Below, one piece after another: positions 1 through 64,000 of a DNA stretch of 64,000 nt (the first letter of the stretch is position 1; every line of letters starts with the position of its first letter). This DNA comes from Bugula neritina. Taxonomy: Eukaryota; Bryozoa; Gymnolaemata; Cheilostomatida; Bugulidae. The notes below the pieces were generated by a model. It saw only the letters and a program-made list of their open reading frames with translations, did no database searches and was not told the DNA's origin. The DNA lies in contig OZ037765.1 of the NCBI GenBank assembly GCA_964035545.1, forward strand, positions 7,390,698-7,454,697, given 5' to 3'. The position numbers and the translations under genes were made by a program.

Positions 1-1908
1 TGTGACTCACATGTGAGTAGCCAAGTCACAAATGGGTAGTCTAGTCTCAAGTGAGCCTTTTATGTACAGAAGCTGCTTCATTCATAATAAACATGGAAGT
101 TCGAATTTCATTTCAGAATTAAAGATATCAATTTTAATACAATGCAGTGGAGGCTATTTAGGCATAATTAGAGTTTCTTCTCCCAGATCATTCGATTGTC
201 CTCCACATGTGTGCATTTTCAACACATATATTACAAAACAATATGCTGACAAATTAATAATCATAAAAAAGTAATTTACAAGTTATAACAAGTTAAAAAT
301 GAAGCTAAGTGCTTTTGACTCAATCTTTCATTGTTTTCGCTTTGTGAGCTCTGATGAAAAGCTGTACACTTATAGTAGATGTAGTTGTGTGTCTATAATC
401 TGTTTGTGATTGTTTACTGCATGTTGTCAATACAAAACAATAACACCACACTGCATAAATATATCAGTTTATTGGAAATTGAACTGCTACTGAGCGATCA
501 CCTAAACTTCTGACATTTCTTGTTCAACCCTGATAAAGCCGATGATTTTATTGTATTGTGCATGACACTCTTTTGTTTTCTCGTGATAAGCAAACAGCTC
601 ATAACCGTAATAAAATGAGCAAAAATCAATTTTGTATTTTTCAAAAGAAGTGCAGTGTGTGATTGAATACAGAGTAATGGTTGCTGCGTATTGATTATTA
701 GATAGTTGCTGTCGCAGGTATCTTCAGCTGACTTTACCTGAAGTTAGTACGTAGCTGCCTTCTTGGGAATCAGTGCTGCTTTCTCATTATTTAGAGCTTG
801 TTGTCCCCTTCTTAACAGTTTGGAAATCAGCTAACTCTCTATGCCGCGCGTGGTAAAAGTAAGTTATGTTGTTGTATAGAACGTGAATTTTCACCATCTG
901 TTTGGAGATTTATCTATAGTGAACTATACAAGGTTAACTTGACAAACTATTTAACCATTTCGTTTTTTTCTTTTGTTTACACAATCACACTCACCTCTCC
1001 ACCAATCTCAAGAAAGCAAAAAATATATTTCTTTGCTTTTTTGAGGTTAGGGGGACATTTGGGTGTGATTGTGTATGGCTCCTATAGCAAGTTTCATGAC
1101 TTAGCACACTCTTTAACTAGTGAGGTAAAGCTACAGAAGATGTCATATGTGTCACATGAATACGCTAAGAAATTCCATGACTAGTCAAAGGCACACAGCA
1201 TAAAATATACAACCTATAACATAATAACTTAACATCATAGGTAATATAATATGAAATTTCAGATTGTCATATGAGATTTTAGCTACCAATTTCCTTGTTG
1301 ATGTCCACAAACTGCCCTATAAAAGACTGTTATTTCCAGATACTTTGAAGCTTATTTTAGGTGTTCAAATATTGTAAATTGTTTCAATTTGAATATTGTT
1401 AAATATTTAAATTTTAAATAAACTAAATAAGCTGGAATCAGGCTTTTATATACAGCTTTTACTATAAAAGATTCAAAGCGATTTTCAATTAAGTATGCCT
1501 ATTCATCTCAAAATTATAGACTTTGGCACTAAAGCCTAGTTATTACAACTTGATGTGAAAATAGTTGTTTAAACAATATAACTGTCACTTAGGCTAATTA
1601 TTATATAGTTGCCATGCCACCGGTAATACAATATTAGCCATCAAATCAAACAAATACATGCATCAAACGATTGATGGATACTAAAATTTAGACTCAGTTT
1701 GATAGAGTTAAGCAGCTATATGAAAGAGTCATATAGGGTGTGTTTAAGTTTATAATAACAGCTGTAATGACTGTATTCGAATTACATAAGATGAGGAAGT
1801 TACATAGTTACTTATATCTAGAATGCTATTGCCATAGATGTGGACCAATCTACATATCAAATCGTTTGACCAAGTCTAATAAGCACCTGAGTTGAAGTTA
1901 TATTCAAA
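1..1908. other. Intergenic DNA and probable 5' flank of the HECT ligase gene
   Basis: No convincing coding exon, RNA gene or mobile element was seen here. The short open frames lack splice context and family resemblance. The part nearest 1909 should hold the promoter and 5' UTR of the downstream gene, but no clear promoter motif can be assigned. Confidence 0.4.
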
Positions 1909-4900
1909 ATGGATGGTAAATCTGCCACTGCTGCAGCCGTTCCTTCCACTGTCACTGCAAAGACATGCTCTAACTGTAAACTCTCAGTAGCCCAACCACC
2001 TGGCACAAGAAGGACAATATGGTAGGTTTGAAGCACTGTACCTCAATAAAGGTCATTGTAGCTCTGTGAATATAAGGCTAATTGGTTTAATTAATAAATA
2101 AAATGAATCTGGTATAACGTAAGTTTAATATTTAAGCCATTGTACAACTGGTGAAATAATCATAATATACATCATAATAACAACATATTTTCAATTTTAT
2201 AGCACCTTATATCTTTATTACCAAACGTTTTTTCTAGCTATATATACATAACATATAAATAAAAACTCGCAGTACAATATAAAATTATTAACATGTTGTA
2301 CAGACCAGCGTAGAGTATAGTATAGACTATTAGTAACCAATATTAGGCATTTGTGATAGTTGCAAAATAGATGCAAACTGTTGGAGGAGGGGGGGAGGCA
2401 AATCTTTTGTTTCAGTGTTATATCTTTATGAATGTGTCTTCATAGGTTACCGACATAATTATCAAATTATCAGCAAAGTCAATATTTAAAGCTGCATAAA
2501 TGCATAACATATTGTGGGCTAATATTAAAGTATAGCTAAAAACGTTGAGCATAAATGGTTATTGTTATGTTTATTATATAGCCATTCTGTATATTTAGAT
2601 TATATTTACTGCGGTAGTGGCCTAACTATTTATTATACTTTAAAATGCCTTTTACTTTTTACAGTCCTGGTTGCGGCTCGTTTTATGATGCAGCAGTTGC
2701 CAACGATGTTCGAAAATTTCAAAATGGCCGTCTTCGACACACAGAATCCGATCAATTGAGGGATCGATATGCGAAACTACACAGAGACAAAATGGATAAG
2801 GAATCGATGAAGCAACAGAAATCAGAGGTTAGTTTAAAGATTAGGTCTTGGCTTAAAGAGAACTGAAAATAAAACATCATTCATAATTGTTTTTTGTCAT
2901 ACATGCATCTATTTTTTAATTTCAGTGTAGTGTATATGAGCTGAAGCTTATGCTTGAGGTTATATAGCACCTAAAATTGCAATTGTTTCTTCAGCTTCAC
3001 AATTAGCATTATACAATTACATGTGCACAATGGACATCCAATAATTCTAGCTGAAAAGGTTTTAGTTAATCCTTGTAGTTTCTTTAAATAACCAACATAA
3101 CTGTTTGTTGTTAAAGCTTATAATAAGACTTTGTTACATAGGAAGCTTTTCAGCATAAAATATTGTGTAGTATTATATCATATTATATACAGCAGCAAAC
3201 ATTGACATCACCAACTGTAATGTCTTATTGATTTTTATCATAAGACTAAAACGTTTTCTGAATATTCAACTCACATCTTTAAAACTTCGCCATGAATGCT
3301 TTCAGGAAATGAGATTGGTCCATGTTTATAAAATATAATAATCTATAATATAGTTATAGTTTCATGGCATAGGAAAAGCTGTAAAACAGTTTCATAGTTA
3401 ATACTTGGAATACTCAGCATATGTTATATGTTTGAGAATGAGATTAGATCTTGTAATCTGAAAAGGAGCTTTGATGAGTGATGCAATAATATCATATCTT
3501 CCAACAATTAATAGCTTGACATAAACTTTACTTGAACACTAAATAGATCATTATAGCTGCAGCATAAAATAATTAATTTATAGCTAAGGTTTAGCTAATA
3601 TTAGAAAATGTAACATCAGCAAAAAAATATTAAACACTATGAACACATTACAGACATCTAGCGGCCCTCTACAAAGCATAGCAAACTTCTTCAATAACAT
3701 TGGCTCCAGCAAGAAAAGCCAGAAATTGGAATTTGTATCGCTGCCAGATATCGATCAGAATGGAGGCAGCTTAACAGGAAGTGCTGGGATTAGCCCAAGA
3801 CCTCCTTCCACTCCTAGAGACGCAGCTAAAAAGTCGAGAGGAAAAGAAAGAGTGCCTGAACGTAACTGGACTTGCTCGGAACTGAAGTAGGCATATTGCA
3901 CAGAACCTTTATGCTGATGAAACACTAAAGCCCTAATAAGCCATAGAAACCATTGTGGCTATTGTATGGATATAGATTATTTATGGAATATGCTGTATTT
4001 TAGAGTTTGGAGTTTAGTATAGCAACTGAAATAGCTATGTTGAACATTAGCACGCTGAAATCTCTTATAGCAGTGTGCAGGAAGAATAGGTTTTAATGCC
4101 ACCATTTCCTATAACTTGTAGGCACCTGTATAAAACTGCCAAGGATACAGAGAACTGGACAGAACTCAGTTCTATGTACAGCTTGATGTTTCACTCATTT
4201 GCAGAAGTGAATGCCACATTCAAGGTAATGTGTGATTCTTTTATTAATATTTTATATTTACATGACACCACAAATCAAAGCTTAAAAAACTGTAATATTG
4301 AACAAAGCCTAAATAAGTTTCTTATTTTCATGCAACCTTCGGATAACCAAGCTTGTCTGCAATGAAAAACATAACAACAAGCATAGCAGCTACCATAATT
4401 TATTAGACTGTGCTTTTTAAAATTTGAATATCATGACTTACATATACATGAAAATCAAAGCATTTAAACATAATAGGGAGAATAATGGGGCAAATAAGCA
4501 TTTATTAAATGCAACCACTAAATTACTAAATGATGTGCATTATTTTATATTTTATTCTGTTGTAATGAAATATTTAGTAAATTCTGTATGAGATGAATAA
4601 AAACTCTATTAACAATACAAAATTTAGTGTCTAATAACAGTTCCAAAAGTTGATGTTTTCCATTGGTTATATATTTAACATGATGAATGTTAGACTTCTC
4701 ACATTACATATATAATTGCATTGCAGTATTTTGCTACTAGTAAGACCCATAAGCTTAATATTGGTAACAAGCACATTATTAATTACTATATAGCATCTCT
4801 GTTGCTATATAGCTGCAAAATCAACGATTTGTTTATAGAAGGCCCCACAAAGTCAAGAATGTGACACGACTGAAGAATCTGGAATTCAACTCGATTTAGT

Positions 4901-7900
4901 TGAGACTGTTTATGAAATTTTGAAAAAAGCGGTAAGTAGAGCATTTCGTAAATTCCGACAGAAATACAAAAATGTTGCAACTAGATATAGGTAGAGTAAA
5001 GAAACTATGGTAAAGAATTGAGAGCCCTTTCAAAATGACTTTGCTTTGCTACCATCTATTACAATATCGACCAGGAAAATGCAGTGCATAGAAAGTTGCT
5101 TAATTCTTGTCAGTTGAATTATCACAATTAATAAGACTCTAATTGATAAAATGTAAAGGAAAATGTAAAAGAGTAAATGTAAGCAAAATTTACCTTTTAC
5201 AGCCAAGTGATATACAGAAAGCTGTTCTAAAGTCCATCATAAACTGTTTGCTATCTGATAAAGGGTGAGTAGCTTCAAATTATTAAAAGTTCTTAAGTTC
5301 TAATACACTGCTTTTATTTAATGTATTATATATTGTTATAGTGATATATTATTATAATAATATAATACTATAATATATTATGTATTATGGTTTAGTCAGT
5401 TAAACTTCCACAAAATGCTATTTGCTCTATGAAATGTATATAGAGTGATTTATCTTTAGAATAATTATATGACACTATAATATATAGTTCTAGATTCTTA
5501 AGTCATACAAATGAAATTTTGTTTGAACAAGCACACTTATGATTGTGGCTTTTTTTACAAATATAAATGAATCAGGTTTAGATAACTGGTTGAGCAACAT
5601 TTTCTATATATCAATATCTATAGGCTTTCGGAGACCACTAAAGCAAGAGTGAATGTGGGAAAAGATGAACTCCGAGCTTACCTCATATTTTCACTCGTAA
5701 GTTTATATAAATAAGTAAATGATTATAATGTGGTATTGAGCTGAATGAGATTTGTTATGGCTAGTTATAGTTTATAATATACATTTATTTTATATATATT
5801 ATATTTATTTTTATATATTTAATATTTGCATTTTAGAATCCACTGTTTCAAAATGTAACAACCTTTGTTATATTTGCTCATTTACTGAGACAGATTTCCT
5901 CTCTATCTGACCAAGGGCACCATTTCTTAGTTCACTGGTATAAAAGGTATGACAGTGTATATACTGAATAGAGATAATATCAAACTAATGTATTACATAT
6001 TATGTTACTTTGCTATAACACTAGTGTTACTTATTCAATATAGTATTCTATCTACATTGATGCAATATGTACTCATTTTACAGAATTTTATAGCATTTTG
6101 TAAAACAATGAATCTATACACATCACTACCCAATTTGTTTCCATAAATATTAAATCTATATAAGATAGCTTCAGTGAAGTATAAATGATAGATATACTGT
6201 CCAGGCTAATGCTAACCATTTAGTATAATTATATTGATGTTGTGAGAATACGTATAGGCTCTATAACTCATCAGATGCATTATGGATGATTAATTCTTAA
6301 TAGAAAATTGAAAATCTATAATGTAGAAGATTATACTAAAAAGTAAAGTACAGATAACTCCTTAAATGAAATACTACCAGACTCTTTCTTGCAGTGTTGA
6401 TATGTAGTTTTAGGGTCTTGATGCACCCTATGTTTAGTGATGAATAGACATGCACATATACATTATACAGTGTCTTTCTTATCTTGATTGGGCAGATTTA
6501 ATGCTAAACAACAATTTAAAAATAATTTCATATACCTACAATATATTATTATATTACATAATTTTGTATAATTTTCTTAGCTTAGTTATTGGCTTTTAGC
6601 AGACCAGGTTTTTATTCCGTTAGTGACCTTGGGAATTTCTGATGCAAATTTTTAACAGAGCCGGCTGTCATCTCTACTATCATATATTATTATATAGATG
6701 TTTTGGGTTTTTTTTAAGAAGGATAATATGATATAAACAACTATTATAGGCTATATATGTCAAACTAAAGGGGTTAAGGTGCTTAGGTTATTTTGCACAT
6801 AGCTGTATTTAGCAAAATTATAGAACATAATGAAATGAATTTCAGTTTGGCAATAAAATGTTGACATGTTATTTTAGTGTTAGCGTGGAACAATTCAGGA
6901 GCTTAGTGCAGAAACTGAACAAGTTTATAAGTTTGAGGCTGTTTCCTGCAAACCCTACTGATTTACCCCCCATGTCTAAGTGTCAATGGTGGATCCCCAG
7001 CTGCTGCAAAGTCTTAGCTCTTCTCAGTAAGAATAGTATTCTGTACTTCTGTGTTTGTATATCTGCAGCATATTAATGTATATCTGCAGCATATTAATGT
7101 ATATCTGTATGTTTGTATATTGCATGGTTGAGAGTGAATTCTTAGCTTTGTGCTCACAAGTCACAACTATAGTATGTTGTTATTGAAATAAATTAAAAAA
7201 TAAACTTTTCTAATCTTTAAGATACCTGCTTCAATGTGTGAGCACAGCTTTGCTTGCTGCAATGTCTATATTTTTTTGAATAAGCCTATTTTTCATTGGT
7301 GAAAATTCCTTCAGAAAAATCCCCCCCCCCCCCCCCCCCGCCTAATTTTATAACTATACCAATTGCATAAAACTGTCAAAGAATACCATGTGCTAGCCAA
7401 ACATATTCATAAATATTTTAATGAGTATATTACAAACTTACATTTAGATGCAACAAGCAACTTGATGGAGCCACCTAAAATCCTTCACACAGACTTTTAT
7501 AATGAAATTCTGGATAATGTTGATTTGCTCCAAGAATACAAAAACTGGCAAAACCCAGAGTATCAGGGAGGGTTTTCCTTTTGCCAATATCCTTTTCTCA
7601 TAACAATTTCTGGCAAACGAACTATCCTCCAAAAAGATTCTGAGACACAAATGATAAAACAGGCTGAGGTGAGATATTCAGACTTTTTAATGCATGCAGG
7701 GTTTATTATTGACCAGTTTTTAATGATATGTTTAGATTTTGGTGCAATGTTAGTTGTAATTATATAAGTAACAATTCTACTTTTAGAAAACCATCAAAGC
7801 AGTTGTACAGCAAAGACAAAAAGTTGATATGGACAATTTGTTTCTAAACCTTAACGTGAGACGAAAGCACATAGTCAGTGATTCTTTGGTAGAAGTAAGT

Positions 7901-10900
7901 GACACTAAATACACTTAGCAGCTCACTAGTTTTAGCAGAAATACTAAAAAACATGGCACTCATATATTATGCATTTGTATGCAATTTACCAGATACATGT
8001 GCATTTATATAATCTCTCTATTGGCTGCATAATTAGTTTAGAAGCAGAAAACAATATTTTTGGATGCATTATATTTGGCAAAATAATTTGAAATATTTGG
8101 AAAGATTGAAGCTATCATTTTAATCTTTGTAGAAAGATAAAAATAAAACTATATGTACAGATATTAGGAAAATTCCTCTTAGCTTGCCAGTATTCATTTT
8201 TTAATTTGGTCTATTTTGATAATATTTTTTCCATAAAAACTTAAAAATATGTGGTAAATAGCCATAAATAAACATACAGATACTACATGTACAGTAATAC
8301 ATAACATAAATGTATGTTTGTTGAAGATTGCCAAACATAAATTTGACTTAAAGAAGAAGCTGAAAGTAACATTTGTGGGAGAGCCAGGGTTGGATCTTGG
8401 AGGACTGACGAAGGAGTGGTTCCTCATTCTGCTGCGAGATCTTTTCCGTCCAGAGTATGGCATGTTTGTCTACACCAAGTCCGCTGACACCTATTGGTTC
8501 AGCCTACATAACAGAGATGCCAAACTGAAGGAGTTCAACCTTATTGGAGTTGTATCCTCTATATTGTCTACACCAATTGTGACTTTGACGTGATCTTAAA
8601 TTAAAAAACTTAAGTCTGTTTTTAAGTTTCCATCTGCTGTTGGTAAAAGTTATTTAAATAGGCTAAGGATTGTGTATGCTAAGATAAAGTCTGAGCACTT
8701 CTGATGAAATGCCCTTTCTGACATCACTAAAGGCTCTACTATAGTGCACACTAGTCCAGCCCTCTGACCACTAGATCACAGCTGATATTTTATTGCTTTT
8801 AAAAATTTAATTGTATAAAAGATGGGTTTAGTAAAATATTTCATCCTTCACTAACATGACTAGCTGATGGGACTTGCTGTTTACAATGGCATCAACCTTG
8901 ATATCAGGCTGCCATTCATAGCATATAAGAAGTTGCTGTCCCCTGCAGTAGTTCCTTGCAACAACCCCAATGCTACAGTTGGAGTCATTCCTAAACCTTC
9001 AATCTATGACTTGGAATCTGTAATGCCGGTTTGTAGAATTGGTTTGCCATTTAGCTGACAGTTGATTATTGAATTATTATAGATTAGTAATTGAACCTTT
9101 ATTGGTTCATTATTGAATTATTATGAACTGAAAACTAAACCATACACTACTATATAGATTCATATTTGGACTAGTATTGATTATATTTGAGGTATTATCA
9201 TTTATGGGTTCTGATAACTCGAATGCATTACCTTCAAGTTTATTTATATTTCATAAGTACTTGTTAGTTCATAATAGATGTAACATTGTAATGTTGTGGC
9301 TTTAATTCTAAATGCTAATAATTAAAACATAAAAATGTCCATACTTCAAAAGTTCAATATTTCAAATGAGACTAAATAATAAATGCATACAATTTTTTTT
9401 GAGCTATTTACAATAAAAATGGTGAAAAATCTACCATCAGTAAAATTTAGATTTAAAACTTGAAAATCTTTCTTGAAGTTGGTTTTGTTTTCAGAACTAT
9501 TCAATTAGGTGGTAGAGCAAATAGAATGTAAGGGTTACTGGGAAATTACGGCCTGTAGAAATAGTCATGATAACACATATTATTATGTTATAATATTACA
9601 TTTTACTTATTAATACACAGGATGTAGCTCATAGCCTAAAAGAGCTTCTAGAATATGATGGAGATGTTGAAGAAGATCTCTGCCTCACTTTTCAAGCAAG
9701 CATTGGTCAAAATCAGCGAATGATCACTGAGGAGCTAGTAAAAGGTCTGAAGAAAATTAGACTTGGTTTTTTATAAAAACTATTAGCTTTGTTGAAATCT
9801 TTCATCACATATTCACACAATGTTCTCACTAAAATGCATTCAAACCATCATCTCTGTAAATATAACATAACCTATAAGCATACAGTATATGAATATAAAG
9901 TATTAGTAAAGTTCTACAATAATTTTTTTTATAAATATGCTGTTAGGTGGTGCTGAAATGGCAGTGACTAATGAGAACAGACAAGGATACGTTGACCTAT
10001 ATTTAGACTGGATATTAAACAAGTCTATTTATTTGGTGTTTCGGGCATTTTATCATGGCTTCCACAGTGTGTGCGCTTCAAATGCATTGTTGGTGAGTAT
10101 AGCAATTGTATATGATATATGAATGCATTCAACGCACGCAAAAATGTTTTTAAAGTTCTCTAAGAAAAGTCAGACTAGCCTTTTTAATCTAAGTAATATT
10201 AGCTTAAGAATAATATTATAATTGATGATTAAACATATTCATATCGAAACAATAATTATCCTTAATTTATTAAATCACAAATTAATTATTACAATTATTT
10301 GCAACACTGTAGGCTACCACAGAAACATAATATATAGTATATCATAATGTAATGGGACAACAATAATACAATGTGCTAGTAAACCACATATACTAATTAT
10401 TGTATCAGCGTATTAATTTTGTGTTGATCAGATTGCTGAGACCTTAACTGAATTTTAGACACTGAAACCAGTTGAAGTAGAGGTGCTGGTTTGTGGATGT
10501 CCTAACATTGAGATAGACAAGTTAGAGAAAGTTTGCAGATATGATGGCTACCACCAACGAGATCAAAACATCAAGTATGTCATGTAAATTTAAACTATTG
10601 AAATAAATCATGTTTAACATATCATTTCAGCACCATTATCATGCAGCTGCTATGGCATACTGCAAAATAAAAATGACAAAATCTTTTAGAGACTTTTGGG
10701 AAATCCTGTACAAACTAAATAAAAAAGGCCAAAAGAGTTTGCTGCGATTTATTACCGGAAGTGATCGGATTCCAGCTGGAGGGTTCAAAGATATGACATT
10801 CAAGATTTCTAGAGTAAACAACCCTGAAATGTAAGTTAGCCCATAAAAGTGTTCAAACTTTACAACTTGAACTGAACTGGTTATTTGGAAACTATAGTAT

Positions 10901-11122
10901 GTAAGTGCTAGCTAATAAACCATTTAGTTAGCCGCTTATATTGTATATTACAATAGCTTTTCTCTTGAAAATTACAACTACCTACTATATTCTTCTGTCA
11001 GGTTGCCTGTTGCCCACACATGCTTCAATCATTTAGTCTTACCAGCTTACAACAATAAGAAAGTAATGCAGCAGAAACTGCTAATGGCAATTAGTAACAC
11101 TGAAGGGTTTGGATTGGAATGA
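1909..11122 (+). CDS. HECTD2: HECTD2-like HECT-type E3 ubiquitin ligase, 18 coding exons
   Basis: E3 ligase predicted to take ubiquitin from an E2 as a thioester and pass it to substrates. Coding exons: 1909-2021, 2665-2827, 3654-3886, 4122-4224, 4839-4931, 5203-5264, 5624-5696, 5837-5946, 6878-7026, 7448-7668, 7787-7894, 8327-8551, 8864-9028, 9621-9744, 9947-10092, 10459-10574, 10690-10830, 11002-11122. All phases close, giving 2466 nt or 821 residues (human HECTD2 is about 776). The HECT domain fills roughly residues 450-821, with KVTFVGEPGLDLGGLTKEW, FHSVCASNAL and FITGSDRIPAGG. The catalytic cysteine is residue 789 in LPVAHTCFNHL (codon 11021-11023), 33 residues from the end as in the human protein. 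The C-terminus SNTEGFGLE is family-typical. Residues 20-41 carry a CxxC-x14-CxxC pair that I do not recall in vertebrate HECTD2. The exon 12 end (GTATCC donor) and exon 12 acceptor are weaker than the rest. Residues 95-180 are Ser/Pro-rich. Confidence 0.93.
7321..7339. repeat. Poly-C homopolymer, 19 nt
   Basis: An uninterrupted run of C lies in intron 9 of the HECT ligase gene, about 110 bp before exon 10. Long C tracts are rare in AT-rich DNA and are also a common place for sequencing length errors. Confidence 0.9.
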
Positions 11123-11988
11123 TCAGAGTCTGAAACGTTTCCTCTTTCTACATGACAAGATCTTGCATACTAAAAATCTATATTATCCAGGTTTAGTCAA
11201 GACGCTTTGTAACCTATATTATATCTTGGCCAGTGAACACTGCGTAGCAAATGGTTGGAATTGTTTTGCCTTGCTCTCAGGTCAGCTTGAAACTAAATAG
11301 TATCTAAAAACAGTCTTTGTAGTAAAATTTCTGTCTACTGCACACCACAAAGACAATGTTATGCTTATACATCTTTGTGTGCAGTTTTCAATGCTGACAA
11401 TTTCATTCATTGAATTTTTCTATAGCACATTATATTGTGAGCTTAACTGTTATATGTCAGACTCTTTCTATGTGTCACACATAGGTCCTTGATTGTGTTA
11501 GCATGTTAAATGCAACATTCAGCTTTTATGTGTTGTTTTTTATATAATTAATGAAACTTGATGCAATTCACTATTTTTCGTATGTTAGCTTTAAATATAG
11601 CTTTCATCTGCTCAATTTATAAACATTGCCAACTTCATTTATTGGTTTTTTGATGACAATATCTGTGAATGCTATGATAAACTTTTACAGTACACAACTA
11701 GTATAGGTATATTTTTAGTGCAATATTTTACTTAACATAGTAATGCTGTTTAAATGCTATTGTATTTACACAAATACACATAATACAGCTATAACAATAT
11801 GCCGAAAGACTTGTATAAAACTATACTCTTTTAAAACTGCAGATAAATGTAGTCATATGTATATCTCCAAGCAAATTTATTTGTATACATAAAACTCAAA
11901 ATTTTAATATAACTATAACTATAACTATAGCATATATGTGTAATCAAAAATAGTTCAAATATAAATTATTATAAAGATGCTCAGTTGT
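11123..11988. other. Convergent intergenic region between the HECT ligase and ENO4
   Basis: This stretch should hold the 3' UTRs of two genes that face each other. No AATAAA was seen after the plus-strand stop at 11120-11122. A candidate signal for the minus-strand gene is listed separately. No coding feature was seen. Confidence 0.5.
11876..11881 (-). terminator. Candidate polyadenylation signal (AATAAA) of ENO4
   Basis: The plus strand reads TTTATT, which is AATAAA on the minus strand, about 110 nt beyond the ENO4 stop codon. The position is right for a short 3' UTR, but the hexamer is common in AT-rich DNA. Confidence 0.4.
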
Positions 11989-13981
11989 TTAGCTTTCTGC
12001 AGAAGTTTCATTTTCATCAGTTGGAGAAGGTGTAGGCAACTTTGGAGGAATCACGGGAAATTCCAGAGTGCCCCATTGTGTTCTCCTTTCTCCAAGTTCT
12101 TCTTCCAATTCCAACAACCTGTTGAACTTTGCAATACGCTCACCTCTTGCAGGTGCTCCTAACTTAATGAAGCGAGCCTTGCTAGCAACAGCCACATCTA
12201 CCAACAGAGTGCTGTTAGATTCATTCTCTCCTCCGGCCAGCATGACTGTGTTTCCACAATCAATCATCTTTTTAGCACACTCTGTAATATGAGTAACTGT
12301 GTTGCAGCCAGTTAATCTCATTACTAGCCCACTGGTGGCAAACTGGTGCAAATCCAAAGTTTGGTTTTTTAGCAGGCCTGGACGATCATATCCTTTTTCT
12401 GTGATAATCAAACATCGATCAGAAATTTCAGAGCACAATTTGTTCCATGAAGCAGCTTCTTCTGGTCTCACAGGATCTATTATTCCTATGATAGAAGGAT
12501 ATCGATTGCAGAGGTCTGTCCAAAAATCAGCCATGTCTTCTGATGCTTTGAGTGCACCAGTAACAACCTCGTATTTACCTTTTTCATAGTCAAAATAGTC
12601 ATGGGCACTAGAGTTTAGAACAAAGAAAAAATCTTTTCCCATTTCTAAGCCTTGTTGAGATAGGGCTTCAATAATCATATCTAAACCTTGCTCAGGCTTG
12701 TCTAACACAGGACAAAGAGCTCCAAAGTCATTCACATTTCTAGCAGTGACTCCTCCTTTAGCACACAGTAGCTTCATCAAAGCACTATGCAGTTTGATCA
12801 CAGCGGGAATGGCTTCATCGAATTTTATACTTGGACTTGGCACTACCATAAATTCTTTTACGCAATTGCTTTTACCCAAAGCCGCCTTACCACTATGCAG
12901 TATTGTGATGACCGGCAATGGCAAACAGATGGAGTAATCATCTCCACCAGAGCTTTGGATGAGGTGGTCAAAGATAGATGTACCTGCTAAGACAGCACTA
13001 GCAGTGCAGAAGGCCTGAGATAATGCAGTGACAGATGAAGAACCTGGATATAGAACTTCTTTCACTTTGTCAGGCACAATGGCAATCTAAAATCAAAAGT
13101 AAAAACTATTTATGTGAACAAGTTGCCATTTTTATAAAATTCCGCAAACTGCTGTCAAGTGAGAAAGAAATAATGCAGTCAACACATGCAAGCACAGTTT
13201 GAGTTTTTCTAGCCTATAATTTAAATCACTTAATAGAAACAACTGATCCCCAGGTTTAGATATTTTTCAAATGCAAATGTTAGTTTGTTCGGTTGTGTTT
13301 ATAAATTATATCAAATGTTTAGGAAAAATTCAATTTACCTTTGTACTGCTTTTTTAATTTTGTAGTTATACAAAATTTTTTACTTACCTGAGTAGTTTTC
13401 TTTTTACCCGAGCCTTTACCAGACTTTTTGTCTCCTTTTTTATTATCATCAATGGCTGGTTGTGGTGTTGCTTCTTCAGCTTGCCTGTCTTCATTTTTTC
13501 CCAGCAAAGCTAGTCTACGAGTTTCAACAAACGAATACACTTCCTCATCAAGTGCGTGTTGATGGGTAGGTTTTTTCAAAATCAAAATGTTTTGGATTTC
13601 ATCGTTAATCATATTGATAGCATCATCTACTTCAGCTGTTCGACCATCTTCAGTGTCTTTATCTTCATCTTTGCAACTGTCTACTAACTCTGAATCAATG
13701 CAAACACGAGATTCTCCTACTAGTTTTTCATTGTTTCGAACTTTACAGTATAATTTAGTTAGAATGGAGCAGCATCCTTTATTGTCTAACGATCTTATTG
13801 CTACTGCCTTAGAAATAGTAGGTGCCATGGACAAGTCTTCAAAGTACTTGCTGACATATCCGTTAACGTCTTCGGGCTGCACATGAAACATAGCATTTAA
13901 AACTTCTTGCATACGCATTGGAACTTTATTGTTGTTATAATATGCTATTGCTTGATCCTTTAGTTCCTCTTGGTTTTCCAT
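11989..13981 (-). CDS. ENO4: Enolase-4-like protein (ENO4), 2 coding exons
   Basis: Exon 1 is 13981-13388 (198 codons) and exon 2 is 13086-11989 (365 residues plus TAA), joined in phase 0 at CAG|GTAAGT, for 563 residues. Residues about 5-45 (DQAIAYYNNNKVPMRMQEVL and on) match the N-terminal helical region of ENO4. A Lys-rich linker (KKGDKKSGKGSGKKK) ends exon 1. Exon 2 is an enolase fold: KEFMVVPSP, YPSIIGIIDP, and RFIKLGAPARGERIAKFN followed by EEELG. Enolase's KEFM glutamate and the IKxGAP lysine remain. The metal-binding Asp/Glu positions read N or S (LNSSAHDYF), I (GIIDP) and a replaced DDLT loop, and the second active-site Lys is Arg (VMRLTG), so ordinary enolase activity is doubtful. 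In mammals ENO4 is needed for sperm flagellum assembly. The start was chosen at MENQEELK. The same frame stays open upstream to 14230, but that part shows no family resemblance. Confidence 0.92.
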
Positions 13982-15143
13982 TTTTAACCAAGGGGTTTCA
14001 ATTATAACACAACAGATTGAGTAAGTACTAAGAAGACGAATTGAAAACCTCGCAATGTTGTTGCCATGGACGCATTTCCGCAAAGAAGTAGCTTGGCGGA
14101 GGAAGGCTAACTTTTCCAAGTTAGCGAAAAGCTTTCGAGTTGTCCTCTTTATTTGGCAATCTAACCTTTTGCCCGTGCTTCTGGTCGAATAAACCAGAGT
14201 GCCTTTTAAACCATGCTGGTTATGCGTCACCTTTCACCGCCTTCACTCCAGGATTAATCTGGTTATTGCTATTATAAAGTTATTTGTGGGTTTTAGCTTC
14301 AACACAGTACTAGCAGGAAGACTAATAATAATATTAGCGAGTACATAAACATTATCATTATCATTATGATTGTCTCACTCAAGCTAAACTTTTAATTGCA
14401 CACTCGGTCAAAGCGATTCGGATTTCAATTTGAAGATTGAAATTGAATATCCTTCGACTCTCTAAGTGTAAAAACTGAAGTAACCGCTGAAATTTAGACA
14501 AAGAGAGTGTGCTATCTAATCTTCAGTCGTCCGACATTATACAATTATGATTTGGTGATTATTAATGATATTTTTTATAAATATAAATAATAATATAATT
14601 ATAATCATATTTATTGGATGTAATACTAACTAGGTAATCATCAGTAAGACTAACTCTAAGTGAGTAACTTGTAGTTATCGGTGAATGTGATACTGATACT
14701 CAGTATCACATTCACCGATAGTGGTATGTGATAGTGAGAACTTATTTACTCATTTAAACTAATAATAAACTTAAGGTATCTTAATCTTTACTCAATAAAT
14801 TATAAATGATAAGTAAAGGTAAATGTAGTTGCAAAGCCTTTGGGCTTGGCTTTAGACTTAAAAGTAACTGTAAGTGTAAGAGTTTTAAGGATAACTACAA
14901 GTTTGGTGATTTACTGAAGATAAAACTAAAAGTCAATTAAATCAATAAAAATACCTATAGTTATTATGTAATAGTTTTCTGCGTTGAACTACTAATGTGT
15001 GGGTTATGCGTGTGTTGCAAAACTAGAACATACTCTTTGTGTGTTTGAGAGAGAGAATTCAAATTGTAATTCGTGAGAGAATAAATTGTATTAAGAACAC
15101 TTTATAATTAAAATTACATCAACTATCAAGGTAAAATAATATT
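13982..15143. other. Upstream flank of ENO4, otherwise unassigned
   Basis: Expected to hold the ENO4 promoter and 5' UTR. Apart from the inverted repeat at 14676-14720, no gene or repeat was identified. Confidence 0.4.
14676..14720. repeat. Perfect 20-bp inverted repeat with a 5-nt spacer
   Basis: The arms are 14676-14695 and 14701-14720, and each is the exact reverse complement of the other (TATCGGTGAATGTGATACTG as left arm). The spacer is ATACT. It lies about 700 bp upstream of ENO4. It could be the tip of a small fold-back element or a structured site. No flanking duplication was found. Confidence 0.9.
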
Positions 15144-15399
15144 AGTAAAAATTGTACACTAGTAATTGCATTAGTAACTCTACTATCCATCTGTTCCTGG
15201 GCGCACAAAGTGCCCTTCTTATGAAGGAGAGCTTTGTGTTAATTGGCTGATTGCGTTCCGGTTGTCAGGCCGTCGCGCGGCGTGGCGCGGCATCACAGAA
15301 TGCCGCTATGGGTCATCGTGGCTGGTAGTGAGTGCAGCATTTCCCAGAGTGCCGCACACGGCTTGGGATGCCTTAATACAATATGTCCATAATACAATG

Positions 15400-15760
15400 C
15401 CCCAGCGAGTCCAACATCTCTTCTTGATATCGTCTTCACACAACATTTTTACTTCTTCGGAAAGATCATCTTTTCTATGTCTTGACACCTCATTTTTCTG
15501 ATTTTGGCAAGCTTATAGAGGTTCTTTGTGCCATGTCCTTTGAGATCTTCATACAACATGCTATACACCTTTCTTTTGCTTTTACCACTTTCTCCTTTCC
15601 TGTTTCATTCTTTTCTCTATAGTCTCTCTTTTGCTTCAACCTCCCCTGGGTCCATCTTCAGTCTGTCCTTCACTCGCAGCCGCTCTTTGAAAGCGGCACG
15701 TTTTTGTTCTGCTGCTTCCTGTATCACTGGATTCCGAAACCAAGACTCTTTCTACAGGTA
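15400..15760 (-). pseudogene. LINE ORF2 fragment (endonuclease-RT linker), copy 1
   Basis: Read on the minus strand across stops and frame changes, it gives WFRNPVIQEAAEQKRAAFK, then KVYSMLYEDLKGHGTKNLYK, then KLAKIRKMRCQD. This order matches the linker between endonuclease and reverse transcriptase in RTE-like and related LINEs: a W-x-N-x-x-V-Q motif, then LYE...KxxYxLAKxRxRxxxD. A second decayed copy lies at 21710-22030. No reverse transcriptase catalytic motif was found next to it. Confidence 0.6.
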
Positions 15761-17264
15761 TTTCACCCCAGATGTTTTTCATATGATTGCGTGAAATTTT
15801 TCACACGTTAGCCTCATGTTTCGGCAGTTCACAATAAGAACACAATTTTTACTCCATGTTAGGCAAACCTTTACTACTATTCGTAAGACAGATGTACCGA
15901 TTCATGCAGTTGATAGTCTTTTAATCCAACTTTTGCCGCCAAACTGTTGATGAGATGGTTTCAATAGCAGCCCAGTCTTTTATCCTATTAATTGAGCAAA
16001 CCCATTTAATGTTTGTTACCTTGCCTTTTCCTTTGACAGTCACAACAATCCTTTTCCAGTTTTGCTTTGTTGAGTGGTGGCTTGTAGAAAAAATTTCTCA
16101 TTGTCATGTGACAGAAAAAATTCAGATTGTTAACATTACACATTGCGTTCATGCCGTAATGCAAGCAATCCAAATATGCAACAATTGATTTTGTGATCAA
16201 TGGACCTACAAGAATAGCGTATTGTGCATCCATTCATTTTTGTGGGTCTTGCCAATTCCAAACTTTTTTCCTAATTTCTCCCGAAGCCTATGCCTTGCAT
16301 TGTTTAGGTAAGAATGTTTACTATTCAACTTCATTGCAGAATAACAAAATTAGCTACAAGTAACACAGTGAAAGTTTACTAAAATGTATAATGTAATTAA
16401 TTCATCATACATGTTACCTGATTTTAAATTATTGAAAATCTGATGGGTGCTTGCCAATTAAAAGCCTTATTAACCATTAAAAATAACTCAAATTGACAAA
16501 AAAAACCAAAATCCTTCAGAAAATAAATTGACATTAAAGCATTTGAAAAATTAATTTTCACTACACCAAAACAATATTCTATCTGAAATGTTGAAAAAAG
16601 ATATAACTATTTGTATTGATTTTGTTGCAACCAGTTATACAAAATAAAGTCAAGAACCAACGCTATGATTTTCTGCGGCGCTTTGGTGCCTGCAAACTTT
16701 ATGCACATTCATCCCAGCTTGTATAGCTATATGGAGACTGAAAAGGAAACGCCTCTGACCTCACTGAGTAGAACGCGCTCAGAATGTAAATCATACAAGT
16801 CTCTACCTTTTAAATATCTCATCAAATGTCTCTCCCATCACATTTTAAAAGACTCAGCTGCTCAGAATGCCAGAGCCAATGAGAAGGGAGTTTGGAGTAA
16901 CACTTGCAAATAAATTCGAACTTGGTTGTTTGACCACTCACTGACATCAAAGCAACTGAGCCTAGTTTGCCACAGTTACTTCTGTTCACCAAGCATTTGC
17001 GACAGAATTTTGATTGAAAAATCTTTTTTATTCTGCAACCTAGAAATTGAACTCTGTCGATAAAAATATGTCATCTATTGCTCTGTTTTCCACATATCAA
17101 GAAAGCAGTTTTGCATTCACACCTTCATCTTCCGGAAATACTTTTACCCACACAGGTTCACCAGATATGTTTTTCTCATACTGGCTTTGTGTATCACTGA
17201 TTCTCAACTATAAAGCTCAGAACAAACACCACATTCACCCTCTCCAAGTTAATTTTATAGTTCT

Positions 17265-18534
17265 GAGTTTCTGTAAGTTTTAGGACTGTATCGGCCTTGA
17301 GTTCAAGCTGACCTATGTAGCATTTTCATTTCTTCTGTTTTACATTATCATCTGCATCGCACGTAATACTTGAAAATTAAATAACCAAAATGCTCATTTC
17401 TTTGTTGTGCCCATAATGACAATGGGGAAAGAGGCTATTATGTTTTTCAATTTTATGTTGAAAGGCTCGGCACACTGATGCTGTAAACTAGCAGCTGACA
17501 TACTCCTTGGTTTCCATCTATTCACTACTCCACAGAATGTTACATTTTACAAGTGCAAAATTTTAGAAGTCTGCTAGTTTCTTTAGTGATACTGGCGACT
17601 TCCAAAAATCATTTCCCCCACAGTGCACAATAGCTAATTTAGCTAACTCAGCATCTCTTTTTTCTGCAGCCCCAATAGTGTCCATTCTTGCCGAAGGATG
17701 CTCCATGCGTCCACTGCTAGTATTAGGGTATGCCAGAAAAGATACATGTACCATCTTCGAAACCATATTTTGAACTTGTACGCAGCTGCAATAACGTCCA
17801 AGTCAATGCTACCCATATTTTGTTATAGTCTACTACAATTGCTGGCATTGGAGACTTTTGGTATGCTTTTTCCTTTTTTTTACCCACCGTTTTACTTTTG
17901 CTGTTGGCTCCAATCTCGTAAAGAGATGAGAGGATGATTATCGTACTACCGAACAGCAATTATATTATTCTCTTCCACTCTGAAGTCCATGGAACCTTAA
18001 CCATTGCGCTTATATTGCTCTCTTCAATTAACTCGCAGTTGGCCATTCTGTTGACTCTGTCCGTGCGTGTATAAAACATCCCATGTTCCGTTGAAGCTTT
18101 TATCAACCTCGGAATAGTAAAAAAATTATCAGCATATACTTTATAGTTCGAATCTCTTGCCAGAGTTTCTGTAAGTTTTAGGATTATATCAGCCCCTAGT
18201 TCAAGCTTGCGTCGTTCCTTTGGAACCTTGGTACACATTAAAGTCGTACAATATTCCTGAGGACCCAAAATATGGGGCTTCCCTTTCAAATTTTGATGGC
18301 ACCGGGCTAGTTTTATCACAGTATTTGCACACTACTTCATCAATGTTTGTTGAAAGGCTCGGCATACTGATGCTGTAAACTAGTAGCTGACGTACCCCTT
18401 GGTTTCCATCTGTTCACTACTTCACAAAATTTTATGTTACAAGTGCAAGATTTAAAAAATCTGCTAGTTTCTTTAGTGATAACTGAAGACTTTCAAAACT
18501 CATTTCCCCCACAGTGCACAATAGCTAATTTAGC
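17265..18534. repeat. Partial direct duplication around the piggyBac relic
   Basis: The segments 17265-17643 and 18164-18534 share both ends: GAGTTTCTGTAAGTTTTAGG at the start and, later, GTTGAAAGGCTCGGCA through CAGTGCACAATAGCTAATTT. Their central parts do not match. This suggests two nested or rearranged copies of one element. Confidence 0.7.
17563..18320 (-). pseudogene. piggyBac-family transposase relic
   Basis: Minus-strand pieces in different frames fit a piggyBac (PGBD) transposase core in order. SSGILYDFNVYQGSKGTTQ is near 18200-18265, LELGADIILKLTETLARD and YKVYADNFFTIPRL near 18100-18200, and YNK followed by a frame change into MGSIDLDVIAAAYKFKIWF and RRWYMYLFWHTLILAVDAW near 17700-17830. 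Family proteins show the same order: GLYDFxxYxG, a DNFFTS-type motif, then YNxxMGxxD. At least two frameshifts and missing N- and C-terminal parts mean it is dead. It lies inside the long copy of the composite repeat and is absent from the short copy. Confidence 0.8.
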
Positions 18535-18811
18535 TTCTTGTAATGGCATCTACAAAAAATTTCTGTCAACCTTTTCTGCAATTCTCAAATGATCAATTGA
18601 CATTTTCACGACATAAAATATAAATAAAATTTTTCAAGAACTTGAAAATTTTTATGATTCTAGTGATGGAATGATCCATTGGTAAATGCGGTATGCATTT
18701 ATTAATTTATATTGCTTGCTTTCATTTGTCAATTGGCCTACTCATTGTTGCTAACTATAGCAGCTGATCAGTTTAGAAATTGGTGGGATATTTCCAGAGC
18801 TTTGTTTAGGA

Positions 18812-19314
18812 CATGGGTGCTCAACCTTTTTGGAAAAAAAAAGCCGCAAAAAATTTGAGCCACCGTAAAGGCCACTAGAAAATGCAATGTCAATTTCACT
18901 GTCAAAACCCTCCATATATCATTAAAGCTTATTTTTAAATTTATGTGTTTATTTTGTCATGAAAAACAGATCCAGGAGAATAACTTGAATTGTTTAAGAA
19001 AGTACAAAGCACAGTGTGGTTTGATAATTTGGTTTAATGTCCGATGCCGATATGTAAAGAATATCGTCCAGATAGAAGTCCGTTAGCCTCTATCTGAATT
19101 TACTTTGGGCAAATCCCATTCGAGAGAATAACTGTTCACATCAATATGTACTAGCAGTCGTGATTCATATAGTAAACTTCGGAATTAGTAAAAAGCAAAA
19201 TTTAGGAAGGATTGAAACTGAACTGAATTCTCATTTTACTAAGAGATCAAAAGGCCACATTTACCAGCTCAAAAGACTGCCAAAAGTCAAAAGGCCGCAG
19301 GTTGAGCATGGCTG
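18812..19314. mobile_element. hAT-type MITE, 503 bp, with 8-bp target duplications
   Basis: The terminal inverted repeats are CATGGGTGCTCAACCT at the left and the complement of CAGCCATGCTCAACCT at the right. Exact 8-bp direct repeats GTTTAGGA flank the element at 18804-18811 and 19315-19322. An 8-bp duplication and C-A-rich ends of this kind are typical of the hAT superfamily. There is no coding capacity, so it is a non-autonomous MITE. Confidence 0.88.
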
Positions 19315-21149
19315 GTTTAGGAGTACTGCAGTTTGTTGATATTTGAATTCGGGACATACTGCCATTTACACCCACTGTAAAAATACTGTGTTTTGAAATT
19401 ACTGCAGCATTTTTGATCGGATGTCATTTCTTTTTATTTCATAACCAAATTCAAATTAACTGTGAATATGGAGGTAAAATTTGACACACCAACTTATGCA
19501 ACTAAAGTAAATATAAAAAGGAAAGATCAGTTTATTTCAAATGAACCGACATTTGTTAATAATATGTTTATATGCATGTTATAAGCACTAATATTTATGT
19601 TCTATTCATTTAAACAACAAAACCATTAGACAAACAGCATAATATTATCATGAGCGTTTGCTGAATCTCATAATATTTGCCAGAAAATCAGCAATGGTTC
19701 AGAGATTATAAGCAGTAGGGATTGAGTCCCTACTGATTATAATCTGATCGAGTCAATTGAGCTCCACACATTAAACGCAGATAGACTATTTGTTTGATCT
19801 TAAGAGAGCATATGAAAAGTTTCATTAAGCCCTCCTTGTCGGCTTTCTTGACTTAGCATTATACTTCTAAACATTCTTCCAAGATACTGTTGTTTGTTTT
19901 TACCAACTAAGTTTCAGCAATTTCTTCATCCTTATTGTTAAGCAAATTCTCCCACATAATATCAAAGGATTTCAATTTATTTTCGGAATCCTTCAAATCT
20001 GCTTCAGCAACTCCAGTTTTCGTTCGGCATGTTTTAGCATATCTAATTTTGCCTCCAGACCGGTACTTGATTGTTGTGACACATTTTTCCTTGCATTGTG
20101 GGTACTAGGAGTTGTCTGCCTCAGGTGTTCCTGAGCTCTCCATTGTCTTTGTAGACATGTCTAAATTTGGTGTTCACCTGTGATGTACGCATCGGTGCTT
20201 CTTTAAGAATGCAACTCTAAAAAGATGGAATGTAGGAACAGGCTAATTTTATAAAATAATATTTCACCAGATGAAAATACATATGTAATATGCAAGACCT
20301 AAGCAATAACAGCATTTCTTAGAGCCTACCTGCACTGAAGAATAAAACTGAGCACTACTAGTAGAATGCGTTCATCATTAAACACTACAGAACTTTTCTC
20401 AGAAATTTCCAGAGATAAGATTAATAAAATATTTATGATCAGTAAGTTGATGGCCATTTTTTATCGTTGCCACAAATTTTTTGCTTTATAATTAAATACC
20501 TGTATATATTACATAAATTTCATTGTCAGCACATTGCTGAAATAATTTAATTAAATACAAAGTATTTATAATAGTTATTTGAACTAGTACTGCTGCAAGA
20601 CAATTTTTTCACGATATATCTTGAAAACTGTCACAGTAATTTTATTCACAATGAGATCTATGTTACTCAAGGAAACATGCTTTTGAGCGTAATAGTAATT
20701 TGCTTACGTTACTTTTTCAGTATATTGGCCTTGCTTTTTTGTTGATATGCTAGTTTTTGTGATGTCTTTTTTTCTTCAAATTTCAATGCTTCATTTTTCT
20801 AGAAAATTAGTTTACAAATCAACTTTTTGATTCTTTGGTCAGCTATATTTTGAAACCACAAGTTTGATTGAAAGCCAGTTCTCTTTTCCAGGCATGCTAT
20901 GTATTTGCATAAGGGAGACAGTGCCTTGCTGCACTCAAGTCAACTTCTGATGTGGGGCTGGTTCACTGAATGGAAATCTGTGCTTAAATTCTACTTTGCC
21001 GAAGCAGTACAGGAATTCTGGGTGGAACTTTGTTTGACAACACTCCTTCTGAGTTGATTTTGGAAAATCGATAAGCCATTATCATCTTTGTACTAATTAT
21101 TCTGCTGTCTTCACGAAAGACAACTTGATGCCTGACTTGACTTGTTGAT

Positions 21150-23849
21150 AGTAAAAATTGTACACTAGTAATTGCATTAGTAACTCTACTATCCAACTCT
21201 TCCTGGGCGCACAGCGTGCCCTTCTTATGAAGGAGAGCTTCGTGTTGATTGGCTGTGTGTTCCGGTTGTCAGGCCGTGGTGCGGCATCACAGGCTGCTGC
21301 CACGGACTATCGTGGCTGGTAGTGAGTGCGGCATTTCCCAGAGTGCCGCACACGGCTTGCAATGCCATAATACAATTTGTTCATAATACAATACTTCCAA
21401 GTGACTAACGCATAGATGGAGTTCAAAGTATGACGTGGGGGAAGAGGGGTAGTATGACATGTCTGACGGCCATCATACCCCCACCATCAGAAAGTAAGCT
21501 TTCTGATACATGGTACGCAAAAAATTGCTTGTCGTTCACTCAACTGTTCCGATTCCCGAGTTATCAGTCTGAAAATCACACCCTTCTGTAGGGGACTTGG
21601 TGGAGCAGTTGCAATTGGGCTGGCTAAGTGAGAATGGGTGACTCCATCTCCTAATGTAACAGATTGTTTGAGATTTCGTACTCTACACTGCTGTCAGCAA
21701 TATTTATGTGCCCCAGCAAGTCCAACATCTCTTCTTGATATCGTCTTCACACAAAATTTTTACTTCTCCGGAAAGATCATCTTGACATCTCATTTTTCTG
21801 GTTTTGGGAAGCTTATAGAGCATCTTAGTGCCATATTCTTTGAAATCTTCATACAACATGCTATACACCTTTTCTTTTGTTTTTACCACTTTCTCCTTTG
21901 CTGTTTCATTCTTTTCTCTATAGTCTCTCTCTCTTTCATTTCAGCCTCCCCTGAGTCCATCTTCAGTCTGTCCTTCGCTCTCAGCCACTCTTTGAAAGCA
22001 GCACACCTCTGTTCTACTGCTTCCTTTCTACAGGTATTTCACCCCAAATGTTTTTCATGGCGGTGAAATTTTTCTCACGGTGTCATGTTTCGGCAGTTCA
22101 CAATAACACAATTTTTACTCCATGTTAGGCAAGCCTTTACTGCTATTCATAAGACAGTTGTACCGATTCATGCAGTTGATGGCCTTTTTCGATCCGACTT
22201 TTGCCATCAAATTGTTTCAATAGCAGCCCAGTCTTTTATCTTATTAATTGAGCAAACCCATTTAGTGTTTGATACCTTGCCTCTATCTTTGACAGTCACA
22301 ACAATCCTTTCCCAGTTTTATTTGTGTTGAGTGGTGCCTTGTAGAAAAAATTTCTTATTTTCTTGTGAGAAAAAAATTCGAATTGTTGACATTACACATT
22401 GTGTTCATGCCGTGATGCAAGTAATCCAAATATGCAAGAATGGATTTTGCGATCGATGGACTTACAAGAATAGCGTTACAGTGCACCTATTCATTTTTGT
22501 GGGTCTTGCCAATTCCAAACTTTTTTCCTAATTTCTTACGAAGCCTACGCCTTGCATTGTCTGGGTAAGAATATTCAATATTCAACTTCATTGTAGAACA
22601 ACAAAATTGGCTACAAGCAACGCAATGAAAGTTTTCTTAAATCCATAATATAATTTATTCATCATGTTATCTAATTTTAGATATTGAAAATCTGATGAGT
22701 GCTTGCCAATTAAAGGCCTTACTAACCATTAAAAATAACTCATCTTAACAAAAAACCAAAATCCTAAAGAAAATAAAAATTGACATTAAAGCATTTGAAA
22801 AACTAATTCTGCAGTTTGTTGCTATTTAAATTCAGTACATGCTGCCATTTACACCCCACTGTAAAATACTGCGTTTTGAACTTACTGCAGCATTTTTCAT
22901 CAGATATCTTTTTTTATTTTATCATCGAATTCAATTTAACTGTCAATATGGGGAGGTAAAATTCGCCACCCCAACTAATGCAACTAAAGTAAACGTAAAA
23001 AGGAATGATCAGTTTATTTAAAAATAACTAACATATATTAATAATCTGTTTATATGCATGTTATAAGCACTAATATTTATGTTCTCATTTAAACAGCAAA
23101 AACAAGAGACAAGCAGCATAATATTATAATAAGCATTAGCTGAGTCTCATATTTACCAGAAATTCAGCAATAGTTCAGAGAAGAATATAAGCAGTAGGGA
23201 TTGAGTCAATTCAAGGCACATATTAAAGGCAGATAGACTATTTGTTCGATCTTAACAGAGCTCATTGAGCATGAGAAGTTTCATTAAGCCCTCCTTTAAG
23301 AATGCAACTCTGAAAAGATAGAATGTAGGAACAAGCTAATTTTATAAAATCATATTTCACCAGATGAAAATACATATATAATATGTAAGACCTAAGCAAT
23401 AACAGCATTTCTTAGAGCTTACCTGCACTGAAGAATAAAACTGGGCACTACTAGTAGAATGCGTTCATCATTAAACACTACAGAACTTTTCTCAGAAATT
23501 TCCAGAGATAAGATTAATAAAATAATTATGATCAGTAAGTCGATGGCCATTTTTTATCGTTGCCACAAATCTTTTGCTTTATAATTAAATACATGTATAT
23601 ATTACATAACTTTCATTGTCAGCACATTGTTGAAATAATGTAATTATATGCAAAGTAAATATAATTATTATTTGAGCTAGTACTAATGCAAGGCAATTTT
23701 TTCACGACATATCTTGAAAACTGTAATAAGGGAGACAGAGCCTTGCAGCACTCAGGTCAACTTCTGATGTGGGGCTGGTTCACTGAATGGAATACTGTGG
23801 TTAAGTTCTACTTCACCAAAGCAGTGCAGGAATTCTGGGTGGAACTTTG
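21150..23849. repeat. Composite decayed retroelement repeat, short copy
   Basis: Second direct copy of the family at 15144-21032, starting only about 120 bp after the first ends. Relative to the long copy it lacks three blocks (about 16556-19325, 19835-20196 and 20660-20912 in long-copy coordinates) and has its own insertion at about 21395-21708. The shared parts are clearly alike by eye but carry many substitutions and short indels, so the copies are not recent. Confidence 0.75.
21710..22030 (-). pseudogene. LINE ORF2 fragment (endonuclease-RT linker), copy 2
   Basis: The minus strand reads KEKVYSMLYEDFKEYGTKML, then LYKLPKTRKMRCQDDLSGEV, then KILCEDDIKKRCW. This parallels the fragment at 15400-15760 and reads slightly further into the D-E-D-I-K-x-R-W region that precedes RT in RTE-like LINEs. 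It ends at the copy-specific insertion. Confidence 0.6.
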
Positions 23850-24370
23850 GAAGTATAGCTTCTTTTAGTGTTTTCTAACTTTGTCACCATGGCAGGTTCG
23901 GGGCCTGTGGGTGTACTTGTCGTCCTAATCTTATCAGCAGACCTTTTGACCGAGGTGGTTGTGAAAGTTTTACCACCTAAGGGACATTCCACTACCTGGT
24001 GCTTGCTACTGTTGCACCACTTGCACTGGGTGTTGCGGCGGCAGACGCTAGACCAGTCACCATGTTCACAGCACTTCTGGCAGAAGTGCCCTGGACAGTT
24101 GGCCGCTATATGGTCCCTCTTAACTCTGCGGAGAATTCCGCTCAATTTGCCTCTGTTGCTATACAGGACCCTTCGAGGTTGGTCATACTTTGTAATGATT
24201 ACTGCAGTAACAGTAATCTCCTTCTCATCCTTTTTCACCTAGTACGACTTGGTGGTCCTTGTACCCACGTCAGAGTTGGTGGTCTCCCTCGTACCACAGG
24301 CTTTTCCCTCTTCCCTTTTTTTCTTCACCTTCCATTCCTGGTCACCCTTTGCTTTTGCCCATTTTTCTAA
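23813..24370 (-). pseudogene. Zinc-knuckle ORF (retroelement ORF1/gag-like), decayed
   Basis: The minus-strand frame at 24238-23813 reads CPGHFCQKCCEHGDWSSVC and then CKWCNSSKHQVVECP, two cysteine/histidine knuckles of the kind found in gag proteins and LINE ORF1 proteins. The same frame continues upstream to about 24370 (WAKAKGDQEWKVKKKREEGK) across one TAG stop. The C-terminal KVPPRIPALL lies at the edge of the composite repeat and recurs near 21000 as KVPPRIPVLL. This suggests that the knuckle ORF and the repeats come from one LINE family, ORF1 then ORF2 on the minus strand. A domesticated gene is less likely given the stop. Confidence 0.55.
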
Positions 24371-26044
24371 AACCTAGTGAAAACAATCAATAGTATACAA
24401 TAGTATAATCATCAAATCTCTTACCTCATTCACCCTATTTATGAGGTCGAGCTGTGGGATTGCTGCAAGTTAAAAAAAAGTTATGTGTTCTCCATCAACA
24501 ACCGCTAACCAAAAATCCGCACCCTGATCAAATTTTCTTAGACAATGACTTTAAATAATGTTTATGTCATACTGTAATATTTTTGGGTGGTGCTTAGGAA
24601 ATATATAAATAGCAATCGGCATGCCTATTACTATTTATCCAAATGAAAGCCTTTTGTGCTTGAATTAAACCTTTTATTGCTTCTTGATGTGTCTTGGGCA
24701 AGCTCCAGTAGTTGACCGAAAAATACTGGCAACCTGCCCTCTTATATACAGGGAAAAATCCTCCTTCTGAAGTTGGGCTGAATGAAGTTTGGAGTTCCGG
24801 TGCCGAAATTGTCCGACGCTAGAACAAAATCCCGCTTCCTAAACTTCGAAACTGCCGAACTTCAGCCGAAAGTCGGCTCACATAAAATATCCAGAATGAT
24901 ACAAAAAGAAGTGGAAGGGGAAAGACAACTCGTAAAACAACAAACATCTATTTATGTGACTTGCAAAGCTACTGCAATACTAGCTAGCCAGCTTTCCTAC
25001 CCTCTCTCCTTTTTCCTTATTCTGATTATTTGGACAGAAATGAAAGCAAGATATTGTCAATGCTTTGAAGTCTTATTTGAATGAAGAAATTAAGATGTCT
25101 ACAAAATTATAAAATGACATCAAAACATGTCACAAGATTCTCAATTATTTTGATAAAAAAAAGTTGTACATCTTCTAAATTCCATATTCCAATTGTTGAG
25201 GAAAAGAGGCAAATCGTTTTTCATAGGGTGTGATGATTATTAGTCAAATTTTTGTATATAATATTATCACGCTCAAAAGGGCAATGCTTGCTTTTCAAGT
25301 TTCATTTTATTTGTATCAATTTTCATTGTGGGTGTAGCTTCTCAACATTACTTTTTTTTGAAACAGCCAAAAAATAATTGTTGAAGTTGGCATTCAACTG
25401 CTTTTGGCATCGGTAACCATTTATGACTCTCTTCAGCATAGTTCATCACATAATTTTTTAATAAAAGGATTCTTTCATTGTACCATTAGAAATAAATATG
25501 TGCTGGCTTTTGTGTGATTTTAATTCTCGTTCATTTTATTTAATAAAAAGTGAAGTTTGAAATTGAGTTTGAGTTTTAGTCTCAGATACATTACCAAGTT
25601 TTTTTTCTGAATTGAATACATCAAAAGCATTGAAGGTTCAATTCCTTCAGTTGCAACAAAGGCATCTTGGCTGGGCCGTGCTTTTTGATGACCATAGTAC
25701 TAGTGGAATCGATTGAGAGTCATTGCATTATAGCTATTGGGTGCTCCTATTATTTATAGTTATCAATCAATGAAGATAATTTAATATGAACACTGACATT
25801 TTTTATGTCATCAGTGGGTTTTTGACTTTACTGAGGCAAATCACTCTTTGGATGTGGATTTTTCTAGCGATTGTATGCGTTTTGCTATATAGATGAATGC
25901 AAATATTATTATTCCATTTTGCTTCAATCCCTTCCCATTCACAATACTGAGATATCATCTTCACGTGATATTTTCACTCAACTAAATTGACCATATTTAT
26001 TTATAAAACTGTATATTCTCACCGCTTCCCCCCAAATATGTTGT
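24371..26044. other. Unassigned region between repeat blocks
   Basis: No supported gene. An open frame of 100 codons at 24782-25084 has no recognisable domain and partly overlaps a repeat-like segment (24715-24900) that resembles the one at 59930-60135. Confidence 0.35.
24715..24900. repeat. Repeat-like segment related to 59930-60135
   Basis: Shares with 59930-60135 a pattern of GTxGACCGAA, xACTGGCAA, CTxGCCTC/CCCTC, TATATAC, and later GAAGTTGG and several CCGAC/CGAA words. The resemblance is broken by indels. It could be an old LTR or other dispersed repeat. This is a by-eye match only. Confidence 0.3.
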
Positions 26045-26097
26045 AGTCTTTGCAGGTTTGTTTGTTTGTATTTTTCATCAAATAGTAGTTTATGTCA

Positions 26098-29086
26098 TAG
26101 GTTGAAAAATAGAAAAAAATCAGTGATGAGGGTCCATATGCACAATAGCGAAGCTAGTCGAGGTGCTGGACCCAGAGGTAGCAGCCAGCAGAGCCCGCGT
26201 GACGCGGACCCTAAATCAGTGTCAAGCAGGAACTGCTTCAAGGCCACCGCAAACTCACTCCTACTTCGTATCTCCCTCAGATGTTTTGGGAGGGAGTTCC
26301 AGGCATCAGCCATCTGATCGGTAACCTGTCTATGGCCACACGCAGTAGTGGAGAGTGGCAAGGGGAGACTGAGAGGAGCATATCTGGTTGGGTAGGGAGG
26401 AAGGTAGTTAGATGCTAGGCGTAACGAAAATTCAGAATGGGCGAGTAGACAAATTCGAAGTTTATAGAGTTCATAAATTGGTAATATTTTAGATTCTTTA
26501 TATAAAGGTGCTGCGTGAAATCGAGGTGGTTTGTGAAAAATTATACGAAGTAGTCTATTTTGAATAGTTAAAATTTTATCTAGGTAAATGGATGGGGCAT
26601 TGCCACAGGCTTCTAAGCAGTATACAATTTTACTATTTATTAGGCTATTATATAATAGAATTAAAACTTTGCGAGGTAGGAAGGTGGAAGCTACATAGAT
26701 CAGTCCCAGATTTTGGCGGAGTGTATTTCGAAGGTTTTCAATATGGGTAGCCCAATTTAAATTTTTATCAATTGTGATTCCTAGAAATTTGATTGATTCT
26801 ACATTGTTAATTTCGGTGTTGTTTATAAAAAGAGGTTGGGAGATATGAAATTTATTTTGCGGATTCTTAATAATAATGAAAATTTGTCTTTTCGATGTTG
26901 AGGGTTAATTTGTTTGTGAAGCACCAGATCTTTATTCTTTCAAGATTTCTATTTATTGTTTAAATTTCGTCATTAAGATTTTTGCTATGAAAAAAAAGAT
27001 TTGTGTCATCGGCAAATAAGATGGTTTTTTAGAATTGCGCACTTTTAAATAAGTCATTTATATATACTCGGAATGATGTAGGACCTAAAATCGAACCTTG
27101 CGGTACCCCACAACTGCTCTCTAGTGGAGCTGAGATAACATTGTTTAGGAAAACGCATTGAGTTCGGTCACTTAAATAGTGCTGTATTAGTTTGACAGAC
27201 TCGTTAGAAAAATTTACACTACCCTGTTTTTTAGTGAGAATATGGTGGTCTATTGTATCGAAAGCTTTTGAAAAGTCTATAAAAATTCTAAGGACAACCA
27301 AACTCGAGTTTAGGGCGGAAACCGCATTAAAAGCAAATTTAATCAGGGCATCGTGAGTTCCCTTCAATTTTTGGAATCCTTATTGGGAGCTTGATATTAT
27401 TTGTTCATCATACAAATGATTTTGAATTTGGGTGTTGATAACTTTCTCGTAAATCTTTGAAAAAATAGGTAGGATCGATATCGGTCTATAATTATTTAAA
27501 GATAACTTATTTCCTTTATGTTTGTATATAGGCAAAACTTTGGCGCTTTTCATTTTAGATGGTACGATACAGCTGAGGGTAGAGTTGTTTATTATGCGTG
27601 TGAAAGGGGCCGCAAGAAAATCAGCACTATCTTTGACTAGTCTAGGAGCAATTCCATCTAGGCCTTCCGCTTTGTGCTCATTTATATTTTTCATCTGCTT
27701 TAAAACATCATCCACATCAACAATTGAAAATTCAAATTTTTTAAAGTCTTTTGTGAAGTGTGTTGCAGGGCTACTACATATTTCCGGGATTTTTTTAGCT
27801 AGACTGGAGCCAATTTCAGTAAAATATTTGTTAAAAGAATAAGCTATTTCTTTAGAATTTGTGACAACGCTTGAATCTGGTAGCTGGATTTTATTGAGAG
27901 CTTGTTTTGGCTTGTTTTTACGGCCTAAAGCTGTGTTGATGGTGTTCCACAGCTTTCTGGGATCTGATGATTGTTTTGATATTACAAGCTCATAATAATT
28001 TGCCTTGGCTTCTTTTATCAAGCGGGAAACTTTGTTGCGCTTTTTTACATAACAAGACTTCAGTTTAGGGCTGAACGGAAATGATTTATGCTTATTAAAA
28101 AGTACATTTTTTTTCTTGATATGCTTCAACAGATTAGGCGTCATCCAGGGGTTTTTGTACAGTGTTTTGACACTTGGGTCATGCTCCACAATTGGAGCAA
28201 CAGAGTTAAACACTTTGGAGGTTTTTGCTAAAAAGTTATTGTAAGCTGTTTCAACACATGGAATGCTAAAAACCAGCTCTTCCCAATTTGTTTTCCCAAG
28301 TATTTCATGTAATTTTTTTGGTTTATATTTTTTATAACACCTCTTATATACTTGTGTAGACTTTTGATTTTCAAATTTGTCAAAAATGGCGAATACAGGA
28401 AGGTGATCTGACGTGTCTTTTAGAATAGTTCCAGATGTGCTATTGTGAGAGTAGAAATTAACTAGGATGTGATCGATACATGTTTGAGAAGTTTCTGAAA
28501 TGCGAGTGGGAACAGTAATCAGGTTGTAAAAGTTATATTGGTGAATGATATCAAGGTAGTCGGCTGAATTAGGACTGAAGGTGTTAATGTTAAGGTCACC
28601 AGTGATGATATGATCATGCCTCTCTATTTCCCGGGTGGCCATATACAGGTTTAGATCTGTAAGAAACCTACCGACATCCGACCCTGGAGAACGATAGATA
28701 GATGTAAGAATGAGCGACCTCGCACCAGTCCCAGCAATCCTCAACGACACAACCTCTGGCCAGCGAGCTCCACTGGAAACATCTCCGTGACCGCCAGGCT
28801 ATTATGCACGTAGACCCCGCGCCTCCACATCTAGTAGGACGACTTTCACCTACAAATACATAATTGGGAATCGGAAAGAGTGTTGGTAGTCATATAAAAA
28901 AGTTTCACTTGAGCATATAATGTGAAAAGGGGATTTGATTTCTGACAACAGTTCAAGAAGATGATTAAAGTTTTTTTTGATGCTGCAAATATTACAATGT
29001 ATAATACGAAAACCTTTACTTATATTGTTATTAAATGAATCAACAGTATAACTCATACAGTCAGGAATAGCAGCCATATCGAACAA
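26098..29086 (-). pseudogene. LINE ORF2: AP endonuclease and reverse transcriptase, frameshifted
   Basis: Pieces in order on the minus strand. 29086-28850 is the endonuclease start (IIHCNICSIKKNF, then ICSSETFL). About 28830-28745 reads RGVYVHNSLAVTEMF in another frame. 28750-27380 holds IYRSPGSD, ITGDLNIN, CIDHILVN, SDHLPV and the RT entry KGNKLSLNNYRPISILP. 27367-27029 holds FIDFSKAFDTIDHH and GVPQGSILGP. After a frameshift, TILFADDTNLFF (near 27000) supplies the catalytic FADD. 26361-26095 encodes the C-terminal tail (QMADAWNSLPKHLR). At least three breaks separate these blocks. Catalytic residues are present but not in one frame, so the protein cannot be made from this copy. Confidence 0.88.
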
Positions 29087-29131
29087 AAAATTTTTTACAA
29101 CTTTTTAAGAAAGATTAGTTGATTACGGCTT

Positions 29132-29836
29132 CTAGCTGCTATTCTTTAATGCAATCAATTCACATTCATTTTTTATGCGGATAGCATTTGAGTTTTGATC
29201 TTCACGTATATAAACTTTCTGGTGTACAGTCCATACAAATTTGTACTGAAATTCTTCCTTAAGCTTTCTAGCCTTGTAAAACAGATTATGGGTTTCAAAA
29301 GAGAGAAGTTCATTTACATATACTTTGTAAGAACAATTCCGGAATCCTAAGGAGGCTGCAGTGATATCGTGCTTCTCTTTAAAAGCAGATAAGAAAGCAT
29401 CTCTTTTGTGGCTTTGCATAAAACGGATAACAATAGATTTCTTGCTTTTTTTTCGATAGGCTAGGTCAATGTTGTTATTGTCCATAGATATCGTTTTCAG
29501 CTCAGCCAATTTAAGCACAATATCATTAAGCTTTTCCTCAGAATCGTGAGGTATGCCTTGGATCTCGATTGATTTTTGCAAAGAGTTTAGTTCAAGATTG
29601 TGAACTTTTTTTACTGTCGACGGGAATTCTCTTCTTAATACTTTGACTTTGTCCTTGAGTTCACCAACCTCTTCTGTGTGGTACTCCAAACTGTGCTCGA
29701 TGCTATTTACTTTTGTCTCAACGGTTTCGATTCTTTTGTTAATAGATTTCAGTCCGGCAAGGATTTGTTGAAACATTGCTGTAGTGTCGGTTTCAGCCTC
29801 TGAGCCAGTTCGTTGCTTTCCCTTTGGAGGAGCCAT
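29132..29836 (-). CDS. LINE ORF1 protein, intact frame
   Basis: 234 codons, ATG to stop. The N-terminus is basic and low-complexity (MAPPKGKQRTGSE). A heptad-like coiled coil follows at about residues 20-90 (LKSINKRIETVETKVNSIEH). The C-terminal half resembles the RNA-binding RRM/CTD arrangement of L1/CR1-type ORF1 proteins (KKSIVIRFMQSHKRDAFL; YVNELLSFETHNLFYKARKL; YKFVWTVHQKVYIR). ORF1 proteins coat the element RNA and act as nucleic-acid chaperones. It lies directly upstream of ORF2. The open frame suggests a younger insertion than the 15-24 kb repeats. Confidence 0.85.
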   Translation of the reverse strand: MAPPKGKQRTGSEAETDTTAMFQQILAGLKSINKRIETVETKVNSIEHSLEYHTEEVGELKDKVKVLRREFPSTVKKVHNLELNSLQKSIEIQGIPHDSEEKLNDIVLKLAELKTISMDNNNIDLAYRKKSKKSIVIRFMQSHKRDAFLSAFKEKHDITAASLGFRNCSYKVYVNELLSFETHNLFYKARKLKEEFQYKFVWTVHQKVYIREDQNSNAIRIKNECELIALKNSS

Positions 29837-30077
29837 ATTAGCATGTAATAGACACTTACCCAGTTTGGGGGTGGTTCATAGAGATCTCTCCACCCCCGTC
29901 ACTATCCAGGCTTGAAGGCGGTATCCAGCAGTATTCTTGATATAACGGGGTTCTGCATAGCCAACTCATCAAGAATGGGGTCCTTTTACTTAATTTAGTA
30001 CACACTGGAAATCTCCAGTTTTTAGCTATTTTTTACAATTTAGCTGGTAATGAACATGGGTTTTTGTCCAAACTAGC

Positions 30078-30294
30078 AAAATATCAATAAATACACCTAA
30101 ATAATCAAGGCTCTTCTTAATTTTGCTTGATTTCTCATGCTTTTTCCCATTTATTTAGCTAATTTGGATTGCGGACTGTTACGGTTTTTTCGTAACGGTC
30201 CGCAATCCAAAGTAGCTGAATAATTAGAAAAACATGGGAAATCAAGCAAAATTAAGAAGAGCCTTGATTATTTAGGTGTATTTATTGATATTTT
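30078..30294. repeat. Long fold-back hairpin (MITE-like), about 217 bp
   Basis: The left arm runs from 30078 (AAAATATCAATAAATACACC) and the right arm ends at 30294 (GGTGTATTTATTGATATTTT). The arms are about 105 bp each and near-complementary along most of their length. The core pairs GGATTGCGGAC(T)GTTACG with CGTAACGGTCCGCAATCC around a TTTTTT-like loop near 30187-30192. Small differences lie around 30140-30160 and 30205-30225. There is no coding capacity. A palindromic MITE or other fold-back transposon is the simplest reading. A clear target duplication was not found. Confidence 0.88.
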
Positions 30295-30932
30295 CATATT
30301 CAACCTTATAGTATTCATCCACTGGTGTGTCTTATCTTCAGCACTGTTGATTCTCTCATGTCCTCTTTGTCTTCTCGTAAACATGCCCATACTATTTCAG
30401 CCCCATCTTCCTCATTAACACAGAACTATAAAAGGAGGTGCATTTGGAATAATATATTAAGTGCTTTAAGTTGCAAATGGTGAATTAATTAAATTATAGA
30501 TTAAGCTTTGTTGCAGATAAATACTAAGTAAAAAAGATGAATATGTCATTTAAAATATTTGTAATTAGCCATTTTACCCATATGCTTGTGATGGAACAGT
30601 AACCAAGAATTAACTTGAAAGCAGCTAAATTCTGAAATTCAGTATGATGCATAGTTGAAGAAAAGGTTTCATAATGATGCCACGAGTGGTTGCTTTTTCT
30701 ACTCTGAATGAAAAATTTTTTTTGAACGCTTGGACATTCTATTCTGTTGTGCTAAAAATTATGCATTAATAATTTAAAATTTCTATATATAATGTTTTCA
30801 TTAAACTATAAAATGTAGTTGTGGATCAGCATATTATTTAGAGCTTTCCACACTGTCATTGTACTGGTAGGAGTTGTTTCATCAAGTATATAATATGTTT
30901 TACTTGTCACGATTTCGCTATGTTTAATTTAT

Positions 30933-33900
30933 ATGCCACGTGTAATTAAAGAGGAGACAATTGATCGAATGAGGTGTGTATAAGTATCAAAACTCATAGC
31001 CTTAATTTATTGTACCCTGGCACTCAAAACTACAATGTTTTGCAGCATCAACTCGAAAGTTGTAAATGCTAAGTGAAATTACACTTTTAAGTTATCCGTT
31101 TTATTTTGCCAAACTTTCTCAACTACACCAGCCTATCTTCTAGTGTTTCGGTAACTAGTCCATCATTAAATTGCCGGTTGACTGTTGACAGGCTGATGTA
31201 GCTTTCTGTCGATTGTTTATTATTTAGACGAGGCCTTTTCTTAAGAAAGGACAATACAACACAATGAAGGCTGCAGTCTCAAGCGACCTTGTCTAAAGGT
31301 TGTGGTTAGCCGAGGGTAGTGTTGATGGGCATTTGAAGTAATTATTACTGCTCTGTGATGACATGTTGTAAATTATTAATTCTTCCAGATGGATCAATTG
31401 AATACTCAAACATTTAATTAATTTTGGCCTTGTCAATTTAAGAAAAAATGTTGAAAATAAGTAGATCAAATCTTATTTCTTATTTCATTTGTTGGAGCTC
31501 CATTTTTGGTGTTATAGACTTACAGAAGTGGACAGATCTCGCCAGACAAGATCATTATATGACTTGTTGAATGCTGTTTTGCATGAGATGTACGCATCCT
31601 ATGAACTGGACCCGGTACACCTTTTCAAGTAACTCACTAAACAATATTTCTACATTGGAAGAAATCATAACTGTGGGGTTCCTGTTTTTTAAATTGGGTC
31701 TTAGTTTGTTTACAATAATATTGTTCGTTTGTGATGCGTTTATATAACTCCTCTTTTTTTGCTAATTTTTTCACAGCAGAACAATTTGCCCTCTATATCA
31801 TACTTTATATAAATACATAGGGTATATTATCAGTTGCTATTATTATTAACATTTTCTTAGCAAAAAATTTATCATTTCCGTAGATAAGATATTAGTGAAA
31901 TTACTTCTCACATTCTTATTTTGTTTTTATGGCAGCTTTGAGAAGCTCAGAATGTTACTAGAAGCTTTTTAGACATCACATAATTTCTGTTTCTATAATT
32001 GTACCCATTAAATATAATTATGTCAGTTGATCATTAAAATTTACGAGGTTTTAAAGTGCTAATGCGTAAATATTTTACTCTAAAGTTGTTGCCGCCAAAT
32101 ATGTCGCCATTTGTATTAGTTTTCTGTAAAAATTGTCATCCAAAATACAAAATTTTGTTTGCGGTGGCCCATTGGCCGCCGTCAAACCTGTCTACTTCAG
32201 TTTATAGGCGCTAAAGTCGTAGAAAAACTATAATAACTTGTTTCAAAGGCTGAGCATATTTCACATAATCTTGTCTTCTACTGGGTAATGCTGGCATTGT
32301 GTAATTGAGCGACAACCAATAGCATGCAGCGTCACAGCTGTCATAATCTATATAATATTCAGACAACCTCAATCAAGGTCACTAACTATAAGCCTGCCGC
32401 CATCTTTTTATTATGAGCGTTGTGTATTGTAGTTAGTGAAAACCACTAAGTAGAGCTTGGGGTGTGGAATAGTCCTTGATCACTAACTAGGTTTCGTCTT
32501 ATTTTACAAACACAGGTGTATCTAAAGTGTCTAAATGGAATATTTGAAGCTGGTAAGTATATGCTGCTACTTGCAAATATGGTAATCTAAAAGTAATGGT
32601 TGGGTGACTTGAAATATAACATTAACATTAGATAGATAACAGTAACAGTGAACATATATGGTATGTGCTGGTGATACATCAACGTTAGGCTCAGCTGCTT
32701 TTATCACTGGAATGATAGACAAGCTAACTGGTTCTTTGTTATAAATGTACTTGAAGTGTGTCATTGGTATGTCTGGGATTGATTAGATGAGGTTTACTCC
32801 CTACAGATTTGGTCTAGACAGCAAATTTAGAACTGTGTTTACTTCTATCGGCCCATTAGACGGGGATGTGGGCTACAAGCATCAGGCTTGGCTGTGTTGC
32901 AGGACTGTTTTCACAGTGAGTATTGCTTAGTTCTGGCTCTCAACTCAATGCTGTCTCTTACTTATAATTTACCACCTGTAAATGTATGATTTCTTACTCT
33001 TAGTTTAGTAGTACATTAGACTTAGTAGTAGTAGTACTGGCAGTCTATATTCAGGTAAGGCATTACTTGCACTACTATTGAATTAATGTTAGTATAAAGC
33101 AGTTATTCATATTGATTGTGTATGTGAAGCCTCTACTAGTGACCTCTACTACTCTCACTGAATAAGACTAGAAGAAAAGCAAAGGTAGGAAGTAAAGTGT
33201 AAACATTTGAATCTGTGGGGGTGGTTGTAGTCTAATTATTTTTAAGCATCTATTCCTAAGGAATAATTGCTTGGGCTAAAATTCTGACAAATTATTGTTA
33301 TCTTTGCAATTGTCACATTGCTCATTATCTCTACCTCATCATTTGGACATTAATACAGTCAAGTCTTTATATATTTGTTTTATATTCGTAATAATAATGA
33401 TTATTACAGTTGCATCAGTCTGGCATTGTTAACTGTTAAGTATAATAAAAAAGTATTACATTATAGTTGTATTGATGAAATTTATGCACTCTTAATAGAT
33501 ACAGCATTTTGTTCAATTAAATTATTAACTGATAAAATCTTTGTTGCACATGATTGGATATGGATGACCAGGCAACTGCAATTCTTAGCCTCAATTTCCT
33601 TAGTCTGCCAAGGATTAGTATAGTAAGTTGGTACTTATGAAATGTAACTGGATAGTCAACTTAATAACAGTCTAGACAGAGTTTCAGCTGCTGATGTGTG
33701 AACATGACAGCAAAATGGTGGTGTACTGATTGCAAATATGTCCAAATATACTCTAGTTACCTATTTATTTATTCTATTGCATGTTTCTGAATAATTTACT
33801 TGCTTGATGCAACATGTAATGTAAATATCTGCACACAGCATTGTGAACTGACTAGGTAGGACTGCAGTTGATACGTCACACCTAATTTAAAGATTTAATT

Positions 33901-36900
33901 TCTACTACTTCCTTGGTCAGATTTTGTATCTTATAGGAAAGAAGAGTTTTCTTAAGTTGCTTTGAAAACAGTGTCTCTCTCTTAAGTTTTATAACTAGTC
34001 GATGTTTGTAATTTAATCAAACTGATGAAAGACTTAGCTTTTGATTTATATTGAAATTGTATGAAAAGACTCACAGAACCCTGATAAAAGTTCCAATTAT
34101 AGGCATAGTCAATTTTACTGTAAATGTTTTGGAAAAGCTCTAATAGGCTTATATTATTATGAGTGGTATAATCATATATGTTTGGTATGGTCTTAGATTT
34201 CTTTATACCACAAAATCTTTTAATACTCATGAATAATATTTATGAATTATAGCTCAAATGCTTTATCATTTTCATGAAGGTTTTTACACAATATTCAAAT
34301 TATTTTCACCATTGAACTTGGCAGAGTTCTGGTATATTCACAGACCATCAATGCATTTACGGATCAACAGGAAAGGGATTTCGTCATGTCTATTCTAGGA
34401 ATCGCTCAGAATCACACAAAAATGTCTGGTAGTCTCTGTACTGGCATTTATCTAAACCTGGGTAAGCACATAGTTCATGTAAACAAATCTCATTTTGTTT
34501 GTGCGGTTCGGCTTAGGTTTGTTAGTTGTTACATGTAAATAACCAAGTTCAGATGGGAGGGCAACTTCTTACATGACAGTTATTTGGTATATACGCACAT
34601 AGTATTCTGACTACTGAAAAGCAGTTTTTGAAACTTGATGTTTTGTAAAACAAATGCTTGATAATTGTTTAACTTGTTCATAAATGGTATGATAGTTGAA
34701 ATATTTGTGTGTTTTGCTCACTGTTTTTTCTATTCATATAACAGATGAGGTCACAGTTGGTAGTTTAAAACACAGATATTTGTTATCTATTAGCCTTAAA
34801 GTAGTAAAGTTTGCAAATTTATTTAAAAAACAATTATAGTTATATGCAATTTTATTACAATAATTCAACCATAATATACCTGGTTAAAGTTATGTCCCCC
34901 CAAAAGTGCCACTAAGTGCATTAGCTGTAATTTGCAAATTAAGACATTTGGGTTCTTTATTTCCAACATTTAATTTATATATTTCAGTTTGAAATGCAGG
35001 CTGTCAATATAGCAAAGACATACCTTGAAAAGTGTTCAGATGGGTTATCGACAAAATTTAACCATTTATAAAATTAAAATAGGACTTTTTCCAATGCTAC
35101 ACTATTTGCCCATCCGGTAACCAAAATCACCCCACATCTTACTGCATTTATAGAAGCCACAATAATTCACCATTCTTTCTACTACAGTAGATTTCCATTT
35201 AAGTTACAAGGTAGCGCAGTGTAGCGCCAAGGACCAATAGGTTACAAAACGCATAGCTAAGAACTGTCAGCTTAACTTGTGTCAAAACATTGATAACAGC
35301 CTGTCTAGTTGAAAGACAGGGATACAACTTTGTATCTTCTTAGTTTGTTACAACTTTAGCGCTCAGAAGCTTCAAATTGTTTTTCAAATACTGTTTTATA
35401 TAATAAATGTGAAAATTTATAATTTTAGAATTGTTTTCTATAAAATTTACAGTTACAGTTACATGTACTAATCATAGGAAATGATGATCCAGACAGTATG
35501 TTGTTGTCATGGAAATTGTGACCGCTAATACTGCTAATTTTAGTTTGCCAGCCAAACCAAAATGGCGGTAGCTATAAGAGCCGCGATCATTTTTGCCGGC
35601 CACATGTGGTACCGATTTCATCATCGTATTTGAAAAGTGTTCAAATTGGTTAGAAACAAAAACTACTTATTTCAACATTTAATCAACTTCAATATTGAAA
35701 CAGTCAAACAATACTTAATGCTTCTCAAGTAGCTCGACTTGTCTTGAGTAACTTAACTTGACTTAACTTAAATTGTAGCTTGTACATTTTTTCTATTGAT
35801 TTTATTCATAATAACCTAATATTTTAAGCCTAGAATTGGTTTGAACACTTTAAATAAGGAAAATACCAAGAACCTCTCTATTTACTAATATGTAGCATTT
35901 TGTAATAAATTGTGTAATTTGCCTAATAAATATGCAATTTAATGAAGGAAATATTGTATATTATATGTTGAAATTGTACTTACATATACTAAAATGTTTG
36001 TCTTTCTTATCTACATAACAGATTTTATGTAAATATAACTGCTCCTATCTATATTTGAAACTAAAAAATATGCATGTTAACTTTCAAACCACCTGCTGTC
36101 AATAATGTTTGACTAATTGTATTATGATTTTTGCTTGCAAGTGCCAGTTGATGGAAAATACTTTTATGGATCCAGGTAGGGATGGACCTAAACTTGAATC
36201 ATTATGTCACACAGTATGGCTAAAATAGCGGATAATAAGCAAGCTGAAAAATAGAAGTATTGAATTTCTCTGGTGTCAGTTAATTTTTGCAACATGTAAC
36301 CGCAAGTTGTCAAAGCTTGACATAGATTCATCGCCCATATTTAACAGAAATACACATTTGTGGCGTGTCAGTTCCAGTCAGCTTAGAACTCCGAGAGTTT
36401 TACAGAACCTAAAAGTGTTGAATTTCATCACCCTCCAACTGTAAGGGTGATGAAAGAAACCTGAAAAGGCACTTGCTTTGTATTTCGCTTGGACTGCCTA
36501 AAATTGAAATACAAAATTCTATAAACTATTATTAAAGCCATAACATTCAATTTTAAAAGTAAAAATTACAACAGCTATCAAAACGTTGAAATTCAAACAA
36601 AACATATTATGTGTTAACTCAATAATATATGTATGTATTGGATTTCTTAATTTTATATAACTGATTCATTGCATTTCTTGCACGAAAATATATAAAAAAA
36701 TTGTTTTTGTTCCAACTTTCAACCTGTTTGTTGGAAATAGCATTAATTATTTCGTCATCATACCCAACAAGGTGGTGCGTGAATCATATTATTTGTTAGA
36801 TAGAGTGCAATAAGACCAGCATATTCATTTTAGTCAACACTTTAGGAAGGAAATGGAGTATTTCAAAGAGATTGTGTTTGAGTATAGCCCGCAGCTAAAA

Positions 36901-36981
36901 GAGGATTCCAAACCATGCCTGCAGTCTATAACATATCCCGATTTCATGGCAATAACATCAATCTGTGAACAGCGGAAATAG
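30933..36981 (+). CDS. Unrecognised seven-exon gene, about 186 residues
   Basis: Proposed coding exons: 30933-30973, 31518-31614, 32516-32581, 32860-32915, 34325-34461, 36148-36175, 36846-36981. Each junction uses GT-AG, the phases close from ATG to TAG, and the total is 561 nt. The N-terminal half is charged and probably helical (MPRVIKEETIDRMRLTEVDR, then SLYDLLNAVLHEMYASYELD). The middle is more hydrophobic (WATSIRLGCVAGLFSQVLVY). The C-terminus reads VDGKYFYGSRKEMEYFKEIV and ends PDFMAITSICEQRK. AATAAA words at 37337-37353 fit a 3' end. I do not recognise the family and assign no function. Exons 3 and 4 are the weak point. A stronger donor at 32553 exists for exon 3, and a different open frame (FGLDSKFRTVFTSIG) crosses exon 4 if an upstream acceptor is used, but that version does not stay in phase with exon 5. 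Confidence 0.55.
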
Positions 36982-39761
36982 AGAATATGCTTTATGGATG
37001 ATTTGGCAAGTTAGCAAGAGGTAGAAGGTTGTATAGTAACTACTAGTCGTACTGTTCAAACTTCTACCTCCCACCTAACTAGTTGGAGATTCAGCTTCTG
37101 CACTTGACGCTCACAAAGAATGTTGGACACTCGAAAAAGTGGGACAGTTCTTTGTTTCAACCGATCTGCTTACTTCGTTGTAAATCTGGTTCCAACTGGT
37201 GTCAAAGTTGCAGCTCTTAATATCTTTGGCTTTAGCTTTTTCTTAGAAATATTAGAATTTTAATTACCTATTATGTCTGTGATATCTTTACATTCTGAAG
37301 CTTTTTAAATTTGTTATTTTCACTTTTGTCTGAGTAAATAAAAAATAAATAAAAATTCTTTAGCTGAAATGTCTGGTGTTGCAGATGTATCCTGCAGTGC
37401 CACAACTACCCCCTTACTGGGTGAATAAGAGCTTGTCTGCTGTGTGATTTTCTGACACTTCACAGCAGGTAACTTTCTCCTAGCTTTGACACCATATAGT
37501 ACTTGTAGAGCTGTGCGGATTGGATTGTAAGATTACCCATTTGGCCATAAATGCTGCTGATTTTTGTTTAGCTTAGGTTTATAAGTTTTACATTTAAATT
37601 TGAAGTGCCATTAATTTTTTCACAAGCAGACAACTTTCTATACTATGAATATCTGCAAGAAATAATGCAGCTCTGGTTCTACCACAGGACTACATTTATT
37701 GTGGAACTTACAGCGTATAGCTTGGTAACTTACAGCATAACACTAGATAACTTACATTGTAGAGCTACGTTCCTAGTATTACTGAAAATTCTTGATACTA
37801 GTAATCTAGTAAATAGTACTACTAATGGTGTTCCTAAATTGTAGCAGTTATAGCTCTGGTATATTGTCAACTATGCAGTGACACAGCTATAAGTAATAGC
37901 AATGATATTGTAATGATGGAAGTAATGCAATCACTTAATTAGAACTAGTCCGAGCAATACATGTACTAACTACTAGCCTACTAAAAGTCTACTAGTCAAA
38001 AATAAAACCGATTGTACTACATCAACGCAGCTTCAAGGATACAACATCTGATTTGAAATGTTTTATCTATTTTGGTTTAAAGTATTTTAAGAGACCGTGA
38101 ACTTTTCTGCTATAATTTATTAATTTTTTTTCTTTATTGACAGATATTTTTTCATTGTTGGTTTATCTTCTCTTCAGGCTTAGTTCAAATAGCCAAAATC
38201 TCACTATATTAATATATTAAGCAACACTGTAAGCAAGCTAATGGTAAGATTCCATAGCTAGTTTTGGAGTTTCTGCCTGTTGATGGGTTGGTTTGCCTTA
38301 CACCCTCCCTGAGATTTCATTTTGTGACTCCAGCTATGTTCACAAGCTGCATGCTCAGGGTCTGTGTTGGGCTGACTACACGTGATGATGCGCAGACATT
38401 TCTGCACCTGCGCATTACAAATGTGCTGTATTTCTCTATATGGTATATAGAGTCTATGTTTCACCTGCAGAAATTCTGCACTCGTATGCATGTGTTACAG
38501 GTCTTTCCGCTCTTGGCTGACACCAAGTGAAGCAAATATTATATGTGATGACTAAGCAGTTAATATGTATGAGGCTGCCTCGAAGTTGGCAGTTTGAAAC
38601 TCTTTTAAAAGAACTGCCAGTGAATGTGATCTAATTGTTCCATTGAATGTTTTGTGTCATTTTAGATGTATGATCCATCAGGCATAATACAAGCTGCACT
38701 ACATGTAAGCTTTAAGTTAGTAACTAAACAAAAAGTGAATAAGTCAAAGGTAGATATAAATGCAGTAATAGGTCTGCTATAATTGATAAGAAAATTCGTC
38801 CAGCAGCAACTTTGCGATGGTGCCATTCAAGTGCTGACTTCAATTCTAGATAGCAACCCCCAACAAAGTTTTAACAAGTGTCAGATAACTAGTCTAATTC
38901 TTTGCAACATGGTGTCAATATTTTGTTTGAAGTATTATGTGCATTAGTTGCACAGCTATACTGATGTTTTGCTATAATGCTAACATAGTTATAACACACA
39001 CACACATGTATAATGTCTGTATAATTCATGCATAAAATCGTGTTATTTATTGTAATTCCTATCCAATTTGAATTTTAAAATCTTCAAATTGATTTTAATT
39101 GCGTTATTTTTACTACAATTTAAGATTTCACTCAATGTCTAATATTTTTTGTTTTTCATGTCTAACTTTTCCTAAATAAAAAATCTGTTTGAACATTTTA
39201 ATATGACAAAACAGCTTTACTTTGAGTAATTCTTTGGCTCAAGTATTTATTAGGACAAAATGTACAACAAACAATACAAAAATATATCATACGAGGACGG
39301 CTGAAAAATATATTTCTATGACTCAAAATAAATTCATATATTATGCGAAAATATTTTTAAAACCTTAAAATATTTTATATCAATAGATATAATTTCACTT
39401 TCACAAATAGCATACACTATTTGTAATTCTTAGAATATCCAGCAACCTATGACACAACAATTATTATATTTTATAACAGGTAAAGACACGCCAAGACTTG
39501 CACATGCTACATAGAGTATTATGGTCATAGAAAGGTACTTGAAATGCATGTTTTAAGGCAATCAGTATTCTGGAAGGAAGCATTGATGAGTGGGTTGGGC
39601 ACCAGTTAACTTATAGTGTATGCTGGCGTGGCATGAGGGAATCGATCAGGATTAACCATCTGCTATAACAATATTTCATAAATATAATAATATTGCAGCA
39701 AATGACATTCATACAACTACATTTATTGTAGAAATAAAATGGTGGTCTAGTAACAAGTAGT
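36982..39761. other. 3' flank of the unknown gene and intergenic DNA
   Basis: About 36982-37360 is probably the 3' UTR of the unknown gene. Beyond that, no gene could be supported. Open frames on both strands at 38258-38530 overlap each other and show no family features. Confidence 0.4.
37337..37353 (+). terminator. Candidate polyadenylation signals for the unknown gene
   Basis: Overlapping AATAAA hexamers lie in GTAAATAAAAAATAAATAAA, about 355 nt after the proposed TAG at 36979-36981. Confidence 0.5.
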
Positions 39762-39975
39762 TGTAGGCAGCCGTGGTCTAGAGGTTAGAGCGTTTGCTAA
39801 GTAAACCCTTAGTCATGGGTTTGATCCCCAGTAACGACCATTTGTGATGTTAGGAAGAGCATCCAGTCATAAATTCTCCTGTGCCCCATCTGAATAAGTC
39901 CTTAGCCTGCTTTAAAAAACCTTTCTATCAGGGGTTCTCACAGGGGTAGTGACTATAAACCTGCGTGAGTTTTTT
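39762..39975 (+). mobile_element. tRNA-derived SINE with 15-bp target duplications
   Basis: The 5' part (39766-39839) is tRNA-like, with an A-box-like TGGTCTAGAGGTTAGAGCG and a B-box-like GGGTTTGATCCCC. The tail continues without coding capacity. Direct repeats CTAGTAACAAGTAGT (39747-39761) and CTAGTACCAAGTAGT (39976-39990), with one mismatch, flank it as a target-site duplication. It lies between the unknown gene and the TMEM145-like gene. A functional tRNA is unlikely because acceptor and anticodon stems do not pair well. Confidence 0.75.
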
Positions 39976-40126
39976 CTAGTACCAAGTAGTATATTCAGTA
40001 AACAGCTGATGAGTGAATTTCAAAAGCCAATCTTCACCTGATGTGACTTTGTGTAAAAGCTAAGTGTGGTGTTGAAAGATGAAGCTTAATTCCGAGAGCA
40101 GAGAGGCAAAGCAGGAACAATTGAAC

Positions 40127-43100
40127 TCAATATCTTGAAACAGCAATCATGTTCTTAACACTCACCACCGGGGCTTTGCTGCCAGAAGAAGTAGACTGGC
40201 TGGTTGTAAACATATTTATGAACTTCTTCTCGCCAGCAGGTTCGTATGCGTCAAACTTTGTACTATTGGTTGGTTGGTAAGCCCCGTCTGATTCTCCATA
40301 TCCGCCATTCTCTGTGAGACTTCTGTTGTTTGTTGACATTGCTCCCACCTGATGACATAGAGAATAAACAATCAACAGAACAATAAGTTTAATCAGACTA
40401 CTTTCAATATCAATACATTTAAATAAAAATAACATTATTGATCAATTTTTCAGATGTTTTTATTTTTACAACTTTACACCGTTGCTAGAATTCTTAGAGC
40501 TCCAAGTTTTACTGAATGAATATTTAGTTGACATAAAAAGTGAAGTATAATTTACCTGAGTTGTTTTTATATGGTATGGAAACGTTTTATTTGCCATGGT
40601 AGGCCATGTGAGTATCTAAAACAAAGAAAATAACGGATACAGGCCAATAAATTAGTCAGAAAATTAAACTGCTGCCATGACTTTTGTTGATATTTCGACC
40701 AGCTGCAGTTTGACATCTCCCTAATCTATCATTATTATTCACGAAGTGAATAAAAAAACATCTGACAAGACCGCAATGAATCAACAAATGAGCTCGGAAA
40801 CACGCAACAAATACGTGACAAGTACACGACTCTTACCAGAAATATAAGATGGCCAATAAATATGGCCGCCAATGAACAACCTTGAACAACTTTTTCTTTC
40901 ATCCATTTGGGTATCGTGTTGATTGCTGCTAATGCAACAGAAGCACCAAACCAAAACCTATAAATCCAAATTAATATTAGATCGATTAATCCAATAAACA
41001 ATTATTTACTAATTACTCTGTACTGATGAATATTGCTGACAATTCAAAGCATTATACGGTTAATTCACCTCTCCACGGCTATGGCAATGCGGCTAATTCC
41101 TGTGATATTATTTAGAGCAAATTGTGCTTCTATTTATTTAAAATTTTAGAATTTATATCTAAGTTACAGTCTGTTGAAACACAGCTTAGTACAATTAAAG
41201 TTATTTACTAATTTGGATAATAAAAATGATATTCCATATACAAAGTTTTTGTGAAAATTGTAGCATACATCATAGTAAAATTTAAATGTAGACATCAAAA
41301 TACAAACTGCTTACCAAACAGTATATAGGACAAGAAATGGTATATAAAACAATTTTTTCTCAGGATAATGCTTTAAAGTGAAGGCAATTCCATAAAGAAA
41401 CCACAGCCAGCAAGCTATTTTGATGCCAATAAGACAATATCCGGGCGTACTGTCATAGATGTAGAGCACCAGACCAGGATCAAAGGACTACAAGCATAGA
41501 TACACAGAATGTAGATAAAAATTTCGCCTTCAAAATAAACTAAAATCAATATATAGCATTACACAATAGTACGCCATTTTTGCAACAAGTTTTTACTATC
41601 CCTAAATTTGAATATCGCTAATAACATAAAGGCAACTAGAGCTAATACTACTATAAAAAACAGATTTTGTTCTGATGAATTTAAAGGCATGAAAATATAG
41701 TGACAAATCATCACCTTACAAACTACTAACTTACTGCAACTTCCCAGATAAACATAGCAATGGTGGCAACAAGGAAGAGAATGGAGAAGACGATAATCTT
41801 GATAACACCTCCAGCGCTGATGCGCCCTCTGGTGATTGTGTAGCCCTTCCCCATCAGTATTAATAGAATCAAAAACAAAAACTGCCCAGTAAACTCTAAA
41901 AATCTCCCTGTAAAATATATTGCTAGTCTACACAACAACAAAAAAGTAATAGCTTTATATTTATTCTTCAGGAGTTGTTTACTCTTTGAAAACAAGTAAT
42001 AAAAACTTTATTTTGTATTATGAGTTGTTTTCTCTATTTTATAAATAAATCAATACGTGGTAGCTAATGGTTTACAAAGACAACTCCTAAAATTTTTAAT
42101 GTCTGTGCTTTCAACGCCCTACGAATTGGATATGAAATGAAAGCAAAATGATCAACTTTAAAATCTTCTTAAAAATAATGTGAAGAATAAATAGTTTAGT
42201 GAAAGAGTACCAAGTATTTTATAGCAGTCAAAGGTAAAATCTTCTCATTTATTAATAAGATACCTATATAATATACTCACCTAAGTTTTTTAAAGTTAAT
42301 CGAGATAAGCCGAAGCGTGCATAAGAAGCCCAGTATGCAATCTGAACCAACAAAGCGAGATACTCAAAGAACAATGAAGACAGGTACAATTTATACGTTG
42401 AGTGGTAGAGCTGTCTGATGTGCAGGGAATCTAAATATATAGATATATAACACGTATAAGCATGCTATCAATTACAGGGAATAGGTATGACAGAAGGCTA
42501 CTATATAGATATCAGACTCCTTCAGTAACTAACAATACAATGCATTGTTATTTCTACTGTTATTTCTACAAATTTTCACACTATTGCTACAACATTGGTT
42601 TATACAAGTAGATTAAACACAGTAAACTCAGGCAGCCATGATTTATTCATACTGGCTGGATAACAAAATATCAAATGACGGTATATATTTCCACAGAAGG
42701 AAAAGTTACTAATGCTTAATTTTTCATGAACTAAGTAACATTCACTCCAAATATTATAAAAGATAACACATGACAAAGCCTCTACATTTCTGCAGCTCTC
42801 AGTGAATACGGATCTAATCAATATGAGTTCACATGCTGTACTGTTGACTACCATGTCAGTTCAAGAACCTTTTACAAACTATGCACATTACATAATATAG
42901 AACTACTTACAAGCCACATATAGGGATAACACCATCAGTAAAGTATAGGCAACCAAGAATCCTATAGTTTCATGTATAATATCTAGAATAGAGGATACAT
43001 AAAGCAGTCAGGGTTTAATTATATATGACACAACTTAAATAGATTAAATATCATGAATGTTTGGTTTAAACTAAACCTGCAAAACAATTTTTAAAATATA

Positions 43101-46100
43101 AAACATTGGAGACAATTTTACATTATTCTATTAGGAGGAATGGGGAATGACTATCCCTGACGATATATGGCTATAAACTTTGTAGTAGTTACAAGCTAAT
43201 TAGTAAATCAACATATAATAAACTAAACACATACTGGTTCTTAGCTATAAAAAACTGACAAGTTGTATTGAATACACACAAGGCATAACTTTGAATATAT
43301 ATGTTGTAATACTTACAAAATTCATCAGCGGAAAAATGTTTAAAGAAAATATCATTTGAGATGGAGTTAGTCATAGTGATAGAATAGTTTAGATACAGCC
43401 CCTACAACATTGATATACACACTTATACACAACATATACACACCATTCACACACATAAATAGCTGGTGTAGATGCTAATGGCATGGTGCACATTCAAATA
43501 TAGTTTGAAAAGTTAACACAAGTTTAGTAAGTTATACTGCGTTTATAGCATTACAGCAATACTACCAGACATGCGCCTATAGCCTTGTAACTTATCTTAT
43601 TGCTGCAAGAGTATTTATATACAAACTGAGCAGCAAAATTTCTTGAACATTATATTGACATTTTCATAGTGATTAGTCAGTGGGACAGCAACTTGTAGAG
43701 CACGGAACACACTAGAATACACTAGAAATAAATATGCTGACCTGTTCAGAAGCACAGTTGCTCACGACGATGTACCACCATCTCTCCCTGGACGAGGCAA
43801 ACGTCCTGCCCCCCTTACACGTGTACCAGGGCTCGCCAGCTATAGTCTCCAGTCTGCAGCCAGACCACCTGTACCTGGTTGTCAGATTAATTACCTGGTT
43901 GTGCTCTGGCACCAGAAAGGACTCCTTGTCATAGCAACTCTAAAACCAGAGCAATTCTTCGCATTCTGTGAGTATTTTACGAGGCAATAGGTAAACATAA
44001 CAGTGCTAGTTAAAGTAAACATATTAATATGTACTCCAGATACATGAATAAATGAGATGTAGAGAAAGTGAAAGTAGCAGGTATTATGAAGCAGTTGGTG
44101 GTGACATATGCATGTAATCACACCTAATTATGTAATAAATTTGACTATTAAAAACTTACAAACCTGTGTGTTTAAAAAAGAAAAGAAAATCAGATTGACT
44201 GATAATTGCCACGCTTGTACTGTGGTATTCACTAAGGCAGATAAAATTAGCACAAGAAACTACAGTATATACTAAATTGACACTCAACTAGAGAGGATAA
44301 CTTCCAATATACAAGCAGTTTATACATTATTTTATTCAACTTGATTTTTTTGCAGCTTTTGCTAAACGGATCTCTGTAGAATTAAAAAATACTTATTAGT
44401 AATTGAACTTACCAATGCATTTTCTTTCATTTTCTGCAACATAATAAGACAAGAGTAAAATATTGCTTTATATAATGCTACATTGCAAATAATAAGGCAT
44501 ATATACTAATCCTAACATTTCATACACATTACTAACACACAAATAGCATAACCAGAGTGTAGACTTGTTGTGAAGTTACACTTAAATAAAAAATGGCATT
44601 GGTTAATAGCCTAAATTCCTGCAATACTATCCAAAACAACATATATACGCATATGCATATGCATATGTTAAATAGTAATACTTGAGGAATTTCAAATTGT
44701 AAAATACAACATTCGAATTATTTTTTCATTAATAATTGTTAATTTTCAATAAAAAAGCTGCTTCAATAAAATTCTCAATTCAAATGATGAAGTGAAAACA
44801 ATTAAATGTCACAATATAATTTATTATATGTGAAAAATAGTCTAAGTTATCAATATTTTTCAATGACAACTAAACAAGAAAATGCTTTAAAATAATTTAC
44901 TACAACATGATAGAAAGAGTAAAATACTAAACATAAGCCAGTAGAGTAGCTGAAGAGAAAGCTGCATTATTCTAGTCCTTCTCATCACCTAATGAATTCT
45001 CCCAAGAGTTATCTTTTCTGATTCTCATTTCAGAATTTCCAAAAGAATTGACATGCAGATTTTATTGAGATAATTACTTATGACTTTTTACTCTATTTTT
45101 TCTAAATCAGTATTATTTTTTATTGAAACTCTTTGGTCAGTCAGTCTACAAAACTTATAGTTAGACCCTCCCTGCCGGGTGCAGAATAACTTTATCTTGT
45201 TTAAATAATAACTTAAGTTTATTATAAGGTTTAAGTATCTAACAGAGAAGCTTCAACTTCCAGAACTCTCTACTAGGCATCTTTGGCATCAAATATAGCC
45301 ATTTGCTCTTACCTCTTTAATTCTTGTTTTCTGTTCTCACTAAAGCTATACAAAAACCTACAGAGTTTATCAGCAAATAAAGTACAAAAATACATTAAGA
45401 AAGCCAAAAATACGTAAATCAATTTAAAAATGTGTCAAGTAACCTTTCGTTTGAGAGTAGGGCGAGGATAAACGGAAGGCCACTGAAGGTCGGAATATAA
45501 GAGAATGTTTTGAGCAGCATTGTATCCCAGGTCAAATTTCTACAAGCAAACCACGTTATATAAAAATGACTTTCAACTACTGTGAAAAAAATGGTAACAC
45601 GTTTGACAAAATCTTCTTCTACTGTATGAATCTAACGCATTAGAGCGCTTAGCATGTCCACTGAGTTAGGAGCTTTATAAGCGCCTAAGCATTATCACTA
45701 ACAGTTTTACGCAACTATCAGATTTATAAATATATAGCAAAATTATACTACAAATAACGTGGTAAGAAAAAAATTACAATTTTGTAATTTATATTTATCA
45801 ATAGCAAGCTTTGTTTAACTGGTGAACACTGCAGCAAAATTTCAGTAACCAATATGAAACATTGAAGTATATTATTATATGTATAAATGAGTATTAAATT
45901 CTTTTCACATTTCACCTGTGGGTATGTGAATTCAAACTCAAAGCGTCCAACTTTAGACAGGAAACAAAACCGAGTCAAAAACTCCCAGTTGCTCTGCAAT
46001 AATGAACAAAAACAATGCAACAGCTTTCGGCTTAGAAAATTTTGATCCGTCAAATGCAGCTTTGGTTCATACGACATTTGAAGGTACACTACCAGTCTTC

Positions 46101-47350
46101 AAATATTATCTCAATTAACCAGAGCTGCATTCAAATAGTTCAACACTTCTAATTGGTAGTAATAGAGAGTTGTTAAAGAGCAACTCACTTCTAATGCAGT
46201 AATTTCTTCAAATGCGTACACTTAAGTAGACCTAGCTTTTAGATCTAACTGGGAAGCGTCCAAGTGAGAAATTTAGCCTAGCGTCTAACTGGGATGAAAC
46301 CGCCACTTGACGGTGACTAGTAACTAAGTGAGTGCTTTAATTTTTTTGAGCATGACATTTATTTGCACTCATAATTCGCTGAAACCTGACAGTATTTGAT
46401 GCAAAGTTTCATGACTTAGTGTGGCTGAGTAAAAGGAAGAGTAAAACTTCAAGCCAGGACTATTCAATTTGACAGCATGAAATGAAAATTCAACAATCAC
46501 TATCATCTAAGTGTTGCATTCATCATGTTAGCATTAATTAAATTATCAATTATGTTTACTTTTTACACTAGTTTTACTCATACTCAAACTGATACTTGTG
46601 ATACTACCAACACTACATAAATATACTCATACTGATGTTGCATAAAGCTTAAAATCAAAAAGAATTTCAATCGGAATAGTAAAACCAATAGGAAATGACT
46701 AAATGTAAATCTTTATTTAGAAACAATTTGCCATTTTACTATCCTGTATTTACTATTCAGTTTCACTGTGCATTACAACTCAAACTGTATAACATTAACT
46801 GCAAATATAAGGTTGTCATTAACTTCAATCTTCAAGTATTCTTTTAATTTTTTCATACTAATACTTTGTACTGATACTTAAAGTTAATAGCAATACTAAT
46901 AATAATAGTAATACTAATAGTAATACTAAATGTAATACCAATACTAAAACTAAAACAGTTTTACTAAAAGGAAAGGAAAGGGTGAGCCGTATATGGGTAA
47001 TATGTTGGACAGTCATTGGTCAATAGTGATACAATTAGTACTGTTTGAGCTGTATTTACTGAACAAGAACTTAATCCTGTCTATGTGGAAATCTTTGAAT
47101 TAGATTTATTGCTAAATGCTTTGATTGAATTTAATTGTGACCAATTTTCAGCTAGTAAAACAACAGTTTAAGTTATTTTCAATAGTGATGCTACTAAACT
47201 AATACTTACAGCACTATCTCCTGTAGTCATTAAAATACCATTTGCGTGTAAAGGATTTACATACTTTAAATTTAAAAGTAGCAATATTGTACTAAAAAGA
47301 CTTGTGATTGTGCAACGCTGCAGTGCACTCGCCGCCATATTTAATATCAT
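40127..47350 (-). CDS. TMEM145: TMEM145-like seven-transmembrane protein (GOST family), 13 coding exons
   Basis: Coding exons, 5' to 3' on the minus strand: 47350-47210, 45993-45916, 45539-45444, 44433-44413, 43939-43742, 43401-43317, 42982-42911, 42430-42281, 41907-41735, 41487-41315, 40957-40837, 40615-40556, 40348-40127. Phases close, giving 1590 nt or 529 residues (human TMEM145 is about 493). A hydrophobic signal (FSTILLLL) is followed by the lumenal domain with NWEFLTRFCFLS, EHNQVINLTTRYRWSGC and FFKHFSADEF. Seven hydrophobic segments follow, including FLFLILLILMGKGYTITRGR and AINTIPKWMKEKVVQG, then MANKTFPYHIKTTQ and a Ser/Thr-rich cytoplasmic tail. GOST proteins (GPR180, TMEM145, TMEM87, GPR107) share this fold; the TMEM145 role is poorly known. 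Exon 4 is only 7 codons. In-frame ATGs lie at 47350 and 47338; the second has the better start context (A at -3, G at +4). Confidence 0.93.
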
Positions 47351-47358
47351 TGTTATGA

Positions 47359-47364
47359 TCACAT
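47359..47364 (-). promoter_or_regulatory. Start-stop minimal uORF (ATG-TGA) before the TMEM145-like gene
   Basis: The minus strand reads ATGTGA just upstream of the first in-frame ATG at 47350. A start codon followed at once by a stop is known to stall ribosomes and lower downstream translation. Whether the mRNA includes this stretch is unknown. Confidence 0.4.
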
Positions 47365-48268
47365 GGGTTGAAGTTGCATGGCGATAAGAATAAACACCGA
47401 GGATGCTTTGTTTGACAGAGGGAGATAACTGAAAACCTTTTGGCGACTAATTATAACAACAATTCTTATTATTAGAGTTAAAAAATTATAACGGTTTGAC
47501 TGATCGCATCCAAACCTCTATGATTATTGGTTTATGACAGAGAAAATACGCTTGTTGGTGCAGCAACAACAACTATTCCAATACCATATAATTGGCCCAA
47601 CACTAGCTGAAAGTTCGAAATTCTATAAATCACAAATCAAATACTATAATGTAATCACTGGATAGTATTCTTTCATAAACTTGAACACGAACTGGTCCAT
47701 GTATTTCAATAACTTATTGCTGGCTTCTATTTGTTTGTTTGAAGCATGAAGTTATAGTTTGATTTGTTCTACCATAAATGCAAGATACAGTGCTATCTAT
47801 GTAATAATTATAAACATGTATGTAGTGCAAGATAATTGGTGAAAATTAAAGTGTCTACTCGTGCAGGGCTTGCATTAGGTATAGAGAAATGCAATAACTA
47901 TGGAATTGTTTGAAATAGTCATGTATGATAAATAATCATATTTTACTTTTGCCCAGAGAGCTACCAGCCCCTGTAGTGTGATCTCATCCAACTACTATAT
48001 TCTAAAAATATATAAGCTATAAAGCACAAAATTCCTTTTAAAGTTGCAGGTAATGTTCACTACTGATCCTAATCTACAATTTCTAACAATGTCAGCAAGT
48101 AGATTATGAGGCCATGGGTTAGAAAATAGAACATTGAAGCACAAGTTAATATATGTAATGTCCTAAGCCACATTTTTGAATCAGCAGTTAGCTTCACGTG
48201 CTAAAGGTGATAGGATGCTGTATCGCAGCTGCCAACTGTAAAGCTGCTTGAATTATTCATCTGCAATA
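47365..48268. other. Divergent intergenic region between TMEM145-like and SLC22-like genes
   Basis: About 0.9 kb between two genes transcribed away from each other, so it may hold both promoters. No specific promoter element, repeat or RNA gene was recognised. Confidence 0.45.
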
Positions 48269-54628
<6,360 letters not shown>

Positions 54629-54636
54629 TTAAACTC

Positions 54637-54642
54637 AATAAA
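54637..54642 (+). terminator. Polyadenylation signal (AATAAA) of the first SLC22 gene
   Basis: AATAAA starts nine nucleotides after the TAA stop at 54626-54628. If used, it gives a very short 3' UTR. Confidence 0.5.
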
Positions 54643-57477
54643 TTTTATTAGATTTACATTGTTTTTGCCTTTAAAAGCATATGGTTGAGAACGCTGCATT
54701 ACTAAGTAATTAAGGCATCATAAGATTATTGTACTAATTTCTTGTGATGATTCGTGTAGCAGCATTAGTTTCAGTATAGTTGAGCATTTGAACCTAATAT
54801 TTATTTTATTATGTGTGTATACAAATATACAAAGTTAACGTAACAAAAGCCTTGTTGTCATGTAGAGAAAGTTATTGATAAGATAAAGACTTATATGTAT
54901 TTGGGGCAATTTCTCCGGTAAAACACAGCTTTTAAATCACAAAAATAAACTTGCAATAATGATATAGGTTGTAGCATGGCATTTTCTTGCTGAAAAAAGT
55001 GTACTCAATAAAACTATTTGACGTTGTACACATTATTAAACTACATTTACAGCAAACATTGTAAGGAAAGAATTTTGTCCTGCTCAGCTATTCACAGTTC
55101 ATCTTTGAAATACTTCTCATTATTCAGACATCTTTGAACGTGCTAAATTTGTCGTGCTTTAAAGATCACCAACTTTTAAGAATAAAATGCAGCTGTGTTT
55201 TAATACAGATTTATGCCTTCAAGTGGGCAAACTTCTCACTCAAACACTTGCAGTGGTGCAGATGCAAAATATGTTATGATATTAATCCATAAAAAGCGTG
55301 TGTAATTATAGATTATCAACTGTATGAAACAAGTTTCATGCTGTTTTAAGAAATCTAAGCATATATCCACAACAAACTTTAGTTACTAAATACATATTAT
55401 ATAGGTATAGTAAATATCTATTGTACGTCAAGAGTCTTATCAGCTGATTTGCACGGATGAGAAAACTTGAATGTCACGGCAAATGTGCAAAGAATCTTAA
55501 GCTGTGCAAATAATCTTGACTATAGTGAACTAGGTGGGTGTTCAGTATAATTCTTCACTGGAGTGTAATCTTATATACATTTACACTTAACTTACAACTG
55601 ACTGACATCTTGGACAAGGGGTGGTATACCTACACCCTTTGCATCATTAAAACTAAAAACAATGATAAGATATTCAACAAAAACAAATTGTGAACATATA
55701 AAACTTACGATACTTATACAAACTTCAAAGCAAATATTATTATTTTGTTGCAAGCAAGAAAAATGTACTGTTAATAAATGCACAATTTAACTACTAATAT
55801 TAAAAACGCTTTTAGAGAAGCTCATTTTGTTACATTTGACATGTTCATAGCACAGATTTTAGCCAAGTGGTTTTACTAAATAGCGAGGACGTGCTGTATA
55901 TAGGCACAGCTTGTCTGCAAGAAGCTGAAGAAACAGAGCAAGCAAAATATAGCACATTTCACAACAAGATGGATGGGGCATTTCATTACCAGTTATGATT
56001 ATAGTTCAATTACACTTTAGAGTCTGGGACAAGCATGAGGTTCACCAATCTACTGCTGACTATTGGCAAGGCTATGCCAAGGTCACAAAGCTATTACTAA
56101 TTATAATTACATTTCTTAAGTTTGCAGGTATAACAAATGCTTTTTAATATCAATTAACTAGTGAATAGGCTACTCTGCAACTTGTGCTTAAAACTGCAGC
56201 AGGTAGCTTTAGCACACTTTAATAGAGTACTTGACTTTAGAACTCGCGTATTTTGAAGTCTAAAATTTGCTTTAGATGGAAATTGCATTGACACCAATAG
56301 AAATTCAATGATTTGCATCCTTAATTTGATTCGCAAGCTGCAAATTTACTGGGTGTCAAGTTTGAATATAGAACACTCAAGTTTTCAAATTGAATTGAAA
56401 TAATCACATATTGAATCAGTTTGAATTTCTAGACAAGTTCTTTTGAGCTAGCTGGTTACAAGGTGTCAAATGACTCATAGAATATAATATTGCAATGTCA
56501 GAATTATAAAAATACAATACAAATTCACAGATGACAATTACTGATAAGGATAGAAACACAGTTAGTTTAAGGTCATTACTTTCCAGATTCATGCACTGCT
56601 TTATGTTATATATAAACGGTTTCCAGGGGATAGCTCGAACAGTTTTTGTCTCACATTAACAAATTTTACATGAAAAGATAGCTCTTGCATTCCTCTTTCA
56701 TATACTTTTTTAATTTTTCAATAAAAAATTTTCTGAGAAAGTTGTTGCATAATAAGTAAAATTTTACACCCTCCATGTTCCACTGCTGTAGCACAGGGGA
56801 TTCATTTTATAAAGTCTAAAAGTTAAACTTGACATTCCTTGATATGTTTTCTCTAATATACTTTCTTTGTTTTTTGAAATTCTGTTTATGCTCTTCACAA
56901 TTTGGTAAAAACATACACCATTTTGCAAGTTTCACTGCAATTTTCTAAATTCTTCATATGGTGGTTCTAGCTACGCTCCTGTGACTAATTATAACATTCC
57001 TAGTACGTTTGCCGCTCTGCGCTATCACAATAACATATAGTACCCTCTCGCACAAATTGGCAATCTATTGGATTTCTGCCAATATAATGTTCCCTGTTTT
57101 ACATTAGCACTTAGCTGAATCATCTCACTATGTTACAATAATATATTGAAAATGCCTCAGCACAACATAATTCTTTGTTTGTTTGGCAGAGTTAATTTCA
57201 GCTAAATCACTTCACTTTGCAGTCTTGTCAGTAAAGGTCTGTCTATAGCGCAGCAGGTGTATACTTTCAGTTTCTCTAATTCACATATGATTATTTTAAG
57301 TACATTGTATTCTATAAGATCAATTTAAGGTTTAGTCTAGTGTTCAGTATCTAATTATTATGCATGTATGTTGTCTTACTGTTGAACAAAAGTTAAAAAA
57401 AAACTTTACAATTATAGCCATATTTATTATACATGCGTAGGATTTGCATAAGTTGACAAAAAAAATTGCAACAAAAC

Positions 57478-57541
57478 AGGGTTGAACCATGACCAACCAA
57501 CTCGTCGCTGACGCCTCTAACCTCTGGACCACGCAGTCATG
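57478..57541 (-). mobile_element. tRNA-derived SINE head, minus strand
   Basis: The minus strand reads GCGTGGTCCAGAGGTTAGAG (A-box-like) and later TGGTTCAACCC (B-box-like), close to the head of the SINE at 39766-39839. The tail was not delimited. A true tRNA gene is unlikely because the acceptor stem does not pair. Confidence 0.55.
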
Positions 57542-59929
57542 CTTCTAAAACGTGCACTATTTGAGTCACTATCATTACATAAATATTTCGCGCGCAAATG
57601 GGTTATAATTATTAGGCTGTCAATTCATGTTGATAGCAGTCAAAGCAAATGGTTTTGAACAAATAACCCAAAAGTTTAAAAATAAGTAGCTTGCGTATTA
57701 CTAGCTACAAAAACAGGTCTGAAATAGACTGGTAAAGCAAGCTCTTATTGTAGAGTTTGCAGATGTGCTCTAAAATAAAACTTAAACTGTATGCTATTAC
57801 ATAAGTATTTGTATGCGAGAGATAAATGGACATTACTGAGTTTCTGGAAAACAACATACTTGAAGTTAACTTTGACAATGGTGTGTTATTTTCATCATAG
57901 CTAGCCTATAGCATAAATCTCTAATCATATGAATCTTTATGAAGCCCACAGCTCATGTAAGGGTGGCAATGTAATTTGAAATGAACAATTATGTTGCTGC
58001 ATTGTGTCTAAGGTATATTAGAGAGCAGAATTTGGTTTTACTAGCCTACCCCAACGGCATTCTACAATGCAGCTTATATGCTGGCAGTTGTAATAAGTAC
58101 TGCCAATAGCAAGGTTACTATCACTGCTAGCTCTGTGCAGCATGTAACCTCTTGAATAATTGCGCCAATTTTAAACTCTTGGAAGTTGGCCAAGTTATCA
58201 TATCGCAGCCAGCCACCGGAGACAAAGCATCAGAGCTATTCATATAATATTATACTGATGCACTTGGTAGCAGAGTGGCTAATCTAATATAGTTCATAGT
58301 TCAACACCCTTTACTTTGGGAATACAGCCTCTTTTTTTAGGTTTACCTAACAAAGCATGAAAATATCTAAACTAATATTCTGATAATTTAGAGGTACATT
58401 TTGAAAACTAGGTTAATTGCACTTGTTTGCGCAACAACAATAATAAAATAGATATTATGCAGTATAATAAAAACACACATAATACTATATAATATATTAT
58501 AATGATAATAATATAATATTATAAGTACCATTACTGCATTTTATAAATCACATGGTTGCCAAAAAAATGTATCACAAATTTTGTAATTATACATCAAAAA
58601 GAGAACTAGCTAGGCAGCAGGTTAGAATAGAGTAAATTTTTAAAACATGAAATCATGATTTGACTATTGTTTTATTTAGGCCAACCAACCGAGGAATACA
58701 AGATTGGGTTTTAGCTGACAGTTTATAACATTTAGCTTTTGAGCCAGCAGCACTGGCACTTGTGAAGTATAGGCAAAGTTAGTGAAGCGAGACTAACAAG
58801 CACTCAAATACAAGGCATATTATTGAGACACAATAACAAGTCAGGAGCGTATAAATTGAAAAGAATGTGGAAGGGGGACTATGTTTTTCAACAAGCTATA
58901 ACTTAAACATGAATTGGCTTTTGAAAAAAATAAAAAAGTATATTGGAGAACATGAGTTTCTTTATCTTTTCATATTTTTTTTGTTCCTGTGACATTCAAC
59001 CTGTTCGAGCTATCAGTGGAACATTGTTCATATAGAACATAAAGCACCTGGCAAAGAGCCAGAAAATGAAAAGTATGACCTTAAACCAACTGTGAAAGTG
59101 GTGTGGGATATAATATATTATAATCACCCTGTGTCTTATATACAATTGATAAAATATTTTACAATTTTCAAGTGTGGGTGTTAGATTTGTTGTAAAACCA
59201 TTTAGAAATGAAAAATAGTAATGAACTGAAGGAATCTTCATTATTCTATAAAGATTTAGTGCTCTTGCAACCTGCTAATATTTTCTGAAGAGTAAACTTT
59301 ATCACTGATGAATTAGTTAAAGCAAAACAGTAGCTACCTTTTTTTAATAATAAATCGGGTCAGGCTACATTAAATATATAAAAAATAAATAATAAAAGTA
59401 ATATTTAACGATTTTCGCAGTTGCCTTTGTAGGTACTACAACTTGCAGCTACATATATGGAAGCTTTATTGAAAATTAAACTATTTTGTGCAAATTGCAT
59501 AATATAATAAAACAACAGCCTCAGTACGGAGTATATTTATGATTGTCCACTGTGACACGTATAGTTTTGTTTTAGAACTTAATTTTATTAAGCTTTGTGT
59601 CTACAGGCGTATTTCTAGAAAGGGGGTGGATCTTCATGTTTTAAATTATTAAAAATTACATAAATTGTTGTGTATTAAATCTTGACAGCCCTTTAAGACA
59701 TCTTATTAATATTATATCAATACAACATATATATTGGATCCTTTTATTGAATTCTCAATTAATAAAAATTGCTACTTTACATTAACATAATTATATTATT
59801 GTGATAGCCTTGCGAGCTGGAATAATTAATTGGAGAACATAACTCCTTGTGAGTGAGATAAGGGAGTGGAAAAGTTTACCAGGTGTAGAATTCTTTATTG
59901 GTGGAGAGAATACAATAGCAAAGTCTTTA

Positions 59930-60135
59930 TCCTAGGTCTGTTCTCGGTGAGTGGTAGACCGAACTACACTGGCAAACTCGCCTCCGTATATACTCTAGAT
60001 TCGAAAGTTGGACACTCCCGACTTCTAAAATTTACCACCAATCGTCGGGCAAAAATCAGATACCCAAACTTTGGGCACACGGAATCAGATGCCCAAACTT
60101 TGGGCACACGGAATCAGATGCCCAAATTTCGGTAC
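59930..60135. repeat. Repeat-like segment with a 29-bp tandem duplication
   Basis: A 29-bp unit at 60057-60085 is repeated at 60086-60114 with one difference and starts a third time at 60115. Each unit contains CCCAAACTTTGGG, a 13-nt palindrome. The flanking 59930-60050 resembles 24715-24900, so the block is probably part of a dispersed element. Confidence 0.55.
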
Positions 60136-60477
60136 TCTCCGACTTCGGCTAAGGATCGGTTTACAAAACAAAAAAAATTGGACAGGTAAAAACATAATAC
60201 AAGAAAAAACAACTTCTAAAAATTACCTCAAAAGCTATTACAATATTGACTGTATATGAATATTCCCCTTATGTAGCTATTCTTATTGTGATATGTAAGG
60301 AATACTAATTACATTAAGTTTATATCCTGTTGATTTATTTCGTGTAATGTATTCCAATTTCTCTCCTTTTCTTATTCTTAGTCTACTAATATCATTATCA
60401 TTTTACAAAAAGAGTTGATGAGGCTCTGTTTGCACTGCAGCGTTTTTCATCTGGGCACATAACTCCAAACAACGATA

Positions 60478-60540
60478 CTGTAGACTGTGAAACTGAGTAC
60501 AGCAGTTGCAAAACATATAGAGCAATAAATTCTTTTGAAT
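60478..60540. repeat. Dispersed repeat, related to 63069-63130
   Basis: GTGAAACTGAGTA...GTTGC(A/G)AAACATATAG is shared by the two sites with scattered differences. Nearby words (AATATTCCCC, TTTCTCTCCTT) also recur at 60255-60370 and 62530-62625, so the repeat may be longer and broken. Confidence 0.45.
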
Positions 60541-61545
60541 TGTAATAATTAGCTTAATTACACAGTATCAGTATGAGGTTGAGGTACGTATGAAACTAGA
60601 AGTGATATCATTTTTATTCTATTTTTAAAATACAAAATAATTGAACTTGGAGGTTAATATGCTTTTTAACAAGAGCTGGGAGAAGCTCCAGAATCAAATT
60701 CAGACTACAATATTTTTAATTCTATGTTGCATTTGGCATTTCATTTTTCAATCTTCAAAAGTGTTTGCTCAGCTATGTTTGGTGCAATATACATACATAC
60801 ATATACATATATATATTTTTTTAAAAATGAATTCCGAAAAGTAAAAACACATACATATATATGTACATAGTTCACTGTAACACAGCATAGCTTTACACCA
60901 CAAAGTTTATTTTATTTTACAATGTGTGTTGTTTATTCCTAGAAAAATTACAGTATTTCTTATTGTTTGAAAATTGAATTAGTTAATTTTGCTGTCAGTT
61001 ATTGATAGCCTGTCAAGACATCTACATGTGGCAATCATAATGAAATGTACGTGTTGAATTCCATTCAGTTGAATCACTTATAGTTGGTTATATGCAGGTA
61101 TAAGGCTTTATTCAACCTATCAGCAGTTAAATGTTAGAGTTTATATTTAGCATCTAACTTTACCCAACTTTAGCTGTCCAGTAAGTAGCCTTGTGAAACA
61201 ACCTGCCGCAAAGAAAAATCTTGTAAGTTAATATTTACAAATAAAATTTAAAATAGGAAATAGATCTTTATTTGAAATTTTAAAGAGTTTTCATCATTAC
61301 TAACTGTATGCAGATAAGGAGTAATTAGAGGTGGTGTGATTGCATATATATAACTAAAACATGTTTGCATCCGCAGTTAACCAAACATAATATTATCTCT
61401 TGAAAGTACACCCAGAATAGTTATCCATATTTTTTGAACTATTTTTAACAAAAAGATTTGAAATTGTAAATATTATACGTACTCTAAAATATTGTTAAAA
61501 CTCTTGTGTAAAAGGTGTAAGACAGTACGAGCTACAGAACACACT

Positions 61546-63533
61546 ATGGCTAAGCTGGATGTAGACAATCACTTGATGATAGTTGGCAACTTCGGGAAAT
61601 ACCAATGGCTGCAGCTGCTGCTCACAGGCATGATGGTTGCATGCTTCGGGATGCAGATGTTCGTCTCTATCTTTTCTCACGGCACACCAGATTACAAGTA
61701 AGTGAAATAGTCTATTTATAATTGGTATAATTGGTATTAAGTTGCAGTTGTCATCCCATATAGAAATACAGTTTTCAATACAATAATATAACTTGAGAAT
61801 AATTATAGAGTTGATGTTTGAAGAATATTCCGCTACCAACATCTTAATAATATATACAACTTCCTAAAAGCACAAGTACTACATAGCTGATTGAACTGTA
61901 TTCAGTTGATGTTTACTTACGCTATGCTGTGTATTTTTTGTTTTGCTACAAAAACGTTCAATTTAAAACGTTTTATATTGTTTTCACTATTTTTTCAGAT
62001 GCCAATACGCGGAGAACCTTAACAACTCAAAGGATTTCAATTCTACTCAAAGTATAGCTGTTGATGCTTGTAATGTACAAGTTAATGGCGAGTGGTGCAC
62101 GAAGTTTGACTATGACAAGAGTATGTTTATGTCTACCATAGTTACAGATGTGAGTATATAATGCAATTTTATATGGTTTCTTGTCAAAATAATATTGTAT
62201 GGCGTATGCTTTGTGCATATAGTACTTCAATCAATGATGACACGTGAAACTACATGTTATATTTATAACACTGCATACTTTTGATACTAAAAACTGTTTA
62301 TAAATGATTCTAACTATATTTAAACTATAATTTTTTTACTATAATGTCTTATACATATCACTATACATATGTGATATAAAATCATTTTATTGAATTTTCA
62401 ATACGAATAATTATATATTACATTATAGACTGCCATATACTGCACAGAACAATAAATTCTAAAGAATAAATTGACGTAGTATTATAATATTAAAATAGCA
62501 TAATATAATGTTGCGCATTATATAAAGTATAAATATTCCCCATATAACTATTATTATTTTATACTAATATATTATACCGCTGATCAATTACTCATATTAT
62601 AGACCTATTATAATTTCTCTCCTTAACTTATTTTACTAATATTATTTTCAGGTGTGTTACATTTTACTATTATACATCATTATATACTATCCTTGCAATG
62701 CTTGTCTGTATTATTATAATAAGGCACGCATGATCTAGAATGCCATTGACAAAATATTTTTGACAATGCATTAGCTTCAAATACAACTTCAGCGCTAATT
62801 TTAGTTTGATTTGGTCTGCGATAGGAAACATTATGTTACCATAGCAAATATGGCTTGGATGGCCAGTGAAGGAGTTGGAGCTCTTCTAGGTTCCTACATT
62901 AGTGACAGGTGATGTAACAATGTTTGCAATCAGCATCGATGAAAAGAGGGGCAATTTTATAAACAACATTAATATAAATACTTTGTTGAAGGATGTGAAT
63001 TATCAATGTAATTTAATGTGAGGTGACATGGCTTTGCATTGCATAATATTTCAACTCCAAACCTAGAGGCTGTAATTTGTGAAACTGAGTATTGTAGTTG
63101 CGAAACATATAGAAAAATATTTCTTATTTAAATTACAACATTAGGGGTATCACTATAGGCTGAGTTGTGTAATGGTACCAGAGGCTATTCTTATTTTAAC
63201 CTTGTTGAAGCTAAAAAACATCAATACTGGTGATTTATACTCTGAAATTTTGTAACAGGTGCTGTTAAAAACTCCATATTTCAATATTGCTAAAACATGT
63301 TTGTGGTAGTTTTGTATGTTTTGTTTTGCTGCCTTCGATTGATAAAATGTTGAATGCAACATAAAATGGAAAATCTTAAATAAGATTTTCCATTTTATGT
63401 TGCATTCAACATTTTATCAATCCAACATCAAAAGTTTTTGTTCATTTCTGTTTGGTACTTTTTCAATGATTTACTACCAAACATTTCATACAAAAACATA
63501 GAATGTTCAAAAAAAAGAAAAAAAAAATATATA

Positions 63534-63586
<53 letters not shown>

Positions 63587-63776
63587 TAGCATTTTGCAAT
63601 GCTCATGACTCCTAGGTGACCCCTAGAGTCACTTGAGCACTCTGGCTTGAGTTTACACACCTTTTAAATATGCTTTAGTAAAACTATAAGTTTTACTATT
63701 GCGAAGGTGTGGGCCATGGTACTCTGTTCTGTGCTGATGAGGGGACAAATTCCGAAACAGCTGCTGTCCACAGATT

Positions 63777-63834
<58 letters not shown>

Positions 63835-64000
63835 CACCATATCATCATCATGATTTACAGATATGGGAGAAAGCCAATGGTCATAGCAACATATCTAACG
63901 ATTGGAGTGTTTGGCAGTGTGACCGCCTCCTCTGTTAACCTCACCATGTACATCATCATACGGTGTATCATGGGATTTGTCTGCTTTGCTGGATTTTCGG
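61546..64000 (+). CDS. Second SLC22-type transporter, 5' part only
   Basis: Exons: 61546-61697, 61999-62149, 62805-62908 and 63861 to the window edge, giving about 182 residues. It starts MAKLDVDNHLMIVGNFGKYQ, parallel to MARQLDVNQYLTVVGGIG in the gene at 48269. The extracellular loop has NNSK, NST and several cysteines. FDLVCDRKHYVTIANMAWM matches FNLVCDRKH of the first gene, and SYISDRYGRKPMVIA is the MFS loop 2-3 signature. Intron positions and phases match the first gene, and exon 3 is 104 nt in both, so they are tandem paralogs. The loop sequences have diverged strongly. The rest of the gene lies outside the window. Intron 3 carries the hammerhead motif and the 42-bp inverted repeat. Confidence 0.9.
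63069..63130. repeat. Dispersed repeat, related to 60478-60540
   Basis: Shares GTGAAACTGAGTA and GTTGC(A/G)AAACATATAG in the same order and spacing with 60478-60540. It lies in intron 3 of the second SLC22 gene. Confidence 0.45.
63337..63422. repeat. Perfect 42-bp inverted repeat with a 2-nt spacer
   Basis: The arms 63337-63378 and 63381-63422 are exact reverse complements, separated by AA. The left arm begins GATTGATAAAATGTTGAATG. It lies in intron 3 of the second SLC22 gene. A palindrome this long and perfect is unstable in most genomes, so it is probably recent. Confidence 0.95.
63545..63584. repeat. (TA)n microsatellite, left of the hammerhead segment
   Basis: About 40 bp of TA preceded by a short GT run. 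Together with 63780-63832 it brackets the 195-bp segment that holds the hammerhead motif. Confidence 0.95.
63722..63779 (+). ncRNA. Type I hammerhead ribozyme motif
   Basis: The core CTGATGA is at 63734-63740 and GAAA at 63754-63757, with the cleavage triplet GTC at 63766-63768. Helix I pairs TCTGTG (63728-63733) with CACAGA (63769-63774). Beyond an internal loop, CTC (63722-63724) pairs with GAG (63777-63779). Helix II is GGGG...TTCC (63741-63753), two G-C and two G-U pairs with an ACAAA loop. Helix III is ACAG/CTGT (63757-63760 with 63764-63767) around a 3-nt loop. Helix I is the open one, hence type I. Short helix III forms like this are known from Penelope-like elements and small animal retrozymes. 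Self-cleavage would fall after 63768. Activity is inferred, not shown. Confidence 0.8.
63780..63832. repeat. (AT)n microsatellite, right of the hammerhead segment
   Basis: About 53 bp of AT directly after the hammerhead motif and about 30 bp before exon 4 of the second SLC22 gene. Confidence 0.95.

Follow-up and report, generated by a model that had tools for sequence, protein, structure and literature searches.

Retrozyme copies with hammerhead motifs joined to (AT)n tracts in the genome of the bryozoan Bugula neritina

The 64,000-nucleotide stretch of Bugula neritina DNA analysed here (the window; assembly GCA_964035545.1, contig OZ037765.1, positions 7,390,698 to 7,454,697, forward strand) closes on an SLC22-like gene. 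Two of its exons lie on the plus strand at 62845..62908, with the start inferred by splice-site reading, and at 63861..64000, where the window ends. Joined together, these exons matched 18 solved sequences at E ≤0.01, all of them SLC22 members or OCT1, OCT2 and URAT1, and SLC22A6 was the best match (E 2.3e-5). The initial annotation had placed a hammerhead ribozyme within an SLC22 intron. The flanking exons bear out that placement, and the ribozyme is oriented along the sense strand of the gene. The same intron holds a near-perfect inverted repeat at about 63337-63420, just upstream of the element described below, with arms of ~41 bp and a two-base centre; it was found by reading, and a palindrome script found no even-centred one. 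Elsewhere, an enolase 4 gene occupies 11989-14230 on the minus strand, with long frames and few introns visible; the best named relative of its frame comes from the bryozoan Watersipora subatra (62%), and another relative reaches 96%.

Direct reading of the sequence at 63722..63779 (plus strand) reveals a type I hammerhead ribozyme (HHR) motif in which all invariant core positions occur in order and three helices form, open at helix I. Helix I pairs TCTGTG (63728-63733) with CACAGA (63769-63774) and is extended by an outer segment, CTC (63722-63724) with GAG (63777-63779). The core CTGATGA (63734..63740) is followed by helix II and its loop (63741..63753), where GGGG (63741-63744) faces TTCC (63750-63753). 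The block at 63754..63768 comprises GAAA (63754-63757), helix III (ACAG 63757-63760 with CTGT 63764-63767, closed by a CTG loop) and C63768 as H17, so placed that cleavage is predicted at 63768^63769. Helix I, helix III and this last block are backed by covariation as well as sequence, and the remaining parts by sequence. This layout matches what had been annotated, including the outer part of helix I and a weak helix II with two G-U pairs. Helix II of the genome copies listed consists of three G-C pairs and one G-U. All 100 listed matches (of 527 core sites) carry C where the window copy has T63751, which makes the window copy a variant with a weakened helix II.

The motif sits near the 3′ end of an element at 63584..63783 (plus strand), bounded on its 5′ side by an (AT)n tract at 63544..63584 and fused at its 3′ end to a second tract at 63780..63832, with ATAT in common. 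Only three (AT) tracts of at least 14 bp occur in the 64-kb window, two of them flanking this element, and 0.4% of window bases lie within 10 bp of such a tract. The initial annotation had described a segment of ~195 bp between two (AT)n tracts and read it as a retrozyme-like element or a terminal piece of one. The segment is as described and is a 5′-truncated part of a 271-bp unit, running from unit position 87 to 271 and then from 1 to 15. Unit numbering starts at the predicted cleavage site of a reference unit taken from locus L010, to which the window copy (L048 2282-2481) is 99.0% identical.

Curated models did not recover the motif. No Rfam HHR model, RF00163 included, reached threshold on the window HHR at gathering score or at E 10, and a genome scan with RF00163 gave a single match below the cut-off (25.4 versus 34 bits; 73 of 15744 first candidates scored), at locus L050. 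The initial annotation had named the lack of a covariance hit above threshold among the outcomes that would count against it, and on this point the search went against it in both window and genome. The best Rfam match was RAGATH-1-hammerhead (RF03152), which resembles the window HHR in that core and helices align in register and differs in that its 19.1 bits fall short of the 56.3-bit gathering score; low-E matches in the permissive search (E 10) were mostly AT-repeat artefacts. Folded alone, a 64-nt stretch containing the HHR was not above shuffles (z 0.55); the 196-nt segment was more stable than shuffles (z −4.0), as was the complete unit folded as a circle (−99.6 kcal/mol, z −8.5 against 100 shuffles from our own approximate shuffler). 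Because the Rfam scores fall below threshold and the lone 64-nt fold is unremarkable, the case for the HHR rests on its relatives in the genome. A model built from the genome's own HHRs (R1) scores the window motif at 57.3 bits, with the window copy itself among the 12 training rows. The intronic copy may self-cleave, though its helix II is weaker than usual and a GCUG/CAGC hairpin that breaks the hammerhead is calculated to beat the HHR fold by 2.9 kcal/mol in the family sequence and by 2.8 in the window copy. With its single hammerhead, the window copy could at most cut the host intron RNA and could not release a unit alone.

Relatives of the motif are abundant. The 35-nt HHR core occurs at 527 sites with ≤3 mismatches in this 216-Mb genome (215.8 Mb, 295 contigs), and the same pattern read backward occurs at none, so the core is not a chance match. 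The 196-bp segment itself has at least 57 matches (40 of 682 first candidates scored). To evaluate pairing, we aligned 12 HHRs from the retrozyme and from the Penelope-like elements described below, a comparison of families within one genome rather than of species. Scored on a structure hand-written from these same sequences and on a trimmed alignment in which rows R3 and R4 are decayed copies, 92.3% of cells pair versus 62.1% in shuffles, the covariation score is 0.791 versus 0.244 (slid versions reach 0.245), and 45 cells are changed on both sides versus 15.5; none of 500 shuffles reaches the observed value on any of these three measures. The other two of the five measures fell within shuffles, namely pairs changed on both sides (10; 180/500) and further pair types (20; 105/500). 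Core positions carry 3 substitutions in 790, compared with 188 in 14897 outside helices (p 0.012), which offers weak support for a ribozyme since array units are not independent. Other copies (the 527 core sites) and compensatory changes (in the 12 HHRs), whose absence the initial annotation had named as counting against it, do exist. Taken on sequence evidence, the hammerhead observation in the window is confirmed, and its assignment as a type I HHR whose helix III is short, of the sort found in Penelope-like elements and animal retrozymes, is supported by copies, arrays and covariation.

Copies of the element occur both as monomers and as head-to-tail arrays with 271-bp spacing, which answers the expectation of tandem or dimeric copies. 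Monomers and short arrays make up most of the mapped segments, the largest array among 40 mapped loci containing 3.96 units. The 271-bp unit has a GC content of 0.43, and its longest open frame, read on the repeated unit, is 45 codons. These values, together with a type I HHR, fall within the range for metazoan non-LTR retrozymes (a non-coding unit of 150-450 bp with GC under 45-50%), as do the tandem copies from dimers up and the HHR-bearing Penelope-like elements in the same genome. The retrozyme unit has no open reading frame with reverse transcriptase and GIY-YIG domains of the kind that defines a Penelope-like element. Judged by such testable DNA features, and with its HHR below the Rfam threshold, the element is a metazoan-type non-LTR retrozyme, a known kind, and the retrozyme-type interpretation in the initial annotation is accordingly supported at the level of sequence.

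Variants shared among units offer a view of how arrays form. All three full units of L009 have G>T at unit position 37, a change that 1 other segment carries among 55 covered. A deletion at 229, found in 0 others of 71, is common to two units of L096 (the same locus as L012), both units of L097 carry changes at 149 and 190 that occur nowhere else, and the array units of L093 also have rare variants in common. Arrays L014 and L015 showed no variant common to their units, and L011 was not uniform; L012, L027 and L030 were excluded from the tally as duplicates of longer loci. A second subfamily, with a 272-bp unit in L093 and 13 differences common to both L082 units, changes one helix II pair from G-U to G-C. 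Unit-shared rare variants would fit several turns on one circle, and DNA duplication would look alike. The latter belongs to an account without any RNA intermediate, in which unequal crossing over, together with recombination between (AT)n tracts, has spread the family as a tandem satellite. Head-to-tail arrays with an exact 271-bp period suit that account, as do the within-array variants. Most mapped segments, however, are single and dispersed; their 3′ end is fixed while their 5′ ends vary, the signature of reverse transcription from one start, and a monomer has no long internal repeat for exchange. We regard a satellite origin as very improbable. One locus, L096 (C9:2731500-2741000), contains a Penelope-like family C element and a subfamily II retrozyme as a composite repeated three times at ~2.58 kb spacing, an inserted pair that later underwent joint amplification.

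Integration junctions of the retrozyme are nearly uniform on one side. Among 43 segments mapped at the 40 loci, which are the best matches to the window copy and hence favour young copies, 42 have their 3′ end joined to (AT)n, mostly right after GAGATAT, ~15 nt past the predicted cleavage site. The remaining segment is one of a pair in L033 (C5:15716560-15717760), a locus with two retrozyme fragments in head-to-head orientation about an (AT) tract, their inverted flanks being identical. An independent anchor count on the same 40 loci found 41 (AT)n ends and 15 internal junctions. Genome-wide, the anchor has 592 sites at ≤1 mismatch, of which 365 lead into (AT)n, 62 into a next unit and ~165 into neither class. 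The 5′ ends vary, and 16 of 43 fall at unit 12, which is the same ATAT one turn back (nominal binomial p ~1e-18, for a position picked after seeing the data); 49 such full-turn 5′ ends joined to (AT)n occur genome-wide. As read from the segment mapping, ~38 of the 43 5′ ends lie in AT repeat, and the (AT)n on both sides of these segments masks any target site duplication. A full-length monomer measures 1.01 units, from ATAT to ATAT.

A monomer of this extent would also be expected from a SINE-like linear RNA that runs from the ATAT at unit 12 to the ATAT at unit 15 and is copied at (AT)n, with the hammerhead incidental or serving to trim ends. Arrays would then form when the enzyme jumps from the 5′ end of one RNA to the 3′ end of the next via the ATAT overlap, or from an uncut multimeric transcript. 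Penelope-like insertion in vitro without need of HHR cleavage, described in PMC11167929, is in keeping with such a route. A linear RNA gives no account of the hammerhead or of its place beside the end, nor of the low number of core substitutions cited above with its non-independent units, and rare variants present in all units of an array suggest a single template in preference to several RNAs. We consider the linear route unlikely. A template RNA continuous across the HHR junction is most likely a circle made by the HHR, although an uncut multimer would leave the same sequence pattern.

We used a LINE from the window as a control for the (AT)n junctions. This element lies at 26056-29836 on the minus strand and has two recognizable frames, one retrotransposon-like (29132-29836) and the other a broken reverse transcriptase frame (27380-28750). 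Its 3′ part has 28 genome matches (28 of 28 candidates scored) and ends in (AAAC)n; apart from the window copy, 25 ends fall at one base, 1 is three bases short and 1 lies elsewhere. Searching genome-wide for its exact 12-base end, a count that omits decayed ends, found no (AT)6 within 30 bp. The control represents one LINE family.

Penelope-like elements of the same genome show a different picture from the LINE. The sub-threshold RF00163 match at L050 is a Penelope-like HHR adjoining the C-terminus of an element, whose frame we take to be Penelope-like from its C-terminal motif. The assignment follows from this motif and from P0121, a relative of family B that carries PF01541 (GIY-YIG) and PF26215. 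Searching with the L050 C-terminus returned at least 150 matches in several families (150 of 505 candidates scored), with open frames of 706 aa in family B and 704 aa in family C. Pfam gave no name to any of the three Penelope-like frames, and a PDB search with one of them gave no match; a genome search with PF01541 found a single frame of 87 aa, presumably the SLX1 nuclease. Families A, B and C each have their own minimal HHR near the 3′ end. An (AT)n tract of six repeats or more follows 41 of 47 distinct C-termini, at two clustered distances in each family; 3 of the 6 without (AT)6 are cut off where the fetched stretch ends, and the 47 rows omit identical 240-nt contexts, including L062 and L064 (no (AT)6 within 900 nt). 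The two tail lengths in A, B and C agree with the expectation that some Penelope elements have a tail and others lack one. Of 23 long-tail ends, 17 are joined to (AT)n, 4 continue into other sequence, 1 meets (TG)n and 1 meets a TA run of lesser length; a search pattern for the short tail of family B had no match. In L052 and L075, long-tail ends meet (TG)n or a short TA run beside GC/CA repeats in place of long (AT)n. Thus, in at least three Penelope-like families here, a minimal HHR occurs together with 3′ ends that join (AT)n. Head-to-head pairs of Penelope-like copies occur at L086, L088, L092, L093, L095 and L098, with nearly all 3′ ends at or near (AT)n. At C2:29948811-30029933, ten family A matches at ~9-kb spacing on one strand look like a long-unit tandem array.

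Retrozymes and Penelope-like copies also share neighbourhoods. Retrozymes lie in AT tracts adjoining Penelope-like copies at L082, L088, L093 and L095-L099 (L088 and L095-L099 having been chosen because the two were close), and diverged retrozymes adjoin family A in L050 and L071. In an unselected count of 85 clusters, drawn from 100 listed of 527 retrozyme sites, against 150 listed Penelope places, we found 3, 3, 3 and 4 clusters within 1.5, 3, 6 and 20 kb, compared with 0.15, 0.26, 0.50 and 1.45 expected (p 0.0002, 0.003, 0.013 and 0.054), an excess that fades by 20 kb. The retrozyme and families A, B and C have no common sequence beyond 10-16-mers, and for want of similarity we rejected a reading of the retrozyme as a Penelope pLTR fragment. 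This lack of common sequence would suit copying of the retrozyme by another reverse transcriptase, such as a LINE, with both kinds of element merely ending up in (AT)n, and just one LINE family was looked at. That LINE has (AAAC)n ends away from (AT)6, however, whereas the Penelope-like families share both the joining to (AT)n and a 3′-proximal HHR. Copying by a LINE or similar enzyme therefore seems to us quite unlikely. Since retrozyme and Penelope-like 3′ ends are alike fused to (AT)n and the ends of the control LINE are not, we infer that a Penelope-type enzyme acts on a junction-spanning RNA.

Motif, copies, arrays, junctions and the parallel Penelope junctions are read from the DNA, and on them we build a proposal for cleavage, circularity, enzyme and order of steps. 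We think it probable that the retrozyme is copied by way of circle-making, a Penelope-like enzyme and (AT)n priming across the ribozyme junction. The detailed version, to which we give even chances, has a Penelope-type enzyme prime a nicked (AT)n on the ATAT past the junction of a circular RNA, travel one or several turns and close by the same microhomology. Genomic copies would be transcribed, and tandem hammerheads would cut out 271-nt monomers, to be closed into circles by ligation. After nicking of an (AT)n tract by a Penelope-like enzyme, the (AT) 3′ end would anneal to the ATAT of unit 12-15, a short way downstream of the ribozyme junction, to prime reverse transcription on a template that spans this junction without break. 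One turn would lead back to ATAT and close on the other (AT) end, yielding monomers of 1.01 units; more turns would yield 271-bp arrays, and early stops would leave 5′-truncated copies such as that in the window. The covariation measures within shuffles and the non-homologous start of an anole element weigh slightly against this reading of (AT)n priming on a circle. The anole element is reported to start at a non-homologous site; the retrozyme here differs in that its ATAT matches the (AT)n target.

Earlier work provides a context for these junctions. In PMC11167929, AT-rich DNA is cut by a Penelope-like protein that begins reverse transcription at an internal point of its RNA, and HHR cleavage is dispensable for insertion in vitro. 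PMC3846280 reports a preference of Penelope elements for targets of simple, AT-rich sequence and for head-to-head repeats. According to PMC7229834, circular RNA is produced by animal retrozymes, and Penelope-like elements are a strong candidate partner; a 2020 review states that metazoan retrozymes have no motif from which an autonomous partner could be deduced (PMC7761336). The junctions supply such a clue, consisting of a fixed 3′ end past the ribozyme junction that is fused to (AT)n as in at least three Penelope-like families, and they make the priming step of retrozymes directly testable. If the proposal is true, the unknown partner of animal retrozymes would be named, the purpose of the hammerhead would be a template continuous across its own end, and (AT)n junctions could serve as a genomic test for circular templates. 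Among titles and abstract openings of the open-licence literature, we found nothing like this junction arrangement, which is no proof that none is described, and the words 'microsatellite' and 'AT-rich' do not occur in the main text of PMC7229834. The integration pattern, and the junction evidence that would favour (AT)n-primed, Penelope-type copying across the ribozyme junction, form the new content of this study.

Compared with known systems, plant LTR retrozymes are alike in being non-autonomous and HHR-bearing and in their presumed use of circular RNA; they differ in having a type III HHR in LTRs, a PBS, a PPT and 4-bp target duplications (PMC7229834, PMC7761336). Penelope-like elements with minimal HHRs, including families A, B and C, resemble the present retrozyme in a 3′-proximal HHR whose helix III is short, in a 3′ end beyond the HHR (the 'tail') and in an AT target (PMC11167929, PMC3846280); the retrozyme differs in lacking an open reading frame and any recognizable common sequence. 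Features in common with the metazoan non-LTR retrozymes described by Cervera and de la Pena (2020) are a type I HHR, a non-coding unit of ~170-400 nt and low GC, several tandem copies, no LTR, PBS or PPT, and occurrence beside Penelope-like elements with minimal HHRs (PMC7229834). Set against that description, the Bugula neritina retrozyme is distinguished by the prevalence, among mapped segments, of monomers and short arrays that lie in (AT)n and whose single fixed 3′ end falls beyond the ribozyme junction.
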